DNA from: an uncultured Brevinema sp.
Lineage (GTDB): Bacteria > Spirochaetota > Brevinematia > Brevinematales > Brevinemataceae
Direction: 5' to 3'
Length of the DNA: 64,000 nucleotides
NCBI GenBank assembly: GCA_947038195.1
Contig: CAMQVI010000005.1
Span: 1-64,000 of the forward strand
Under the pieces are notes generated by a model, which saw nothing but the letters and a program-made list of their open reading frames with translations, made no database searches and was not told the DNA's origin. A program made the position numbers and the translations under genes. Positions 1-64,000 of this stretch are shown piece by piece; position 1 is the first letter of the stretch, and every line of letters starts with the position of its first letter.

Positions 1-221
1 TGGGGCAAGATGCTTTGAGAACACTATGTAAATTCGTTTTTGATGAAATGAATATAAGAAAAATCAAGTTAGAGCATTTTTCTTTTAACGAAAAAGGTGA
101 AAATTGCTATATAAAATTAGGATTCAAAGAAGAAGGAATTTTGAGAGAAGAACTCTTTCGTTCTGGTAAATTTCATAACATACATATTATGGGCATGTTT
201 AAAGATGAGTTTATTTTATAG
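1..221 (+). CDS. GNAT N-acetyltransferase, C-terminal fragment (cut by window start)
   Basis: The reading frame is open from base 3 to the TAG at 219-221, so the gene begins before the window. The visible part (about 72 residues) ends in IHIMGMFKDEFIL and closely resembles the last third of the acetyltransferase at 1402-1932, which ends IHIMGMFRDEF; both have a TLC(K/R)F.FDEMN segment. This is the end of a RimJ/RimL-like GNAT fold that transfers acetyl from acetyl-CoA to an amine; the substrate is not evident. The acetyl-CoA loop lies mostly outside the window. The two genes look like paralogues from a local duplication. The TTG at 15 is an internal codon, not the start. Confidence 0.8.
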   Translation, partial: GQDALRTLCKFVFDEMNIRKIKLEHFSFNEKGENCYIKLGFKEEGILREELFRSGKFHNIHIMGMFKDEFIL

Positions 222-468
222 AATCTTTCCAATTCCACCATTTTAATTTTTCAGGATGGTGGTTTTTTGTGTTCGCATAGTAAACAGCTAAACGATACTG
301 ATATAACAAACATCTATCATCTTGAAATCCTTTATGTTGGGTGTCTTTTAGAAATAACTCTTCAGCATCAGCTCCTATCAAATCTTCGACAGAAGTAATC
401 CCTATATCGTTAAGATATAAGGCACATTTTTTACCGATGGAAGGGATTGTGGTGAGATCTGTTTTCAT
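211..468 (-). CDS. Cdd1-like helix-hairpin-helix protein
   Basis: An 85-residue protein with an N-terminal helix-hairpin-helix motif (IPSIGKKCALYLNDIGI, residues 8-24), then a VEDLIGADAEELF segment and a DRCLLYQYRLAVYYA helix. This layout is typical of the Cdd1 ('pathogenicity locus') family, small proteins of about 85-100 residues. HhH motifs usually bind the DNA backbone without sequence specificity, but the family's role is not well established. The gene is convergent with the upstream acetyltransferase fragment and overlaps its 3' end by 11 bases. The family call is from motif pattern only. Confidence 0.65.
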   Translation of the reverse strand: MKTDLTTIPSIGKKCALYLNDIGITSVEDLIGADAEELFLKDTQHKGFQDDRCLLYQYRLAVYYANTKNHHPEKLKWWNWKDSIK

Positions 469-476
469 CCTATCTC

Positions 477-550
477 CCCCTTCTTATATTTACATAACTT
501 TATTCTTTACCATAATTATCTATACTACACAAAACTATATAAAATTGTCG
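477..550. repeat. Intergenic direct repeat, copy A
   Basis: This stretch matches 1207-1281 closely: both read CTTCTxATATTTA, then TTTATTCTTTAC, then a TATCTATACTA.ACAAAACTATATAAA block. It contains no gene. The two copies each precede a GNAT gene, which fits a duplication of gene plus leader. Confidence 0.75.
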
Positions 551-552
551 CT

Positions 553-564
553 GTCTGCATAGAC
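553..564. repeat. Short palindrome GTCTGCATAGAC (copy 1 of 3)
   Basis: The arms GTCT and AGAC pair around a central GCAT. The other two copies (1194-1207 and 1277-1288) have arms GTCC/GGAC around the same GCAT, so both arms changed together. Each copy follows a TATATAAA-type stretch within about 15 bases. Confidence 0.6.
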
Positions 565-599
565 TCTGCATGGACTTTTTAGTGAAAAAATAACAAATG

Positions 600-608
600 T
601 GTTATAAT
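600..608 (+). promoter_or_regulatory. Extended -10 promoter (TGTTATAAT)
   Basis: TG-T-TATAAT lies 23 bases before the start codon at 632. No good -35 box is visible at the usual spacing, which is tolerated for extended -10 promoters. Confidence 0.5.
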
Positions 609-631
609 TAATATAGTACAAAGGTAAATTA

Positions 632-1159
632 ATGATGATACTAGAAACAGAAAGATTATATTTACGGGAAATGAAGCAATCTGATTATACTGCATTATGT
701 AAAATTTTGCAAGATGAAGATGTCATGTATACCTATGGACACGCTTTTGATGATATCGAGGTACAAGCATGGTTAGACAAACAAATTAAGAGATATCATG
801 ATTTTGGATTTGGTTTATGGGCAGTAATTCTAAAGGAAACAGAAGAAATGATAGGACAATGTGGTCTTACTATGCAAGATTATAATAATAAGCAAGTTCT
901 TGAGATAGGGTATCTTTTTCAAAAATTATTTTGGCATATGGGCTATGCGAGTGAAGCTGCTATTTCTTGTAAAAAATATGCCTTTGAAATTCTAAACATT
1001 GACGAAGTGTTTTCGATTATTCGTGATACAAATCTTGCATCACAGAATGTGGCTCTACGGAATGGCATGCGTATAAAAGATAAGTTTGTAAAGCATTATC
1101 ATGGTATTGATATGCTCCATCTAGTATTTTCAGTCAAGTGTGTACAAAATAAGCTATAA
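632..1159 (+). CDS. GNAT N-acetyltransferase (RimJ/RimL-like)
   Basis: A 175-residue protein that begins LETERLYLREMKQSDYTAL, the classic N-terminus of the RimJ/RimL branch of GNAT acetyltransferases (LxTERLxLR). Then come an EIGYLF strand, a weak acetyl-CoA loop region (MGYASEA) and the NVALRNGMRIKD segment that usually reads SxxVxEKxGF. The loop lacks the full Q/RxxGxG/A pattern, so cofactor binding may be weaker. An AAAGG ribosome site lies just upstream. It is less similar to the other two GNATs here than they are to each other. Acceptor substrate unknown. Confidence 0.85.
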   Translation: MMILETERLYLREMKQSDYTALCKILQDEDVMYTYGHAFDDIEVQAWLDKQIKRYHDFGFGLWAVILKETEEMIGQCGLTMQDYNNKQVLEIGYLFQKLFWHMGYASEAAISCKKYAFEILNIDEVFSIIRDTNLASQNVALRNGMRIKDKFVKHYHGIDMLHLVFSVKCVQNKL

Positions 1160-1193
1160 TCCAAGGGTCTATATCACTCAAAATTATATAAAT

Positions 1194-1207
1194 AGTCCGC
1201 ATGGACT
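1194..1207. repeat. Short palindrome AGTCCGCATGGACT (copy 2 of 3)
   Basis: Five-base arms AGTCC/GGACT flank GCAT. It lies 35 bases after the stop of the 632-1159 gene and directly before direct-repeat copy B. It has no T tract and is too short to be a strong terminator. Confidence 0.6.
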
Positions 1208-1281
1208 TCACCCTTCTCATATTTATCTAATTTTATTCTTTACAAAAATATCTATACTATACAAAACTATATAAATGTCCG
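1207..1281. repeat. Intergenic direct repeat, copy B
   Basis: This is the second copy of the repeat at 477-550, with scattered substitutions. Its 3' end runs into the third GTCCGCATGGAC palindrome. Confidence 0.75.
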
Positions 1282-1288
1282 CATGGAC
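1277..1288. repeat. Short palindrome GTCCGCATGGAC (copy 3 of 3)
   Basis: Same core as the palindrome at 1194-1207, again following an ACTATATAAA stretch. It lies about 33 bases upstream of the -35 box at 1321, so an operator role is possible but unproven. Confidence 0.6.
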
Positions 1289-1320
1289 TGTATCAAGTGA
1301 GGATTTACTATTTTTATTTA

Positions 1321-1349
1321 TTGACTACTCTTTTATGATAAGATATAAT
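1321..1349 (+). promoter_or_regulatory. Sigma-70-type promoter for the 1402 GNAT gene
   Basis: TTGACT at 1321-1326, a 17-base spacer and TATAAT at 1344-1349. This predicts a leader of about 46 bases before the ATG at 1402. Confidence 0.75.
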
Positions 1350-1401
1350 AAAAAGGTAGAGAGTATACTCTTTTTATAAATTTATCAAATGGGAGAAAAT
1401 T

Positions 1402-1932
1402 ATGTATTTTGGTGAAAAAATAAAACTCAGAGCGTACAAAGAAAGTGATATAGAAGATTCTTACGTTCTTTTTAATAATTATGATATTATGTCTATGCTT
1501 ATGAGAGATTCCATTTTTCCTAATTCTTTAGATAGGCAGAGAGAGTTCGTAGAATTCGCCATGAATTCTAAAGGTCCTGTTTTTCATTTTGCTGTGGAGC
1601 TAGTAGAAACAGGTGATTATATTGGAGGATGTGGCGTTAATGATTTTAATAGCACTTCTCAAACAGCAACTATTGGTATTTGGTTAGCCGAAGAATATCA
1701 AGGTAAAGGCTTGGGTGCAGATACTCTCAGAACATTGTGTAGATTTATCTTTGATGAAATGAATGCTCAAAAAATCAAACTTACTTTTTTTGATTATAAC
1801 GAGAAAGGAAGAAAAGTTTACGAAAAAATAGGCTTCAAAAAAGAAGGAACTCTAAGAAAAGAAGTCTATACCAAAGGTAAGCTTCATGATATTCATATAA
1901 TGGGAATGTTTAGAGATGAGTTTAAGAAATAG
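1402..1932 (+). CDS. GNAT N-acetyltransferase (RimJ/RimL-like)
   Basis: A 176-residue acetyltransferase. Residues 6-16 read KIKLRAYKESD, typical of this GNAT branch. The acetyl-CoA loop is visible as EEYQGKGLGADTLRTL (about residues 96-111), matching Q/RxxGxG/A. It is followed by the NEKGRKVYEKIGFKKEG segment that normally carries the catalytic or structural Tyr. The C-terminus closely matches the fragment at the window start, so these are recent paralogues. A GGGAG ribosome site precedes the ATG, with a strong promoter upstream. Substrate is not predictable; relatives acetylate ribosomal protein N-termini, polyamines or antibiotics. Confidence 0.9.
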   Translation: MYFGEKIKLRAYKESDIEDSYVLFNNYDIMSMLMRDSIFPNSLDRQREFVEFAMNSKGPVFHFAVELVETGDYIGGCGVNDFNSTSQTATIGIWLAEEYQGKGLGADTLRTLCRFIFDEMNAQKIKLTFFDYNEKGRKVYEKIGFKKEGTLRKEVYTKGKLHDIHIMGMFRDEFKK

Positions 1933-2039
1933 GGTGATTCAAAATTCTGCTTTCATTTCGGGGCTTACATAATATCTATTTTCAAATTGCATACTCATAA
2001 AAAACTTCTCCATAAAATATAATAATAATATTTTTAACT

Positions 2040-2073
2040 AAAAAACACCCTCTAAGTTTTGAGGGTGTTTTTT
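2040..2073. terminator. Bidirectional rho-independent terminator
   Basis: A stem AACACCCTC / GAGGGTGTT with a TAAGTTTT loop, flanked by A and T runs, between the convergent genes ending at 1932 and 2079. It can serve both strands. Confidence 0.9.
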
Positions 2074-2078
2074 ATTGC

Positions 2079-2753
2079 TTATTCTATAATTTCTTTTATA
2101 ACTTTTCTAAATTCTATATCAGGATTCATAGGTATATAACTAATGCCTACTGCGTTAGCACCTTGTTTATCATATACAATATGATCTCCTACAAAAACAG
2201 CATCTTTTGGCTCTGTATCTAGTCTTTCTAAAACACGATTAAAAATCATGGCATTCGGTTTCATAAAACCAAATTCATCAGAAAAAATCATATCGTCAAA
2301 TAAGTCGTATACTTCTAGCTCTTTTAGGAGAAAGCGCAAAGCCACCCCTGGGGTTGTTCCTGTATTTGAAATTAAAGCTATTTTTTTATTGTTTGCTTTT
2401 AATTCTTCTAGCCCTTCTTTAATATGATTGATTGGCTTAGGAGAAAATTGTAAAGAGGCAAAAGACCAAAGATTATAAAACTTTTTCATATAGGAAATAT
2501 CTGTCATATTGATTTTTTGGGCAAAAATATTCACCAATTCAAAAACGCTAACACTAAAGTGTTTTTTTTGCTGTTCCACCATTATTTCTATAGTTTCTTC
2601 ATAGGCTTTTACAACCTCATTGAAGCGGATAGGGAAGCCCCCTTTTTCTATAGCAGACCACATAGAATTCACTCTGTATAAGGATTGCTCTTTTATAGAG
2701 GAATCAACAATCAAAGTATTGTATAAATCAAATATCACTAAAGATTTAGACAT
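2079..2753 (-). CDS. HAD-superfamily hydrolase (DxYxT type)
   Basis: A 224-residue HAD hydrolase. Motif I is FDLYNTL (residues 8-14), motif II is LISNTG, the motif III lysine is in GFMKPNAMIF, and motif IV is VFVGDHIVYD. HAD phosphatases usually carry DxDxT; here the second Asp is Tyr, as in 2-haloacid dehalogenases (DAYGT). The nucleophilic Asp is kept, but the usual acid/base for phosphate release is not. It could be dehalogenase-like or a phosphatase with changed chemistry. It is the last gene of a minus-strand group with the TPR protein (20-base gap). Confidence 0.85.
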   Translation of the reverse strand: MSKSLVIFDLYNTLIVDSSIKEQSLYRVNSMWSAIEKGGFPIRFNEVVKAYEETIEIMVEQQKKHFSVSVFELVNIFAQKINMTDISYMKKFYNLWSFASLQFSPKPINHIKEGLEELKANNKKIALISNTGTTPGVALRFLLKELEVYDLFDDMIFSDEFGFMKPNAMIFNRVLERLDTEPKDAVFVGDHIVYDKQGANAVGISYIPMNPDIEFRKVIKEIIE

Positions 2754-2773
2754 TTTAATACTCCTTTATTAGC

Positions 2774-3964
2774 TTAATACTTTAAGCTTTCAAAAATTAA
2801 TTCCTGCCATTCTTGGGCTTTTGCAATATAAGAACTTCGGGGATATTTTTCTATTAAGCTTCTAAAATACCCTAAAGCTTCTTCTTGTTTATCCATTTCA
2901 AAGGATATTTTTCCTAAAACAAATAAAGCATCAGGATCCTTGAAAGTATCATTGTTTTTAAGAACATCGTGTAATTGAACAAGGGCTTCTTCATGATTTT
3001 GTTTTTGGTAGTATAATTCTGCCATGTCAATACGAGCTTGATCACCCTCAGCACTATCTGGAAAATGCTGGGTGATTTTTTTATAAAAACGTTCGGCACT
3101 ATCTAAATAACCTCGAATAGTTAATTCTTGGGCAAGAAGATTATTTTCTTTAATGAAGGTGGTTTTTACATAATCATAGTTGGAAGAAGCAGGGTAACTA
3201 TTGAGGAAATTTTCTAATTCATTAATAGATTCTGGTCTCATCACTTGAGCCTGATAAAGAGCTGCTTTTCCTAAAAGACCATCTTCTCCTATTACTTGAT
3301 TAAAATAAGAAAGAGAGGATTGAAATTCTCCCTTATGAAGAAAAAGATACCCCAGATAGAAAGCAAGCTTAGATTTAGTGGGCTCAGATGCAGTAAAGAA
3401 AGCCTTTTCAAGAAAAGATTGGATATAGCTATCATGTTGTTTTCTTTCTCTTGAAATAGAACCTAATAACAATACGGCTTCAGAATAATCTTCACTAGTA
3501 ATATCAGAATTTCCGAGGATTTTTTGAATATAACTAAGAGCTGTTTGATAATCTCCTCTTTCATTCATAATATAAGCACCCACAAGACGTACTTTATGAA
3601 TAAAAGGACTTTGAGGATAATCGGTGATAAAATCTACAATAAAGCGAGAAGCTAATACATTGTCTCCTAGTTCATAGGCTGTAAAAATACGTTCTGCATC
3701 TCTAGCAGATTTGTCCACAAGAGGAATGGGGGCAATAGTTTCTTGTAATGATATTTTAGGAATAGTTACTTGTGCTTGTTCGTAAACAGGTGCTGGGGCT
3801 TTTCTGCCATCGTTATAATCTTGCAAGGAGTTCATCATGCTTTGATAGAAAAAGAAATAAAGAAATAAACCTGTAGAAATGAATAAAAGAAACATGCAAA
3901 AAGAAGTAATCATTCTATAAATTGGTATATTAACACGATTGTAGTATTGCTCTCTTCTCATCAA
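2774..3964 (-). CDS. TPR-repeat membrane-anchored protein
   Basis: 396 residues. Residues 17-41 form one hydrophobic transmembrane segment with RR-containing basic residues before it, so the bulk should be outside the inner membrane. Residues 90-390 contain repeated TPR-like helix pairs, for example LGYLFLHKGEFQSSLSYFN and LGKISFEMDKQEEALGYF, with the common ALxYF pattern. TPRs usually scaffold protein complexes. The gene starts 6 bases after the 3971-6439 gene ends, so the two are almost certainly co-transcribed and may form one envelope complex. The layout recalls outer-membrane assembly (BamD/YbgF-like) TPR proteins, but no specific family is recognised. Confidence 0.8.
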   Translation of the reverse strand: MMRREQYYNRVNIPIYRMITSFCMFLLFISTGLFLYFFFYQSMMNSLQDYNDGRKAPAPVYEQAQVTIPKISLQETIAPIPLVDKSARDAERIFTAYELGDNVLASRFIVDFITDYPQSPFIHKVRLVGAYIMNERGDYQTALSYIQKILGNSDITSEDYSEAVLLLGSISRERKQHDSYIQSFLEKAFFTASEPTKSKLAFYLGYLFLHKGEFQSSLSYFNQVIGEDGLLGKAALYQAQVMRPESINELENFLNSYPASSNYDYVKTTFIKENNLLAQELTIRGYLDSAERFYKKITQHFPDSAEGDQARIDMAELYYQKQNHEEALVQLHDVLKNNDTFKDPDALFVLGKISFEMDKQEEALGYFRSLIEKYPRSSYIAKAQEWQELIFESLKY

Positions 3965-3970
3965 TGCCTC

Positions 3971-6439
3971 CTAATTCCTATTTTCTTGAATATTTTTTTC
4001 TAATATTTTTTCTGAACTAACTTCTAACCAATACTTAGCTTCTGGGATCTCCATTTGGAGAGCAGTTACAAATACAGAGAAAGCATCTCTATATGCCCCT
4101 AACTCATAGTAAGATTTACCTAATAGCATAAGAGCAGTAGGGTCTTTTGCAACAAAAGTTAGAAGATAAATAGCTTCTTCATAGTTTTCTCTATTAACTG
4201 ATTTTTTTCCTTCTCTTAAGGCAACTATCTGAGAGGGGTTAAGCCATTTAGATCTTATTTTATCATAATCAGATGAACCTAGTATTTCTCTAGTTCTGTC
4301 ATTCCATAATCTATTTTTAGCATTCCAAATTTCTTTGTTGTTTTGGAGCCAAATTTCTTTTTTTACTATCCAATTTTCTGAAGAATGTTCATTTATAGTT
4401 GGAATTTTTTCTACGATAACATCAATATAATTATTTTTCACATCTTTTAGACGATTTTCAGGGCTTTTTTGTTTAGGCAATTTAGGCTCTGGCATACTTT
4501 GTGGCTCATAAGGAGGTACTACATATTTTTTATCATTGGGCTTGTCATTATCATATAAATCATCATTATAATTATTTTCGTTTATTTTTGATACTTCATC
4601 ATCATAAATAATACCTAGATCTTTAGGTTTTTCTATATTATTAACATCTAAGCTATGGAATTTATCTGCAAGATCTTTTACTATATATTTTCTATATTTT
4701 TCTTCACGGATTTTTTGCTCTGCTTCACGAGCTTCTTTATAAATTACATCACGAAGTTTTTGCTCTGCTGCCAAAAGCTTTTGTTGTTCAAGAATGCTTT
4801 TTTCCCTCATTTCTAAATAGTTATTAGTATATTGGACTTTTAGCTGATTCATCTGTAGTAACTCTGAATTTTGAATTTCTTTTATATTGTTAAGAAATTC
4901 CTCTTCTCTTGATTCTCTTTTACCACTCAAAGCCTTAATATCACTCTGAAGACGAAACTGGGCTATTCTTATTTGATCTCTATGATTAAAATAAATAGTT
5001 AATTGATTTTTGAAATTATTATAAGAAAGATTGTCTGAACTTACTAATTTATTTTCTAGATTATCTAAAAAAGATATTTTAGAAGACAATTCACCTATTT
5101 TGTCCATGGTAGAATAATAATCTTTTTGGTCTTCTTCAATAAGCTGCTGTTCTTGATGTTCTTGATCTCTCAAGGATTGATTTCTATTTTTAATAATACT
5201 TTCTATATAGTTCTTGGCTAAATTTGTGTGCTCATTTTCTATATTTTGGAATACCGCTTTACTATCTTCTTTTTGTAGAATAGCTTCTTGCTGGGGAACA
5301 CTAAGTTGATTGCTTACCAAAGAATAATTGGTAATTTCTTCTAGAGTAAGAGAGTTTATTGTAGTGGCTTGATTACTTAACAAGGAGTAGTTGGTAATCT
5401 CTTCTAGGGTAAGAGGATTAATCACAATAGGGGCGTTGGATTGCTCCAATATCTGATCTACTGTTTTTTCATTGGTTCTATAAATAGGTAAAATTTGAAG
5501 ATTAGATAATGTTTCTTGTACTGCTTTTTGAATATCTTCCTCAGACAATGCTTCTGATTTATAGGTAAAAAGAGGTTCTTTTCTTTTTATATATTCTATT
5601 GTAGGTTTTACTTGGAAAGGAGGAGATTCTCTCAGTAGTACAGCTGGTTGATTGAAAACGTTAATACCTGCATCCCATTGATTAGAATTTTCCGCTACAA
5701 CAGCATAATAATAAGGGGTTTCAAAATTAATATTTCTATCTTCATAAAAAAATTGATTGGTTACTCTTGCATAGGCAGGTAAACCTTGAGGAGAACCAAA
5801 TTGTGTAATAGGATAACGGCTTCTATAAATAACAAAAATATACTTTGTGAGATCTTTAGGATACACATTCCACTTTAAACGAAAAATATCTTCAGAAGAT
5901 TGTAAATTTAACGATGTGATTAAGTACTCTGTATTAGCTAGAAAATTATCTTGTATTTTAAATCTATCATATTTCTTTTTAGGTAAACTAACAGCTACTG
6001 GTTGTACTGTTGTATTTATTTCAGAAATAAGAGGATAGTCTACATTGTCAATAGCTATATCTACGATACCTCTAGCAATATCATCAATCGCCGTGCTACT
6101 GTCTAACAAAACAGCAAAATAATAAGATCCCGCCTCTCTTAAGAGAATATTATATTCATACTCATAAAGATCTGATATTTGTTTGCCAGCTAGAGTGGTT
6201 CTTACTGCTAATTCTGAATCTTTCAAAACAAATTTATCACGAATAATATTATTTTTATTATAATAGATAGAAAAAGCACCCTCTTGTTTGTCTGATTTCC
6301 ACTTTAAAGTAACGACATTATCTTTTATATCAGATACTTCAATGGCAGTAACAATATTGTTTATTCCCACTAAAGGAAATGCTTTATTAGGAAGTAAACT
6401 AATAAGAATAGAAATTGATAATAATAATAGTTTTTTCAT
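3971..6439 (-). CDS. Large secreted Fn3-like/coiled-coil/TPR protein
   Basis: 822 residues with an N-terminal signal peptide (KKLLLLSISILISLLP). Two fibronectin-III-like regions follow: about residues 30-130 (VTLKWKSDKQEGAFSIYYN, then YYFAVLLD) and 170-270 (FRLKWNVYPKDLTKYIFVIY, then TPYYYAVVAENSN). Residues 340-390 hold a 21-residue tandem repeat (LTLEEITNYSL..SNQ). Residues 400-600 are Gln/Glu/Lys-rich and predicted coiled coil, followed by a Pro/Asp/Asn-rich linker. The C-terminus (about 750-815) is TPR-like (LLGKSYYELGAYRDAFSVF). It is first in the minus-strand group with the TPR membrane protein. Likely an envelope structural or adhesive protein; no named family recognised. Confidence 0.75.
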   Translation of the reverse strand: MKKLLLLSISILISLLPNKAFPLVGINNIVTAIEVSDIKDNVVTLKWKSDKQEGAFSIYYNKNNIIRDKFVLKDSELAVRTTLAGKQISDLYEYEYNILLREAGSYYFAVLLDSSTAIDDIARGIVDIAIDNVDYPLISEINTTVQPVAVSLPKKKYDRFKIQDNFLANTEYLITSLNLQSSEDIFRLKWNVYPKDLTKYIFVIYRSRYPITQFGSPQGLPAYARVTNQFFYEDRNINFETPYYYAVVAENSNQWDAGINVFNQPAVLLRESPPFQVKPTIEYIKRKEPLFTYKSEALSEEDIQKAVQETLSNLQILPIYRTNEKTVDQILEQSNAPIVINPLTLEEITNYSLLSNQATTINSLTLEEITNYSLVSNQLSVPQQEAILQKEDSKAVFQNIENEHTNLAKNYIESIIKNRNQSLRDQEHQEQQLIEEDQKDYYSTMDKIGELSSKISFLDNLENKLVSSDNLSYNNFKNQLTIYFNHRDQIRIAQFRLQSDIKALSGKRESREEEFLNNIKEIQNSELLQMNQLKVQYTNNYLEMREKSILEQQKLLAAEQKLRDVIYKEAREAEQKIREEKYRKYIVKDLADKFHSLDVNNIEKPKDLGIIYDDEVSKINENNYNDDLYDNDKPNDKKYVVPPYEPQSMPEPKLPKQKSPENRLKDVKNNYIDVIVEKIPTINEHSSENWIVKKEIWLQNNKEIWNAKNRLWNDRTREILGSSDYDKIRSKWLNPSQIVALREGKKSVNRENYEEAIYLLTFVAKDPTALMLLGKSYYELGAYRDAFSVFVTALQMEIPEAKYWLEVSSEKILEKNIQENRN
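5308..5433 (-). repeat. 63-base in-frame tandem repeat
   Basis: Two adjacent 63-base units at about 5308-5370 and 5371-5433 encode near-identical 21-residue segments (SLTLEEITNYSLVSNQ and PLTLEEITNYSLLSNQ). The exact 21-codon period keeps the frame. Confidence 0.8.
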
Positions 6440-6927
6440 TGTTTTATCCCACTTTACATAAGAGCATAAAATGTGTATAATTATGCTATATTAAGAATCG
6501 GAATCACCCTTTGAATAACTTGAATTTTTTATTTTAAGAATAAATATTTTATTTTTTGTTCTATTGTTTAACAATTCATATTCATAATATAGGACAATCG
6601 CATAATATTTTTTATTTTATTAAGATATCGCACAATTTTATAAAATATTGCACGGTAATATCCTCTTTTTGTTCAATATTTTATAAAATAAAAGTAATGG
6701 TAATTATATTATTTATAATAAGTTAGATATTTAATAGTTAAAATTATAAAGTAACTACTACTACTACTACATTATAATTTTAAAATTTTTAAAGTAGTAT
6801 TAATAATAAGAAACTAAGTTTATGTGTCTATTTTCCAGCTAAATAAATTTTAGTAAAGCTTGACTTATATCCTTTTTTTAATCATAATAAGTAGATAACA
6901 ATTAGCAAAATACTAGGAAAATAAGTC
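6440..6927. other. AT-rich divergent intergenic region
   Basis: 488 bases without a gene, between divergent transcription units. It holds two copies of the 12-base palindrome ATTTTATAAAAT (6635-6646 and 6678-6689, 43 bases apart), several TCGCA/TTGCAC motifs between 6597 and 6652, and an ACT microsatellite at 6754-6770. The only clear promoter is at 6860-6888. No tRNA-like or conserved RNA fold was recognised. Confidence 0.6.
6860..6888 (+). promoter_or_regulatory. Sigma-70-type promoter for the PP2C gene
   Basis: TTGACT at 6860-6865, 17-base spacer, CATAAT at 6883-6888. It predicts transcription from about 6895, 33 bases before the ATG. Confidence 0.7.
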
Positions 6928-9030
6928 ATGTGGATTATCATTTTAATTGAAATAATGCCTTTAATATTATTTCTTATATACTATATATATTGTCTTCTCC
7001 AATTTTCGAAAATAAGCCGAGGTATATTTCATAACTATATCTCTTTAATAACTTTAAATACAGATTGGAAAAATACCTTCTTAGAAGATTTAGCAGAATC
7101 TACAAGATCGTATTTCCATACTCCCTTCATCAGTATTACAAAATTAAAAAGCTCTAATACTGGTCGAATGATTATTTCTTCGGGAGAAAGCTCTATGGGC
7201 TATTTAGTAGACTCTATAGAGAAGGAAGAATACTTTCTTAATAAAAAAACAAATCCCTTTTTACCTTTCGTCTATAAATCAGAGGATGGGCTAATCCAAA
7301 AAAATACAAATATTTTAAAATCATATAATCTTGATTACTCTTTTATGATACCTATCTTTTTTTCTGATGGAAAAGAAGAAGTTTTAATGAGTCTTTATTT
7401 TAAAAATGGTTTTCTATCCTTTGTTGCTTATTTGAAATATATTCTTATTAGAAAGAAATTTTCCTATTTTTATGCAGGTGTTTTTAGAAATTTTATGAAA
7501 TCTTTTGAAAGTACAGCAGATCTTTTATTAGAAGAAATAGAGGACCACGTTGCGATTTCTTTAGATGAAAATAGTAAAATTGTAGCATGGAATAAAGGTG
7601 CTGAAAAATTATTTGCTTATCGTAGTATAGAAATTATAGGACAAGATTTTTCTGTATTATTTAATTATGGTGAAGAAGATGTTTTTGCTAAATCTCTAGA
7701 AATATTAGAAGTAAAGAACAATATAAAATATTTTGCTACTCTAAAAGATAGAATGAATATTCCTATTAAAGTAGAATTAAAAGTAAAGAAAATGGCATCT
7801 ATAGCAAGCGAGTTAGCTGGATATAGTGTTTTTGTTAAAGATATAACTAAAGAAGAGATATTTAAAGATAATATTCAACAACATAGTTTTATTAACTATA
7901 CGATCTTAGAAAATAGTCAAGACGGTATTTTGATTCTTGATGCGGCAGATAAAATTATTTTTTATAATCAACGAGTTCGTATTATTTTAGATAATGCTAT
8001 GAATTTATTTGGGATACCAGGAAAGAAGATTTTTCCAAGAAATTTTGGAGAAGTGTTTGAAAAAACTATTGATAGATTAAAAGAAGAAAAACTAGAGTTT
8101 TTGGATATCGATTATAGCTTTGAAAGTAGATACTATAATATTAGATTTTTTAGAGTACATAAAAACTCTAATAATGAGTATGGTGGAGTTATTGTATTTT
8201 TCATTGATGAAAGTATGAGAATGTTTGCCTTGATGGAGTTAGAAGAGAAAAAAGAGGCCTTAGAAAATATTAATAAAAATCTTTTAGATGCTCTTGATTC
8301 TGCTAAAATAATGCAAGAAACCCTTGTTCCTGATAAACTTCCTGATAAAGAAAAAATGGATTGTGAAGCTATCTATAAATTATCAGATGATTTGGGAGGA
8401 GATTTTTATTACGTAGGAACTGTATTTGTTGAAGAAAAAGAATATATTATAAGCTTTATTAGTGATGTTAGTGGACATGGTATATCTTCTTCTATGCTAA
8501 ACGTAATGGTAAGAGACGTATATCAATCTTATGTAGATGTAATAGAAGCAGGCGCTCCTATAGATCCTGCTAATTTTTTAAAAATGCTTAATAAAAAATT
8601 ATTGGATATTAATGTTACCGAAAATAAGTTTATTACTTGTATAGTACTGATTACAAATTTAACAGACAGAGAAATTTCTATTTCTTCGGCAGGACATACA
8701 CTTCCTTATTTTATTAGAAATAATAAAGTAGAGTTAATGAGTTTTAAAAGGACAGTACCTTTAGGGGTGATGGATGTATTAAAATGTCATACAGAAGTAA
8801 TGAAGTATGAGGAAGGGGATCGTTTTGTATTGTATACAGATGGATTTTTAGATCTTTTTGAAGTAGATGATCAAAAGCCTTCAGATTCGGCTAAATATTT
8901 TCTTCAAGAGCATATTAATGAAAGTCTAATAGAGCAAAAAGAAAAAATATTACAGAGACATGAAATTTATAAACAAGAGCAACTTGCTGGTGCTGATGAT
9001 CTTACGATGCTTTTTATGGAATTAAAATAA
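6928..9030 (+). CDS. PAS-domain SpoIIE/RsbU-type serine phosphatase
   Basis: 700 residues. Residues 2-25 are a transmembrane anchor. Two PAS regions follow, about 205-315 (DHVAISLDENSKIVAWNKGAEKLF) and 328-430 (SQDGILILDAADKIIFYNQ). A short helical linker leads to a SpoIIE/PP2C catalytic domain at about 470-700. Metal-binding aspartates are visible in GGDFYYVG, ISDVSGHG, YTDGFLDLF and GADDLTMLF. Such enzymes dephosphorylate anti-anti-sigma proteins in partner-switching cascades. No anti-sigma or STAS gene lies nearby, so the target is unknown. It forms a single-gene unit with its own promoter and terminator. Confidence 0.9.
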   Translation: MWIIILIEIMPLILFLIYYIYCLLQFSKISRGIFHNYISLITLNTDWKNTFLEDLAESTRSYFHTPFISITKLKSSNTGRMIISSGESSMGYLVDSIEKEEYFLNKKTNPFLPFVYKSEDGLIQKNTNILKSYNLDYSFMIPIFFSDGKEEVLMSLYFKNGFLSFVAYLKYILIRKKFSYFYAGVFRNFMKSFESTADLLLEEIEDHVAISLDENSKIVAWNKGAEKLFAYRSIEIIGQDFSVLFNYGEEDVFAKSLEILEVKNNIKYFATLKDRMNIPIKVELKVKKMASIASELAGYSVFVKDITKEEIFKDNIQQHSFINYTILENSQDGILILDAADKIIFYNQRVRIILDNAMNLFGIPGKKIFPRNFGEVFEKTIDRLKEEKLEFLDIDYSFESRYYNIRFFRVHKNSNNEYGGVIVFFIDESMRMFALMELEEKKEALENINKNLLDALDSAKIMQETLVPDKLPDKEKMDCEAIYKLSDDLGGDFYYVGTVFVEEKEYIISFISDVSGHGISSSMLNVMVRDVYQSYVDVIEAGAPIDPANFLKMLNKKLLDINVTENKFITCIVLITNLTDREISISSAGHTLPYFIRNNKVELMSFKRTVPLGVMDVLKCHTEVMKYEEGDRFVLYTDGFLDLFEVDDQKPSDSAKYFLQEHINESLIEQKEKILQRHEIYKQEQLAGADDLTMLFMELK

Positions 9031-9057
9031 AACTCCCCTAGTGGGAGTTTTTTTTTT
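9030..9057 (+). terminator. Rho-independent terminator
   Basis: Stem AACTCCC / GGGAGTT with a CTAGT loop and a run of ten T, directly after the PP2C stop codon. Confidence 0.9.
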
Positions 9058-9070
9058 GTGTTAATTAATA

Positions 9071-9100
9071 TTGAGGAAATCCAAATAATTCCGATATTAT
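9071..9100 (+). promoter_or_regulatory. Possible promoter for the ABC/GldG operon
   Basis: TTGAGG, 18-base spacer, TATTAT, ending 35 bases before the ATG at 9136. A TCCGAT string overlaps it but lacks a sigma-28 -35 at the right distance. Confidence 0.45.
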
Positions 9101-9135
9101 ACTGTTAAATCATTTCAAGAATAGGAATAGAAATA

Positions 9136-10059
9136 ATGGTAAAATTTATTAATGTATCTCAAGATTATGGAACTTTTAGAGCTCTTCATAATCTCAATTT
9201 TGAAATTAAAGAAGGAAGTTTGTTAGCTTTATTGGGCCCTAATGGTGCTGGTAAAAGTACAACTATGAGTATTATGACAGGATTTAGACCTCCTTTAGAA
9301 GGGGAAGTTTTTATCAATGGTATTAATATTTTTGAAGAACCAGAAAAAGCGAAATCTTTTATAGGCTATCTTGCTGAAATTCCACCCCTTTATCCTGAGC
9401 TTACAGTGAGAGAATATCTTACTTTTGTAGGAGGGGTTAGAGGCTTATCTGAAGAGGATGCTTTAAAAAGAACAAAAGAAGTGCTAATCCTTCTTCATAT
9501 AGAAGATAGAGAAGAGGCACTTATTAAAAATTTATCTAAAGGTTTAAAACAGCGTGTAGGTATTGCTCAAAGTATTTTACATTATCCAAAACTTCTTGTT
9601 TTAGATGAACCTACAGTTGGATTAGAACCAGCCCAGTTAATAGAATTTCGTCAATTAATCAGACATCTAGCGATAGAAACAAATATGACTGTTGTGATTT
9701 CTACCCATATTATGTCTGAGGCCTCAGAACTTTGTGATGAAGTTATTATTATTAATGAAGGAATAAAAATATTTGAAGGATCAAAGGACACTCTTCTTGT
9801 TCAAAACGAGAAAGGGTTCACTTATGAATTATTAGTGGTTCGTTATTCTGATGAATTGATAAACCACCTTAAAGGTATAGACAAATTGTTAGATGTTGTT
9901 AAAAAAGAAGATATATTGTATATTTCTGCTTTAGAGGATATTTCAGAAATTATTGTAGAAGAGACGATAAAGTTTGGAGCTGGGGTTAAAACTATTAGTC
10001 CAGTAGTAACTTCTTTAGAAAAAGTATTCTTAAATCTCACAATAGATAAAAATAAATAA
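9136..10059 (+). CDS. ABC transporter ATP-binding protein (GldA-like)
   Basis: 307 residues. Walker A is GPNGAGKSTT (about residues 34-43), the signature is LSKGLKQRVGIAQ, Walker B is LLVLDEPTVGLEP, and the switch His is in STHIMSEA. A C-terminal extension of about 90 residues is typical of ABC-2/DrrA/GldA-type exporters. The next gene, 9 bases downstream, is the membrane permease and the third is a GldG-like auxiliary protein. Together they form the three-part ABC-2/Gld arrangement found widely outside gliding bacteria. The transported substrate is unknown. A GGAATAG ribosome site precedes the ATG. Confidence 0.92.
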   Translation: MVKFINVSQDYGTFRALHNLNFEIKEGSLLALLGPNGAGKSTTMSIMTGFRPPLEGEVFINGINIFEEPEKAKSFIGYLAEIPPLYPELTVREYLTFVGGVRGLSEEDALKRTKEVLILLHIEDREEALIKNLSKGLKQRVGIAQSILHYPKLLVLDEPTVGLEPAQLIEFRQLIRHLAIETNMTVVISTHIMSEASELCDEVIIINEGIKIFEGSKDTLLVQNEKGFTYELLVVRYSDELINHLKGIDKLLDVVKKEDILYISALEDISEIIVEETIKFGAGVKTISPVVTSLEKVFLNLTIDKNK

Positions 10060-10068
10060 GAGGAAAAA

Positions 10069-10779
10069 ATGTCAAAGATATTAGCTATTTATAAAAATGA
10101 AGTAAGGCTTTATTTGTTCTCTTGGTTAGGATGGTCTTCTTTAATTATTATTAATTTAATTGCAGGAATGGGTTATTTATTGGGATCTGTTCGTTTTGGA
10201 AATTTTCAACATTTTTTTAGTTTAGTAGAAATGCCTTTCGCTTGGGCGATTTTTATTGCTGGAGCAAGAGCTCTAGCTAAAGATAAAGAGTTAGGACTAT
10301 TTACTTTATTTTTTACAGCTCCTATTAAATTAAGTGATGTTCTTATCGCTAAATTTTTAGCTCTCGTCAGTTTCTTTTTTGTAGGCCTTTTAAGTCTTTT
10401 GTTTTATCCTATTCTCTCTAGTTTATTTTTCTCTATTTCTTGGATGTCTGTTCTTTCTGGATTTGTTGGCTTGGGATTGTTAATACTTGTTTTTGCTGCT
10501 CTTGCTCTTTTTGCTTCTTCTCACACAGATAATACAATGATTAGTATTGTTATTGCTTTTGGAATGTGGATGTTTCTTTATCTTTTGGGTTCTTTTGGAA
10601 CAATGGTGGATCCTAATTTGCCGATGGCATCTTTTCTTAAAGAAATTTCTTATTCTTATCATTTTGGGAATCTTAGCTCTGGGGTATTTTCTTTAGCTGA
10701 TATTGGCTATTTTATTGTAGTACCTTATTTTATTTTGAAATTAACAGAATCTAAAATTTTAAAACAGATAGCTCATTAG
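10069..10779 (+). CDS. ABC-2 type permease (GldF-like)
   Basis: 236 residues with six hydrophobic segments, starting LAIYKNEVRLYLFSWLGWSSL, the usual start of ABC-2 exporter permeases (x-KxELxxYFxSP). The DKELGLFTLFFTAPI loop after the second segment matches the family's 'ERxxGTxExLLTxPI' loop. It partners the upstream ATPase in the inner membrane. GAGGAAAAA precedes the ATG, and the spacing indicates co-transcription and probably translational coupling. Confidence 0.88.
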   Translation: MSKILAIYKNEVRLYLFSWLGWSSLIIINLIAGMGYLLGSVRFGNFQHFFSLVEMPFAWAIFIAGARALAKDKELGLFTLFFTAPIKLSDVLIAKFLALVSFFFVGLLSLLFYPILSSLFFSISWMSVLSGFVGLGLLILVFAALALFASSHTDNTMISIVIAFGMWMFLYLLGSFGTMVDPNLPMASFLKEISYSYHFGNLSSGVFSLADIGYFIVVPYFILKLTESKILKQIAH

Positions 10780-10787
10780 GGGATAGC

Positions 10788-12389
10788 ATGAAAAAAAATT
10801 ATATATTACTTGGAGCTTCTTTTATAGTTGCCCTGTTTTTAGGAATTATTTCTTACATTGCTTTAGGGGAGAGAAGTATCTTCTTTAGAGGATCTTTATT
10901 ATTAATTTTGATTTCCTTGGTAGGGAATCTAATTTATTTTAGAAAATATCTTTCTCAACATCTTAGAAGAGGAAAATTATCTCGTATTAAATTAATAGAA
11001 AGTTTTGCTTTATTATTCTTTGGTATTGCTCTTTTAGCTTTGATAAAAAGTTTTGATTTAAATGTAGATTGGACGGCAAGGCAATTATTCAAGTTATCAG
11101 AGGAAAGTAAAACAATTATTTCTCGTATTGAATCACCTCTTACAATTACTATTTTTTCTTATCAAGAAGATGGGGTTATTGGTTTAGTAAATTATGCTAG
11201 TCAAATGGCCGAACGCTATGAAGCAGCCAATCCTAAAATGATAAAATTTGAAACCTCAGACCCTATTAGAAATAAATCTAAAGCAGATGAATATGCTATA
11301 AGACAAAATGGAACTATTGTTTTTGAAATGGATGGAAGAAGAGAATATGTGCTTCCGAATCTTCTTGTAGAAAATTTTGCGGAAGGAGAGATTTCTTATA
11401 AAGGGGAAACGATTTACTCAGCTATAATAGACAAATTAAATAACAATAAAGAAACTACAATTTATTATCTCACAGGTCATGGAGAAATAGACTTTGACGC
11501 TGGTGGTTTAGCAGGCTATGATGGTATCAAGCAGATGCTTCTCGATAGACGTTATAATATCAAAGCGATCAACTTAGATCATTATATAGAAATGCCTGAA
11601 GATATGGATATTTTAATTGTAGCGGATCCACGTACAGAATTATCTTCTCGTACTTATCAAATGATAGATAAGTATGTCAACGAAGATGGTAATACTCTAT
11701 ATATGGTTAGTAGAAATACGATAGATGACCTTAATATTCTATTAATGAGTTCTGGTTTTGTATATTTACCTAATGTTGCTGTAGACCCAAGTAGAGTGGC
11801 AAAAGATAGTGGGGAATTTTCTATTATTCCGACTTTATCCCCAAAATCAGAAATAACTCTGCTTTTAAGAAATAAAAAACAATCCGTAATTTTCCCCTCT
11901 GCTTCTGTAGTATATTCTCTTCCTCAAGACCTAACAGACACAAATAGTATTTATGATATTAGCCCTCTTGCGAGAATGTCTCAATATGGATATGGAGAAA
12001 GATCCTTTGCTTCAGGAGTATTTCAAAAAGATGATAAAGATATAACGGGGATTTATTGTTTAGCTATTGCTTCTATTGTTGCTCCTAAAGATGATCTAGA
12101 GAAACAGAGACGGTCTGTTATTTTTGGTTCTACAGAATTTATTGATAATACTAGATTATATACAGGTGGTAATGCTGAGTTATTTGTAAATTCTATTGAC
12201 TTTTTATTAAGAAAAGATTTGAAAACTACTATTGCACCTAAAAATGAAAACCTCACTATAAGTGTCCCCCAACCAGAGCAAATGAGAGCTATTACGGTAG
12301 CTGTGCTGATATGGTTGTTTGTTTGGACGGGAGTAGGCGTTCTCCTTCTTTTAGGCAGAAGAAATAGAGTAAAGAATGTAAAGAAATAG
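10788..12389 (+). CDS. GldG-like ABC transporter auxiliary protein
   Basis: 533 residues. Three hydrophobic segments lie in the first 90 residues, a periplasmic domain at about 95-500 and a C-terminal transmembrane helix (about 508-525) followed by GRRNRVKNVKK. The periplasmic part has VDWTARQLFKLSEESKTII, a hallmark of GldG/ABC_transp_aux (DLTxxKxYTLSxxT), and TIYYLTGHGEID, matching the family's 'xYxxxGHGE' motif. Such proteins act with GldA and GldF homologues. The gene starts 8 bases after the permease. Its message probably ends at the parS/terminator palindrome at 12402. Confidence 0.88.
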   Translation: MKKNYILLGASFIVALFLGIISYIALGERSIFFRGSLLLILISLVGNLIYFRKYLSQHLRRGKLSRIKLIESFALLFFGIALLALIKSFDLNVDWTARQLFKLSEESKTIISRIESPLTITIFSYQEDGVIGLVNYASQMAERYEAANPKMIKFETSDPIRNKSKADEYAIRQNGTIVFEMDGRREYVLPNLLVENFAEGEISYKGETIYSAIIDKLNNNKETTIYYLTGHGEIDFDAGGLAGYDGIKQMLLDRRYNIKAINLDHYIEMPEDMDILIVADPRTELSSRTYQMIDKYVNEDGNTLYMVSRNTIDDLNILLMSSGFVYLPNVAVDPSRVAKDSGEFSIIPTLSPKSEITLLLRNKKQSVIFPSASVVYSLPQDLTDTNSIYDISPLARMSQYGYGERSFASGVFQKDDKDITGIYCLAIASIVAPKDDLEKQRRSVIFGSTEFIDNTRLYTGGNAELFVNSIDFLLRKDLKTTIAPKNENLTISVPQPEQMRAITVAVLIWLFVWTGVGVLLLLGRRNRVKNVKK

Positions 12390-12401
12390 TAAATAAGAAT
12401 C

Positions 12402-12433
12402 AAAAGGATGTTTCACGTGAAACATCCTTTTTT
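12402..12433. terminator. Palindrome combining a parS site with a terminator shape
   Basis: Bases 12402-12431 form a perfect 30-base palindrome (15-base arms beginning AAAAGGATG) followed by more T. The arms begin with A4 and end with T4-6, giving a GGATG-containing stem and U tail like a rho-independent terminator for the ABC/GldG operon. The middle 16 bases are the parS site. Confidence 0.7.
12409..12424. promoter_or_regulatory. parS site 1 (perfect)
   Basis: TGTTTCACGTGAAACA is the exact canonical bacterial parS palindrome bound by ParB/Spo0J. It lies 104 bases upstream of parA. Confidence 0.95.
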
Positions 12434-12453
12434 ATATTTAAAATTAATACCAA

Positions 12454-12469
12454 TGTTTCACGTGAAACG
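12454..12469. promoter_or_regulatory. parS site 2 (one mismatch)
   Basis: TGTTTCACGTGAAACG matches parS in 15 of 16 bases. It sits 45 bases from site 1 and 2 bases upstream of the parA -35 box, so ParB binding here could also affect parAB transcription. Confidence 0.92.
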
Positions 12470-12471
12470 TA

Positions 12472-12500
12472 TTGCTTTATTCATGTATATGTAGTATGAT
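12472..12500 (+). promoter_or_regulatory. parAB promoter
   Basis: TTGCTT at 12472-12477, 17-base spacer, TATGAT at 12495-12500; the parA ATG is at 12528 with AGAGGT ahead of it. Confidence 0.6.
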
Positions 12501-12527
12501 ATTAGTACAAAGTAGATAGAGGTTGTT

Positions 12528-13295
12528 ATGGCTAAAATTGTGGTAGTGGCAAACCAAAAAGGTGGGGTGGGAAAAACCACCACCTGTGTAAACCTGGCAA
12601 GTTACGTAGCTAGTAAAGGAAAAAAAGTTCTTTTGCTAGACATAGATCCTCAGGGAAATTCCTGTTCTGGTCTAGGGGTGAATCATTCGGAGAGAAATGA
12701 AGGGGTTTATGGGGTTTTTATAGGGTCCAAAACTTTTAAAGATGTTATTATCCCGTCTAAATATGAGAATCTTGATATTGTTCCTGTGTCTATAGATTTG
12801 GCAGGGGCTCAGGCAGAGCTATTTGGCCAGAAAGGAAAAGAGTATATTATTAAAAAAGCTTTAGAACAGGTTAATGATGATTATGATTTGATTCTTATGG
12901 ATACCCCTCCTTCTTTAGCACTCTTTACTTTGAATGGGCTTACTGCTGCTCACAGTGTGTTAATTCCTCTTCAAAGTGAATTCTATGCAATGGAAGGGTT
13001 GGCTCAATTATTACAAGTAGTAAAATTGATTAAAAGCTCCACCAATCCAGACTTAGAAATAGAAGGTGTGGTGATTACAATGTTTGATCAAAGAACCAAT
13101 CTTTCTAAAGATGTTCTTAATGAAGCGATAAGTTTCTTCAAAGAGAAAGTGTATAAAACAATTATCCCTAGAAATATTAGATTGAGTGAAGCCCCTTCTC
13201 ATGGATTATCTATTTATGATTATGATTCCTCTTCTCAGGGATCTAAATCTTATACTTCTTTTGGCGATGAGTTTATCCAAAAATCAGGTATTTAA
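12528..13295 (+). CDS. parA: ParA/Soj chromosome-partitioning ATPase
   Basis: 255 residues, the length of chromosomal Soj-type ParA without an extra N-terminal DNA-binding domain. The deviant Walker A box is NQKGGVGKTTT (residues 9-19). Walker A' is LLLDIDPQGN, and DLILMDTPPSL is the Walker B region. ParA binds DNA non-specifically as an ATP dimer and moves ParB-parS complexes at the nucleoid. It is followed 16 bases later by parB and preceded by two parS sites, so this is the chromosomal par locus rather than an isolated ParA paralogue. Confidence 0.96.
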   Translation: MAKIVVVANQKGGVGKTTTCVNLASYVASKGKKVLLLDIDPQGNSCSGLGVNHSERNEGVYGVFIGSKTFKDVIIPSKYENLDIVPVSIDLAGAQAELFGQKGKEYIIKKALEQVNDDYDLILMDTPPSLALFTLNGLTAAHSVLIPLQSEFYAMEGLAQLLQVVKLIKSSTNPDLEIEGVVITMFDQRTNLSKDVLNEAISFFKEKVYKTIIPRNIRLSEAPSHGLSIYDYDSSSQGSKSYTSFGDEFIQKSGI

Positions 13296-13311
13296 AGCAG
13301 GAGAATAAATT

Positions 13312-14232
13312 ATGCAACCAAGAAGAGGTTTAGGAAAAGGGCTTTCTGCTCTTGTAGAAGAAAATGTAGTTAATCCTTTAGTGGAAATTACTCCAAATTA
13401 TGAAGAATTAAAAGAAAATATATCTTCTAATAAAGGGGTACTAATGGTTTCCCCTGAAAAAGTTTTACCTAGTAGATACCAACCAAGAAAAGAATTTGAC
13501 GATTCTTTTCTGGAGGAATTGGCAGAGTCTATTAAAAAGCATGGCATTATTCAACCTCTAGTCGTATCTGATTTAGGCGATGGTAATTATGAGCTTGTAG
13601 CAGGGGAAAGACGTCTTCGTGCTTCTAAAATAGCAGGACTTCTGGAAGTTCCTATTGTTATTAGAGAGTTTGAAGAAAAAGATAGATTAGCCGTTGCCTT
13701 GATAGAAAATATTCAGAGGGCTGACCTAAATGCTATAGAAATTGCCGAGGCTTATCAAGAAATGATAGACAGAGTAAAACTTACTCAAGAAGAGGTTGCT
13801 CTCGTAGTAGGTAAAAGTAGAACTAGTGTTACTAATACTTTAAGACTTTTGAAACTATCTCCGTCCATTAGGACGAAGATAGTTAATCATAATATTTCTG
13901 AAGGTCATGGGCGTGCTATTTTAGGATTACATCCTGATTTTAATAAAATGGAAGAAGTAGCACATCTAGTGGAATCTAAAGATTTTTCTGTTAGGCAGAC
14001 AGAAGAATTGGTGAAAAAATTAGCTAGTGAAGTGATAACTACTAATAAAAATAGCAATATCTCTTTACAAAGTGATAGAATTTTAGCCCTAGAAGAAAAG
14101 CTAGTAAAAAATCTTGGAGTTAGAATAAAAGTTTCTGGGAGTACAGAAAAAGGATCTATAAAATTATTTTACCATACTTCAGAAGAATTAGAAATTTTAG
14201 TACAAAATATCTTAAAAAATAAAGACTCTTAG
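13312..14232 (+). CDS. parB: ParB/Spo0J centromere-binding CTPase
   Basis: 306 residues. The N-terminus RRGLGKGLSALV is the usual ParA-stimulating peptide. The CTP-binding/ParB-nuclease-like fold at about 45-140 shows SRYQPRKEFD, LAESIKKHGIIQPLVV and the CTP box VAGERRLRASKIAG, followed by ALIENIQRADLNAIE. A helix-turn-helix (TQEEVALVVGKSRTSVTNTLRLL, in two parts) recognises parS, and the C-terminal 40 residues dimerise. Co-transcribed with parA. Its stop codon lies within the terminator hairpin. Confidence 0.96.
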   Translation: MQPRRGLGKGLSALVEENVVNPLVEITPNYEELKENISSNKGVLMVSPEKVLPSRYQPRKEFDDSFLEELAESIKKHGIIQPLVVSDLGDGNYELVAGERRLRASKIAGLLEVPIVIREFEEKDRLAVALIENIQRADLNAIEIAEAYQEMIDRVKLTQEEVALVVGKSRTSVTNTLRLLKLSPSIRTKIVNHNISEGHGRAILGLHPDFNKMEEVAHLVESKDFSVRQTEELVKKLASEVITTNKNSNISLQSDRILALEEKLVKNLGVRIKVSGSTEKGSIKLFYHTSEELEILVQNILKNKDS

Positions 14233-14241
14233 GAGTCTTTA
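14221..14241 (+). terminator. parB terminator
   Basis: Arms AAAGACTC / GAGTCTTT around TTAG, then ATTT. The stop codon of parB is in the loop. The short T tract makes it a moderate candidate. Confidence 0.6.
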
Positions 14242-14270
14242 TTTGATTTATAAACTTATAAGGGGTTAAA

Positions 14271-14392
14271 ATGCCCGAAAGACCAATATTAAATAGTAAT
14301 ACTGGTACTATCTAAAAGAAGAGCTTATTGAATGTTGGAAATATAAAAAAGGACATAATCAATATGAAAAAGTGATCTGGATTGCATATTGA
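14271..14392 (+). pseudogene. Remnant of a SAP/DUF6434-type gene
   Basis: An AAGGGG ribosome site precedes an ATG at 14271 that opens a 14-codon frame (MPERPILNSNTGTI). The adjacent frame (14300-14392) continues with YYLKEELIECWKYKKGHNQYEK split across two segments. From memory, small SAP-domain/DUF6434 proteins begin RPxL and have a YLKEEL motif near the N-terminus, and end with a W-KYKK-GHN-YEK-type segment. The two ends appear fused with the middle lost and one frameshift between them. This is pattern recognition on short pieces. The remnant lies between parB and the 3' end of mfd. Confidence 0.45.
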
Positions 14393-14405
14393 AGGTATAA
14401 AACTT

Positions 14406-17400
14406 TTAGCCCTGAATATCTCTTAAAAAGGTGGTTAGTCTTTTTACCTTTTGTTCTGCTGTGGATTCGAATGTTTGATAATTTAGTTGATTGGGATTGT
14501 AAGGATTAAAGGAAACGGGGTGTTCTCCATTTTTTGCGATATCTAATATTTTAAAGGGATCAGCTTTAGATTTTCCAGAGAAAACCATTTCTATATGAGA
14601 TGACTTTTCTGTAATAGAAGTGATCCCAATATTTCCAGCTTCTATCTTTAATTTAGCAATTTCAAATAAGGTTTCCATGGTATGAGGTAAAGCCCCATAC
14701 CTATCTCTTAATTCTTTTTTAAGTTGTTCGCTTTTTTCTTGTTCTTTGACAGATACTATTTTTTTATAGGCTTCCATTTTTAGAGCAGGGTTATCAATAT
14801 AAGAGTCAGGAATAAAAGCATCATAAGAAAGATCTATTAGTGTTTCTATAAAATCATCTTCTTTGCCTTGTAATCTTTGAACCTCTTCTCTCAATAATTT
14901 CATATACATATCATAGCCTATTGCTATTAAATGTCCATGTTGCTCTGCCCCAAGAATATTTCCAGCCCCTCGGATTTCCAAGTCTCTTTTAGCTATTTGA
15001 AATCCTGCACCCAATTCTGTATATTCTGATAAAGCATCTAATCTTTTTGTGGCTGTTTCTGTAATATTTTTGTGTTCAGGAAATAGGAAATAGGCAAAGG
15101 CTTGTTTATTAGAACGACCCACCCTACCTTTTAATTGATAAAGCTGAGACAATCCTAATCGTTGGGAGTCACTAACAATCAAAGTGTTGGCGTTGGGGAT
15201 ATCCAATCCACTTTCTACGATAGTTGTGGAAATAAGAACATTATAATATCCTCTCATAAATCCTAAGAAGGCATTTTCTAATTCACCTTCTTCCATTTGT
15301 CCATGGGCTGTAACAATAGATGCCTCAGGAACCAATCCAGAGACAAGTGCTTCAAATTTGTCTAGTTCTTTAATTCTATTTTGAATGAAATAAACTTGTC
15401 CCCCTCTATCTAGTTCATTTCTAATAGCGTCTGCTATTAGATCATTTGTAAAATCGGAGACTATAGTTTCTACAGGCATACGTAATTCGGGAGGAGTTTG
15501 TATGGTAGAAAAAGCTCTTAAATTTCCTAAAGCTAAAGATAAAGTCCTAGGGATAGGGGTAGCAGATAAAGATAGAATATCGGTATAAGGGTAACGGCTT
15601 TTTATTTTTTCTTTTTGTGCTACGCCAAATTTATGTTCTTCGTCGATGACCAATAAGCCTAAGGCTTTAAATTTTATTTCTTTATTTAAAATAGCATGAG
15701 TTCCGATAACGAGATCAATTTCTTGAGATTCTATTCTCTTAAGAATATCCCTTCTTTCTTCAGGACTTGTAAAACGGGTAATAAGAGCAATTTTCACGGG
15801 AAAATGTTTGAATCTATCTAAGCAGGTGAGATAATGTTGTTCTGCGAGAATCGTGGTAGGAGCGAGCAATGCCGCCTGTTTCTCGGCAAAAATAGCTTTA
15901 AAAGCGGCTCTCAAGGCAATCTCTGTTTTACCAAAGCCCACATCTCCACAAAGCAATCTATCCATTGGTTTTGGGTCTTCCATATCAGACTTAATTTCTT
16001 CTATGGCAGTGATTTGGTCTGGTGTTTCTATATAAGCAAATAAATCTTCAAATAGCTTTTGTTCTTCATTATCATGGGGAAAAGCGATCCCTTCAAAGGT
16101 AACTCTCTTAGCGTGAGCTTCTACTAACTGTTTAGCAAATAAAACAATATCTTCTTGAGCTTTAACTTTTTTCTTTTGCCAAGATTTTCCTGATAAGGAA
16201 TCTATTTTTGCCTTTTTATGTTCTAAGCCTCCAGAATAACGTCCAATAAGATCGGCTTGCTCTAGGGGGACAAATAGTTTTTGTTTATCAGCATATTCAA
16301 TGAGAATATAGTCTTTTTCTTTATTTAGAGTGGTGATTCTTTCTATTCCTTTGAAAATACCAATTCCATAATTTAGGTGGACGACAGCGTCACCTGGTTC
16401 TATATCCGATTCAAAACTAGAATAGATAGTTTGTTGGAGACGTTTTCGGAAAACTTTTCTTTTACCACTAACATCTGTTTCTCCAACAAAAAGAACACCT
16501 TGTTTATCCGCATAAAATCCAAACTCCCAATTTTGAGTAATAATATAAAATCCAGGTTTTGTAATTTCGTTGACGTTTTTAATTACTTTAGGGTGAAATC
16601 GTCTTAGCATAATAGCAATACGACGGGCATTTTCTCTATACTCGGAAAAAAAACAAATAGTTAATTCTTCGTTGCTTTGAAGTAATTTTTCTAATTCAAT
16701 AACGAATCCCGAAAATCCCCCTGCGAAATTCCCAGCCAACTTTATATCAGGATCTTGTTCTCCTTGACTATCGTGAATGAAAATTCTATCTGCATTTTTA
16801 GTGGCTTCTTTTAGAGAAGAAATAATCATTTTATTGGCGTTCAATCTTGCATAAATAGCTCTTAATTTATTATCTGCAAATTCTGGTTTTTCTATAAATA
16901 AAATATCAAAGTCTTTTTGTGCATATTGAGTGATAGAAGAAAGGGTATGGTAATAATCTACAAAATTAGAATGGGCAAGAGTATTATGAAAAGGGTCTTC
17001 AAATCCTTCTTTATCTTTAGGGAAAATAAATTCAGCTAAGGGGGGTATTTCTACTGAAGATATCTTTATGGTAGTTAGTTGGGTATGTTGATCAAAATTA
17101 GAGACTCTAGCGATTTTATTGTTTTCTACGATAATTCTAATAGGTACTTCTAAATGGCTGGGATAAATATCAATCAGTTGATTTTTAATAGAAAATTCTC
17201 CGACCTCACGAACAAGAGAGCTACGAGAATAACCGTACTCTTCTAACTGTTTGGCGAACATTTCTATATTAATATCCCTTTCATTTTCTAAAATAATGAG
17301 GGATTTGTTAAAAGATGTTACAGGTGGTAATAATCGCATAAAATTTTGGTAAGCACAAACCACAACATAAGGAACTTCATTTTTATGGAGTAAAGAGAGG

Positions 17401-17678
17401 ACTCGAATGCGCGCAGCTAAAATATCCACAGAAGGTGTTCCGTGAGAAAAGGGCATTACTTCTATGGCAGGAAATAATAATACATTTTCAGAGACGCTAG
17501 AGATACTTTCATAGATTTTATGAGCTGAGGAGTTGTCTTCTGCAATAATAAAGATATTTTTATCTTGTACCGTAATTTCTTCTAGGGAGAAAAATAAAGC
17601 CCCTAAAGGATGGGCGATATGTTGTTCTTTAGAGGACTGATCGAAAATATTAAGATTGTAGGAAGAAAAAAAAGACAT
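14406..17678 (-). CDS. mfd: Transcription-repair coupling factor Mfd
   Basis: 1090 residues from the ATG at 17678, placed after a GGGGGGTGAG ribosome site; a GTG three codons upstream is less likely. The N-terminal third resembles the UvrB-like damage module. At about 430-500 is the RNA-polymerase-interacting domain (GDAVVHLNYGIGIFKGIER). The DNA translocase follows: Walker A LLCGDVGFGKTEIALRA, DEEH box LLVIDEEHKFGV, SATPIPRTLSLAL, and QLKGRVGRSNKQAFAY (motif VI). The C-terminal TRCF domain ends the protein. It releases stalled RNA polymerase and recruits UvrA. Complete and standard. Confidence 0.97.
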   Translation of the reverse strand: MSFFSSYNLNIFDQSSKEQHIAHPLGALFFSLEEITVQDKNIFIIAEDNSSAHKIYESISSVSENVLLFPAIEVMPFSHGTPSVDILAARIRVLSLLHKNEVPYVVVCAYQNFMRLLPPVTSFNKSLIILENERDINIEMFAKQLEEYGYSRSSLVREVGEFSIKNQLIDIYPSHLEVPIRIIVENNKIARVSNFDQHTQLTTIKISSVEIPPLAEFIFPKDKEGFEDPFHNTLAHSNFVDYYHTLSSITQYAQKDFDILFIEKPEFADNKLRAIYARLNANKMIISSLKEATKNADRIFIHDSQGEQDPDIKLAGNFAGGFSGFVIELEKLLQSNEELTICFFSEYRENARRIAIMLRRFHPKVIKNVNEITKPGFYIITQNWEFGFYADKQGVLFVGETDVSGKRKVFRKRLQQTIYSSFESDIEPGDAVVHLNYGIGIFKGIERITTLNKEKDYILIEYADKQKLFVPLEQADLIGRYSGGLEHKKAKIDSLSGKSWQKKKVKAQEDIVLFAKQLVEAHAKRVTFEGIAFPHDNEEQKLFEDLFAYIETPDQITAIEEIKSDMEDPKPMDRLLCGDVGFGKTEIALRAAFKAIFAEKQAALLAPTTILAEQHYLTCLDRFKHFPVKIALITRFTSPEERRDILKRIESQEIDLVIGTHAILNKEIKFKALGLLVIDEEHKFGVAQKEKIKSRYPYTDILSLSATPIPRTLSLALGNLRAFSTIQTPPELRMPVETIVSDFTNDLIADAIRNELDRGGQVYFIQNRIKELDKFEALVSGLVPEASIVTAHGQMEEGELENAFLGFMRGYYNVLISTTIVESGLDIPNANTLIVSDSQRLGLSQLYQLKGRVGRSNKQAFAYFLFPEHKNITETATKRLDALSEYTELGAGFQIAKRDLEIRGAGNILGAEQHGHLIAIGYDMYMKLLREEVQRLQGKEDDFIETLIDLSYDAFIPDSYIDNPALKMEAYKKIVSVKEQEKSEQLKKELRDRYGALPHTMETLFEIAKLKIEAGNIGITSITEKSSHIEMVFSGKSKADPFKILDIAKNGEHPVSFNPYNPNQLNYQTFESTAEQKVKRLTTFLRDIQG

Positions 17679-17710
17679 GGATCTCACCCCCCATAAATAA
17701 TTTAATCTTG

Positions 17711-18169
17711 TTAATTGATAAAAGGAGGAGATTTATAATAGAGGCTAGGAGGGCTTTCTAGGTTTCTCGTTTTATTATACGCTCTCACAAAAAAGTAATA
17801 AGTAATCCCAGCAGTAAAAGGAAGCTTTTGGGTTCCATTATCTTTATTAAAGGTATGAGTGAAAAATTTTGTTGTATTAAAAGGAAGAGTGACAGATAAG
17901 GTGGCATCTCTTGAGGAGCCCCCTGTTTTAGAGTATATTTTGAGTCCTCTATAATTAAGAGCATCGGAGTCGTTGTCTGTATAGTAAATATTATAACCAG
18001 AAAATCCTGATTCGGGGTTAAGCCCATACCATGTTACTGTAAAATCCCCCCCCCCTGTTGCTGTTACTTTAACACCGTTAGGAGCATAAAGTCTAGAGAT
18101 AGACTGAGCTACTTCAATACCACAAGATGATAAAAATAAGAGAAAGAATATACCAATCATTCTATACAC
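17711..18169 (-). CDS. Fn3-like lipoprotein
   Basis: 152 residues starting at GTG 18169, five bases after AAGGAG; an ATG three codons in is too far from it. The lipobox LSSC at residues 13-16 predicts a lipid-anchored Cys16. The rest resembles one fibronectin type III domain: APNGVKVTATGGGDFTVTWYGLN, GYNIYYTDND, YYFFVRAYNKTRNLESPPS. Its ribosome site overlaps the stop of the upstream lipoprotein gene, so the two are coupled. mfd follows directly downstream. Possible roles include surface or periplasmic binding; none is shown. Confidence 0.8.
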   Translation of the reverse strand: MYRMIGIFFLLFLSSCGIEVAQSISRLYAPNGVKVTATGGGDFTVTWYGLNPESGFSGYNIYYTDNDSDALNYRGLKIYSKTGGSSRDATLSVTLPFNTTKFFTHTFNKDNGTQKLPFTAGITYYFFVRAYNKTRNLESPPSLYYKSPPFIN

Positions 18170-18178
18170 AGAGACTCC

Positions 18179-18784
18179 TTAAGGGTATGCCACTTCTTCA
18201 ATATTAGATGCTAGACTGTAAGAAACGTCTAAAGAAGAGTAAGCGTACACAGCGAAATAATAAGTCCCAGTAGCGAAAGGTCCTCCCCCTGTTCCATCAG
18301 GCAAAGGGGGGAGGGAGGTAAAACTGGTCGAAATAAATACAGGATCTTGTCCCGTATTAGGGCTAGCATCGGAAGGGTAAACAAATTGTGCAGGGTCAGA
18401 CATTTCAAATCCTACGAAAATACTGAGATTAGTATCAGGAGTAGGTCCAATACTAGGAAGAAGTCTAGCATCAGAACTTGGTACTTCGGTGGGAGGGATA
18501 GGAAAATAGATGTCATTTTCCACTGTTCCTTTTATCTGTTCAAAATCGGATTTTTGGGTAGATATAAATATAGAAAATCCGTCAAAATAGGTTTCATCGT
18601 TATTTGCTGTGAAATACATAGCAAATCCAGCTGGTATTGCTGGTGGTCCAACAACAACAGGAACTAACTTTACCTTTAAGCCTAAAGGAGAAGCAAGAAG
18701 AGGAAGACGAGAAATTTCATCAATAGCACAGGAAGACAAAAAAAAGAACAATACTAAGAAAGGGGAAAACAATCTAAAGGACAT
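18179..18784 (-). CDS. Secreted lipoprotein, Fn3-like
   Basis: 201 residues. The signal ends in FFFLSSC, giving lipid-anchored Cys19. Residues 28-45 read ASPLGLKVKLVP, like the first strand of an Fn3 domain. The C-terminal TYYFAVYAYSSLDVSYSLAS matches the last strands. A Pro/Gly/Asp-rich insert lies between. It looks like a longer relative of the next lipoprotein downstream (APNGVKV and YFFVRAYN). TAGGAGTACT precedes the ATG. No named family recognised. Confidence 0.75.
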   Translation of the reverse strand: MSFRLFSPFLVLFFFLSSCAIDEISRLPLLASPLGLKVKLVPVVVGPPAIPAGFAMYFTANNDETYFDGFSIFISTQKSDFEQIKGTVENDIYFPIPPTEVPSSDARLLPSIGPTPDTNLSIFVGFEMSDPAQFVYPSDASPNTGQDPVFISTSFTSLPPLPDGTGGGPFATGTYYFAVYAYSSLDVSYSLASNIEEVAYP

Positions 18785-18849
18785 AGTACTCCTATATTGT
18801 TAATCTCTTAAAAGAGAAAAAAGATGTGGAAATAATTGAAAATATATTT

Positions 18850-19491
18850 TTAAGGGGTAATAAAATTAGGTACATTGTTATTTTTTCTTTCTTTTAGGAT
18901 GGAAGAGTAGACGGGCTCTGTAGAATTAATATAACCCTCTTTTTTTAGAATCCATCCATTCTCATCAAAAAAGTATACAAATTTCCATTGTGTTGAAGGG
19001 ATATAAGAGATTGTTAATTCTACAAAAGGATCAGTCCCTTCTCCAAATTTTCTAGCATTAATAATAATAGGGGCTTTGTCTTCTGCAATAATATATTCAA
19101 AAAGCAGAGTATTACCAGCACTGTTAATAAAGTCTCTTATTTGAAATTCGGGGAAGACAACAGTCCTATAAAGACTATTTACAGGAATAGTATTGGTGTT
19201 AAGGCTGTAGATTAATTGATCTGATCTCTTCACAATATTTTGTTCGTCTCCATCATGATTAAAAGTTACTTTGTGGAGGTCATAATTATTCAAAATATTA
19301 GCTTTTACTTGTCTGGAAGGAGTTCTCACCACAATATAATTACTGCTTTGAGCGTATTGGAGATGAAAAACTTCTTGATAAGGCTTTTCTCCTTCAAAAG
19401 AACTTTCATAAATGAAAGTATAATCAATATTTTGAGCAAAAGCAAGAAGAGGTAATAAAAAAACAAATATTATTTGTTTAAAGAATAGCAT
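18850..19491 (-). CDS. Secreted protein of unknown function
   Basis: 213 residues with a cleavable signal peptide (IIFVFLLPLLAFAQ, cut after AFA). The mature part is rich in beta-strand-like stretches (FHLQYAQSSNYIVVRTPS, FVELTISYIPSTQWKFVYFFDENGWILKKEGY). I recognise no domain; the pattern resembles a periplasmic beta-sandwich or an outer-membrane-associated protein. AAGGAG precedes the ATG. It starts the minus-strand run with the two lipoproteins and mfd. It could be in the same unit, with a 65-base gap to the first lipoprotein. Confidence 0.7.
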   Translation of the reverse strand: MLFFKQIIFVFLLPLLAFAQNIDYTFIYESSFEGEKPYQEVFHLQYAQSSNYIVVRTPSRQVKANILNNYDLHKVTFNHDGDEQNIVKRSDQLIYSLNTNTIPVNSLYRTVVFPEFQIRDFINSAGNTLLFEYIIAEDKAPIIINARKFGEGTDPFVELTISYIPSTQWKFVYFFDENGWILKKEGYINSTEPVYSSILKERKNNNVPNFITP

Positions 19492-19578
19492 TTTTTCTCC
19501 TTATTTTATATACTATATTGTAGTTTAGATTAAAGATAAAATCAACTATAAATCAAATACGCCCAACAAGGAAAGTAG

Positions 19579-20223
19579 ATGTTGAAAAATATTATGATTT
19601 TTGGAGGAAGCTTTGACCCTATTCATGAGGGGCACCTAGCGCTCATAAAAAATGCGTTTACCAGTTTCCCTTCCCTAGACTCTTTTGTACTTTTTCCCAC
19701 AGGCTCTCATCCTGAACTAAAGAATTATCTTTTCTCCAATCAAGAACGTTTAATAATGATAAAAGCATGCTTAGGGCAATTAGATACAAAGGATGTAGAA
19801 TATATTAATATTTTAGGCGGGAGCTCTATCTCTCAAGATATTTTCCCTCACCCAGTCATTATTTCTGAGCAAGAAATGGACACCCCTAAACGCTCTTATA
19901 CGATTGATACTATAGAGTATTTGGAGGGAGTGTATCCTGATACGCAATTACATTTACTGATAGGGGCTGATCAAGCAGAAAAATTCTCCACTTGGCGGAA
20001 GGCGGAAGAAATTGCCCAAAAAGTGATACTCTGGACTTTCCCTAGAGAAAACTTCCAATATGACTCTAATTTCTCATGGAATATTATTGAAGCCCCTAAG
20101 CTTGATATATCTTCTTCTTTTATTCGATCTCTATTGTTAGAAAAAAAATCTTTAAATCTTAGAGAAATCCCTCTTCCTGTTCAAATTTTAGCCCCTTTAT
20201 TTCTTAAAAACAAACAAAATTAA
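19579..20223 (+). CDS. nadD: Nicotinate-nucleotide adenylyltransferase
   Basis: 214 residues. The nucleotidyltransferase motif GGSFDPIHEGHLALI (residues 9-23) contains the (H/T)xGH signature, and SSSFIRSLL near the C-terminus matches the ISSTxIR motif. TPKRSYTIDTIEYLE and LLIGADQAEKFSTWRKAEEI match NadD's substrate-binding segments. The enzyme adenylates nicotinate mononucleotide to deamido-NAD in NAD synthesis; nadE and nadK are elsewhere in this window. A GGAAAG ribosome site precedes the ATG. Confidence 0.93.
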   Translation: MLKNIMIFGGSFDPIHEGHLALIKNAFTSFPSLDSFVLFPTGSHPELKNYLFSNQERLIMIKACLGQLDTKDVEYINILGGSSISQDIFPHPVIISEQEMDTPKRSYTIDTIEYLEGVYPDTQLHLLIGADQAEKFSTWRKAEEIAQKVILWTFPRENFQYDSNFSWNIIEAPKLDISSSFIRSLLLEKKSLNLREIPLPVQILAPLFLKNKQN

Positions 20224-20287
20224 TATTTTTTCTATTATTTATCATTTTATTCTTGTTTTTTATCAATAATCATCTATAATTTAAATA

Positions 20288-20311
20288 CATAATAGATAAT
20301 TATCTATTATG
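20288..20311. promoter_or_regulatory. Perfect 24-base palindrome upstream of the asd-like gene
   Basis: Twelve-base arms beginning CATAATAGATAA are exactly inverted at 20300-20311. It ends 8 bases before the AGGGAGGGAG ribosome site of the gene at 20333. There is no T tract, so it is more like an operator than a terminator. Confidence 0.65.
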
Positions 20312-20332
20312 AAAAAATAAAGGGAGGGAGCT

Positions 20333-21319
20333 ATGCCTTGTAAAGTAGCAATCATCGGGGCCTGCACCTTAGTAGGTCGTGAATTAGTAAAGACACTTTC
20401 AGATCGTTCTTTTCCTTTAAGCCATATTAGGCTTTTTGATACGGAGCATGGAGTGGGTCAAAAACTTCTTTATGATAATAAGGAAGTTCTAGTAGAGGAG
20501 ATTTCAGAGCATATCTTAAGAGAAGAGCGTTTTCGCTTTATTTTCTTTGCAGAAGGTTCAAATATTTCTGAGCAGTATATCCCTATTGCAGCAGAATCAG
20601 AAGCTTTTATCATTGATATGTCCCCTCATTCTAAGCATAATATGGAAATTCCTCTGTTAATTCCAGAAATTAATGCAGGCACTATGGGCAATCATAAAAT
20701 CTTTGCCACACCTCTTTGTCTCACGACTCAATTATGTCTTGCCCTAAACCCTATACATCAATTGTCCCCTATTACAAGATTGGTTATGTCTACATACCAA
20801 GCGGTATCTGGAGCAGGATTTTTTGGAGTAGAAGAGCTAGAAAAGCAAATAATAGACATTGAAGATGGCAAAGAAGCGCGTGTTCATTATCTTCCTAAGC
20901 AAATTGCTTTTAATGTTTATCCACAAGTGGATCGTTTTGGTGCTGATGATTTATGGACTAAAGAAGAAAGAAGCATTATAAGTGAAACGAAAAGGATTTT
21001 ATCAGCTGATAAAATAGATATGGCAGTAACTTGTGTACGTGTCCCTGTAATTAGAGGGCATAGTGCTAGTATTATGATAGAAATATCTGGAGACCTTCCT
21101 GTAGAAGACCTCATTCAAGCTTGGAAAGCAGAAGATATCTCTGTTTACGATAATGATTATCCTACCCCTTGGGAGTTAGAGGGCACAGTAGATATTGGGA
21201 TTGGACGTCTTAGAAAAGATATGTCTCGTCCGAATTGTTACCATTTTTGGTGTGTAGCCGATAACCTTGCGAGAGGTACAGCTCTTAATTCTGTACAGAT
21301 CGCTGAAGAATTATTATAA
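20333..21319 (+). CDS. Aspartate-semialdehyde dehydrogenase-like protein
   Basis: 328 residues, the length of bacterial Asd. Family landmarks are clear: STYQAVSGAG, IAFNVYPQVD, CVRVPVIRGHS (substrate Arg and catalytic His), YPTPWELEG, GIGRLRKDMS and the ALNSVQIAE end. The catalytic Cys is in ATPLCLTTQ, but the usual NPNC is TPLC. The SSAFRM phosphate-loop Arg region reads SPHSKHNM, and the usual TKEEMK Lys region reads TKEERS. Thus three positions known to bind the phosphoryl group differ. It may be a divergent Asd, or a paralogue like USG-1 with another substrate. Single gene between nadD and a terminator. Confidence 0.8.
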   Translation: MPCKVAIIGACTLVGRELVKTLSDRSFPLSHIRLFDTEHGVGQKLLYDNKEVLVEEISEHILREERFRFIFFAEGSNISEQYIPIAAESEAFIIDMSPHSKHNMEIPLLIPEINAGTMGNHKIFATPLCLTTQLCLALNPIHQLSPITRLVMSTYQAVSGAGFFGVEELEKQIIDIEDGKEARVHYLPKQIAFNVYPQVDRFGADDLWTKEERSIISETKRILSADKIDMAVTCVRVPVIRGHSASIMIEISGDLPVEDLIQAWKAEDISVYDNDYPTPWELEGTVDIGIGRLRKDMSRPNCYHFWCVADNLARGTALNSVQIAEELL

Positions 21320-21358
21320 AAATAAACCCCCGTCTATTGAGTCGGGGGTTTATTTTTT
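21320..21358. terminator. Bidirectional terminator
   Basis: Arms AAATAAACCCCCG / CGGGGGTTTATTT with a TCTATTGAGT-type loop and T run. It lies between the convergent asd-like and ankyrin genes. Confidence 0.92.
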
Positions 21359-22253
21359 AGAGATATTTTTTCACGATTTCTTGTAATTCTTTCGGTGTTA
21401 GAGTGGTAGTAGCTCCATTGTCCAATAGTATTTTTACCGTTTCCATATCTCCTGATATTACAGCATAAACAAGAGCACTTTTATTTTCAGAATCCACTGT
21501 ATTAATTTGAATGGAAGGGGTAGCTATAAGTGCTTTTAGAATTTCCTTATCTTCGTGTTGGGAAGCTATCATTAGAGCTGTGATTCCATAAACACTCCCT
21601 CCTACTGTTTTAATATTGACGTCTGCCTCTGAGGCGAGAAGTCTATTAACAATAGTTCTTTGTTGAGCCCCTACAGCAGCCATTAAAGGAGTGCTCCCCG
21701 CTACAATACCTTCAGTCTGAGCGTCAACATCAGCCTCATACCTAATAAGAAGATCTACAATAGAGACAGGTCCCTTAATAGAGGCTACCATTAAAGCAGT
21801 AAGTCCTTCTATTTTTTTATTGTGGGTGGTGAGATTAGGATTGGCTCCAGAAAAGAGAAGGAGCTCTATCATATCTTCTCTTCTTTCGCTGACGGCTACC
21901 ATTAAGGCTGTCATACCTTTTTCCAAATCTTGCACGACCCTCACATTGGGATTTATACCTTGTTCTATTTGCCCTTCTACAGTAGTTCTGTCTCCTTGTC
22001 TTATAGCTTGTAAAAAGATGTTAATGTTTGATATTTCCTCGGGAGTAAAATTTGCAAAATCTTTTTTACCTTCTTCATTGTAGACCATTTGGTTAGGGGG
22101 GCTAAAATCGAGGACACTTTCTATTTCATCTAAGGTTTGGTAGATAGTACTACCTGGTGTTTCTTCTGTACCATTATTAGTATCATTACTATTTTGGGCA
22201 AATAAAATCATGGGCATTATTAATAATAGTATGATGTATTTGGATAGTAGCAT
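21357..22253 (-). CDS. Secreted ankyrin-repeat protein
   Basis: 298 residues with a signal peptide (IILLLIMPMILFAQ). From about residue 75 come six ankyrin-like units of about 33 residues; clear ones contain MTALMVAVSERREDMIELLL, LTALMVASIKGPVSIVDLLI, STPLMAAVGAQQRTIVNRLL and SALVYAVISGDMETVKILLD. Ankyrin repeats bind proteins; here the signal peptide puts them in the periplasm or outside. It is 18 bases after the Fn3-like protein and likely co-transcribed. The ligand is unknown. Confidence 0.88.
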   Translation of the reverse strand: MLLSKYIILLLIMPMILFAQNSNDTNNGTEETPGSTIYQTLDEIESVLDFSPPNQMVYNEEGKKDFANFTPEEISNINIFLQAIRQGDRTTVEGQIEQGINPNVRVVQDLEKGMTALMVAVSERREDMIELLLFSGANPNLTTHNKKIEGLTALMVASIKGPVSIVDLLIRYEADVDAQTEGIVAGSTPLMAAVGAQQRTIVNRLLASEADVNIKTVGGSVYGITALMIASQHEDKEILKALIATPSIQINTVDSENKSALVYAVISGDMETVKILLDNGATTTLTPKELQEIVKKYL

Positions 22254-22271
22254 AGGATGCTCCTCTATAAT

Positions 22272-22691
22272 TTATTTTTCTAGGGTGGTAAAAGAAATAT
22301 TTTTTACTTCTCTGGGAAAAGTTCCGATATGTGATACAGTGATAGCATATAAATTATAATTTTTATTAGCTTCTAAATTTTTTATACTATTTGTATAGTT
22401 GTATCTCTGACCTTCGGTAAAATTACCACCATAATGAAGCACTTCAGAGAGATTGTTGGTATTTGTAAGGTCGACGGCTTTGGGAATAAAAATATTGTCT
22501 TTATAAATACGCCAATAAATCACTCCTGGTTTAGTAACAGAAAAAGAAATACGAGTATTTTGAGGCTCAAGGGAGATAATAGAAGGGCTGCCTTCTTGCC
22601 ATTCTCCATCTACAATAGAAACAGTTTGATAAAAAAAGATAAGCGCCCACGCAAGAAAAATAGTAATAAAAAAATAAATTATATATTTCAT
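22272..22691 (-). CDS. Membrane-anchored Fn3-like protein
   Basis: 139 residues. Residues 2-24 form an uncleaved-looking hydrophobic anchor (YIIYFFITIFLAWALIFFYQ). The rest resembles one Fn3-like beta sandwich: NTRISFSVTKPGVIYWRIYKDN, then NYNLYAITVSHIGTFPREVKNISFTT. It is the first gene of the pair with the ankyrin protein, with AGGAG before the ATG. No specific family recognised. Confidence 0.7.
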   Translation of the reverse strand: MKYIIYFFITIFLAWALIFFYQTVSIVDGEWQEGSPSIISLEPQNTRISFSVTKPGVIYWRIYKDNIFIPKAVDLTNTNNLSEVLHYGGNFTEGQRYNYTNSIKNLEANKNYNLYAITVSHIGTFPREVKNISFTTLEK

Positions 22692-22727
22692 GAGACTCCT
22701 GCGAATCCTACTAGGTATTTAATGGAT

Positions 22728-22768
22728 TATAATAATAATATAACTAAATAGTTTATTATATTATTATA
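22728..22768. repeat. Imperfect inverted repeat between divergent genes
   Basis: Arms TATAATAATAATATAACTA and TAGTTTATTATATTATTATA pair with one indel. It lies between the divergent genes at 22691 and 22822; both arms also contain TATAAT-type -10 strings. Confidence 0.45.
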
Positions 22769-22821
22769 AGATAATTTATGATTTTTATCAATATAAAAAA
22801 TAATAAAGGAAATATTGAAGA

Positions 22822-23697
22822 TTGGAAAACAAAAGATTTAAAATTTTTCAAGAAAACGATGCATCCAAAAAACATGTCAAATATTTTGCTATTTTCTTAT
22901 GGTTATCACTAACTCTACATCTATATGGGCTGTGGGGATTGAGTGCTTTTAAAGAGCTAATAAGGAATCAGGAAGCTCCTTCTCAAAATTATCGCATTCA
23001 AAATATTATTCTAGAAACAAAAACGAGCTCTCTCGTAAAGCCCAAAGAAGCGGTAGTATCTGATAAAAATAATATTAACCAAGCTCCCGATCAAGATAAA
23101 AATAAACCAGAAGAATACAATGTTGTAAATCCTAACCCAGCCCTAGCCCAAGGTCAAGGTGGAGAAGTTTCTTATATTCCCCAAAAAGCGATACAAAGTG
23201 TATCAGAAGATACTAAAAAATTAGAAGAAATGAAAGAAAAAGGCACGAAACTCCAAGAAAAAGTCCAAAAAACTCCTAAACAACTAGCCTCCGAAGGTGG
23301 AGGGGAGACGGCTCCCACCCTTTTTACTCCTAAAAAAATACCTGTCATCAATCTCTACAATAATGGAAGAGCTAGTTTAGCCACCCAATCTAAAGAATAT
23401 GCAGATTATTTTATCGCTATGCAAAAGAAGATAGAAAAATATCACAAAGAATTTTTTCCTATCTACCAATATTATCAAGGTCTTTTAAAAGATGGTGAAG
23501 TAGTGGTGGAATACAATCTTGACCGAAAAGGCACGGTGAAAAATGCTAAAATTGTGTCTTCTTATGGCTCTGATACTGTAGATGAAGCAAGTCTTAATTC
23601 TATTACCTATGCGAAAAATTTTGGTGCTCTCCCTGAAGATTTTCAAGATCAAGAAGAAATAACAATAAGATTTCATTTTATTTACCTTTCTCGTTAA
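22822..23697 (+). CDS. TonB-family energy-transducing protein
   Basis: 291 residues from a TTG at 22822, about 12 bases after AAAGGAA; no in-frame ATG lies in the N-terminal region. Residues 22-42 form the single inner-membrane anchor (YFAIFLWLSLTLHLYGLWGL). A Pro/Lys/Gln-rich periplasmic linker spans about 55-190. The C-terminal domain (about 205-290) resembles TonB_C: GEVVVEYNLDRKGTVKNAKIVSSYGSDTVDEASL split over two strands and a helix. TonB proteins carry proton-motive energy to outer-membrane receptors. No exbB/exbD lies nearby. Placement in the TonB family is by architecture. Confidence 0.75.
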   Translation: MENKRFKIFQENDASKKHVKYFAIFLWLSLTLHLYGLWGLSAFKELIRNQEAPSQNYRIQNIILETKTSSLVKPKEAVVSDKNNINQAPDQDKNKPEEYNVVNPNPALAQGQGGEVSYIPQKAIQSVSEDTKKLEEMKEKGTKLQEKVQKTPKQLASEGGGETAPTLFTPKKIPVINLYNNGRASLATQSKEYADYFIAMQKKIEKYHKEFFPIYQYYQGLLKDGEVVVEYNLDRKGTVKNAKIVSSYGSDTVDEASLNSITYAKNFGALPEDFQDQEEITIRFHFIYLSR

Positions 23698-23851
23698 ACT
23701 AATTATATTTAAAGGTAGTATTATCGGCAGGTAAAGTAATAGTATTTTTGTGTTTTGATATTAAATAAAACTCTGAAAATAAATAAATTGTGAAAAATAA
23801 GATATTTTTTTATTAATTAATAAACAGATTTAAATTAAATAGTCTTATTGA

Positions 23852-23881
23852 TTGACAAATAGTACCTTGTTATGATATAAT
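23852..23881 (+). promoter_or_regulatory. Consensus sigma-70 promoter for rpmF/fab operon
   Basis: TTGACA (perfect), 18-base spacer, TATAAT (perfect). The leader to rpmF is about 45 bases. Confidence 0.88.
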
Positions 23882-23933
23882 ATTAAATAAATATCTCTAA
23901 GATAGAGTTTTATTTTCGTAAAGGAGCTAAGTA

Positions 23934-24125
23934 ATGGGTGTACCTAAAAAGAAAACATCAAAATGTCATTCACGAATCCGCCGTGCTAACAGTTATTATA
24001 AAATGGATGTTGTAAATCTAGCGACATGTGATTCTTGTGGGGCGCAAAAGTTACCACATAGAGTGTGTTCTACATGTGGGACTTATAAAGGTAGAAAAAT
24101 ATTTGCCGGAGTACAAGAGGCTTAA
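23934..24125 (+). CDS. rpmF: 50S ribosomal protein L32
   Basis: 63 residues. MGVPKKKTSKCHSRIRRA is the typical L32 start. The zinc ribbon is formed by CDSCG (about residues 33-37) and CSTCG (46-50). AAAGGAGC precedes the ATG. As in many bacteria, plsX and fabH follow. The usual upstream YceD gene is absent here. Confidence 0.96.
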   Translation: MGVPKKKTSKCHSRIRRANSYYKMDVVNLATCDSCGAQKLPHRVCSTCGTYKGRKIFAGVQEA

Positions 24126-24168
24126 GTTCTTTTAGTTCTCTGAGTATAAGTATAGTGTATGTAAAAAT

Positions 24169-24206
24169 AAAAAGCGGAGAGTTAAAATAATGCTCTCCGC
24201 TTTTTA
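24169..24206 (+). terminator. Terminator or attenuator between rpmF and plsX
   Basis: Arms AAAAAGCGGAGAG / CTCTCCGCTTTTT around TTAAAATAATG. It should end most rpmF messages. Because plsX starts 41 bases later with no clear new promoter, partial read-through is likely. Confidence 0.85.
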
Positions 24207-24246
24207 ACATAGAAATACAAAATAGTATAACACTAAGGTGGAGTAT

Positions 24247-25290
24247 ATGAGAATAGGCGTAGATATTGCTAGTGGTGAACAAAATCCATCACGTTTAGTT
24301 AAAGGTTCTATGGACGGAGCGATTCTTCACCCAAAAGCTGAAATAGTAATGATAGGTGATCAAAAACAATTAAAACAATTATTAGAAAAAATTAGCTCTA
24401 AATATAATATGGCAGTGCCTCCCAATATTTCTATTATGCATGCTGATAATATTATTACTATGCATGATGAGCCTTTATCTGCTATAAGATTGAAGCCTGA
24501 TTCTAGTATTGTAGTTGGTCTCGAGGCTCACAAAAGAGGAGAGTTAGATGCTTTCTTTTCTCCTGGAAACACAGGAGCGATAGTGGTGGGAGCTTCTTTA
24601 ATTCTTAGAAGAATAAATGGTGTTAAAAAACCTGCCTTAGCTACTTTTGTTACCAAAGGGCTAGGGGGATATCCCTCCATGATTTTAGACGTGGGGGCGA
24701 GCTCTGAAACGACAGAAGATGATCTTGTGAAATTCGCTTTAATGGGACAGATTTATTATGAAAGAATGATGGATGTTCCTGCGCCTAAAGTAGGTCTTCT
24801 CAATGTTGGAGAAGAAGAATATAAAGGCTCTAAACTAGCTAGAGAAACTTATAAAAAAATGAAACACTCTAAATTTCTCAATTTTGAAGGAAATGTAGAA
24901 GGCAAAGATATTTTTAAAGGTAAAGTAAATGTTGTCGTATGCGATGGCTTTGTAGGCAATATAGTTCTTAAAACAATGGAAGGAACAGCATCTGGATTCT
25001 CCCAAATGTTAAAACATGCTTTCCAAACAAGTATTTTAAGTATTTTTGGTGCCTTATTGGCTAAACCTGCTTTTCAAAAAGTAAAAGATGCTTTAGACCC
25101 AGAATATTTTGGGGGAGCCCCTTTACTTGGGATTAAGGGTGTTGTATTAATTGGGCACGGTTCTTCAGGAGAACTAGCTTTCCTTAACGCTATTGATGCT
25201 TGTGTGCGTTCTTTAGAAAAAGGGGTTTTAGCAGAAATTAATACTAAATTAGAAGAAAATATGGAACAATTAAACGGTTCCAAAAAATAG
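24247..25290 (+). CDS. plsX: Phosphate acyltransferase PlsX
   Basis: 347 residues from the ATG at 24247, six bases after GGTGG; a GTG at 24238 overlaps that site and is rejected. PlsX makes acyl-phosphate from acyl-ACP for phospholipid synthesis. Family segments visible: AFFSPGNTGAIVVGASLILRR (split), ALATFVTKG, ILDVGAS, VGLLNVGEEEYKGS, FEGNVEGKDIF and VVCDGFVGNIVLKTMEG. The usual N-terminal VDAMGGD reads VDIASGE, a visible departure. The C-terminal GAPLLGIKGVVLIGHGSS is intact. It heads the fab gene run and is followed 5 bases later by the fabH ribosome site. Confidence 0.93.
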   Translation: MRIGVDIASGEQNPSRLVKGSMDGAILHPKAEIVMIGDQKQLKQLLEKISSKYNMAVPPNISIMHADNIITMHDEPLSAIRLKPDSSIVVGLEAHKRGELDAFFSPGNTGAIVVGASLILRRINGVKKPALATFVTKGLGGYPSMILDVGASSETTEDDLVKFALMGQIYYERMMDVPAPKVGLLNVGEEEYKGSKLARETYKKMKHSKFLNFEGNVEGKDIFKGKVNVVVCDGFVGNIVLKTMEGTASGFSQMLKHAFQTSILSIFGALLAKPAFQKVKDALDPEYFGGAPLLGIKGVVLIGHGSSGELAFLNAIDACVRSLEKGVLAEINTKLEENMEQLNGSKK

Positions 25291-25301
25291 AGGAGTTGAA
25301 T

Positions 25302-26246
25302 TTGTCTATAGGAATTAGCGGCTTAGGAATTTATGCTCCTAAAAAAATTGTTACGAATGACGATTTGTCTAAATTAGTTGATACTAATGATGAATGGATA
25401 TACTCAAGAACGGGCATTAGGCAAAGACATGTTGCTGAAGGCGAAGAAGACACACTATATATGGCTTTAGAAGCCTCTAAAGTGGCAATCCAAGATGCAA
25501 ATATTAATCCTCAAGATATAGATTTTATTATATGTTCCACGGTTACTCGAGAATATGCCTTCCCTTCTGTAGCAGCTTTAGTCCAAAAAGCATTGGAAAT
25601 ACCCAGTATTCCAGCTTTTGATATGGGACCAGCTTGTGGTGGATTTGCCTATGTTCTAGCGACTGCAGAGTCTTATGTTAAGTCAGGGCTTGCAAAAAAA
25701 GTTCTTTGTATTTGTTCAGAGAAGTTAAGTGATATTATAGATTGGACAGACAGAAATACATGTGTTCTTTTCGGCGATGCTGCTGGTGCAGTTATTATTG
25801 AAGAGAACCCTTCTCAAGCTACTATCTTAAAAACCATTATAGGTGGAGATGGAGCTTATGGGGAACTGTTAAGAATGGAAAAAATTGGTGATAAACCCCC
25901 TGTAGTACGAATGGATGGTATGGGAGTTTTCAAGTCAGCTATTCGTATTATGGATGAACAAGTCCGTGAAGTTTGTGCATCAGCTGGAAAAACGATAGAA
26001 GATATAGATCTTCTCGTTCCTCATCAAGCTAATGCTAGGATTATGTCTGCTGTTGCAGAAAGATTAGGAATACCTGTAGAAAAAACATATATGAATGTAG
26101 CGCACTATGGGAATACTAGTAGTGTGTCAGTGCTTCTTGCTCTTGCCGATGCAAAAAAAGAAGGTATCTTAAAAGAGGGTATGTTAGTAGCTTGTCCTGT
26201 ATTAGGAGCTGGTTTTACTTGGGGCGCTAGCTTATTACAATATTAA
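25302..26246 (+). CDS. fabH: 3-oxoacyl-ACP synthase III (FabH)
   Basis: 314 residues. I place the start at the TTG at 25302, six bases after AGGAG; another TTG at 25296 touches the ribosome site. The first motif is ISGLGIYAPKKIV. The Cys-His-Asn triad is visible: Cys in DMGPACGGFAYVL, His in LVPHQANARI, Asn in HYGNTSSVSV. FabH condenses acetyl-CoA (or branched primer) with malonyl-ACP to start fatty-acid synthesis. It follows plsX in the same unit. Confidence 0.95.
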   Translation: MSIGISGLGIYAPKKIVTNDDLSKLVDTNDEWIYSRTGIRQRHVAEGEEDTLYMALEASKVAIQDANINPQDIDFIICSTVTREYAFPSVAALVQKALEIPSIPAFDMGPACGGFAYVLATAESYVKSGLAKKVLCICSEKLSDIIDWTDRNTCVLFGDAAGAVIIEENPSQATILKTIIGGDGAYGELLRMEKIGDKPPVVRMDGMGVFKSAIRIMDEQVREVCASAGKTIEDIDLLVPHQANARIMSAVAERLGIPVEKTYMNVAHYGNTSSVSVLLALADAKKEGILKEGMLVACPVLGAGFTWGASLLQY

Positions 26247-26273
26247 TTGTTTAATTAAAAGGAGAAGATGGAG

Positions 26274-27443
26274 ATGATTTATAAAATTTTACTAATGGCT
26301 TTGTGGAGTCCCTGTATTCTTTTTGCTCAAACATCAATTGATAATATCAATTTTGAAACCTATATAGGAGATGAACATCTCGGTATGCGTATCAATCCTC
26401 TTTTTACTGGTTTAAAGAACTCTATTCCCAATCAAGAGATAGACTTAAACTTTACCTTTTTTTATCATGATAAGTATACGCTTAGCGAAGAAAAACCTTT
26501 AGGGGTGATAGAGGGTAGGTTTATTTCTGAAACCCCCCTTAGTGCTTTTGATCCTTTAGAAAAGATTAGAAAAGATAATTCTTTAGCTCTTTCCAACTAT
26601 GGAGCTACTTATAAAGAATATCAAAAAGCTCTTAGTGATTTTCAATATTTTCAAAAAGTATTTGATGATACAATTAACAAAGTTGATACCTTAGAATCAT
26701 CAGATTATGCCCCTGTGCAGGATTATAATGATTATGTAGAGACAGATTCTGGCGAAGAAGAATATTATGAAACAGACTATGGGACAGATGAGACGAATTA
26801 TGAAACGGATGAAACAGATGGAGCTGACTATGAGGCCACTTATTCTCTTAACAAAGCCCCTCAAAAAATGTTTGCTCAATCTATTTTTCAAGATCAAATC
26901 ATAGAGCAACATCTTCCTGATTTCCCTGCTATTGTTTACACTAATAAAGACCCCTCTAAAAAATCACTTAATGCTGAAGAGTTAGAATTTTTAGTTCGTT
27001 ATGAAACCCTTAAAAATATTTATAACAAAGCTGTTGATGCTTATAATAAGTCGATGAGCTTACCCAGCCCTTCTTATCCAGACACTTTTGATCCCGCTGA
27101 CCCCGCAGAAGAATTTACAATTATGATTATAGGTGATCAAGATAATAACACGTGGCACAAACGTTTTTCATTAGATGGCTCTAAAAACTATCAATCTCAC
27201 GATGATAAAGTCTGGTACCTAGGCTATCGATTGGACCTTACCAAAAAAGATGTGAGATTATTAAATAATATATTTTCTTCTAATACCAATATCCGTTATC
27301 TTGTGAGAGGAACTAAAGGGAGTGCTACTTTCAATCTTTCCCCTCACTTTATCAATGCTACAAAAGAACTAATAGATTTATATGTTAGAGGGAAATTTAT
27401 TAACAATGATGATTCTGAATACCCTATGATGAGAAGTAATTAA
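26274..27443 (+). CDS. Secreted acidic protein, paralogue of the next gene
   Basis: 389 residues from the ATG at 26274, eight bases after GGAGA; the ATG at 26268 is too close. The signal peptide ends CILFAQ. Residues about 145-190 are a low-complexity Tyr/Glu/Asp/Thr stretch (YETDYGTDETNYETDETDG). The C-terminal 110 residues (FTIMIIGDQDNNTWHKRF through LSPHFINATKELIDLY) align with the C-terminus of the next protein. Unknown family. It sits between fabH and fabG, where fabD often lies. The reason for a secreted protein here is not clear. Confidence 0.7.
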   Translation: MIYKILLMALWSPCILFAQTSIDNINFETYIGDEHLGMRINPLFTGLKNSIPNQEIDLNFTFFYHDKYTLSEEKPLGVIEGRFISETPLSAFDPLEKIRKDNSLALSNYGATYKEYQKALSDFQYFQKVFDDTINKVDTLESSDYAPVQDYNDYVETDSGEEEYYETDYGTDETNYETDETDGADYEATYSLNKAPQKMFAQSIFQDQIIEQHLPDFPAIVYTNKDPSKKSLNAEELEFLVRYETLKNIYNKAVDAYNKSMSLPSPSYPDTFDPADPAEEFTIMIIGDQDNNTWHKRFSLDGSKNYQSHDDKVWYLGYRLDLTKKDVRLLNNIFSSNTNIRYLVRGTKGSATFNLSPHFINATKELIDLYVRGKFINNDDSEYPMMRSN

Positions 27444-28249
27444 TGAAAAAATATTTATTATTATCACTATTTTTCGTTCCCTTATTTGCCCAAGAAGAAA
27501 TTCTTCCCGAAGAAGAAACTTACGAAACTCTTCCTGTAGATAAGGAAGAGTTATCTTATTATGATGGAGATTATGATCCTATAGATAATAAAGTACCACT
27601 TTACGATGATACAAATTCTATTCTCGAAAAAGAGCTAGTACCTGCTATTCCGGAAAAACCGGTCATACCCCCTGTTATTGTACCAGTTGGGCCTCCTGCG
27701 CCCAAAACATTCCACAAAATGGGAAACCCCTTAGTAAGCCCTTATACAGAATTCACCCTTTTTTATAATAAGCTTGATGACACACATCTTTTAACATTTC
27801 GAACCAATAATTCTGTATTTTTAAATACCCAAGGTATTTATCATGTGAATTTTTCTTTTTATAAAGATAACAAAAGAACACCATCTAAAAGGTCATTAGA
27901 GATTAATTTAAACTTTCAAACCCCTAAACAGATAAGCCCCTATTATTCACAAGGTCAAAAATTAAAATTAATCATGCTTGGAAATAATAACAAAAAAAGA
28001 TGGGAAAAAACTTTTACTTATGATAATAGAGAAGCAACCTATAAGTACCAAAAAAAGACACACCATTTGAAAAAATATCTTACCATTGTAGATAGAGAAC
28101 AAATATATGACATCCTAGAGGGCAACCAATTCATTACTTTTTATATAGAAGGTTTAATGGGTACTTATCAATTTACCTTTAGCCCTAGTGTTGTAGCTTT
28201 TTATAGGGAATTTTTTGAGTACGCTCAAGAGCAAGGGTTTTATGAATAA
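27443..28249 (+). CDS. Secreted protein, paralogue of the previous gene
   Basis: 268 residues. The ATG shares one base with the previous stop (TAATG), so translation is probably coupled. The signal peptide is KYLLLSLFFVPLFAQ, followed by a Glu/Asp-rich and Pro-rich segment up to about residue 95. The C-terminal half has LIMLGNNNKKRWEKTF, ITFYIEGLMGTYQFTFSP and VVAFYREFFEYA, matching the preceding protein's C-terminus in order and spacing. It is therefore a tandem duplicate with a different N-terminal linker. Unknown function. Confidence 0.7.
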   Translation: MKKYLLLSLFFVPLFAQEEILPEEETYETLPVDKEELSYYDGDYDPIDNKVPLYDDTNSILEKELVPAIPEKPVIPPVIVPVGPPAPKTFHKMGNPLVSPYTEFTLFYNKLDDTHLLTFRTNNSVFLNTQGIYHVNFSFYKDNKRTPSKRSLEINLNFQTPKQISPYYSQGQKLKLIMLGNNNKKRWEKTFTYDNREATYKYQKKTHHLKKYLTIVDREQIYDILEGNQFITFYIEGLMGTYQFTFSPSVVAFYREFFEYAQEQGFYE

Positions 28250-28274
28250 AGTAGATTTTATATAAGGAAATTGT

Positions 28275-29024
28275 ATGAAAGGAATACAAGGTAAAAACGC
28301 AATTATAACGGGATCTTCCCGAGGAATAGGTTTAGCTATAGCCGAACGATTAGCAGAAGAAGGAGCGAATATTGTTTTAAGCTCTAGTAGTCTAAAAGAA
28401 GATAGCCCTCTTGTTCAAGAGTTAGCTCAAAAATATCAAGTTAAAGTGATGGCTATTCCTGCAGATGTTTCATCTTATACCGATGTAGAGCATTTGATTA
28501 ATAAAACCAAAGAAGAATGGGGCTCTGTAGATATTCTTGTTAATAATGCAGGAATCACTAGAGATAATCTTATTCTTCGTATGAGCTTAGAAGATTTTAA
28601 TATTATTCTAGACGTTCATCTCAAAGGGGTTTTTCACGGCGTAAAAGCAGTGTATCCTCTTATGATGAAGCAACGATCTGGTAAAATTATTAATATTACA
28701 TCTGTTGTTGGTATCACAGGGAATGCAGGACAAGCCAATTATGCTGCTGCAAAAGCAGGCATTATTGCTCTCACTAAATCTACAGCTAAAGAGTTAGCGG
28801 GAAGGGGGGTGAATGTCAATGCCCTTGCTCCAGGATTTATTGATACAGCAATGACAGATGATATGCCAGAAAATATAAAAACCCAAATATTATCTACTAT
28901 TCCTATGAAAAGAATGGCAGATCCTAAAGAGGTTGCTTCTGTTGTTGCTTTTTTAGCTTCAGAAGATGCTTCCTATATTAATGGGCAAACTATCACCGTA
29001 GACGGTGGAATGGTGATGCAATAA
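28275..29024 (+). CDS. fabG: 3-oxoacyl-ACP reductase (FabG)
   Basis: 249 residues, a short-chain dehydrogenase. The NADPH motif is TGSSRGIGLAIAE (residues 12-24), then NNAG at about 91-94. The catalytic Ser is in ITSVVG, and the catalytic Tyr/Lys pair is in YAAAKAG. The end, YINGQTITVDGGM, is standard. It reduces beta-ketoacyl-ACP. AAGGAAATTGT precedes the ATG. acpP, which usually follows, is missing. Confidence 0.95.
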   Translation: MKGIQGKNAIITGSSRGIGLAIAERLAEEGANIVLSSSSLKEDSPLVQELAQKYQVKVMAIPADVSSYTDVEHLINKTKEEWGSVDILVNNAGITRDNLILRMSLEDFNIILDVHLKGVFHGVKAVYPLMMKQRSGKIINITSVVGITGNAGQANYAAAKAGIIALTKSTAKELAGRGVNVNALAPGFIDTAMTDDMPENIKTQILSTIPMKRMADPKEVASVVAFLASEDASYINGQTITVDGGMVMQ

Positions 29025-29063
29025 ATCACATATTAATATATAAAAAATAGAATCGGAGGACTG

Positions 29064-30305
29064 ATGAATCGTAGAGTCGTAATTACAGGGGTAGGTGCTA
29101 TTACCTCAATAGGACAAGATATAGACACTTTTTGGAATAATCTCAAATCAGGAAAAAGTGGAATTTCTAAAATAGAACGTTTTGATACTACAGATCTAGC
29201 TACTAAAATTGCTGGGGAAATAAAAGATTTTGACCCTGTAAATTATATGGATAAAAAATTAGCATCCAGAATGGATAAATATGCTCAGTATGGAGTAGCA
29301 GCTCTCACACAAGCTGTAAAAGACGCTAAGTTAGAAGACATTTCTGGAATTGATCCTTATCGAATAGGGGTGACTATTGGTTCTGGTATAGGTGGTTTAC
29401 AAACCTTACAAGACAATGCTAGTATTGTGATAGAGAAAGGGGTACGTCGAGTATCTCCTATGTTTGTCCCTGCATCTATTTTAGATATTGTAGCTGGATA
29501 TGCTTCTATGCTCTACGGGTTTAAAGGTGTTAACTATGCTGTGACCTCTGCCTGTGCTACAGGGCCTCATTCTATGGTTGCTGCTTTTAATCATATCCGT
29601 TTAGGAGATGCTGATATTATGGTAGCAGGTGGTGCTGAGTGTGCTCTTACGTCTTTAGGTGTTGCTGGATTTGTCCAAGCAAGAGCCTTATCTACTAATT
29701 TTAACGATACCCCCACAAAAGCCTCTCGCCCTTTTGATATAGATAGAGATGGATTTGTAATAAGTGAAGGGGCAGGTGTCCTTGTTATGGAAGAATACGA
29801 ACACGCTAAAAAAAGAGGCGCTCATATTTATGGTGAGTTCCTTGGATATGGTGCAACAGCTGACGCTTACCATATTACAGCTCCTCGCCCAGATGGAGAA
29901 GGGGCAGGAATGGCTATGAAAATAGCTATGAAAAATGCCAATATCCAAGCATCAGATATCGACCTTATTAATATGCACGGGACTTCCACCCCTTTAGGGG
30001 ATATTGCAGAAACAAAAGCTATTAAATATGCTTTAGGAAAAGAAGCTTATGATATTTCTTGTAACTCTACCAAATCTATGATAGGTCATGCTCTTGGGGC
30101 GGCTGGTGCTTTAGAGGTAATTGCGATCCTTAAAATGATGGAAACAGGGATTATTCACCCTACTATTAATATTGATAATCCAGACCCAGAGTGTGATCTT
30201 AATTATACCCCTAATCTTGCTGTAGAAAAAGAAGTTAATATAGCCCTCAGTAATTCTTTTGGTTTTGGTGGACATAATGTTTCTCTCGCCCTTAAAAAAA
30301 TATAA
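29064..30305 (+). CDS. fabF: 3-oxoacyl-ACP synthase II (FabF)
   Basis: 413 residues. It starts RRVVITGVGAITSIGQD. The catalytic Cys is in VTSACATGPHSM, the two His are in NMHGTSTPLGD and KSMIGHALGAAGALE, and the C-terminal NSFGFGGHN is the usual glycine-rich end. It elongates acyl-ACP with malonyl-ACP. TCGGAGGACT precedes the ATG. It overlaps rnc at its 3' end. Confidence 0.96.
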   Translation: MNRRVVITGVGAITSIGQDIDTFWNNLKSGKSGISKIERFDTTDLATKIAGEIKDFDPVNYMDKKLASRMDKYAQYGVAALTQAVKDAKLEDISGIDPYRIGVTIGSGIGGLQTLQDNASIVIEKGVRRVSPMFVPASILDIVAGYASMLYGFKGVNYAVTSACATGPHSMVAAFNHIRLGDADIMVAGGAECALTSLGVAGFVQARALSTNFNDTPTKASRPFDIDRDGFVISEGAGVLVMEEYEHAKKRGAHIYGEFLGYGATADAYHITAPRPDGEGAGMAMKIAMKNANIQASDIDLINMHGTSTPLGDIAETKAIKYALGKEAYDISCNSTKSMIGHALGAAGALEVIAILKMMETGIIHPTINIDNPDPECDLNYTPNLAVEKEVNIALSNSFGFGGHNVSLALKKI

Positions 30306-31059
30306 TCTTCCTAAACTCAGTGAAGAAAGAAAAACTTTCTTAAAAAAACATGCACAGCAATACCATATCCCTATTTCTTATTATGAGCTTTGGGATTTAG
30401 CATTGACACATATTTCCTTTACTAATACAACTGATGAGCCTTCCTATGAACGCTTAGAATTTTTAGGTGATTCTGTACTGGGACTTTGTATCGCTGATAT
30501 CTTATATGAAGCGTTTACAGATATGACAGAAGGAAGAATGTCAGCAATAAAATCTTATATGGCAAATGAAAAAACGCTTGCTCAGATTGGAAGAGATATA
30601 GGTTTGTTAGAAGTTGTTAAATTGGGTAATGGGGAGCATCTAAAAGATAAAAGAGCCCAAGAAAAAGTTCTTTGCGATCTTTTCGAATCTACCCTAGCTA
30701 CTATTTATCTTCAACACGGATTTAAAAAATGTAAAGAGTTTATTTCAATCTTATTACATGAAAGAATGTACACCCTTTTTGAAGAAGGGGTAAAAGATTT
30801 TAAAACCCGACTTCAAAGAATCACGGTAAAAATATACAAAGAATACCCTACATACCAAATTGTAGATACAGAAGGGCCTGACCACGGAAAGATATTTACT
30901 GTAAAAGGAGATATTGCTCATTTTACCTCTCTGGGAAAAGGTCGCTCTAAAAAAGAAGCAGAACAAAAAGTAGCTCAATTAATACTAGACCAAATGGAAG
31001 AGCACGTTAAAGAACACCCAGATTCCCCTCTAAAAGCAGAGCTTAGTGCAGGAGAATAG
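30277..31059 (+). CDS. rnc: Ribonuclease III
   Basis: 260 residues from the ATG at 30277, preceded by GGTGG at six bases, giving a 29-base overlap with fabF. Upstream TTG/GTG codons would lengthen it but lack spacing. The RNase III signature YERLEFLGDSVLGL carries the metal-binding acidic residues; a second set is in QEKVLCDLFESTLATIYL. The C-terminal double-stranded-RNA-binding domain (about 175-245) has YPTYQIVDTEGPDHGK and KGRSKKEAEQKVAQ. It processes rRNA precursors and structured mRNA. The fabF-rnc order is common. Confidence 0.95.
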   Translation: MFLSPLKKYNLPKLSEERKTFLKKHAQQYHIPISYYELWDLALTHISFTNTTDEPSYERLEFLGDSVLGLCIADILYEAFTDMTEGRMSAIKSYMANEKTLAQIGRDIGLLEVVKLGNGEHLKDKRAQEKVLCDLFESTLATIYLQHGFKKCKEFISILLHERMYTLFEEGVKDFKTRLQRITVKIYKEYPTYQIVDTEGPDHGKIFTVKGDIAHFTSLGKGRSKKEAEQKVAQLILDQMEEHVKEHPDSPLKAELSAGE

Positions 31060-31076
31060 AAAGAAAAGGAGCCTAT

Positions 31077-31952
31077 ATGATTAGAGGAATGACGGGACAA
31101 GCTTCCCTAAGATTTTCCACGGATACTTTTGATGTAGAGATGGAAATTAGAAGTGTAAATTCTCGTTATTTTGAATTTCGTCTTAAATGTCCCTCTCGCT
31201 ATTATGCTTTAGAGATAGGGGCAAGAAAATTAATCTCTAAAAAACTAGCTAGAGGTAAAGTTGACCTTAGTTTACGTATTAACGAAAAAGAGGTGCTTTC
31301 TAAGAGTTCTTTGATAAATAAGCCTCTTGCCAAAGCATATTTAGAAGAAAGTCAAAAACTAGCACAAGAATTAAATATTTCTGATATTATAACGATGAGA
31401 GAGCTATTGTCTCTTCCTCAGGTTCTTAATGTCGATATGAGTGATGTTGATGAGAGTGTCTTAAAGCTATTTTTAGATAAGCTGGATGTGCTCATAGACC
31501 AGATGCTTCCTATGATGATGACAGAGGGCGAAAGTACGGTTAATGATGTGAATGCTTCTTTAACTACTATGGAAAACTCTCTTTCTTTTATCAAAAAACA
31601 GTATCCACAAGTGTTAGAAAAATACAAAGAAAACTTAAAAGAAAGAGTGAGAGAAGTCACCCAAACTAAAACTCCAGAAGAACGCCTAAGTGTAGAAGTA
31701 GAGCTTTTTGCTTCTCGTACTGCTATTAATGAAGAAGTAGTCCGACTTGATAATCATATTCGAGTGATGAAAGATATTTTAGTGGGAAAAAGAAAAGATG
31801 GTTCTAAAGAATTAGATTTTATAGGGCAAGAGATGAATAGAGAAGTTAATACAATAGCCTCTAAATCTTCTGATTTTGAAATTACAGAGCAAACTATTAT
31901 TCTCAAAAGTGAAGTTGAAAAAATGAGAGAACAATTCAGAAATATTGTATAA
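31077..31952 (+). CDS. YicC/YloC-family endoribonuclease
   Basis: 291 residues. The start IRGMTGQASLRF and the MEIRSVNSRYFEFRLKCP segment are YicC hallmarks, as is the C-terminal LDFIGQEMNREVNTIASKSSD with the final VEKMREQFRNI. YicC proteins are reported to cut RNA and affect small-RNA turnover. The gene is ten bases before gmk, the usual yicC-gmk pair. AAAGGAGCC precedes the ATG. Confidence 0.93.
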   Translation: MIRGMTGQASLRFSTDTFDVEMEIRSVNSRYFEFRLKCPSRYYALEIGARKLISKKLARGKVDLSLRINEKEVLSKSSLINKPLAKAYLEESQKLAQELNISDIITMRELLSLPQVLNVDMSDVDESVLKLFLDKLDVLIDQMLPMMMTEGESTVNDVNASLTTMENSLSFIKKQYPQVLEKYKENLKERVREVTQTKTPEERLSVEVELFASRTAINEEVVRLDNHIRVMKDILVGKRKDGSKELDFIGQEMNREVNTIASKSSDFEITEQTIILKSEVEKMREQFRNIV

Positions 31953-31962
31953 GGATAAATAA

Positions 31963-32520
31963 ATGAGTAATATTTTTGTGATCTCTGGTCCTAGTGGCGT
32001 CGGTAAAACCACCATATACAAAAAAATCATAGAGGATTTTAGAGAGAACATATCTTTTTCTATTTCGGCTACCACGAGAGAAATCCGTGCTGGAGAAAAG
32101 GATGGGGTAGATTATCATTTTCTTAAAGAAGAAGAGTTTGAATATCTTATTGCAAAAGGCGATTTTATAGAATGGGAAAAAGTCCATAATAATTACTATG
32201 GAACTCTGAAATCTGAAATTTATCGTATTTGGGAAGATGGAAAACATTGTCTTCTTGATATTGATGTTAGGGGTGGACTACGTATTCAAAAGATGTTTGG
32301 AGAAAAAGCCTATCTTGTTTTTATTTCACCTCCCTCTATGGAAGAATTAGAAAAGAGACTTCGTAGCAGAGGTACTAATGACGAAGAGTCTTTAAAAAAA
32401 CGACTTAGTAATGCTTCTGAAGAAATGGAACATAAAGGTTTTTATAATTTAGTACTTAAAAATGAAACTATCGATAAAGCTGTCCAAGAATTAAGAGAAG
32501 TGATACAAAAACTAATATAA
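31963..32520 (+). CDS. gmk: Guanylate kinase
   Basis: 185 residues. The P-loop is SGPSGVGKTTI (residues 8-18). The GMP-binding segment reads ATTREIRAGEKDGVDYHFL, and LLDIDVRGGLRI and KRLSNASEEM are further family marks. It phosphorylates GMP to GDP. It ends the long operon at a strong terminator. Confidence 0.96.
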   Translation: MSNIFVISGPSGVGKTTIYKKIIEDFRENISFSISATTREIRAGEKDGVDYHFLKEEEFEYLIAKGDFIEWEKVHNNYYGTLKSEIYRIWEDGKHCLLDIDVRGGLRIQKMFGEKAYLVFISPPSMEELEKRLRSRGTNDEESLKKRLSNASEEMEHKGFYNLVLKNETIDKAVQELREVIQKLI

Positions 32521-32550
32521 AAAAAAGCTCGATATTATCGAGCTTTTTTT
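32520..32550. terminator. Bidirectional terminator (gmk / nadE)
   Basis: Arms AAAAGCTCGATA / TATCGAGCTTTT with short loop and flanking A and T runs. Confidence 0.92.
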
Positions 32551-32555
32551 TATAT

Positions 32556-34028
32556 TTATATTTTAAACCAAGGAGCTACCGTGCTAGGGATATGCCAATC
32601 CAGCCCAAAGAATCTCTTAGAGATTTTGATTCCCATAGCCAATTGCTTCCTTTTATAAGAAGATTGATACAAGAGGGTGAATATTCTTAAAACCTCTTCT
32701 TGTCGTCCTAATTGATCGATAATTTGATGACAATCTAATCCTTCTTCACAATGTAAGAATAAAACTTGATCCAAAAATTCATAATTAGGGAGAGAATCTT
32801 CATCTATTTGATTTTCTCTTAACTCTGCACTAGGAGGTCTTGTGATAGTCCGTTCAGGGATGATTTCTTTTTTATACTGGTAATTTAGATAACGACAAAG
32901 AGCTCTCACTTCTGTTTTAAGCAAATCCGCAATAGGGGCTAGTCCCCCACAAGTATCTCCATAAAGGGTACAATACCCTACTGCAATTTCGGTTTTATTT
33001 CCTGTTGCTAAAACGAGAGAGCCTTCAGCGTTTGCGATGCTCATTACGATACTGCCCCGAATACGAGCTTGTATATTTTCTTTCCATATAGGATTTCCAT
33101 CTTCTAAAAAGTTTAATTGATCTAGGTATTGCTGATGAAAAGAATCTATAGGTATTTCTTTGAGAGGAACGTTTAAATTACTACAAAGTAACTGCGCCTC
33201 TTCTCTACTTATTTCAGAAGAAAAACGAGAAGGGAGATAAACAGCAGAGATATTTTCTGATCCTACAGCCTCAGAGGCTAAGGCTAAAACGAGAGCAGAG
33301 TCAATACCTCCACTCACAGATACGAGAATTTTCTTAAAATGATTTTTTTCAAAGTAATCTTTAATCCCTTTAACAATAGATACTTTTATAATCTCTTCCC
33401 CAGCGGGAATTTCAGAAATAGGGTAGTTTTCATGAGGATTTTCCAAATCAACAGTAATAAAATCTTCTTCTATATACTTTAATCGTGTCAAGAATTCTCC
33501 TTGAGGAGATACGATGGCACTGAGACCCGTGTAGAGGATTTCATCCGTAGCACCAGCGAGATTAACATCGAACACCCAAGATGTTTTTTCTTTAGCTAAA
33601 AGTTTTAACTCTAGTTCATGAGCCTCTGCTCTATTTTTTTCAAATATTTTAGGCCCTAAATTAACGTATATATCATAGTTTTTTTTATTAAAAATAGAAG
33701 GAAGAGGGTTGCTTTGGGTAAGAAATTCTCCTGCAGTAGGCTCTGTATTAACAAGACCATTGGCTAAAACTTCTTGACCTTCTATAAAAACAGATAAGTC
33801 ATTATCAACTGTCTCTTTAGCCAAGGAGTTAATCGTTTCCCTCATTCCCTTACGAAAGTCATCAGAAGCCATAAGATTTCCTTGAGGAAATCCAGAAATA
33901 GCCCCAAAAGGGATAATAAGAATATTAGCATTTTCTTCTAAGGCTTTATGGATAGCCGTTCGCACTTTCTCTTTATTATAATTAAAATCCCCCAATCTAG
34001 GATTGATTTGAGCGATAGATACTTTCAT
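32556..34028 (-). CDS. nadE: NAD+ synthetase with degenerate glutaminase domain
   Basis: 490 residues from the ATG at 34028, five bases after TAGGAC; the upstream in-frame ATG has no ribosome site. The C-terminal synthetase (about 250-490) is intact: SVSGGIDSALVLALA P-loop, LATGNKTEIAVGYCTLYGD split motif, and RPPSAELRENQIDEDSLP. The N-terminal nitrilase-type domain begins normally (VSIAQINPRLGDF). The usual catalytic-Glu motif PELALTGYP reads PFGAISGFP, and the Cys-containing GVxxCED region is not found; the first 230 residues contain no Cys. It probably uses free ammonia. It starts after the LysM gene's terminator. Confidence 0.9.
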   Translation of the reverse strand: MKVSIAQINPRLGDFNYNKEKVRTAIHKALEENANILIIPFGAISGFPQGNLMASDDFRKGMRETINSLAKETVDNDLSVFIEGQEVLANGLVNTEPTAGEFLTQSNPLPSIFNKKNYDIYVNLGPKIFEKNRAEAHELELKLLAKEKTSWVFDVNLAGATDEILYTGLSAIVSPQGEFLTRLKYIEEDFITVDLENPHENYPISEIPAGEEIIKVSIVKGIKDYFEKNHFKKILVSVSGGIDSALVLALASEAVGSENISAVYLPSRFSSEISREEAQLLCSNLNVPLKEIPIDSFHQQYLDQLNFLEDGNPIWKENIQARIRGSIVMSIANAEGSLVLATGNKTEIAVGYCTLYGDTCGGLAPIADLLKTEVRALCRYLNYQYKKEIIPERTITRPPSAELRENQIDEDSLPNYEFLDQVLFLHCEEGLDCHQIIDQLGRQEEVLRIFTLLYQSSYKRKQLAMGIKISKRFFGLDWHIPSTVAPWFKI

Positions 34029-34145
34029 AGAGTGTCCTATTTGTATAATATTTATTAAGTATAACATATTTTAGACAAATTTCCAATTTATCATAAGTAA
34101 TAGATAATTTCTTAGTACGAGGAAATTGTAGAGTGATTTTAAAAT

Positions 34146-34177
34146 TAAAAAAGCCTCTAGAAAATCTAGAGGCTTTT
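34146..34177 (-). terminator. Terminator after the LysM gene
   Basis: Arms AAAAGCCTCTAGA / TCTAGAGGCTTTT around an AAA loop; both strands have A/T tails. Confidence 0.9.
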
Positions 34178-34189
34178 AATTAATAAATA

Positions 34190-35611
34190 TTACTTAGGGG
34201 TGGTTGGGGCTGGAGGAATTCTAAAGATTTGACCAGGGTAAATAAGATCAGGATCTTTAATTAATAACTTGTTCGCTCTCCAAATATTAGGCCATAACCA
34301 ACTATTTTTATAAGAGCTTCCAGAAATGCCCCACAAGGTATCACCTCTGGTAACAGTGTGATTCTTGAGTGTTTGTCCAGCTAAATAGAGTTCAGAAAGT
34401 CTGAGCCCTTCTCTAGAAAGATCGATAGCATTAATATAGTTACCTTCGTTATAAGCACTCTCTGATTCTGTATAAAAACCTTCTATCATTATCAAAGTAA
34501 TAACTTCTTCTCTAGTATCCATATTTTGTGCTTTTACTTCTAATTTTTCAACAGTAGCATTGAAGGATACATTGATTTCTTCTGTGTCTACCTCTTCTAC
34601 GGCTTCTTCTACTACTTCCTCTTCTTCGTAAAGGAAAATTTCTATATCTTCATCGTTGGAATTAGTCATATCAGCGTTTTCAACTTCAATATTGGAATTA
34701 GTGATATCAGCACTTTCTTCACCTATGGGCTGTGCAGGAACTAAAGGAGTAAGAGGTAAAGCTCTGGAGGATGTTGGGTAAACATCTTCAAAGTATTCAT
34801 TCTCTTTAATAAACTCAATAGTATTTCCTAAGCGACGGATAAGATCATAAGCTTGTAGTTGAAGGTTTTCTGCATTAGGATCTACTTTAATAGAAATAGT
34901 TCCATCAGAAGGGTATTGTTGCATAAGTTCTTCTATTATGTCTATAGCTGTTTGGGAAGTTTGAAGACTGTTAGCGTACTCTTTATTTTGGTATTCGCCA
35001 GCAGCTTGTTCAATCATATTAGATACTTCTGTCAATGGAACTTCTGTTTGGGTTAAATCTGTGGTTCTGTAAGCTCTTGAGAGTAGCTCTCTAGCTCTAT
35101 TAAGATTGGCTAAAGCGATAGCTTCTTGTCCTTCTAATAGAGGTGCAATAGCCTCCAATCCTCTTTGAGCGGCAGCACTTGCATTCTCATAGTCAGGTTT
35201 GGTGTAATAGTTTTCGGCATCAATTAAACTTTGAGTAGCAGTATTGTAGATATCTGGGTTATTGGTATCCAATCCCAGTTCTTGAGCAGTAGTTAAGACT
35301 TTTTTTAATTGAGCAATAAGAGTAGTGGATTTATTTCGTCTTGCGGCCTCGGTAGCATTATTAGCAGCGATGATTACTGATTCAGCCAATCCATTGACTA
35401 CATCGTTGTTTTCATTTTCTATGGCATCATTCATTTGATTGAAAAGATCTTCTGCAATTTTATATTCTTGTGAAGCATAGATTTCAGCTTCTGCTGCTCT
35501 AGCTCTTTCCATAGCCTCTACAGCCAAATCGGTGGGTTTAGTTTCTCCTTTACAAGAAACTACCATAAATAGTGATAAGGCTAACATTGATAGATATTTT
35601 ATATTTTTCAT
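34190..35611 (-). CDS. LysM-domain lipoprotein
   Basis: 473 residues from the ATG at 35611, seven bases after GGGAGG. The lipobox is MVVSC, giving lipid-anchored Cys20. Residues 30-250 form long Ala/Glu-rich helices with repeated AxxAxE spacing, like tandem DUF4398-type helical repeats. An acidic Glu/Val-rich linker spans about 295-340. The C-terminal LysM domain (about 420-470) reads HTVTRGDTLWGISGSSY and LIYPGQIFRIP and should bind peptidoglycan. Such a lipid-plus-LysM protein could link a membrane to the cell wall. It is adjacent to the flagellar cluster, possibly connected with periplasmic flagella, but this is inference. Confidence 0.85.
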   Translation of the reverse strand: MKNIKYLSMLALSLFMVVSCKGETKPTDLAVEAMERARAAEAEIYASQEYKIAEDLFNQMNDAIENENNDVVNGLAESVIIAANNATEAARRNKSTTLIAQLKKVLTTAQELGLDTNNPDIYNTATQSLIDAENYYTKPDYENASAAAQRGLEAIAPLLEGQEAIALANLNRARELLSRAYRTTDLTQTEVPLTEVSNMIEQAAGEYQNKEYANSLQTSQTAIDIIEELMQQYPSDGTISIKVDPNAENLQLQAYDLIRRLGNTIEFIKENEYFEDVYPTSSRALPLTPLVPAQPIGEESADITNSNIEVENADMTNSNDEDIEIFLYEEEEVVEEAVEEVDTEEINVSFNATVEKLEVKAQNMDTREEVITLIMIEGFYTESESAYNEGNYINAIDLSREGLRLSELYLAGQTLKNHTVTRGDTLWGISGSSYKNSWLWPNIWRANKLLIKDPDLIYPGQIFRIPPAPTTPK

Positions 35612-35731
35612 GAAACATCCTCCCTTAAACATTTTAAATGAATTTTTATTATTATATACTATTTAATAATATTACTGCAAGACTGACTTCTTTCTTTTAA
35701 ATATATTTGAAAACATTCAAAATAAACAAAT

Positions 35732-35965
35732 CTATTTTTTATCTTTCTTTTTCATAAGCTCTTTTAAATCAGATATAGAACCAGCTTGTTGAGCTTTTTG
35801 GTTTTCTTTCATGATTTCTTCAAATATCTCTTGACGAAAGATCCTCACCTCTTTAGGGGCTACAATTCCTATCTTAACTTGGTCGGGTTTGATATGGATG
35901 ATCTTTATTTCTATCTCGTTGTTGATGATAATGGACTCATTTTCCTTCCGTGATAAAACAAGCAC
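35732..35965 (-). CDS. csrA: Carbon storage regulator CsrA
   Basis: 77 residues from a GTG at 35965. The AAAGGAGGG ribosome site is three bases upstream; the longer in-frame ATG would translate this site as Lys-Gly-Gly and is rejected. The protein starts (M)LVLSRKENESIIINNEIEI, then IGIVAPKEVRIFRQEIFEEI, with the RNA-binding Arg residues of both strands. CsrA binds GGA motifs in mRNA leaders and represses translation. FliW, its antagonist, is encoded just upstream in the same direction. Confidence 0.95.
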   Translation of the reverse strand: MLVLSRKENESIIINNEIEIKIIHIKPDQVKIGIVAPKEVRIFRQEIFEEIMKENQKAQQAGSISDLKELMKKKDKK

Positions 35966-36049
35966 ATTCCCTCCTTTAGATTTTCTCAAAAAACCTGATT
36001 TATTGTCAATTTTAATTAGTTTTATATTATTCTAAATCAGTAGTGATTA

Positions 36050-36505
36050 CTAGGACTCTTCAACTACCAATTCTTCATTTTTCTGGAACAAACCACATTT
36101 AGTGCTGTACAAAGGGCAATTAGAAACAGATTGTATCGCATAGCGATTTTTTGTGTTAATTACCAAAGGACCTAAAATGTTCATAGTAATATCTTCAATT
36201 TTTTCAGGAATGGTGATAATAGCATAATCAATAACATCGTCATGACTTTCTATTTCCAATAGTTCTGCATCTTTATCATCAATGTCTAAAACATAGTCTG
36301 ATAAGAACAATCGTGGGCGAGTCAACATAAAAGAAACATTTTCATCGTCTTTACTTTGTAACAAAGTAAACTGTTCTGGTTCTTCTAAGGGGATAAGATA
36401 ATATTCTGTTATATGCTCAAAACCAAAAATCGCTTTCTTAAACACAATCTCGCTGTTTTCAGGAATTTGAATTTCACCATGCTCTCTCGTTTTCACTTTG
36501 ACCAC
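36050..36505 (-). CDS. fliW: Flagellar assembly factor FliW
   Basis: 151 residues from a GTG at 36505, seven bases after GGAGG. Family landmarks: AIFGFEHITEYYLIPLEE, FTLLQSKDDENVSFMLTRP, DYVLDI and the C-terminal NILGPLVINTKNRYAIQ. FliW binds CsrA and flagellin and so ties flagellin translation to export. The flgL-fliW-csrA order matches spirochaetes and other bacteria. A C-terminal CPLYSTKC pair of Cys is unusual for the family. Confidence 0.93.
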   Translation of the reverse strand: MVKVKTREHGEIQIPENSEIVFKKAIFGFEHITEYYLIPLEEPEQFTLLQSKDDENVSFMLTRPRLFLSDYVLDIDDKDAELLEIESHDDVIDYAIITIPEKIEDITMNILGPLVINTKNRYAIQSVSNCPLYSTKCGLFQKNEELVVEES

Positions 36506-36576
36506 AACTAATCCTCCGAATGTTATATTAGTATAATATACTTTATTTATTTTATCAATCTTTCAATTTTTTTACT

Positions 36577-37830
36577 TTATCGTAAAAAATCCATTAAAGT
36601 CGTAGGCATTATTCTCCCACCTATGTTTAAGGCTGTTTGATGAGCAAATTCTGCCATTTTTAATTCTGTAACACTTTTGGTGAAATCAGTATTAATAGCA
36701 TTAGCCGCAGAATCGGCTAGGTATAAAGCCTCTGTTTCGTTACGAGCATAAGTCTTTTCCAAACGCTCCGTTACAGCTCCTGTATAAGTTCTATAACGTA
36801 GAACATTACTAAAACTTTGGTCTATTTGCCCCAAACTAGCTCCACCCAAAGCCAAGACATCATCTTCTAATAATTGATCTTTCACATTAATCAAGGTATC
36901 AAAAATGGATTCTTTTTGGACAAGAGCTTCTGTTGAATAGTTACGAGGACCTTCTGTTCCTGCATCAATAATTCCTAAATCTTGGAGCACTGTGCCCCCA
37001 CTAATATCTTGAAGCCAAGGTTGTCTCGCAGAAATACTAGTCAATCTAAAGTTAGAAATACCATCACCATTTGTTTCTATGGTTGCTTTTACAGAAAGCT
37101 CAGTATTGTTTATTTTTTGAGCAATAGTCTCAAGATTATCCCCTGTAAGAATAGGGATTTCTACCCCTTCTATCAGGATACGAGAATCTTGTGACGCTAC
37201 ATAACCACTTACATCTCTATTACCGTTTATGGTAGTTGTTGTTGTTTCAAAAATCGAAGTCCCTGGTAATGCAGAGGTGATTCTATCATTTTTACCTATA
37301 TCCATCACTCTTTCTTGAGCATTACCAAAATAAGTCACAGTACTTACTAGAGGGGTGTTACTACTAGGATCTACATTTTCTGTGATACGGTAAGGCTGAG
37401 TACGAGTAGAAGTCCCCCCAAAAAGAGGATTGCCTTTATATTCTGAGTTAGCATCGGCTACTAATTGGCGAATAATTTGATCAATTTCCGTAGACATAGC
37501 CACTCTATCTTCTTTAGTGTAGGTACCATTAGCCGCTTGAACTACTAATTCTCGTGCTCTATGGAGAGAATCTCCCATAGAACCTAAATGTCCATCTACA
37601 ATATTCATTTTATTTTTATAAGAACCAATAATATTGTTGAATTTAGCAATATCTTGTTTTCCACTTTCCCACTTCATATAGTTAATCATATTAGCAGGGT
37701 CATCACTAGGGAGATTGACCTTTAAACCAGAGCTTAATTCCGTTTGTTTTTTCTGCATGGTTTCTGCTTGATTTTTGATATTATACAAGAAATCATTTTG
37801 CATATAGCCGGGAGTTACTCTTCCTAACAT
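36577..37830 (-). CDS. flgL: Flagellar hook-filament junction protein FlgL
   Basis: 417 residues. It starts RVTPGYMQNDFLYNIKNQ, followed by the flagellin-like N-terminal helix QKKQTELSSGLKVNLPSDDPA. The C-terminal helix ESIFDTLINVKDQLL and the end YKDFTK-like DFTKSVTELKMAEFAHQTAL match the flagellin superfamily. The middle region (about 150-300) is variable. FlgL forms the junction between hook and filament. It lies 24 bases after flgK. Confidence 0.93.
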   Translation of the reverse strand: MLGRVTPGYMQNDFLYNIKNQAETMQKKQTELSSGLKVNLPSDDPANMINYMKWESGKQDIAKFNNIIGSYKNKMNIVDGHLGSMGDSLHRARELVVQAANGTYTKEDRVAMSTEIDQIIRQLVADANSEYKGNPLFGGTSTRTQPYRITENVDPSSNTPLVSTVTYFGNAQERVMDIGKNDRITSALPGTSIFETTTTTINGNRDVSGYVASQDSRILIEGVEIPILTGDNLETIAQKINNTELSVKATIETNGDGISNFRLTSISARQPWLQDISGGTVLQDLGIIDAGTEGPRNYSTEALVQKESIFDTLINVKDQLLEDDVLALGGASLGQIDQSFSNVLRYRTYTGAVTERLEKTYARNETEALYLADSAANAINTDFTKSVTELKMAEFAHQTALNIGGRIMPTTLMDFLR

Positions 37831-37854
37831 ACATTACCTCTCTTAATTCTTATC

Positions 37855-39762
37855 TTATACACCCATTCTATTAATAATCACATCTAACAATCTGTCCGTA
37901 GTAGAAACAAGACGAGCTGCGGCATTGTAAGCATGTTGTAAGGTGATCATCTTAGTCATCTCTTCATCTACACTGACTCCAGATATCTTAGACCTCATTC
38001 CTGTTAGGGATTTAGAAACAGCCTCTGTTTTATCAAAAGAGCGTATAGCTTGTTCTGATAAAGTACCAGCCTTGGCGATAGTTTGTTGAAAATAATCATC
38101 AAAAGTTGCTGCTCTTCCTGTCATAATCGTATTAAAACGAAGATTCGCCATAGATAGAGCGTTTCTATTATCGTTGAATCCTGTGAGTGTATCAGGATTT
38201 CCATTTCCTGTCGTATCGAATCCTTGCCCAGCGGCTATTCCTTCTGGTCTAGAAGCAACAGCATCATCTAGTCCCATCCATCCTGCTGCATTAATCTCTG
38301 GGGTAAGAGAAATTAATTCTCTAGGCATATTTAAAGTTTCTATAGAAGTGGGATTTTGCCAGTCAAAAGCTCCATCTTGCCCACTATTAGCTAAGATACC
38401 TGCGATTCCTGTAAGAAATCCACCAGAATCTTCCAAATGGCGTAGCATAAATTGTGGTACATTTTTATCTTTAGTCGCCTGAGCTTTAATAGATAGTCGC
38501 CCTGTATGATCTAGGAAAGCAGTAACTTCAGCTCCGGATCTATTAATTTTATCAATAACAGTTTCTACAGTTTCACTAGCCGTATAATCAATAGTAACAT
38601 CATTTCCATTAGGTCTCATCGCCCCAAAGTTTATAGTCCCGTTCGTTCCCATGATAGTATCTAAAGTTATTTTTTCAGAACCTGTTACTCTATATAAAGC
38701 AGTGGCATCTAAAACACCATCTTCATTAAAGTCAATAGCGCCCTCGGCATTTTTAGCAAGGCTAAACTCTCTAAAGAAAGCATTATCTGTTTCTCCATTG
38801 AGCCCAAAACCTTCTCTATGGATAGCGTTGACAGAATCAGCGACACTATAAGAAAGCTCGTCTAAACGAGTCATCATATCATCTAGGTCTACATCTCTTA
38901 CTTCTACTAAGCCAGAAATTTCTCCTAAACCAATAACGACATTTTGTCCTGTTTGTTGCCATCTAGGTGTTACAAAACCTTTATTAGTAGGGTCTTCGAA
39001 GGCTTCAATTTTAGCAGCATATTCCCCTTGTACTAATTTTTCTGCTCCAATATAAACAATAAACTCTTTTACATTATCTCTTTCTAAACGAATATCTGCT
39101 AAAGTAGACAATTCATCAATAAGAAGATCCCTTTTATCATAAAGGTCATTAGGATTATCGCCAGCAAGCTCTTGTTTTTTAATCTGGGTATTGAGTACAG
39201 CCAAGGTTTCAGCGATATTATTAATTCTATTAACCTTTTGTTCTACAAGGGCATTGGTTTGGGTTTGCATATCTTTTAGATTGTAATGTTGAGATTTAAA
39301 ACTCTCGTTCAAGGTTTTAGTTCGTTCTAACAAGTGAATACGAGCCGCATCATCAGAAGGATTTTCAGATACTGTTTGCCAAGATTCCCAAAATGCTTCT
39401 AGTTCTGTTCTGATATTAGCGTTACCGGGTTCGTTGAAGATAGATTCCATTTGGTGGAGCATTGTTTTCTTCTGTTCCCAGAATCCTAAGCCTCCATTTT
39501 CAAAAACAATTCTATCATCTAAATAAACATCACGAATACGAGTAATTTCCTCTACGGTAACCCCTGTTCCCAGTTGTCCTGGCATACTAGGTTTATTCAT
39601 ACCAGCAGGAAATAAGGCGGGCATTGTTTTTTGGGTGACACGTTGTCTTGTAAACCCTTCCGTATTGAGATTTTGTAGGTTATGACTTACAGTTTGTAAG
39701 CCTTTTTGAGTGGTTTGAAGGGCACCTCTGCCCATCTCCAATCCTAAAAATGAAGAAATCAT
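37855..39762 (-). CDS. flgK: Flagellar hook-associated protein FlgK
   Basis: 635 residues. The N-terminal motif is GALQTTQKGLQTVSHNLQNLNTEGFTRQRV, in two halves, followed by GTGVTVEEITRIRDVYLDD. The C-terminus ISGVSVDEEMTKMITLQHAYNAAARLVSTTD carries the typical heptad helix. It forms the hook-filament junction with FlgL. AGGGGAAC precedes the ATG. It follows flgN, its chaperone. Confidence 0.95.
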   Translation of the reverse strand: MISSFLGLEMGRGALQTTQKGLQTVSHNLQNLNTEGFTRQRVTQKTMPALFPAGMNKPSMPGQLGTGVTVEEITRIRDVYLDDRIVFENGGLGFWEQKKTMLHQMESIFNEPGNANIRTELEAFWESWQTVSENPSDDAARIHLLERTKTLNESFKSQHYNLKDMQTQTNALVEQKVNRINNIAETLAVLNTQIKKQELAGDNPNDLYDKRDLLIDELSTLADIRLERDNVKEFIVYIGAEKLVQGEYAAKIEAFEDPTNKGFVTPRWQQTGQNVVIGLGEISGLVEVRDVDLDDMMTRLDELSYSVADSVNAIHREGFGLNGETDNAFFREFSLAKNAEGAIDFNEDGVLDATALYRVTGSEKITLDTIMGTNGTINFGAMRPNGNDVTIDYTASETVETVIDKINRSGAEVTAFLDHTGRLSIKAQATKDKNVPQFMLRHLEDSGGFLTGIAGILANSGQDGAFDWQNPTSIETLNMPRELISLTPEINAAGWMGLDDAVASRPEGIAAGQGFDTTGNGNPDTLTGFNDNRNALSMANLRFNTIMTGRAATFDDYFQQTIAKAGTLSEQAIRSFDKTEAVSKSLTGMRSKISGVSVDEEMTKMITLQHAYNAAARLVSTTDRLLDVIINRMGV

Positions 39763-39832
39763 TTTTGTTCCCCTCTTTATCTTATATTATGTTATAAGCC
39801 TCTTACCCCTTATAACACAAGATTTTTATTTT

Positions 39833-40339
39833 TTATACTATTTGGTCTAACATATGTATTTGAGACTTTTTATTCTCCATACTAGAGCCATGTTGGTTGT
39901 ACTGGTCATGAGTATTGCCCTGTACTAATTCTAAGATTTGAGTGATCATTTCTGTGCTATTAGCGAGGAGGTATTCATTTCTTTCTGTAATGATTCCTAG
40001 TCGTTCGCAAATACTTTTTATTTCTTTACTAAGGTGAAGGATTTCTTGCCCTGTTTCTTGAGGAAGGAAATCCGCCAAAGCTACTACAGCAATATCTATG
40101 GAAAAACCATAGTGCATAGAGAGAGACTCTATAACATTTAGTCTTTTAGTTTCTAAAGAATCTATTTGAAATACAAGTTCATCTTCTTGTTCATTTAAAG
40201 CAATCAATGGTTCAATATTCATTTCTTTAATTGCTTCATATTTTTCATCTTCTATTATTAAAATCTTCTCCACAATAGTTCTCATTTGGGTTAATATATC
40301 AGACAATTCTCTGCTGATTTCATTATTTACTAGCACCAT
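39833..40339 (-). CDS. flgN: FlgN-like flagellar chaperone
   Basis: 168 residues, mainly helical, with the family-like segments LNEQEDELVFQIDSLETKRL and ICERLGIITERNEYLLANSTEMI. FlgN proteins bind the C-termini of FlgK and FlgL before export. Sequence conservation in FlgN is weak, and the position directly before flgK carries part of this call. AGGAGGGA precedes the ATG. Confidence 0.8.
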   Translation of the reverse strand: MVLVNNEISRELSDILTQMRTIVEKILIIEDEKYEAIKEMNIEPLIALNEQEDELVFQIDSLETKRLNVIESLSMHYGFSIDIAVVALADFLPQETGQEILHLSKEIKSICERLGIITERNEYLLANSTEMITQILELVQGNTHDQYNQHGSSMENKKSQIHMLDQIV

Positions 40340-40404
40340 TCCCTCCTATCCTTTTTCTCGCAATCTTATAATAGTGTAAAGATTATACAAGTAGGCTATA
40401 ATTA

Positions 40405-40431
40405 AAATCGGAATTTTTCAAAAATACTTTA
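40405..40431 (-). promoter_or_regulatory. Sigma-28-like promoter for flgN-flgK-flgL
   Basis: On the minus strand: TAAAGTAT, an 11-base spacer, then TCCGATTT. The flagellar sigma-28 consensus is TAAAGTTT-N11-GCCGATAA. The boxes match 7/8 and 5/8 with exact spacing. The leader to flgN would be about 60 bases. Confidence 0.65.
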
Positions 40432-40497
40432 TAGTATCAAGAAAACAAAAAGCGACTTTTCTTTTCTCAGCAATATATAATAAAAGAGAGAATAATC

Positions 40498-40526
40498 TTG
40501 AATTGTATAGGCTTATATGCTATACT
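40498..40526 (+). promoter_or_regulatory. rplY promoter
   Basis: TTGAAT, 17-base spacer, TATACT. The leader of about 80 bases contains a TTTAGCT/AGCTAA hairpin at about 40555-40572. Confidence 0.65.
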
Positions 40527-40614
40527 ATGTATAATTGTAACAATGCATCTGCTTTAGCTAAAAAAGCTAAGCTGGTTGTAGGTTGCCTTAAACCGATACC
40601 CAGAGGAGGCCTTC

Positions 40615-41175
40615 ATGGCTACATCAAAATGGTCCACTACAGAGTTAGTAGGACAAATTCGCACCCTTGGCACGAAAAGTGCTAACAACAAACTAAGAGC
40701 TGAGTTCCGTTTACCAGCAGTAGTATACGGACCCACCCTTAAGGAAAACGTAAACGTTTCTATTGATTACGTTGCTTTTGAAAAGCTTTTTGCTGTAAAC
40801 GAAAGACATATAGCCTTTTCCTTAAAAGTGGATTCTAATAGCTATAATGTTTTTGTCAGAGATTACAAAATTGATCCTCTTTCTCGTCGTTTTATACATA
40901 TTGATTTTTGTGTAATGGCACCTAAAGTAGAATACACTACTTTGGTTCCTATTGAATTTTTAGGTAATCCTGTAGGAGTACGTGAAGGGGGAAGTCTTCT
41001 TACTTTCGTAAGAAAAGTTCTTCTTAGAGGTACCCCAGAAAATATGCCCATTAAAATCACTTATGATATTTCTGGACTTCAACGTAAGAAAAACGTTATT
41101 ATTAGAGATTTAGATATTCCTAAAACTTGTAAAATCCTTACGAACAAAGGGACGGTTCTTACGGAAGTAAAATAA
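40615..41175 (+). CDS. rplY: 50S ribosomal protein L25/Ctc
   Basis: 186 residues, the long CTC form with a second beta domain. N-terminal: SANNKLRAEFRLPAVVYGP; the L25-like DYKIDPLSRRFIHIDF marks the 5S-rRNA-binding part. The second half has YTTLVPIEFLGNPVGVREGG. AGAGGAGG precedes the ATG. Next is pth, the usual order. Confidence 0.94.
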   Translation: MATSKWSTTELVGQIRTLGTKSANNKLRAEFRLPAVVYGPTLKENVNVSIDYVAFEKLFAVNERHIAFSLKVDSNSYNVFVRDYKIDPLSRRFIHIDFCVMAPKVEYTTLVPIEFLGNPVGVREGGSLLTFVRKVLLRGTPENMPIKITYDISGLQRKKNVIIRDLDIPKTCKILTNKGTVLTEVK

Positions 41176-41266
41176 AATAGAATAAAACACATTTAAAATA
41201 ATTAATATATATATTTTTTTAGAATCTAATTTGGGGAGATTCTTGAAAATACAGTAGGGGGAAAAT

Positions 41267-41848
41267 GTGAAACTTATTGTAGGCTTAGGGAATCCAGGTG
41301 ATTCCTACTCAAGAACGAGACACAACTTAGGCTTTCTTGTGTTAGATCAGTTAGCTAAAAGGCATAAAGTCTCTATTGATATCAAAAAGAAAAAATCTCT
41401 CATTGGTAAGATGCGTTTTAATAATGAAAAAATCATTATTCTAAAACCTCAAACCTTCATCAATCTTAGTGGAGAAGCGGTATTATATATGGCTAGTTTT
41501 CTAAGAATACAACCTCAAGATATTATTGTGGTATGTGATGATGCTAATTTAGAATTCGGAAATCTATCTGTTAGAAAATATGGCTCTTCAGGCGGACATA
41601 ATGGGATTAAATCTTTAATAAAGTTTCTTAAAGCCGATGATTTCCCTAGAGTGCGTATTGGGATAGGTAGACCAGAATTTGGTTCTTTAGAATCTTACGT
41701 TCTCTCTTCCTTTTCTAAAAATGAGGTTAAAAACCTTTTACCTTCTATCGATTCAGCCTGTGATATGATAGAAAAAATCCTATGTGGAGAAATTGAAAAT
41801 TGTATGGATATTAATATCCGTGAAAATCAATTAGCCCCCTCTCATTAA
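41267..41848 (+). CDS. pth: Peptidyl-tRNA hydrolase
   Basis: 193 residues, GTG start after TAGGGGGA. The family start is KLIVGLGNPGDSYSRTRHNLGF, with the catalytic His of TRHN. The catalytic Asp is in VCDDANLEFG and the substrate Asn in GGHNGIKSL. It recycles peptidyl-tRNA from aborted translation. Likely co-transcribed with rplY and followed by a terminator. Confidence 0.96.
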   Translation: MKLIVGLGNPGDSYSRTRHNLGFLVLDQLAKRHKVSIDIKKKKSLIGKMRFNNEKIIILKPQTFINLSGEAVLYMASFLRIQPQDIIVVCDDANLEFGNLSVRKYGSSGGHNGIKSLIKFLKADDFPRVRIGIGRPEFGSLESYVLSSFSKNEVKNLLPSIDSACDMIEKILCGEIENCMDINIRENQLAPSH

Positions 41849-41855
41849 TCAAAAT

Positions 41856-41890
41856 TAAAAAAACCACCTCTTAAATAGGGGTGGTTTTTT
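41856..41890 (+). terminator. pth terminator
   Basis: Arms AAAAAACCACC / GGTGGTTTTTT with a TCTTAAATAGG-type loop. Confidence 0.9.
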
Positions 41891-42089
41891 AGTGGAGATT
41901 TGTATTTTTTAAGTTCTGTTCATTTCTCAGAGCTTTTTATAAATCTTATATTAAGAAGTTTGGTTCAAAAAATAAAGAAATATGTCAAAAAATGAAACAA
42001 TGATCAAAAAAATGACTCTAAATGATTAAAAACAAGAAAACATGATAAATATAATCATATAAAATGAGTTTTTTATGATTACAAAACCC

Positions 42090-42611
42090 TTATAATTTAA
42101 TATTTTTGACATCGCCAAAACGGAATTTAAGCCCTGTGGTACCAAAGAATTGATCAGCATGGATTGCTAGACCTATATTCCAAAGAATATTTTTATGTAC
42201 AACGATATTAAACCCTGTTGCGAAGCCAGCGTGGAAGGAGTAATAACCTCGTGTTCCATCTGGTACAAATTGAATACCCAAGCCTAAAGATACATACCAA
42301 TCAAATTTAGGTAGAAGGGTGAGATGTAGCGTAGCCATAGGGGCTAGCGTGCCTGTAAAACCGTTTCCTAAAAAATTCAAACTAGAATCTAGTGTGAAAC
42401 CCATAGCGATACCTATATTTTTGTTCCAAGCACCTAAAATAACTTCAGCTGATGGTTGGATGGACAACATAGGGGGACCTAGGGGGTAAACACTAGCAGA
42501 ACCAGCTCCTATTCCTATTCCTAGAATAGCATTTCCTACAGCATAATTTTGTGCTGCGTGAGTAGCGTTAGCTGTGAATAATACCACTAAAGCCAATAAT
42601 GTTTTTTTCAT
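42090..42611 (-). CDS. Small secreted beta-barrel-like protein
   Basis: 173 residues from the ATG at 42611 (GGGAG seven bases upstream). The signal peptide is KKTLLALVVLFTANATHA. The mature part is Gly-rich with alternating hydrophobic strands: GNAILGIGIGAGSASVYP, WYVSLGLGIQFVP, GYYSFHAGFATGFNIVV. The C-terminus GTTGLKFRF resembles the last strand of outer-membrane barrels. It may be an eight-strand barrel. No family is recognised. Confidence 0.7.
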   Translation of the reverse strand: MKKTLLALVVLFTANATHAAQNYAVGNAILGIGIGAGSASVYPLGPPMLSIQPSAEVILGAWNKNIGIAMGFTLDSSLNFLGNGFTGTLAPMATLHLTLLPKFDWYVSLGLGIQFVPDGTRGYYSFHAGFATGFNIVVHKNILWNIGLAIHADQFFGTTGLKFRFGDVKNIKL

Positions 42612-42636
42612 AAAAAACTCCCTTTTATTACTTAAA

Positions 42637-42909
42637 TTATGATAAATCAACAAGTGATCTCTTTTGTTTTACGGGGTATGATTTTATTTGTATTTCTCTT
42701 TTGATAGCAGAAGAATGGTCGGAATACTCTTCTTTGTGTACAATAGATAAGGGTCTATGAATTTTTGTATATTTTGCTCCTCTTCCAGATAAGTGGAGCT
42801 TGAATCTCTTTTCTATATCTTTGGCAATCCCAGTATATAAGCTGCCACCTTCACAGAGGATTATATATACAAACCAAGGACCCTCAGAAAAAGTATTTTT
42901 TTTAGGCAT
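42637..42909 (-). CDS. GIY-YIG domain protein (YhbQ/UPF0213-like)
   Basis: 90 residues from the ATG at 42909; an in-frame upstream extension is AT-rich and unlike the family. The core is WFVYIILCEGGSLYTGIAKD (GIY-YIG reads VYI and YTG), with Arg in KDIEKRF, HLSGRGAKYT and Glu in IKREIQIKSYP. These residues match the catalytic Tyr/Arg/Glu of GIY-YIG nucleases. Members of the YhbQ group are short single-domain proteins of uncertain role. It lies 25 bases before the barrel gene and may be co-transcribed. Confidence 0.88.
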   Translation of the reverse strand: MPKKNTFSEGPWFVYIILCEGGSLYTGIAKDIEKRFKLHLSGRGAKYTKIHRPLSIVHKEEYSDHSSAIKREIQIKSYPVKQKRSLVDLS

Positions 42910-43052
42910 TTTTACTCTAACCTTATTCAAATAACTGAAAATATTATAGACGAACTTGTTAGAAAAATCAACTTTATAGTTTTTATATACTATATTATAT
43001 ACGGTTTTTTGAATGAAAACCAAAAAAATAAAACTTTTTTATACCATTTCTC

Positions 43053-43079
43053 TAAATGTTTTTAAAATAATTCCGAAAA
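43053..43079 (+). promoter_or_regulatory. Sigma-28-like promoter for fliY
   Basis: TAAATGTT, an 11-base spacer and TCCGAAAA, compared with TAAAGTTT-N11-GCCGATAA. Matches are 6/8 and 6/8, with exact spacing, 46 bases before the ATG. Confidence 0.55.
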
Positions 43080-43125
43080 TTATTTAGGTGAAAAGAGGAA
43101 TTTTTTACAATTTAGGGAGGCACTT

Positions 43126-44169
43126 ATGAGTGATTCTGTATTATCTCAAGAAGAATTGGATGCATTATTGACTGGATCGTCTATAGAAAGCGTAGATAGT
43201 GATACCTTAAGCTCTTCGGAAGAAAGTTTATTAACAAAAATATTTGAAAGTATGGGAACAGCTAGAGCCAGTACACTTGGTCAATTAGCTAACACTTCCA
43301 TAACCTTGGATCAAATAAATCTTAACACAGGTACAGCAGCAAAATTCGCTGAAGAATTTGTTTCCCCACTTGTAGGGGCTAATGCTACTATTACAGGGGC
43401 TAATTTATCAGGAGATTGGACACTTTTTGCGCCTGAAACAACAGTTCTTAGTATTGGTAATAGTATTCTACAATCTGAGGCAACAGAGCTCAATGAAGAC
43501 ATTACAGATGCTTTTGCTGAGGCAATATCTACCTGTATGGCATCAGACGTTAAAGTGTTATCTGATAATGTTAAAAGCGATATAAGACCTGGTGCTACAG
43601 AAACACAAAGATATAACAATGGAACAGATTTTATTACGACAGCAGGACCTTTATTAAGAGTAGGGATTCACCTTACTATTGATGGGGCTTCCTATCCTAG
43701 CTATATTATCACTTCTATGAGAACGGCTAAAAGCATTGCTCGTTTACTAGCTCCAGCCCCTACAGCGCCTACTAATGGAGGAGATTTAGGGGAAGGCTCA
43801 GTATCTAGTGGTTCTGGTGGTAATGCTATTAATATGGCCCCTGCTCAGTTCCAACAATTTAGTCCTCACGGTGTTGTTGAGCCTTTGGACAATCTAGCCT
43901 TGCTTCTTGATGTTCCTATGCGTGTTACGGTAGAATTAGGACGTACTCGTATGACCATTAAGGACATTCTCAATCTTGGGGAAGGATCTATCGTAGAATT
44001 AGAAAAACTTGCTGGAGAGCCTGTAGACGTACTAGTTAACGATAAACTTATCGCTCTTGGTGAGGTTGTGGTTATTGACGAAAACTTCTCCATTCGTGTT
44101 ACTAAAGTTGTTACTCCTATGGAAAGAATATTCGACAGAGAAAACCTACACGGTAAAGGTGGCGTTTAA
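43126..44169 (+). CDS. fliY: Flagellar motor switch protein FliY/FliN
   Basis: 347 residues. Residues 5-14 (VLSQEELDALL) resemble the FliM/FliY N-terminal CheY-binding peptide. The middle (about 30-215) resembles a degenerate CheC-like domain: VLSIGNSILQSEATELNEDI and DAFAEAISTCMASDV occupy the two helices that carry the phosphatase E..N motifs in CheC, but the Asn in the second is Ser. The C-terminal SpoA/FliN domain (about 255-340) has LLDVPMRVTVELGRTRMTIKDIL and LAGEPVDVLVNDKLIALGEVVVIDENFSIRV across strands. It forms the C-ring bottom. Standalone gene with its own promoter and terminator. Confidence 0.9.
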   Translation: MSDSVLSQEELDALLTGSSIESVDSDTLSSSEESLLTKIFESMGTARASTLGQLANTSITLDQINLNTGTAAKFAEEFVSPLVGANATITGANLSGDWTLFAPETTVLSIGNSILQSEATELNEDITDAFAEAISTCMASDVKVLSDNVKSDIRPGATETQRYNNGTDFITTAGPLLRVGIHLTIDGASYPSYIITSMRTAKSIARLLAPAPTAPTNGGDLGEGSVSSGSGGNAINMAPAQFQQFSPHGVVEPLDNLALLLDVPMRVTVELGRTRMTIKDILNLGEGSIVELEKLAGEPVDVLVNDKLIALGEVVVIDENFSIRVTKVVTPMERIFDRENLHGKGGV

Positions 44170-44194
44170 GCATCTTGTTTCTTATAAAAATTAT

Positions 44195-44229
44195 AAGAAT
44201 CCCTCCTATTTTAGGGGGGATTCTTTTTT
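44195..44229 (+). terminator. fliY terminator
   Basis: Arms AAGAATCCCTCC / GGGGGGATTCTT followed by T6. The stem resembles the one at 63438-63470. Confidence 0.9.
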
Positions 44230-44230
44230 A

Positions 44231-44259
44231 TTGCAGAAAGAGCAATTCTTGTGTATAAT
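44231..44259 (+). promoter_or_regulatory. recF promoter
   Basis: TTGCAG, 17-base spacer, TATAAT, with an extra TG one base before the -10. It sits right after the fliY terminator and 25 bases before the recF ATG. Confidence 0.7.
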
Positions 44260-44284
44260 ACTATAAAGCTATTTTGAGGAATAT

Positions 44285-45331
44285 ATGTTTTTAGAAGATT
44301 TAAAACTAATCAATTTTCGTTCTTTCCCTGAGCTGCGTATCAAATCTTTCAATAAAATCAATTGTCTTATCGGTGAAAATGGAGCAGGTAAGACTAATTT
44401 TATGGAAGGAGTCTATCTCCTATCTTCTAATAGAGGATTCCGTACGGGTGATAGGAAAGAATTAACCTATAGAAACGCCGAAGGATTTTTCATTCAAGGA
44501 TCCTTTGATGGAGATATGATAGCGAGAACCATTACCGAAAAAAAGAAACAACTTACACTCAATGAAGAAGCTATACCAGCTAATAAATTAAGAGTTTACA
44601 ATCCAATAGTGGCATTTTCTCCCAATGATATATTTCTTGCTACTGGTTCTTCTGATACAAGAAGAAGATTTTTTGATGCAGCTATTGCCCTAAGAGACCA
44701 TGAATATAGTGATTATTTAGCTACTTATGAAAGAGCTCTTAGACAAAGAAATGCCTCCCTAAAAAAAGATCCCAAACATGCTAATTTATGGAACGAAGCT
44801 CTTATTACTAGTGGTGCTAAAATTATAGAAAAAAGACTAGCCTTTGTCAAGCTACTAATCCCCAAAGTTCAAACTCTCTATGCAGAGTTAGCCAAAGGAT
44901 CTGCTAATCTCAAGTATTTTAATAACTTCAAATTAACTCAAAATATAGAGGAAGGGTTGAAAAAAGCTTTAAAAGATAGTAGTAGCGATGATTTGAGAAG
45001 AAAACATACGACGAAAGGGCCACATAGAGATGATATCACAATTTTAATTAACGACCTTCCTGCAGCTAAATCAGGATCACAGGGACAAAATCGCACTCTT
45101 TCCTTTGCCCTTAAAATTGGCTCTGTAGAAATTATCGAAGAGACCTTAGGGCGTAAGCCTATTCTTCTTGTGGATGATGCTCTTTTAGAAGTAGACCCTT
45201 CAAAAAGAAAAAGAATATTTGATAAAATAAACAGTTTAGGGGTTCAGTTATTTCTTACAGCTACAACAAAAGAATTTTTTAGTTTTATAGACAAACAAGA
45301 AGAAGTTAATTACATAGATTTTGATCTTTAA
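44285..45331 (+). CDS. recF: DNA replication/repair protein RecF
   Basis: 348 residues. LKLINFRSFPELRIKSFNKINCLIGENGAGKTNFME (two parts) includes the Walker A box. Other marks: GFRTGDRKELTYR, RRRFFDAAIAL, HTTKGPHRDDI, the signature GSQGQNRTLSFALKI and Walker B ILLVDDALLEVDPSKR (usually DDxxSELD). It loads RecA at gaps with RecO and RecR. The usual neighbours dnaA, dnaN and gyrB are absent, so it is dispersed from oriC. Its 3' end overlaps folC by 26 bases on the opposite strand. Confidence 0.94.
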   Translation: MFLEDLKLINFRSFPELRIKSFNKINCLIGENGAGKTNFMEGVYLLSSNRGFRTGDRKELTYRNAEGFFIQGSFDGDMIARTITEKKKQLTLNEEAIPANKLRVYNPIVAFSPNDIFLATGSSDTRRRFFDAAIALRDHEYSDYLATYERALRQRNASLKKDPKHANLWNEALITSGAKIIEKRLAFVKLLIPKVQTLYAELAKGSANLKYFNNFKLTQNIEEGLKKALKDSSSDDLRRKHTTKGPHRDDITILINDLPAAKSGSQGQNRTLSFALKIGSVEIIEETLGRKPILLVDDALLEVDPSKRKRIFDKINSLGVQLFLTATTKEFFSFIDKQEEVNYIDFDL

Positions 45332-46562
45332 GAAGATCTCTTATAATACTAACGCTATAAAAAGACCCAGCAAAAACGAGCCTCTCTAAAGGGGCTTTTT
45401 TTATTTGGTGAGTTCTCAAATCAGAAGTATACTCCAGGGTAAAATCATCTTTTAAAAGAGCCAATAAAGCTAGACCACGGGATTTTCTATTACTACGGGC
45501 ATCAAAATCAAAAACCTTAATGCATCTTACGATACTCTTATATTGTATTAAAATACTTGTTATTTTTTGAATATCTTTTTCTTCTAAGATAGTAAGGCAC
45601 AGGGTAATATCTTTCCAATTCATCCAAGATTCCAAAGTCTCCATGAGATTTTGGAATGAGGTATCATTATGAGCAGTATCTATAATAATATCGGGGTGGA
45701 CGAGATCCATTCTGTAAGGGATTTTTTTCTCTGCTACTTCTCTAATAATATCATAAGAAATCAAAGGAAATTTACTCATAATCCCCACAACGGCAAGACA
45801 GAAATTTTTAATATGAGCTTGCCCTATGCGGTTGAGGTTAATATTATAGATAAGTTGATCTTGTATTTTAAGGTCAAAATTACCGGTATAGTTGTCAGAA
45901 ATTGTTAAATTTTCTACAGAACAGATATCAGAATAAAAGTGGACATTGCCCTCTGTTAGAAAAACTTCTTTAACATTTTCATCTTGGTCAACACTAAAAG
46001 CGGGAACATTTTTTTTAATAATCCCAGCTTTATCAAAAGCTATTTCTTCTAAACTATCTCCTAAAAGCTCTTTGTGTTCTATAGAGATATGTCCCAATAA
46101 AGAGACAAAAGGTGTGCAAAAATTAGTAGGGTCATACCGACCTCCTACCCCAGCTTCTAAGACGGTATACTCACAAGCTTCTTCCTCAAAAAATATGAGG
46201 GCTAAAAATAAGCAAACCTCAAAAAAATGAAATTTTTGGGTTTCTAAGACAGGAGCAAAACGTTCTATAAGGAGAATCAACTGGTTTTCGGAAATCATGC
46301 CATCAGAAGTAACAAATCGTTCTCTCACATCGAAGATATGAGGAGAAACAAATAAACCCACTTTATACTCCATGGCTTTTAATAACTCAAAAGAGCTTTG
46401 AGCTAGAGAGCCTTTACCTTTAGAGCCTGCTACATGAACATACTGTATTTTGTCAGGATTATAGTCCAGACTTTTTAGGAGATTATAAACACGGACAGGG
46501 TATATTTCTTTGGGATTTTTTTGAGTATGGCTATAAGATAAAATGTAATCCAATGCTTTCAT
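45306..46562 (-). CDS. folC: Folylpolyglutamate/dihydrofolate synthase FolC
   Basis: 418 residues. The Mur-ligase P-loop is VAGSKGKGSLAQ (about residues 44-55), then GLFVSPHIFDVRERF. The substrate motif is LEAGVGGRYDPTNFC (usually EVGLGGRLDATN). LGHISIEHKELLGDSLEEIAFDKAGIIK, in two parts, is the central family block. IDTAHND starts the C-terminal domain (about 300). It adds glutamate to folates. AGAGG precedes the ATG. It is last of a minus-strand run with the glycosylase and glycosyltransferase. Confidence 0.94.
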   Translation of the reverse strand: MKALDYILSYSHTQKNPKEIYPVRVYNLLKSLDYNPDKIQYVHVAGSKGKGSLAQSSFELLKAMEYKVGLFVSPHIFDVRERFVTSDGMISENQLILLIERFAPVLETQKFHFFEVCLFLALIFFEEEACEYTVLEAGVGGRYDPTNFCTPFVSLLGHISIEHKELLGDSLEEIAFDKAGIIKKNVPAFSVDQDENVKEVFLTEGNVHFYSDICSVENLTISDNYTGNFDLKIQDQLIYNINLNRIGQAHIKNFCLAVVGIMSKFPLISYDIIREVAEKKIPYRMDLVHPDIIIDTAHNDTSFQNLMETLESWMNWKDITLCLTILEEKDIQKITSILIQYKSIVRCIKVFDFDARSNRKSRGLALLALLKDDFTLEYTSDLRTHQIKKAPLERLVFAGSFYSVSIIRDLLKDQNLCN

Positions 46563-46572
46563 AAGACAACCT

Positions 46573-47280
46573 CTATTTTAGAATCATTATTCTTTCTAAG
46601 GGGATTTGAGGATCAGCTCTCTTAACACTAGCTGCCCATATCGCAAAATCTGCTCTTGGGATGGTAGAGTGCCCTACATTCTGTATCCATAAATCACTGT
46701 GTATAAAATCATAAAAAAGCTTTTCCCATGAGAGGTACTTTTTAGATAATTGGTTTATAGTGGTATCTAGGGGAAGGATTTTCACATCTTTCATAAAATT
46801 AATAATATGCCTATCTAAAATCACGAGATCACCGCTACGTCCTATATTACGAAGGTAATGGCTAGCTTCTTTGTAGTTCATGCCTTTTACATAGTCTACA
46901 AGGTATTGTCTTTGTTCTGCGGGAGTGTTTAGAGATAGAAAATTTTCTATATGTTCTCTTCCCCGCTCTCTCCACAGGACAAGACGCTCAGCTTTTTGAT
47001 TATGGAAACGAATATAAGGGGGTTTTCTAAGACAATCTGCAATTTTTTCAAGACTAGCTTTGTAAAAGAAATTATTAGAGAATAATTCTTTATAAGTAAT
47101 GTCGGCTGAATCAGATTTGGTAGCAGGAGTAAGAAAACAGTAGACAGCTTGTTCAAAAATTTCTTTTTGGTTTTCTTCAAACACAAGCTGTGCATTCCCT
47201 TGAGTAGAGAGAGGGTATTGTTCATAAAAATATTTTAAATGATTAAAAAATGTGGTATCATGAGAAAAATAAGATTCCAT
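46573..47280 (-). CDS. Ogg2-type 8-oxoguanine DNA glycosylase/AP lyase
   Basis: 235 residues from the ATG at 47280, five bases after AGGAG. Ogg2 marks are YCFLTPATKSDSAD (family: xCxLTxxTS), IRFHNQKAERLV, and the helix-hairpin-helix block GMNYKEASHYLRNIG followed by LVILDRHIINFM. The Lys in YKEASH is the expected Schiff-base nucleophile and the Asp in ILDRHI the activating Asp. The enzyme removes oxidised guanine and nicks the strand. Ogg2 was described mainly in archaea with scattered bacterial members; this call rests on motifs. Confidence 0.85.
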   Translation of the reverse strand: MESYFSHDTTFFNHLKYFYEQYPLSTQGNAQLVFEENQKEIFEQAVYCFLTPATKSDSADITYKELFSNNFFYKASLEKIADCLRKPPYIRFHNQKAERLVLWRERGREHIENFLSLNTPAEQRQYLVDYVKGMNYKEASHYLRNIGRSGDLVILDRHIINFMKDVKILPLDTTINQLSKKYLSWEKLFYDFIHSDLWIQNVGHSTIPRADFAIWAASVKRADPQIPLERIMILK

Positions 47281-47312
47281 TCTAGCTCCTAATGACACTC
47301 TTTTTTGGTAGT

Positions 47313-48518
47313 TTATTCCCCTATTAAGGCTTTTAAAATCATATCTTCATCTTTTATAAACTCAGACTTTTCTAGAGTATGAACAATAACCTTGGCAATA
47401 AGGTCTGTTCCATTTTGGAATAGATTTAAGTGAGAAATATTTTCTTTTAATTCTTCTAGCTGAGCAGGGCACAAGATAAGATTTTCCACAAGAGAAGATA
47501 TTTTAAATAGATTAGTACAAGAAAGGATCCCCTTCTGACTGGTAAAAAATTCTGCTGTTTTTTTCTCTGCAGAATTGGCTGTAAAATTCACGATCACGGG
47601 TAATCTTAGTTTTAGGCATTCTAAAACAGAGGCTGGGCCACTTTTCCCGATAAAAAGATCGCTAATTTGAATGAAAGGGGTGATACTATCTACAAAACCG
47701 AAAACGGCTATTTTAATGTTACTTTCTGACTCTATAAGATGCTTTTTTATCTTTTGTAGTTTGCGGTATAGTTTTTCATTTCTACCGCATATAGCAATAA
47801 TATCAATAGGAGCTGAAATTTTTATAACTTGCCCTATGGTTTGGAGCATAAGTCCTATTCCCTGTCCTCCGTCACTCATTAAAATGGTAAAAGCATCTTC
47901 TCTCAATCCATATTCTTTTTGTAGGGATTTTTTATCTATAAGAACAGGTTCTTCAAACTCTTTACGTAAAGCTTGAGGAACGCGCATTAATTTATCTTCT
48001 TCATGCCCATATTTACGAGCTGATTGGATAGCTAGATCAGAACAGACGAGAAGAACATCCCCTCTTCTATCCCATTGGGGAAAAGTTTCAAAGGTATCAG
48101 GATTTAAAGCAATAATAGGAAAGTCTAATTGGTGGTGTTCTCTTGCATCAAGAGCTAAGGTGTGGGTAAAAAAATGAGTTGTGAACAAAAGATCAGGGTG
48201 GACTTCTTGTATATAATTAACAGAGTTTTTCCATACTCTTTTAAACAAAAGAGGAATATAACGAGGGGTCCATTTATAAAAGACATGTCCCATAAAAAGT
48301 ATCATTTTAGTTGTTAGAGGGTGCTTCAGGAGGTAATTCCATTGCTTTTCTATCCGTCTATTAAATTTTTTTTCACCAACATCATCGAAAAAATTACTTG
48401 TTGTGATTTGAAATTTATTAGGGTACAGATCTTCTATTCGATCTGCTATGGCTAAAGCTGGGGTGCTATGTCCTGCCCCAGTATTAGTATAAGTAATATA
48501 AATATGTGGCTTTTTCAT
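47313..48518 (-). CDS. GT28-like glycosyltransferase (diacylglycerol glycosyltransferase/MurG-like)
   Basis: 401 residues from the ATG at 48518 (AGGAAG seven bases upstream). The N-terminal motif IYITYTNTGAGHSTPALAIADRI is the GAGH motif of MGDG synthase/UgtP-type enzymes, and the C-terminal GKSGPASVLECLKLRLPVIVNF is the UDP-sugar/nucleotide site. The region between (RVPQALRKEF, LMSDGGQGIGLML) fits the GT28 two-domain fold. Likely transfers a sugar to a membrane lipid; MurG itself is less likely because no cell-wall genes are adjacent. It is first of the minus-strand run. Confidence 0.85.
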   Translation of the reverse strand: MKKPHIYITYTNTGAGHSTPALAIADRIEDLYPNKFQITTSNFFDDVGEKKFNRRIEKQWNYLLKHPLTTKMILFMGHVFYKWTPRYIPLLFKRVWKNSVNYIQEVHPDLLFTTHFFTHTLALDAREHHQLDFPIIALNPDTFETFPQWDRRGDVLLVCSDLAIQSARKYGHEEDKLMRVPQALRKEFEEPVLIDKKSLQKEYGLREDAFTILMSDGGQGIGLMLQTIGQVIKISAPIDIIAICGRNEKLYRKLQKIKKHLIESESNIKIAVFGFVDSITPFIQISDLFIGKSGPASVLECLKLRLPVIVNFTANSAEKKTAEFFTSQKGILSCTNLFKISSLVENLILCPAQLEELKENISHLNLFQNGTDLIAKVIVHTLEKSEFIKDEDMILKALIGE

Positions 48519-48594
48519 CAATCTTCCTACTATATTCTTGTTATAAAACATTATACTACAGATCCTTATATTTTTCAACTCTTAAAAGATTGAT

Positions 48595-48623
48595 TTGACG
48601 ATAGAAAGTAAAGATTGTATTAT
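48595..48623 (+). promoter_or_regulatory. Promoter for the 48658 gene
   Basis: TTGACG, 17-base spacer, TATTAT, 35 bases before the ATG. Confidence 0.7.
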
Positions 48624-48657
48624 TAATTATACTAATTAATAAAGAGGAGTATATTAA

Positions 48658-49203
48658 ATGAAAAGTAAAATGATTATAATGGCTATTTTCCTTATAAGCT
48701 TTGGAGCTGCCAATCTCAGTTATGCTCAAAAAAAAGAACAGAAAAAAGCGCTTCTCGGGGGCTGGGCAGTTTATGAGCAACAACTAGGTGCTTTAGATAA
48801 TTCTTTCTTTACCTTAGGAGGGGTCTCTTTAGGGATTTCTTTCTTTGGAATTTCTGTAGGGCTTGCCGTATATGGTAATTACCCTTACGAATCCAATCGT
48901 TCTTTTATAGGTAATGATTTACAATTTTACTACGGTGGTATTCAGTTAGGCTATAAAAAAACTTGGGGAGCTGTTGGAACAAGAGCTTTTCTTCTATTAG
49001 GAGGCGCCTCTACAAAGGTAGGTGGTCATTATAAAGCATATTTTGCTTTAGCCCCATCTTTTCATATTGATTTTCATATTTTCAAATCTCTTGTCATTAG
49101 TGCTGGGGTAAATTACCGTTATCTTAGTAATGAAAGTTTATATGACCTTAACTATTGGAAAAATTCTATTTCTGGGACTTTGAGTATAGGTTGGGTGCAT
49201 TAA
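48658..49203 (+). CDS. Small secreted beta-barrel-like protein (paralogue of 54197 gene)
   Basis: 181 residues with signal peptide ending AANLSYAQ. The mature part has VYEQQLGALDNSFFTLGG, VGLAVYGNYP, FYYGGIQLGY, LLLGGAST and VISAGVNYRYLS, alternating like outer-membrane strands. The gene at 54197 has KYQQEFGALNDHFFTVGG, VALYTPM, FVYGGGIIGF and YISLGVSYRYIE at the same spacing, so they are paralogues. AGAGGAG precedes the ATG. Family not recognised. Confidence 0.75.
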   Translation: MKSKMIIMAIFLISFGAANLSYAQKKEQKKALLGGWAVYEQQLGALDNSFFTLGGVSLGISFFGISVGLAVYGNYPYESNRSFIGNDLQFYYGGIQLGYKKTWGAVGTRAFLLLGGASTKVGGHYKAYFALAPSFHIDFHIFKSLVISAGVNYRYLSNESLYDLNYWKNSISGTLSIGWVH

Positions 49204-49235
49204 TTTTTTAAACAAAAAAATTTAAAAATCAAATG

Positions 49236-49267
49236 AAAACAGTAGCGTTTATATGCTACTGTTTTCT
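49236..49267 (+). terminator. Terminator of the 48658 gene
   Basis: Arms AAAACAGTAGC / GCTACTGTTTT around GTTTATAT, with T-rich tail. Confidence 0.88.
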
Positions 49268-49286
49268 TATTATCTCCATTTAAAGA

Positions 49287-49315
49287 TTGATTAATATAGT
49301 ATAATATGTTATTAT
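49287..49315 (+). promoter_or_regulatory. Promoter for the 49336 gene
   Basis: TTGATT, 17-base spacer, TATTAT, 21 bases before the ATG. Confidence 0.55.
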
Positions 49316-49335
49316 ATTAAATCTAGGAGGTATTT

Positions 49336-50340
49336 ATGAAATCTTATATTTTTGTACTAATATTGCTTGTTTCCCAAACACATTTAAGCTATGCTAATTA
49401 TATAGATACTAGAGATTTGTCTGATGAATCTCGAAAAATACAAAGACTTTTAGGGAAGATAGACGCTCTCAAAATCACCCCCCAACAAAATAATTCCCCT
49501 AGTGGAGCTCAAGTAGCGGCATTAACGATGATTACTACAGGATTAGCGATTGCAGCAGTATCTTCTCCCTATTATCACAGCCCCTCTTATTATCATAGAT
49601 CTTCCTATAATCGCAGGTCTTCTTATTACGCCCCTCGAAGTTCTTACCACAGAAGAAATACGGCAGGTTCTATTATTGGGGCTACCGTAGCCACTGCTGG
49701 TATTATAGGAGCTATTGCTGCTAGTGCAGAACAAGACAATCGAGAAAGAAGCTATATAGCTCAAGAAAGAGCTCAAAAAGAGGTTAATACCATTATTAGC
49801 AATCTTGTGGTTACAGACACAGACTACATGAGCGAAGATAAAGAGCTTTTAAACACTTATTCAATTAAAATTGACAAGAATATTCTCGAAATCAATAGAA
49901 TACTAAGTAACGAAATTCTCCTTATAGAAGACAGAAAAAAACAAGAAGTACAAGAATTTTCTGATAAAACTAATAAATTACAAACAGAGCTTACCGATCT
50001 TCAGGCCGCCGCTCAAGAGCAACTAGTGGACAATATAGATAAAATATCTGACCCATCTATTTCTAAAGAAGCGATAAAAGAATTAAAAAAATTAAACAAA
50101 ACGATTAAGTCTGAATCAAAAAAGAAAGTAAAAACATTAGAAAAGCAATTAGAAGAAGAAGAAGAAAATTTTAATGAATCCTTTGAAGAAAAACAAGAAA
50201 AATACCAAGAACAAATTTTAGAATTAGAATATACTAGGGTTGATAGGATTGTGGTTGAGGCAGAAAGCATGAAAGAGCCTAAAGCTAAACTTTTCCAAAA
50301 ATACATCTCTCTTTATATTAACAAACTCTCAGCTTATTAA
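49336..50340 (+). CDS. Secreted Ser/Tyr/Arg-rich, coiled-coil protein
   Basis: 334 residues with signal peptide (FVLILLVSQTHLSYA). Residues 58-78 are hydrophobic, then about 79-110 is a Ser/Tyr/His/Arg-rich basic stretch (SYYHRSSYNRRSSYY), then 112-130 a second Ala/Gly-rich hydrophobic stretch (AGSIIGATVATAGIIGAIAA). The remainder, about 170-300, is Lys/Glu coiled coil (KKKVKTLEKQLEEEEENF). Two possible membrane hairpins flank a highly positive tyrosine-rich loop. AGGAGG precedes the ATG; promoter and terminator flank it. No family recognised. Confidence 0.7.
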   Translation: MKSYIFVLILLVSQTHLSYANYIDTRDLSDESRKIQRLLGKIDALKITPQQNNSPSGAQVAALTMITTGLAIAAVSSPYYHSPSYYHRSSYNRRSSYYAPRSSYHRRNTAGSIIGATVATAGIIGAIAASAEQDNRERSYIAQERAQKEVNTIISNLVVTDTDYMSEDKELLNTYSIKIDKNILEINRILSNEILLIEDRKKQEVQEFSDKTNKLQTELTDLQAAAQEQLVDNIDKISDPSISKEAIKELKKLNKTIKSESKKKVKTLEKQLEEEEENFNESFEEKQEKYQEQILELEYTRVDRIVVEAESMKEPKAKLFQKYISLYINKLSAY

Positions 50341-50360
50341 ATCTATTGATGTTTATATCA

Positions 50361-50398
50361 CGAAGTCCTACTATATCAATGGTAGGACTTCTTTTTTT
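50361..50398 (+). terminator. Terminator of the 49336 gene
   Basis: Arms GAAGTCCTAC / GTAGGACTTC around TATATCAATG, followed by T7. Confidence 0.92.
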
Positions 50399-50424
50399 GA
50401 AATGATTATTATAGGAGGAATACT

Positions 50425-51051
50425 ATGGAATATCCATTTTTAGCATTAGGAGCATTAGTGCTTTCATCTACCTACTCTCCTGGGCCTAATAACCTTATGT
50501 CTATGGCATTGGGGAAACAGTTAGGATTTAAAAGAGCTTATAAATACGCCCTAGGAGCTTATTTAGGGTACGTAACTCTCTTGACATTAATAGCTATTTT
50601 CAATGGTATTATTTATAGAGTACTCCCTTCTATTATTGTCTATATTGGGGCTTTAGGGGCTTTATATCTCTGTTATCTTGCTTGGAATATGGTTAGAGCC
50701 AAAAGAGATTTTGATCAAAAAGACAGATCTCTTATTCCCGAAGAGAGACTTTTCGTCACTGCTTTTTTCCTGCAATTTATCAATCCCAAAGGTACGATAT
50801 TTGGATTAACGATATTATCTACCTTTGCTTTCCCTTATTTTCAAGATGCTCCTAGAATAGCTCTTCTTATTGGGTTTTTAATGTTTAATATGATTTGCTC
50901 TTTAAGTTTATGGATGGGCTTAGGTACGGCGATGAGCCACTTTATTGCTAAGTATGAAAAACCCTTTAATATTGTGATGGCTTTAGCTCTTTTATACTGT
51001 GCTTATGCTATTTCAGGTCTTGATAAGTTAATAGCAGGTCTAGGACTATGA
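50425..51051 (+). CDS. LysE-family exporter 1
   Basis: 208 residues with about six transmembrane segments. The LysE/RhtB motif STYSPGPNNLMSMALGKQLGFKRA is near the N-terminus (split here), followed by GALYLCYLAWNMVRAK and FFLQFINPKGTIFGL, both standard. The family exports amino acids; the substrate is unknown. AGGAGG precedes the ATG. Its stop overlaps the start of the next exporter by 4 bases. The two proteins share most motifs and so are tandem duplicates. Confidence 0.9.
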   Translation: MEYPFLALGALVLSSTYSPGPNNLMSMALGKQLGFKRAYKYALGAYLGYVTLLTLIAIFNGIIYRVLPSIIVYIGALGALYLCYLAWNMVRAKRDFDQKDRSLIPEERLFVTAFFLQFINPKGTIFGLTILSTFAFPYFQDAPRIALLIGFLMFNMICSLSLWMGLGTAMSHFIAKYEKPFNIVMALALLYCAYAISGLDKLIAGLGL

Positions 51052-51659
51052 GTTACCCCATTATCCCTTTTATTACCTTAGCTATTTCGTCTACCCTATC
51101 TCCAGGGCCTAATAATATTATGATTATGGCATTAGGAAAGCAATTAGGCTTCAAAAAATCTTATAAATATATTATAGGGGCTAGCTTGGGTTACACAGTT
51201 TTACTGATTTATACAGGGCTTCTCAACGCTTTGTTATTTCATATACTTCCTACTATTTCTTCTTTATTAGGGGTATTGGGGGCTTTATACCTCTGTTATC
51301 TTGCGTGGAGTATGGTAAGACCTAAAACAAAAGATTCTAAAAAACAAAGTATTATTCCAGAAGATAAAATCTTTATCACCTCTTTTTTCTTACAATTTAT
51401 CAATCCTAAGGCTACCCTTTTTGTTATAACAGTATATTCGACTTTTGTTTTCCCTTATTTTCAAGATATACAAAGAATATCTCTAGTAGTAGCTTTCCTT
51501 GTAAGTGTTACAGCAGTTTCTTTATGTTTCTGGTTGGGACTGGGGAGTGCTTTAAGCATATTCCTCGAAAAATATGAAAAACCATTCAATATGGTAATGG
51601 CAGCAGCTCTCTTGTATTGTGCCTATGCTGTTTCAGGATTGGCTAAATTATTCATTTAA
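51048..51659 (+). CDS. LysE-family exporter 2
   Basis: 203 residues, same architecture: SSTLSPGPNNIMIMALGKQL, GALYLCYLAWSMVRPK, FFLQFINPKATLF, and the same C-terminal EKYEKPFNMVMAAALLYCAYA. It begins at an ATGA overlap with the first copy, so translation is coupled. The pair may work as a heterodimer or have different substrates. A terminator follows. Confidence 0.9.
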   Translation: MSYPIIPFITLAISSTLSPGPNNIMIMALGKQLGFKKSYKYIIGASLGYTVLLIYTGLLNALLFHILPTISSLLGVLGALYLCYLAWSMVRPKTKDSKKQSIIPEDKIFITSFFLQFINPKATLFVITVYSTFVFPYFQDIQRISLVVAFLVSVTAVSLCFWLGLGSALSIFLEKYEKPFNMVMAAALLYCAYAVSGLAKLFI

Positions 51660-51673
51660 TGAGATAAAAATCA

Positions 51674-51708
51674 TAAAAACCCCTAACTTTTTAGCTAGGG
51701 GTTTTTAT
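51674..51708. terminator. Bidirectional terminator (LysE / tsf)
   Basis: Arms AAAAACCCCTA / TAGGGGTTTTT around ACTTTTTAGC. Confidence 0.9.
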
Positions 51709-51721
51709 TTGATTTAATGAT

Positions 51722-52507
51722 TTAGAGACTTACTCTAATAAAAGCATTAATTTTAGCAGAGCCAAGAAGCTCAGCAATTGTTTTGCTTTCATCGAATACA
51801 AAAGGTTGATCGAGAAGAATACTTTCGCTATAGAATTTTTTCATCATTCCTTCTACCATTTTAGAAAGAACGGCTTCTGGTTTTCCAGATTCTTTAGCTT
51901 TAGCAGTATAAACTTCTAATTCTCTAGCGACGATATCTTGTGGAATATCCTCTCTAACGAGCCCTAAAGGATTCATAGAAGTAATTTGCATAGCAATATT
52001 TTTCTTGATTTCGTCGGAAACAGATCCTTCAAAATCAATAGCTACAACAATTCTATTATTGTGAGTGTAATGATACAAATCACCTTTAGCATCAATGACT
52101 TTCCATTCAGAGAGTATTACATTTTCGCCTAATTTAGCAATAGTGGCTTTACGTTCTTCATCAATATCAGCTGGCAATTCTGTTCCAGGAGCAAGATTGC
52201 TCTTAAGAACTGCTTTAGCAGCCTCTACAGCATATTGTTGAAAAACTTCTGTTTTAGCAACAAAATCTGTTTCACAGTTTACACGGAGAGCAAGAAATTT
52301 CTTTCCTTCTTGAGCAGAAGTGACAAAACCTTCTTTTACTTCGTTATCAGCTCTTTTATTAGCTTTTGCAAGCCCTTTTTGACGGAGGATTTTGACGGCT
52401 TCATCGATATCACCGTTTGTTTCTTCAAGAGTACGTTTTGCGTCCATTAAACCAGCACCAGTCATTTCTTTTAGTTTTTTGATATCTTCCATAGGTACAG
52501 TAGCCAT
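51722..52507 (-). CDS. tsf: Elongation factor Ts
   Basis: 261 residues, slightly short for the family. The N-terminal UBA-like segment KLKEMTGAGLMDAKRTLEETNGDIDEAVK (split) is standard, then LRQKGLAKANKRADNEVKEG and the core RVNCETDFVAKTEVFQ. The C-terminal subdomain has LLDQPFVFDESKTIAELL. It regenerates EF-Tu-GTP. It lies 11 bases after rpsB, the usual rpsB-tsf operon. Confidence 0.96.
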   Translation of the reverse strand: MATVPMEDIKKLKEMTGAGLMDAKRTLEETNGDIDEAVKILRQKGLAKANKRADNEVKEGFVTSAQEGKKFLALRVNCETDFVAKTEVFQQYAVEAAKAVLKSNLAPGTELPADIDEERKATIAKLGENVILSEWKVIDAKGDLYHYTHNNRIVVAIDFEGSVSDEIKKNIAMQITSMNPLGLVREDIPQDIVARELEVYTAKAKESGKPEAVLSKMVEGMMKKFYSESILLDQPFVFDESKTIAELLGSAKINAFIRVSL

Positions 52508-52518
52508 ATGATTACTCC

Positions 52519-53355
52519 TTACTTCTCTTTAGAAATGTTTTCATAACCTTCAGCGAGTTCATCAACAGAATCGTCTAAGGTTGTGGGATGAGAGATAGTT
52601 TGTTCTACAACATCAACAGAAAATTCTTCTTCAAGAGAAGTGCCTTCTACTTTTGCATGAGTACCAGCCCCTTCAATAATAGCATCAGCCATAATAGAAG
52701 AAAGTAATTCAACAGAACGAATAGCATCGTCGTTACCTGGCACAATGTAGTCGAGAAGGTCGGGATCAATATTAGTATCACCGATACCAAATACTTTAAT
52801 ACCTAATTTTTTAGCTTCAAGAACAGCATTAATTTCTCTTTTCACGTCTACTACCCATAAAGCTTGGGGTAGTTTTTTCATATCACGAATACCATCGTAA
52901 AATGCTAACATACGATCAAGATCTTTTTGTAGAGCTACTCTTTCACGTTTGATCATTTGATCACCTTGAGTTTCAATTTTACGCTCAAAACGTTTCATTT
53001 TGTCTACACTTTTTCTAAGAGTTGCATAGTTGGTAAGAGTACCACCTAACCAACGCTTACTAACGTGGTACATTCCACAACGAGCACCCTGTTCTTTGAT
53101 AGAATGTTGTGCTTGTTTTTTGGTGCCTACGAATAGGACCTGACCGCCTTTTTCAGCGATTTCTTTCATTGCGGCATAAGCTTCTTTCAGCTTTTCCGTG
53201 GTGTAACGCAAGTCTATGATGTAAATCCCGTTTCTTTTAGTGAAGATGTAAGGCTTCATTTTTGGGTTCCATCTCTTGGTCTGATGCCCGAAATGCACTC
53301 CTGCTTCAAGGAGATTACGCATTAGCTCGGTATCATTGTAAATGATGCTTGCCAT
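52519..53355 (-). CDS. rpsB: 30S ribosomal protein S2
   Basis: 278 residues from the ATG at 53355, after GGAGG. Marks are LLEAGVHFGHQTKRWNPKMKPYIF, IIDLRYTTEKLKEAY, RWLGGTLTNYATLRKSV and IVPGNDDAIRSVELL. The acidic C-terminal tail is longer than minimal. Translated with tsf; the upstream leader is short and AT-rich. Confidence 0.96.
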   Translation of the reverse strand: MASIIYNDTELMRNLLEAGVHFGHQTKRWNPKMKPYIFTKRNGIYIIDLRYTTEKLKEAYAAMKEIAEKGGQVLFVGTKKQAQHSIKEQGARCGMYHVSKRWLGGTLTNYATLRKSVDKMKRFERKIETQGDQMIKRERVALQKDLDRMLAFYDGIRDMKKLPQALWVVDVKREINAVLEAKKLGIKVFGIGDTNIDPDLLDYIVPGNDDAIRSVELLSSIMADAIIEGAGTHAKVEGTSLEEEFSVDVVEQTISHPTTLDDSVDELAEGYENISKEK

Positions 53356-53506
53356 AAAGATTTGTCCTCCTACAGACATAATATGTTTTGAATATTATAA
53401 CATAGTATATACTTTTCGTCAATCCTTAGCTTGAAAATTCTTCTTAAATATTCTATACTGTTTCATAGATATAAAAAAATGATAAGAGTAAAAGGAAACA
53501 GATATT

Positions 53507-54136
53507 ATGATAAATATTAGTAATTACTTCGTACAATTTTCTCAGTTCTCCCTCACAGTTCCTTCTCTTCCCCTAAAAGACAAAGGACTGGTTCTCCTTT
53601 CTGGGACTAATGGCTCTGGGAAAAGTACCTTGCTACGTTCTATCCTTAACCTGCATCACAATTATCAAGGACTAATCACTTTACATGATAAGGATGTTAA
53701 GACTCTTTCCCGACAAGAAATTGCTCAAGAAATTTCTTACCTTCCTCAGGTGTCCATGAGACTTCCTGAAATAACAGGAGAAGATTTTATTAAACAAGGG
53801 CTCTACCTTAAAGGGGAAGACCAATATGAGTCCCTTATTGATTATTTAGGGATTTCTCATTTACTTGTTAAAAATTGTCAAACAATGTCTGGGGGAGAAA
53901 AACAGCTCGTCGGCTTTGTGAGAAGCCTTGCTTTAAAAAGAAAAATTATTGTTCTCGATGAACCCGAATCTTTTTTAGCTAAGTCTAATAGGCAAAAAAT
54001 AGTTGCCCTTATTTCTTCCTTAGCCAAAGATCATCTTATCCTTCTTTCTAGTCACCATGGGGATCTTTATGACCCTCATATCAATCTTTACTTCGACGAA
54101 ACAGAAGACTATTCTTTTCAAATTACTACCCCTTAA
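53507..54136 (+). CDS. Orphan ABC ATPase (FecE/siderophore-like)
   Basis: 209 residues. Walker A is SGTNGSGKSTLLRSI, Q-loop SYLPQV, signature MSGGEKQLVGFVRSLAL, Walker B KIIVLDEPESFL, H-loop LLSSHHGD. The arrangement ISYLPQ and LSRQEIAQ resembles the iron-siderophore/vitamin-B12 importers (FecE/BtuD). No permease or binding protein lies within 5 kb on either side. It may serve a distant permease. AAAGGAAAC precedes the ATG. Confidence 0.85.
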   Translation: MINISNYFVQFSQFSLTVPSLPLKDKGLVLLSGTNGSGKSTLLRSILNLHHNYQGLITLHDKDVKTLSRQEIAQEISYLPQVSMRLPEITGEDFIKQGLYLKGEDQYESLIDYLGISHLLVKNCQTMSGGEKQLVGFVRSLALKRKIIVLDEPESFLAKSNRQKIVALISSLAKDHLILLSSHHGDLYDPHINLYFDETEDYSFQITTP

Positions 54137-54140
54137 AATA

Positions 54141-54169
54141 TTGACTATGGCTCTACGAGTATTTATCTT
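54141..54169 (+). promoter_or_regulatory. Possible promoter for the 54197 gene
   Basis: TTGACT, 17-base spacer, TATCTT, ending 28 bases before the ATG. Confidence 0.5.
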
Positions 54170-54196
54170 TATGATAAGTATACTTATGGAGGTTAT

Positions 54197-54790
54197 ATGA
54201 ATATACAGTGGAAATTGAGGGGCATTTTTTTTGTAGCGTTTTTATTAGGGGGGATTTCCCAAAATCACGCTCTTTTGACAGAAGGGCAGGTACAATCTAA
54301 AAAGAGTTTATCCTTTGGATTTTGGGTAAAATACCAACAAGAATTTGGTGCTTTAAACGATCATTTTTTTACAGTAGGGGGTCCTAGTTTTGGTTTTAAT
54401 CTAGGTGCCAATTTCTTTTTTGGGGTGGCTCTATATACACCTATGACTTCACCAGAGTTAAGCCCAGATTCGTATTACACTTTTGTTTATGGGGGTGGGA
54501 TTATAGGATTTCGCCTTAACCCCAATGATCCTGTTGTTGTACGCATACAAGCTCTCATAGGGGCAGTAGGTTTTAATACGGTCACAAAAACCACCCTTGG
54601 TTTTTCAGGTGAACAGACTTCATCCTTTATTATTGTTCCTGAAGTCGCCTTGGATATTAGAGTAGCAAAAATCTTTTATATATCCTTGGGTGTTAGTTAT
54701 CGTTACATAGAGGGGATTCCTGAAGTGTGGAAAGATTTGCAAGGATTAGGTGCCTTATCTGGAAATGTAAGTTTAATGTTTATGTTCTAA
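54197..54790 (+). CDS. Small secreted beta-barrel-like protein (paralogue of 48658 gene)
   Basis: 197 residues. The signal peptide is GIFFVAFLLGGISQNHA. Strand-like segments LSFGFWVKYQQEFGALNDHF, FFFGVALYTPM, YGGGIIGFRL and FYISLGVSYRYIEG align with the 48658 protein. The C-terminal ALSGNVSLMFMF ends in Phe, as for outer-membrane barrels. GGAGG precedes the ATG. Predicted outer-membrane, family unknown. Confidence 0.75.
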   Translation: MNIQWKLRGIFFVAFLLGGISQNHALLTEGQVQSKKSLSFGFWVKYQQEFGALNDHFFTVGGPSFGFNLGANFFFGVALYTPMTSPELSPDSYYTFVYGGGIIGFRLNPNDPVVVRIQALIGAVGFNTVTKTTLGFSGEQTSSFIIVPEVALDIRVAKIFYISLGVSYRYIEGIPEVWKDLQGLGALSGNVSLMFMF

Positions 54791-54832
54791 AAAAAAAGTC
54801 TTTTATATAACACTATATAAAAGACTTTTTTG
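54791..54832. terminator. Bidirectional terminator
   Basis: Arms AAAAAGTCTTTTATATA / TATATAAAAGACTTTTT around ACAC, an unusually long 17-base stem. Confidence 0.92.
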
Positions 54833-54834
54833 AT

Positions 54835-57069
54835 TTAATAAAGGTCGAAATCATTTAAAATACGATACATTCCATGATTGTAGATGATAATCTTGACGTA
54901 ATTTCTTGTTTCTTTATAATTAATAGCTTCAATAAAAAGGTATTTATCTTGGATATGACCATATTTTTTAAGCCATCTATTAGTGGCTGTAGGGCCAGCA
55001 TTATAGGCAGCTAAGGATAGTATAATATCATTATCAAAGTCTTCGTACATTTTTTTATGGTAATAAATGCCCATACGAAGATTGTCATAAAAATCATAGT
55101 TAGATAAATCTGGTCTTTTCATCCATCTTTTAATATCTGTGGCTGTATAAGGCATTACTTGGGCGAAGCCTACGGCCCCTACTTGGGAGTACACTCTCTT
55201 TCTGAAGTGACTTTCTGCCATAAAGGAAGAGAGCATCCAGTAAGCTAAGTCTTCATCACCCCCACTCCATTCTTTAATTTGTTCAAATTCTGGCTTAGGA
55301 AATGTGAGGTCTACGATTTCTTTAGGGTAATTAGGAAGATAGGTATACCCATGTTTATCTCTAATATAAAAGTACAATCTAAAAGTAAGATAGCCTCCTA
55401 TATCACTATTGGTAAGAATATCACTATATTTATAATAATAACGTGCATAGTCATGAAAATTTTTATTATTTTTCATTTGTTCTATGATAGCATTCTCTAT
55501 ATAGTCTTGAGTTTCTAAGGCAAGATTACTTAGAGAAGCAGGATATTTTTCTAAAATAGGGATCTTAGGAACTAGTTTTATATCTTTATATACAATATCA
55601 TTAAAATCTTTTTGAGCTTGGGCAAGGTCTTCTTCATCTATAAATTCTGCCAGTTCTTCATCTAACAAAAAAGATTTGTAAAGCATTAATTTATCTTGAA
55701 CATAAAATTTAGGAAATTCCTCCATAATATTTTGGGTAGCTTTTTCAAAAATATCTCTATAATATACTCTTAAATTCTTTTCCTTTTCCTTAGCAACAAT
55801 CCCAGCATAACCAAAAGGGTCTTGAAATATGAGGCGAAGATAGTTTTTGTAAGCCTCTTCTTCCTTCCCCAAATGTTCTTTTATTAAACCTTGAATAAGA
55901 ATAAATTGAGGGTTTTTCATATTATAAGAAATACTCAAATCCGTTGCCTCTTCTGCTTTTACAATATCCGTTCTTATTAAGCCTCTGAGGACTTCTAGAT
56001 GTTGCTCAGGGGAGAGATTTTTATAGTAGGTTTTGTACCATTCTAGGATATAATCAGGATTAGAGTGAAATTCTATCCCTCCCTTAGAATGAAAGAAGAA
56101 ATTTTGTCTGTGGATTTTATTAGCTAGTAAAGCTATCTCGTCAGCCTTATCGTCTAATTGGTGTCTCACAAGTTGTGCATGGGTATTGGTATAAAAATGG
56201 GTGCTTACCCTTGGGCTATCTTTAATATATTGGTACAAATATAAGGCGGCATCTTTTCTCTGTCCACTTAATGCCATAACACGAGAATTTACCCAAGCTT
56301 GATATTCAAGGTTTTTGGTCAATTCCGTATACCTTTTTGCAAAATCTAAGGCTTTCCCCCTATATTCTGGAAGTCTCAAGCTCATTTCTACAAGATTCGT
56401 TAAATCCCCTTTCGCTCTAAAATTAGCAGGGTCTAGGGTTTTGAGGATATTAGAATAAGCAAGATTATTTGCAAAATAAGATTGAGCATCAATAATATCG
56501 CTAACCTTATAAGCTTGATTAAGAGCTTGATTCGCCAATGCTATCCATGCTTTTCCTCGCTGAGATAAATTTCTATTATTTAGACGAAGCATAGCAAGGT
56601 AATTTTGATTGCCCCATAGAGCAGAAAACAATTCTTGATCTAAGTAAGAACGTATAGGGGAGTCTTGAGGGACTTGTCTAACCATAGATATTAATTGATC
56701 TCCATCTAGGTTAGCAATAGTGTCAGCGTCCTCATGATTTTGGATAGATTTTAAATAGCGACGAATATAAAAAGGAAAAATATCCTGGTACTCAGCAGAA
56801 GATAACAGGGCGTTTCCATCTATTTTTTTGAACTGATCGTATGCTTTATTGTATTCTCTAAGCTCCAAATAAGAGCTAGCCCAAATATATTGCAATTCCA
56901 AAGTGTCAGCTTTATTAGAATCTTTTTCAAATATTTCTATGACATTTCTGTAATGCCCTTTTTTATAGGAAGTGAGAGGGTTTGTTAAGTCTACTTTTCC
57001 CGAGTCAAGACTTCTTATATAAATCGTTACACTCAAAGCTGCAACAAGCAAAAATAACCAACGTTTCAT
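54835..57069 (-). CDS. Soluble lytic transglycosylase (Slt-like)
   Basis: 744 residues. An N-terminal signal/anchor (RWLFLLVAALSVTIYI) precedes a long helical TPR-like superhelix (about 30-580), as in Slt70. The C-terminal catalytic domain (about 600-735) has WMLSSFMAESHFRKRVYSQVGAVGFAQVMPYTA (in two parts); the Glu in MAES is the catalytic acid. ILSLAAYNAGPTATNRWL and ETRNYVKII complete the SLT fold. It cleaves peptidoglycan to anhydro-muropeptides. Complete. Confidence 0.92.
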   Translation of the reverse strand: MKRWLFLLVAALSVTIYIRSLDSGKVDLTNPLTSYKKGHYRNVIEIFEKDSNKADTLELQYIWASSYLELREYNKAYDQFKKIDGNALLSSAEYQDIFPFYIRRYLKSIQNHEDADTIANLDGDQLISMVRQVPQDSPIRSYLDQELFSALWGNQNYLAMLRLNNRNLSQRGKAWIALANQALNQAYKVSDIIDAQSYFANNLAYSNILKTLDPANFRAKGDLTNLVEMSLRLPEYRGKALDFAKRYTELTKNLEYQAWVNSRVMALSGQRKDAALYLYQYIKDSPRVSTHFYTNTHAQLVRHQLDDKADEIALLANKIHRQNFFFHSKGGIEFHSNPDYILEWYKTYYKNLSPEQHLEVLRGLIRTDIVKAEEATDLSISYNMKNPQFILIQGLIKEHLGKEEEAYKNYLRLIFQDPFGYAGIVAKEKEKNLRVYYRDIFEKATQNIMEEFPKFYVQDKLMLYKSFLLDEELAEFIDEEDLAQAQKDFNDIVYKDIKLVPKIPILEKYPASLSNLALETQDYIENAIIEQMKNNKNFHDYARYYYKYSDILTNSDIGGYLTFRLYFYIRDKHGYTYLPNYPKEIVDLTFPKPEFEQIKEWSGGDEDLAYWMLSSFMAESHFRKRVYSQVGAVGFAQVMPYTATDIKRWMKRPDLSNYDFYDNLRMGIYYHKKMYEDFDNDIILSLAAYNAGPTATNRWLKKYGHIQDKYLFIEAINYKETRNYVKIIIYNHGMYRILNDFDLY

Positions 57070-57185
57070 AGGGTTTCCTTAAATTTTATTAATTAGATAG
57101 TGACAATAAAATTTGTAATAAATCGTATTGTAGACTTTTTTTTCGTTTTCTCTTAAAATATTAGTATATATGGTAAGGGGTTTTC

Positions 57186-57632
57186 ATGATTTTTCTCTTA
57201 ATATTTTTATCATTTCCTACTTTTTCTCTAGCATTAGAATCCATAGAAGATTCTGAGCAGATGTATGAGTTTTTGGAAGGGGCTTGGGTAGCACCCCAGT
57301 CTGGCGAGCTAGACATGTTTTTTTACTTCCAGAAAGAGGGGTATTTCACAATAACAATGAAACCCGTCTTCGAATACTCTAATCTTTCTATTATGGAACA
57401 ATCTCTAGCCTTAGCTACTATGCAGACAGAAGAAGAAAATTCTATCAGTGTTTTTCGGTTTTTAGAGGACATTTCTGAACAGGAGGGGCTTGTTATTGAG
57501 GCAGAGATTCTTCTCAATGAAGAGTATTCTACTAATATATTAGATATTACCAAAGATAAAATCTATATCTACGATGCCCAAACAAATAAAAAAACTATTT
57601 TTATTCAACGTCCTGAGCTTTCTTCAGAATAA
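57186..57632 (+). CDS. Small secreted protein of unknown function
   Basis: 148 residues with signal peptide (FLLIFLSFPTFSLA). The mature part is acidic: YEFLEGAWVAPQSGELDMFFYF, FTITMKPVFEYS, IYIYDAQTNKKTIFI. The pattern (EGxW..., then strands) loosely resembles lipocalin-like or DUF proteins, but no family is certain. It overlaps the 3' end of prmC by 32 bases, convergent. Confidence 0.65.
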   Translation: MIFLLIFLSFPTFSLALESIEDSEQMYEFLEGAWVAPQSGELDMFFYFQKEGYFTITMKPVFEYSNLSIMEQSLALATMQTEEENSISVFRFLEDISEQEGLVIEAEILLNEEYSTNILDITKDKIYIYDAQTNKKTIFIQRPELSSE

Positions 57633-58473
57633 GTACTCTTTCTAAATTATTAAAATCAAACTTTATATCTCTATGGGGAAAAATAACAGGATCAAAGCAT
57701 TGAGAAATTGCCTCATGCTTATGATCTATCTCTAATACTAAAATTCCGTCGTCATGAAGATGATCTTCAGCGAATTTTGCAATCTTACGATAAAAGATTA
57801 AACCATCCTCCCCAGCATATAGGGCTGTATGAGGCTCAAAATCTTTTACCTGCCAATCTAAGATATCCATATCATGATTATCTAAATAAGGAGGATTGGA
57901 AACAATACAATCCCATTTTCCTAAATCTTCCCAAGTGCTCTCATCAAGAAAATCTACTTGCTCTATAGTAAGCAGGGAACTATCTAATTCTAAGTCTTTT
58001 TGCGATTCTATAAAAGGTTCTATAATGATATCTATTCCTTTTACACGTGCTAGGGGAAAGAGCCTATGAAGAGATATGGCTATGGCTCCTGTGCCTGTCC
58101 CTATATCTAAAATAGAAATTTCAGAGGTAGGCACATAGTGTTTTCTAAGAACCTCTATTAAATGTTCTGTATCATAACGAGGAATTAGTGTTTGAGGAGA
58201 AACGGGAATTTTATCTTGATAAAAATAGGTGTAGCCTAGAATGTGTGCCAAAGGCTTACCCGTTTGGCGTTCTTGAATAATATTGTTAAAAGATGTTAAT
58301 TCATCATCTTGCAATATTTTGTAGAAAATCAAAGAAAGTTCATAGCGAGATATATCAAGAATGTGGATCATAATCCTCACCATTTCTTCTTCTCTTTCAG
58401 GGAATTTATCCAAGGGGAATATTTCTCTTGTATATTCAAATAATTGATTGATTGTATATTTCATTTTTTCCAT
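57601..58473 (-). CDS. prmC: Peptide-chain-release-factor glutamine methyltransferase
   Basis: 290 residues. The catalytic NPPY is in IVSNPPYLDN (about 190). The SAM motif is ILDIGTGTGAIAISL. The N-terminal domain shows TGKPLAHILGYTYFY and TLIPRYDTEHLIE (usually RPDTE). It methylates the Gln of the GGQ loop in release factors. No good ribosome site precedes the first ATG, and a TATAAT at 58479-58484 ends five bases upstream, so a leaderless message is possible. Confidence 0.94.
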   Translation of the reverse strand: MEKMKYTINQLFEYTREIFPLDKFPEREEEMVRIMIHILDISRYELSLIFYKILQDDELTSFNNIIQERQTGKPLAHILGYTYFYQDKIPVSPQTLIPRYDTEHLIEVLRKHYVPTSEISILDIGTGTGAIAISLHRLFPLARVKGIDIIIEPFIESQKDLELDSSLLTIEQVDFLDESTWEDLGKWDCIVSNPPYLDNHDMDILDWQVKDFEPHTALYAGEDGLIFYRKIAKFAEDHLHDDGILVLEIDHKHEAISQCFDPVIFPHRDIKFDFNNLERVLILKKAQDVE

Positions 58474-58524
58474 ACTATATTATACACGAAAAAAGCTTTT
58501 TTTACACAAAAAACTTTCCTTATA

Positions 58525-58553
58525 TTGAATTTTTTTTAAAAAAGATGTATTAT
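58525..58553 (+). promoter_or_regulatory. nadK promoter
   Basis: TTGAAT, 17-base spacer, TATTAT, 33 bases before the nadK ATG. Confidence 0.65.
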
Positions 58554-58586
58554 TTATAGGTAGTGTGTATTATTTTAGGAGAATCC

Positions 58587-59414
58587 ATGACAAAAGCTTT
58601 AATCACAGGAAAAATAGACTCTCCCGAATTAAAAGGATTAATAACGACTCTTCAAGAAGAATTGACCCTTTTAGGAGTGTCTTCTTCTATTGTAGTGCCT
58701 AAAGATAATTCTTCCATAGAACAAGATTTTCATATAGTATTTTCTGTAGGAGGCGATGGGAGCTTTGTCTCTGCCGCTCGAAAATACGTACACAAAAAAG
58801 TGCCTATTGTTGCCATCAAAGCTGGGCGATTGGGATTTTTGCCGAATATCGCTTTAGAAGATTTTAAAACAGAACTCCCAAAATTATTTCAAAAAAACAA
58901 TCCTTGGACCAAGCGAATGTTAATTACAGGGGAAAAATGTTCTACACAACCACCTTTAGTCGCTCTTAATGAGTTTTTATTCTCCAATGATAAAAAAGGA
59001 TCTCTTTGTGAGCTTACTGTTTGTATAAACGATGCCGCTGCTATGAAAGTCCGGGCTGACGGGCTCATTATTTCCACCCCTACAGGCTCTACAGCCTACA
59101 ATCTCTCTGCTGGGGGGGCTATCTCCTTGCCCGACATGAATCTCATCAGTATAACCCCCGTATGCTCTCATATTTTAGGAGAAAGACCTCTCGTCATAGG
59201 CACCAATAATTTTATACAAGTAATCAACCATAGCGATAAAAGCATGAAAGTTTGGGTGGATGGACAAGACAGTTTAGACTTTGAACCAGAAGATTGTTTT
59301 ACAATAGGGGAGGCTCTTTTTGTGGATAGCCTCCATGCTAGTACCTCTTGTTTTTTCCATACTCTTTCCCAAAAATTAGGCTGGACTTCTGGTCACCAAA
59401 AAAATAGGATATAA
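58587..59414 (+). CDS. nadK: NAD kinase
   Basis: 275 residues from the ATG at 58587, six bases after TAGGAGA; an upstream GTG is rejected. The GGDG motif is FSVGGDGSFVSAARK; IKAGRLGFL is usually INxGxLGFL, so an Asn position is Lys-Ala-like. DGLIISTPTGSTAYNLSAGG is the second conserved block. It makes NADP from NAD. recN follows one base later, the common nadK-recN order. Confidence 0.95.
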   Translation: MTKALITGKIDSPELKGLITTLQEELTLLGVSSSIVVPKDNSSIEQDFHIVFSVGGDGSFVSAARKYVHKKVPIVAIKAGRLGFLPNIALEDFKTELPKLFQKNNPWTKRMLITGEKCSTQPPLVALNEFLFSNDKKGSLCELTVCINDAAAMKVRADGLIISTPTGSTAYNLSAGGAISLPDMNLISITPVCSHILGERPLVIGTNNFIQVINHSDKSMKVWVDGQDSLDFEPEDCFTIGEALFVDSLHASTSCFFHTLSQKLGWTSGHQKNRI

Positions 59415-59415
59415 T

Positions 59416-61104
59416 ATGTTAGAAAGAATATCTATTAGTAATTATGCTATCATTGACAATCTCACCCTAGATTTTAATCAAGGATTTTCTGTGTTTACAG
59501 GAGAAACAGGTGCGGGAAAATCTGTATTGATTGGAGCGCTAGGTCTTCTTTTAGGAGCTAGAAGTGATGCTACTATGATTCGTTCTGATGCCGAATCTAT
59601 GACCATAGAAGGTTCCTTTCTTATCCAAGATGCCGAAATCCAACAGTTTCTCTCCGAATATAATATTGATGAGCCTTCTAATGTTATTATTAGAAGAGAG
59701 ATTTTCCAACAAGGGAAAAATCGTGTCTTCATCAATGGCAATCAAGAGACCCTAAGTCGTCTTGAAGAAATAGGAGACAGATTGGCTGATATGCATGGAC
59801 AGCATGACCACCAGCTTCTCCTCAATAAAAAAGTGCATGGAGACGTTTTGGACTCTTTTGCAGGCTTATTAAAAGAACAAGTAAAATTTGCCAAGCTCTA
59901 TAAAGACACAGTCTCTAAATTAGAAGAAAAAAAATTATTAGAAAAAAACGCAGAATCTCTTAAAAAAGAGAAAGATTTTTATCTAAATGCCCATAAAGAA
60001 ATTACAGAGTCCCACCTCAAAGACAGCGAAGAAGAAGATTTAAAATCAGAGCTTGTTCAAATGCAAAATAAAGAGAAAATCGCTGAAGCTTTACACAATG
60101 CTCACCAAGGTATGTATGCTAGCGAGCTCAATGCTACCCTTATTTTGGAAGACGCTAAAAAATCCCTTCAATCGATTTCTTCCTTTTCTAAAAAGTATGA
60201 AGAGCTTTCCGAGCTTATCGAAGATGCTCTTATTAAGAGTAAAGAAAGTGGACATCTTTTATCCTCTTATTTAGAAGAGATGGACTTCAATACAGACACA
60301 ATGGATAAGACCTTAGACAGGATAGCGCTTATTAAAGAGCTAAAAAGAAAATATCAAAAATCGACTATCGCAGAGCTTAATCATTTTGCTGAAGAGTGTC
60401 AGCATCTTACGGATAAGGCAGACAATTTAGATGCTGAAATGGAAAAATTATTCAAAGAATACGAAGAAATTCTAGATCTCTTAGGGACGGAAGCTCTCCG
60501 ACTCTCCCAATTAAGACAAGAGTCAGCTGTCTCCATGAGCAGTAAAATAGAAAAAGAGCTAAGCTTTTTAGGAATGGACTCGTCTAAGTTTGAAGTGAAA
60601 ATAACCTATGTAAAAAATGAAGATTCTTTTCTAACTTTAAATAACAATAAAATTGCTGTTACCGAAAAAGGAATAGATAAAGTAGAATTTATGATGGCTA
60701 CTAATGTGGGAGAAGAGGTGAAACCCCTCGTGAAAATCGCTTCTGGGGGAGAAATTTCTCGAGTAATGCTCTCTCTAAAATCAGCCCTAGCTCAAAGTGA
60801 TCCTGTGGGGACGGGAGTTTTTGATGAAATAGACGCAGGGATAGGGGGAATGATAGCTCATAATGTCGCCCTTAAAATGCAAGAAATCGCCACATTAAGA
60901 CAAATTTTCTGTATTACCCACCTTGCTCAGATTGCCTCTAAAGCAGAGTTTCATTACCAAGTAAGAAAAGAAACAGATGGACAACGGACATACACCAATG
61001 TTATACTTCTTTCAGGAGAGGAGCGTATCAAAGAAATAGCCAGAATGCTAGGAGGGGAAGGGGAAATCTCTGAAAACCTCGCTAGAGAGATGCTTTCTTC
61101 TTAG
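59416..61104 (+). CDS. recN: DNA repair protein RecN
   Basis: 562 residues. ISISNYAIIDNLTLDFNQGFSVFTGETGAGKSVL (in two parts) gives the SMC-like head with Walker A. QHDHQLLL is the Q-like motif, followed by a coiled coil (about 160-370). VKIASGGEISRVMLSLKSAL is the signature and FDEIDAGIGG the Walker B/D-loop; FCITHLAQIASKA is the H-loop. It acts early in double-strand-break repair. Starts directly after nadK with only TAGGAT ahead. Confidence 0.96.
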   Translation: MLERISISNYAIIDNLTLDFNQGFSVFTGETGAGKSVLIGALGLLLGARSDATMIRSDAESMTIEGSFLIQDAEIQQFLSEYNIDEPSNVIIRREIFQQGKNRVFINGNQETLSRLEEIGDRLADMHGQHDHQLLLNKKVHGDVLDSFAGLLKEQVKFAKLYKDTVSKLEEKKLLEKNAESLKKEKDFYLNAHKEITESHLKDSEEEDLKSELVQMQNKEKIAEALHNAHQGMYASELNATLILEDAKKSLQSISSFSKKYEELSELIEDALIKSKESGHLLSSYLEEMDFNTDTMDKTLDRIALIKELKRKYQKSTIAELNHFAEECQHLTDKADNLDAEMEKLFKEYEEILDLLGTEALRLSQLRQESAVSMSSKIEKELSFLGMDSSKFEVKITYVKNEDSFLTLNNNKIAVTEKGIDKVEFMMATNVGEEVKPLVKIASGGEISRVMLSLKSALAQSDPVGTGVFDEIDAGIGGMIAHNVALKMQEIATLRQIFCITHLAQIASKAEFHYQVRKETDGQRTYTNVILLSGEERIKEIARMLGGEGEISENLAREMLSS

Positions 61105-61168
61105 AAAAAATAGTTTAAAAGTTGCCGATAGATTGTAAAATTAATATCTTATAATTTAGGAGTAGCAA

Positions 61169-61489
61169 ATGAAAAAAGAAATTACAATGGATATTATACA
61201 AAAAATAAAGAAAGATGTCATCGCCAATCATGTAAAAGGCGCTCTAAGTGAAAAAGATAGGGAAGAATTAGACACTTTTTTATTAGATGTTGTTAAAACA
61301 ATTCAAAATATTAGAACAGAAGAAGTAGTTTTTACTAATGTTGAAATACCAGCCTGTATAGCAGCTAGCTCTATTTATATCCAAGACACCCTTAGATCTA
61401 TAAGTCATGAAGTGTGTCAAGAATATGGGCTTCATGGGGCTGAAGAGTTTTATTTAATCATCGATCAAGAAACGGATGGTACTCTATAA
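61169..61489 (+). CDS. Small protein of unknown function
   Basis: 106 residues, no signal peptide. It is acidic, with helix-like segments (IIQKIKKDVIANHVKGALSE, ELDTFLLDVVKTIQNIRT) and a Cys-containing part (NVEIPACIAASSIYIQDTL). TTTAGGAGTAGC precedes the ATG, so the start is firm. A GCCGATAG string at 61124-61131 resembles a sigma-28 -10 box, but the -35 is poor. Family not recognised. Confidence 0.65.
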   Translation: MKKEITMDIIQKIKKDVIANHVKGALSEKDREELDTFLLDVVKTIQNIRTEEVVFTNVEIPACIAASSIYIQDTLRSISHEVCQEYGLHGAEEFYLIIDQETDGTL

Positions 61490-61593
61490 AAAGTTATTCC
61501 CTAAAACCATCCCTCTAAAAAACGGTGGTAGGGAATAGCCATTATTTATATAGAAAGGTGCTTTCCAAAAAAAATATCAATAATAAAAGATTT

Positions 61594-61634
61594 AAAAAAG
61601 TAAAAGCCCTTAATCAAGGGCTTTTACTTTTTTA
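61594..61634. terminator. Bidirectional terminator
   Basis: Arms AAAAGTAAAAGCCCTT / AAGGGCTTTTACTTTT around AATC. Confidence 0.92.
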
Positions 61635-61659
61635 AATAACTTTTATAATATTCTATATA

Positions 61660-62679
61660 TTAGAAGAATATAGAAACATCTATTCCTATTCTTTCATCCA
61701 TAGTTGTATAAGAAATCATATGACGTGATCTCATAAGAGTATATTTCATTCCTATAATATAACGATCAAATTCAAAACCTATTCCTATTCCGACAGTAGG
61801 ATACCATTGTGTGTAGCTTTCATTTACGGGAAGCCCTTTGGCTGGAGCCTTCTGAATGAGATCATAATTAGCTCCAAAATGGAGACCTGTAATAAAGTTG
61901 ATCTTTCCCCAAACAGGAATACGCATATCCATACCTACCTTAAGTCCAAATAAAGTGGCATAAGCATCTGTATCTATTCCTTGGTAAGTAAAGTTTATTC
62001 CTCCATAAAAAGTGAAGAATCCCCAATTATAATAAAGCTCAAAACCCATTCCTTCTATTCCTAAATCAGGGATAGCATTTTGTCCCGCTGGGTCAAAACC
62101 ACCATCGGCTTGATAATCCCCAGAAGCGTGAGCACATTCATGATAAAGAGGTATCCAACGGAACTTTAAGTTATCATTCCATATAAAATCGAAGTGGAAA
62201 TTAATCCTCATATAGTCAGATATTCCAATATCTGCCCCATACTTATGTTCCACACCGCCACTATACCCTAAAAGTTGAATATCTGCAAAATAAGCAATCC
62301 CCATACGAAAAGTAAAATTTTTAATAGTAAAAGAAATAGGATTTATTTCTGTTCCCACTTTCATCGTATAAAAAATATAGGCATTATCTAACTGCCAATT
62401 TGGATCAGTTAAGTTTTCATACTTACTTAAAACATCCCCTACCCAGAGAGAGGTGATGAAGTTATTTGGATCCATCCACCCTATCATTTTTACTTCTGTA
62501 TCAGTTTTACGAAAAGGATTATAGTTCCATTTAGCATCTGCTTCTGTTTTTTCTGCAAAATCGTCCATAAATTTTTCAGCTTTTTTAGCTCCACTTGTTT
62601 CTGTCTTATCTTGAGCATAAGATAAGTTTGAAATGCCCCCTAATAATACGAGCATTGAGAATAATATTTTAATAACCAC
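61660..62679 (-). CDS. Outer-membrane protein (DUF1207-like)
   Basis: 339 residues; I place the start at GTG 62679, five bases after GGGGGG. The signal peptide ends GGISNLSYAQ. The C-terminal two-thirds has strands typical of outer-membrane barrels and ends in GIDVSIFF. FRWIPLYHECAHASGDYQAD resembles the HxSxHxGDxY motif of DUF1207-type outer-membrane proteins. GWMDPNNFITSLWVGDVL matches their N-terminal part. The role is unknown. The family call is tentative. Confidence 0.75.
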   Translation of the reverse strand: MVIKILFSMLVLLGGISNLSYAQDKTETSGAKKAEKFMDDFAEKTEADAKWNYNPFRKTDTEVKMIGWMDPNNFITSLWVGDVLSKYENLTDPNWQLDNAYIFYTMKVGTEINPISFTIKNFTFRMGIAYFADIQLLGYSGGVEHKYGADIGISDYMRINFHFDFIWNDNLKFRWIPLYHECAHASGDYQADGGFDPAGQNAIPDLGIEGMGFELYYNWGFFTFYGGINFTYQGIDTDAYATLFGLKVGMDMRIPVWGKINFITGLHFGANYDLIQKAPAKGLPVNESYTQWYPTVGIGIGFEFDRYIIGMKYTLMRSRHMISYTTMDERIGIDVSIFF

Positions 62680-62800
62680 CAATTCCCCCCGGTAAATTTA
62701 TTATTTTATCAGTACAATCCCATATCATTACTAAGCCTCCATAAGATTAGTGATGATATCCTTTAAAAGGCACAGAGAAAAGCTTTTATTATTCTATTAA

Positions 62801-63295
62801 TTATAAAGTCGACACTTGAAGAGATACTATTTTGTGTTTATCGTCAGAAGACAGTTGCCCTACTTCACTAAACCCAAATTTTTTATGAAATTTCAAGGAA
62901 GTTAAATTAGGGGGTTCAATATTTATTTCAGCTGCTACCATTAGTACGCCACTTGTTTTACCGTATTCAAGAGTTTTTTCATAGAGCATAGAGCCTATTT
63001 TCTTCCCCTTATGTTCTCCAGAAACTACTATTCTATCTACGTATAGGAATTTCTCGTAATGCTCTGAAAACCATTTGTAATTAACACTGTCATATGTTGT
63101 TCCTTCCCGTAGAGCAAGAACAAAAGCAACGACCTTCTTATTGATTTCAGCAACATGACAAAAATCAGATGATTCGAATATATTTTCTAACAATTCCAAA
63201 TCCATTGGTGCTGTATACTGTACCTCTTCTTCGTTTAGTTTAATAATCGTTTCAAAATCCTCACGATTTCCAGATCTTAATAAAATAGTATCCAT
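62801..63295 (-). CDS. GNAT N-acetyltransferase
   Basis: 164 residues. The start LLRSGNREDFETIIKLNEEEV is typical. The acetyl-CoA loop is SGEHKGKKIGSMLYEKTLEY (Q/RxxGxG/A is relaxed), and FHKKFGFSEVGQL is the C-terminal 'FYxKxGF' motif. It is not closely similar to the GNATs near the window start. Single gene with a TTGCC-free, AT-rich leader; a GGGGG stretch before the ATG is the ribosome site. Substrate unknown. Confidence 0.88.
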   Translation of the reverse strand: MDTILLRSGNREDFETIIKLNEEEVQYTAPMDLELLENIFESSDFCHVAEINKKVVAFVLALREGTTYDSVNYKWFSEHYEKFLYVDRIVVSGEHKGKKIGSMLYEKTLEYGKTSGVLMVAAEINIEPPNLTSLKFHKKFGFSEVGQLSSDDKHKIVSLQVSTL

Positions 63296-63437
63296 TTTAT
63301 TACCCCCTTAAAATATAAATAATTTCTCATTTCTGTATAATCAGAAAGATATTATATAGTATAACATCTATTTAATTTAAAATATATTATTAAAGCTTTA
63401 TTATTTCTTTCCCAAAATCAAACATTGTCTTTAAAAC

Positions 63438-63470
63438 TAAGAATCCCTCCAGTTTATAGGAGGGATTCTC
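63438..63470. terminator. Terminator
   Basis: Arms AAGAATCCCTCC / GGAGGGATTCT around AGTTTATA. Only the short T-rich tail follows on the plus strand; the minus strand has a better tail, so it probably ends the GT2 gene. Confidence 0.75.
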
Positions 63471-63503
63471 TATTAATTAAATACCGTGTTATAGCAATTA
63501 TAA

Positions 63504-64000
63504 TTAGTCCTTATCAAAATTTAGTTTATCTGAAATAGTAAAAATAGGTCTATCTAAAGATTGAATATAGATACGAATGATATATTCTCCAATAATACCT
63601 ATAGAATAGAGAATGAGAGAGGAGAGTGCTAATAATAATAAAACAATTCCACCAAATCCCACAAAATAATTTTGTCCAAAAAATAGAGCAATTATTGCAC
63701 TAAACAATAATAATCCCGTTAGAGAACACATAAGAAAAGTAATTAAAAATATAAAACGGACGGGAGCAAAACTAAAAGAAAATAGTCCATCTAGAGCAAG
63801 ATTCAAACTTTTGATAAAAGTGAACTTAGATACCCCATGCTCACGAATAGGCAATTCTAAAGGGATAGAACATTGTTTGAATCCCATCCAAGCGAATTGC
63901 CCCCGGATAAACTTGTGTTTTTCAGGCATAGTAAGATACACATCTATCATTTTTCTATTAATAATACGAAAATCACCCGTATTGGGGGGAATATGTACTG
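63504..64000 (-). CDS. GT2 glycosyltransferase, C-terminal part (cut by window end)
   Basis: The frame is open to base 64000 on the minus strand, so the start is outside. The visible part (about 165 residues) has PPNTGDFRIINRKMIDV, the conserved acceptor block of GtrB/DPM1-like transferases, then a GFKQCSIPLELPIREHGVSKFTF segment (two parts) and two transmembrane helices at the C-terminus. Such enzymes attach sugars to undecaprenyl phosphate for surface glycans. The terminator lies after its stop. Confidence 0.9.
   Translation of the reverse strand, partial: VHIPPNTGDFRIINRKMIDVYLTMPEKHKFIRGQFAWMGFKQCSIPLELPIREHGVSKFTFIKSLNLALDGLFSFSFAPVRFIFLITFLMCSLTGLLLFSAIIALFFGQNYFVGFGGIVLLLLALSSLILYSIGIIGEYIIRIYIQSLDRPIFTISDKLNFDKD

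Follow-up and report, generated by a model that had tools for sequence, protein, structure and literature searches.

The window, i.e., the whole 64,000-nucleotide stretch of DNA analysed here, comes from an uncultured Brevinema sp. of the phylum Spirochaetota and carries a parAB pair downstream of a three-gene ABC operon, all on the plus strand. The operon begins with an ABC transporter ATPase gene (9136–10059; PF00005, 2e-29), continues with an ABC-2 type membrane protein gene (10069–10779; PF12679 at 2e-5, under the curated cut-off, with the gene order kept in two relatives, G002 and G003) and ends with a GldG-like gene (10788–12389; PF09822 ABC_transp_aux, 1e-16). Downstream, parA (12528–13295; PF13614, 7e-65) is followed by parB (13312–14232), which encodes a canonical ParB with ParB_N, HTH_ParB and the GERR CTPase motif; the protein closely matches solved ParB/Spo0J chains, GERR motif included. 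Between the gldG-like stop codon (12389) and the parA start (12528) lie, in this order, a palindrome centred on one parS site (parS1), another parS site (parS2) and a putative weak parAB promoter.

The palindrome between the gldG-like gene and parA

An earlier note on this DNA had described a perfect parS as the centre of a perfect 30-base palindrome placed directly after the GldG-like gene, and both points were borne out by a reverse-complement check and by the PF09822 match of the gene. The segment 12402–12431 (AAAAGGATGTTTCACGTGAAACATCCTTTT, no strand assigned) is identical to its reverse complement, is laid out as AAAAGGA-TGTTTCACGTGAAACA-TCCTTTT and is separated from the gldG-like stop codon by 12 bases. 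parS1, at its centre (12409–12424, likewise strandless), matches the consensus at 16 of 16 positions. Two more Ts follow on the 3' side of the palindrome, completing a run of six Ts on the plus strand (12428–12433). The transcript would form an intrinsic-terminator-like hairpin with a 13-bp stem and an ACGU loop; six of the eight bases in the tail after the stem are T, and the RNA 3' end would be expected at about this run.

The predicted fold of the palindrome RNA has an energy of −16.1 kcal/mol, compared with −4.6 for shuffled sequences (z −5.6). The parS 16-mer folded alone gives −3.9 kcal/mol, which identifies the outer arms as the main source of hairpin stability. Four of the 13 stem pairs are G-C, and the energy is within the range of the other terminator-like sites in the window. 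Among the 20 such sites located after gene ends, the palindrome ranks 16th by energy (−15.5 kcal/mol in this comparison), and its T-tail (6/8) is above their average. The terminator scan of the 8–18 kb region placed it at the top of 15 terminator-like sites, where 4.6 were expected, and returned no second terminator candidate in the gldG–parA gap; Rfam gave no match anywhere in the window. Judged from its sequence, 12402–12433 is a plausible terminator of ordinary strength. Given the 16-mer, the chance of seven extra perfect pairs on its flanks is about 1–3 in 10,000, and 22 of the 63,860 window positions reach seven such outer pairs. A chance origin of the palindrome was ruled out by composition and by the permuted flanks and dyad shifts described below.

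The second site, parS2 (12454–12469, no strand assigned), has one mismatch and lies immediately 5' of the putative parA −35. The promoter itself (12472–12500, plus strand) reads TTGCTT-17-TATGAT, agrees with the consensus at 8 of 12 positions and falls under the scanner threshold. The 2.03 Mb assembly contains no parS within two mismatches other than parS1 and parS2, and about 0.0007 exact parS 16-mers would be expected from its composition. The central 22 bases of the palindrome (12406–12427, GGATGTTTCACGTGAAACATCC) are the parS oligonucleotide used for in vitro CTPase assays of Caulobacter ParB, so the inner arms should not block ParB action (PMC7053999). In a read-through RNA covering 12380–12475, parS1 would pair with parS2 over about 18 bp, a pairing that would arise too late for classical antitermination.

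The gldG–parA–parB order is kept in both G002, which belongs to the same genus (ParA 85% identical), and G003, which belongs to the same family (ParA 72% identical). Each of their gldG–parA gaps holds one parS, directly 3' of the gldG stop codon, with only two further perfect pairs, so neither relative has perfect outer arms at this orthologous position. The conservation of the arms, which the earlier note had proposed as a check, was thus not found at this position, and conservation of the palindrome by descent within the family of the window was rejected on the same two genomes, which marks the palindrome around parS1 as an additional element. The gap parS of G003 sits 3 bp 5' of a good −35/−10 pair, a geometry like that of parS2 relative to its promoter. 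G003 also carries an alternative composite: its parB and SPFH genes are convergent, and a palindrome of 46 bp centred on parS lies between them. At that place after parB the window has a terminator-like hairpin without parS (14217–14244, plus strand), which spans the parB stop codon and has a matching hairpin, with some changes, in G002.

parS-centred palindromes in other bacteria

The survey drew on 80 named parA loci and their genomes, the order of Coprococcus catus, the spirochaete relatives, and the classes of Anaerovorax, Terribacillus, Janthinobacterium and Nonlabens. With duplicates and one repeat family removed, the set comprised 316 exact parS sites, for which genes were assigned by simple ORF calls. 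At least six perfect pairs outside the 16-mer were found at 40 of these sites, and the 184 intergenic ones, from several phyla, included 32 whose outer arms pair perfectly over 6 bp or more; some sites come from related species, and the counts are not fully independent. The flanks were permuted 2000 times, with left and right arms taken from different sites; on average 0.98 sites then had arms of this length, and never more than 5. When the dyad was shifted by 1, 2 or 3 bp, 0–1 sites had arms of at least 6 bp. These counts place parS-centred palindromes far beyond chance, and the excess is centred exactly on parS.

The arm sequences vary freely by species (AAAAGGA in the window; AAAGCCAA, ACAGCAGGAA and AAACAAGAGCGAA elsewhere), which rules out an extended ParB motif or a longer ParB consensus. 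A reversed-pattern control, a palindrome of the same composition, had no exact match in the genomes surveyed with it, and chance terminators with a parS-like core were discarded on this ground. Hairpin parS sites make up about 18% in the Clostridia and Lachnospirales samples, 5/46 in spirochaetes, 1/32 in Bacilli (where most parS sites are intragenic), 1/23 in Bacteroidia and 0/11 in Gammaproteobacteria. Hairpins are rarer inside ORFs (6/40 vs. 108/240). A later spirochaete sample required a T-run near parS and provides examples only, no rates; it includes a 42-bp GC-rich palindrome (−34.6 kcal/mol) adjoining the convergent gyrA in G586, as well as palindromes in G062, G023, G559 and G511.

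Several features of the surveyed palindromes bear on a terminator function. Among the 32 intergenic hairpin sites, 20 lie at most 60 bases from the stop codon of a gene reading towards the site, and 13 satisfy a simple terminator definition. Near gene 3' ends, a tail with at least five Ts in eight bases accompanies 59% of hairpin sites vs. 25% of non-hairpin sites (p = 1.4e-4). Proximity to 3' ends did not itself differ in the survey (20/32 hairpin vs. 72/123 other intergenic parS sites) and was dropped as a discriminator; the GC content of the arms of the surveyed hairpin sites was not elevated either. In G511 and G570, both selected by the T-run, the palindrome lies 3' of an orthologous N-acetylglutamate-synthase-like gene, and its stem is preserved through two double compensatory changes. 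On the strand of this gene, two of the G570 stem pairs are G-U. G-U wobbles did not favour the sense strand (2 sense, 5 antisense) and were abandoned as proof of RNA-level selection.

In one spirochaete family (f6), parS palindromes of 38–56 bp are flanked by divergent genes, a setting in which no terminator is expected, so that not all parS palindromes are terminators. The sequence evidence makes terminator use likely for many of them, that of the window included, with a possible contribution from another force, perhaps mutation that extends palindromes. Two of the f6 palindromes, L353:1481–1536 (G077, 56 bp) and L352:1487–1530 (G018), lie between divergent serS and AMMECR1-like genes. Their arms differ by three paired changes, and a MITE-like insert, accompanied by a 9-bp duplication (ACTATAAAG), interrupts the L352 palindrome.

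A candidate terminator on parS1 and its alternatives

The reading that we consider probable is that a functional parS underlies an intrinsic terminator at 12402–12433, which would end the ABC (GldG) operon. The dyad of parS1, the ParB loading site, would have been lengthened by the 7-bp outer arms and the T-tract into an intrinsic terminator. ParB would bind duplex DNA, and in the nascent RNA the copied dyad would fold into a 13-bp hairpin that precedes the U-tract; with different molecules being used, both roles can coexist without dedicated coupling. We infer that ParB binding and termination would both occur in the cell, and that the ABC message would end 5' of parS2 and the parAB promoter, which would thereby be shielded from read-through. 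A polymerase halted at 12428–12433 would cover parS1, which makes some mutual interference physically likely. The earlier proposal that one element serves as both operon terminator and parS holds as sequence anatomy, i.e., in the position, the hairpin, the T-tract, the adjoining parA and parB and the second parS, and its function is predicted. Other loci and other phyla also contain parS palindromes, with arms of their own, so the loss at the orthologous gap does not refute the class.

Template-switch mutation corrects quasipalindromes, and the conserved 16-bp palindrome of parS might draw such mutations, which would extend its dyad in non-coding DNA. Long parS palindromes would then be by-products, just some of which later become terminators. 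This explanation would account for hairpin sites being no nearer to 3' ends than other intergenic parS sites, for arms without raised GC content, for the rarity of hairpins inside ORFs and for the long perfect palindromes found between divergent genes too. However, it leaves the enrichment of T-tails beside 3' ends unaccounted for, and in the window the tail, the distance from the stop codon and the A4/T4 ends all fit a terminator; as the explanation of this element we regard it as rather unlikely. The same T-tail enrichment speaks against a role at the DNA level, in which the arms would aid ParB loading, cruciform extrusion or the binding of another dimeric regulator. The f6 palindromes between divergent promoters, which keep their symmetry via paired interspecies differences, are consistent with such a role, but no arm motif is common to the species and most parS sites have no arms, which makes arms unnecessary for ParB binding. 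We give this role hardly any credence.

A tighter connection between the two functions is conceivable, with ParB at parS1 altering termination or the terminating polymerase governing ParB loading, and with parAB expression or centromere activity responding as a consequence to transcription of the ABC operon. The spreading of ParB is reported to be blocked by RNA polymerase and DNA-bound proteins (as cited in PMC7053999), which makes interference plausible; a polymerase in the act of terminating would lie across parS1, and the putative parA −35 directly adjoins parS2. Nevertheless, the composite is missing in G002, of the same genus, despite an identical gene order, and such a switch appears very unlikely. 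The broadest version, that parS-centred terminators are a recurrent bacterial device by which ParB occupancy and termination control one another and polymerase is kept off the centromere, strikes us as quite improbable.

Related signals in other systems

Like other chromosomal ParABS systems, the locus combines a perfect parS for ParB/Spo0J nucleation with canonical adjoining parA and parB and a second parS near the parA promoter. parS is usually described as a stand-alone site of 14–16 bp, whereas parS1 forms the core of a longer, T-tailed hairpin. With intrinsic (Rho-independent) terminators the element shares the 13-bp stem, the four-base loop, the T-tract, the location 12 bases past a stop codon and the A-tract on the opposite side. 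It differs from them in that a fixed protein-binding site, poor in G-C pairs, makes up the core of the stem, the strength coming mostly from the length and the outer arms. The nearest precedent for reuse comes from Neisseria, in which closely spaced inverted pairs of DNA uptake sequences form terminators (PMC2397512), so that a signal with another role, DNA uptake, is similarly reused as a terminator stem. The Neisseria stem consists of two separate inverted copies, whereas in the window one palindromic site serves as the core; parS, moreover, functions in chromosome segregation, with one or two copies in a genome. Taken singly, both parS and the intrinsic terminator are standard elements. The earlier note knew of no standard description of such a dual element, and in agreement with this no description of a parS-centred terminator was found in the literature searched, from which subscription journals were largely absent.

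In the sampled bacteria, roughly every sixth intergenic parS site forms a hairpin core. If this survey rate holds, a plain 16-bp description of parS falls short, and the neighbourhood of the centromere would contain built-in transcription stops, which would be relevant to the way in which ParB loading and spreading accommodate transcription. With DNA uptake sequences as the first example, parS would be the second DNA signal of different function that terminators make use of. Experiments with inserted parS sites call for caution, as the flanking arms can add a terminator.

Two further observations concern parS-like palindromes. A 44-bp palindrome centred on a parS variant with a single mismatch in the middle (TGTTTCATGTGAAACA) adjoins the 3' end of a radical-SAM-like gene at L150:3413–3456 (G076). 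In G103, an Acetobacteraceae MAG reached via L086, sixteen exact parS 16-mers (L179–L194) are distributed over many contigs. Most of these copies are followed by the conserved stretch cTTGTGAGG ... TGTTAGTATGGCTTAATTTTTTGCTTGC and often lie just 3' of genes; from their sequence they look like a dispersed repeat family or an operator bearing a parS palindrome.
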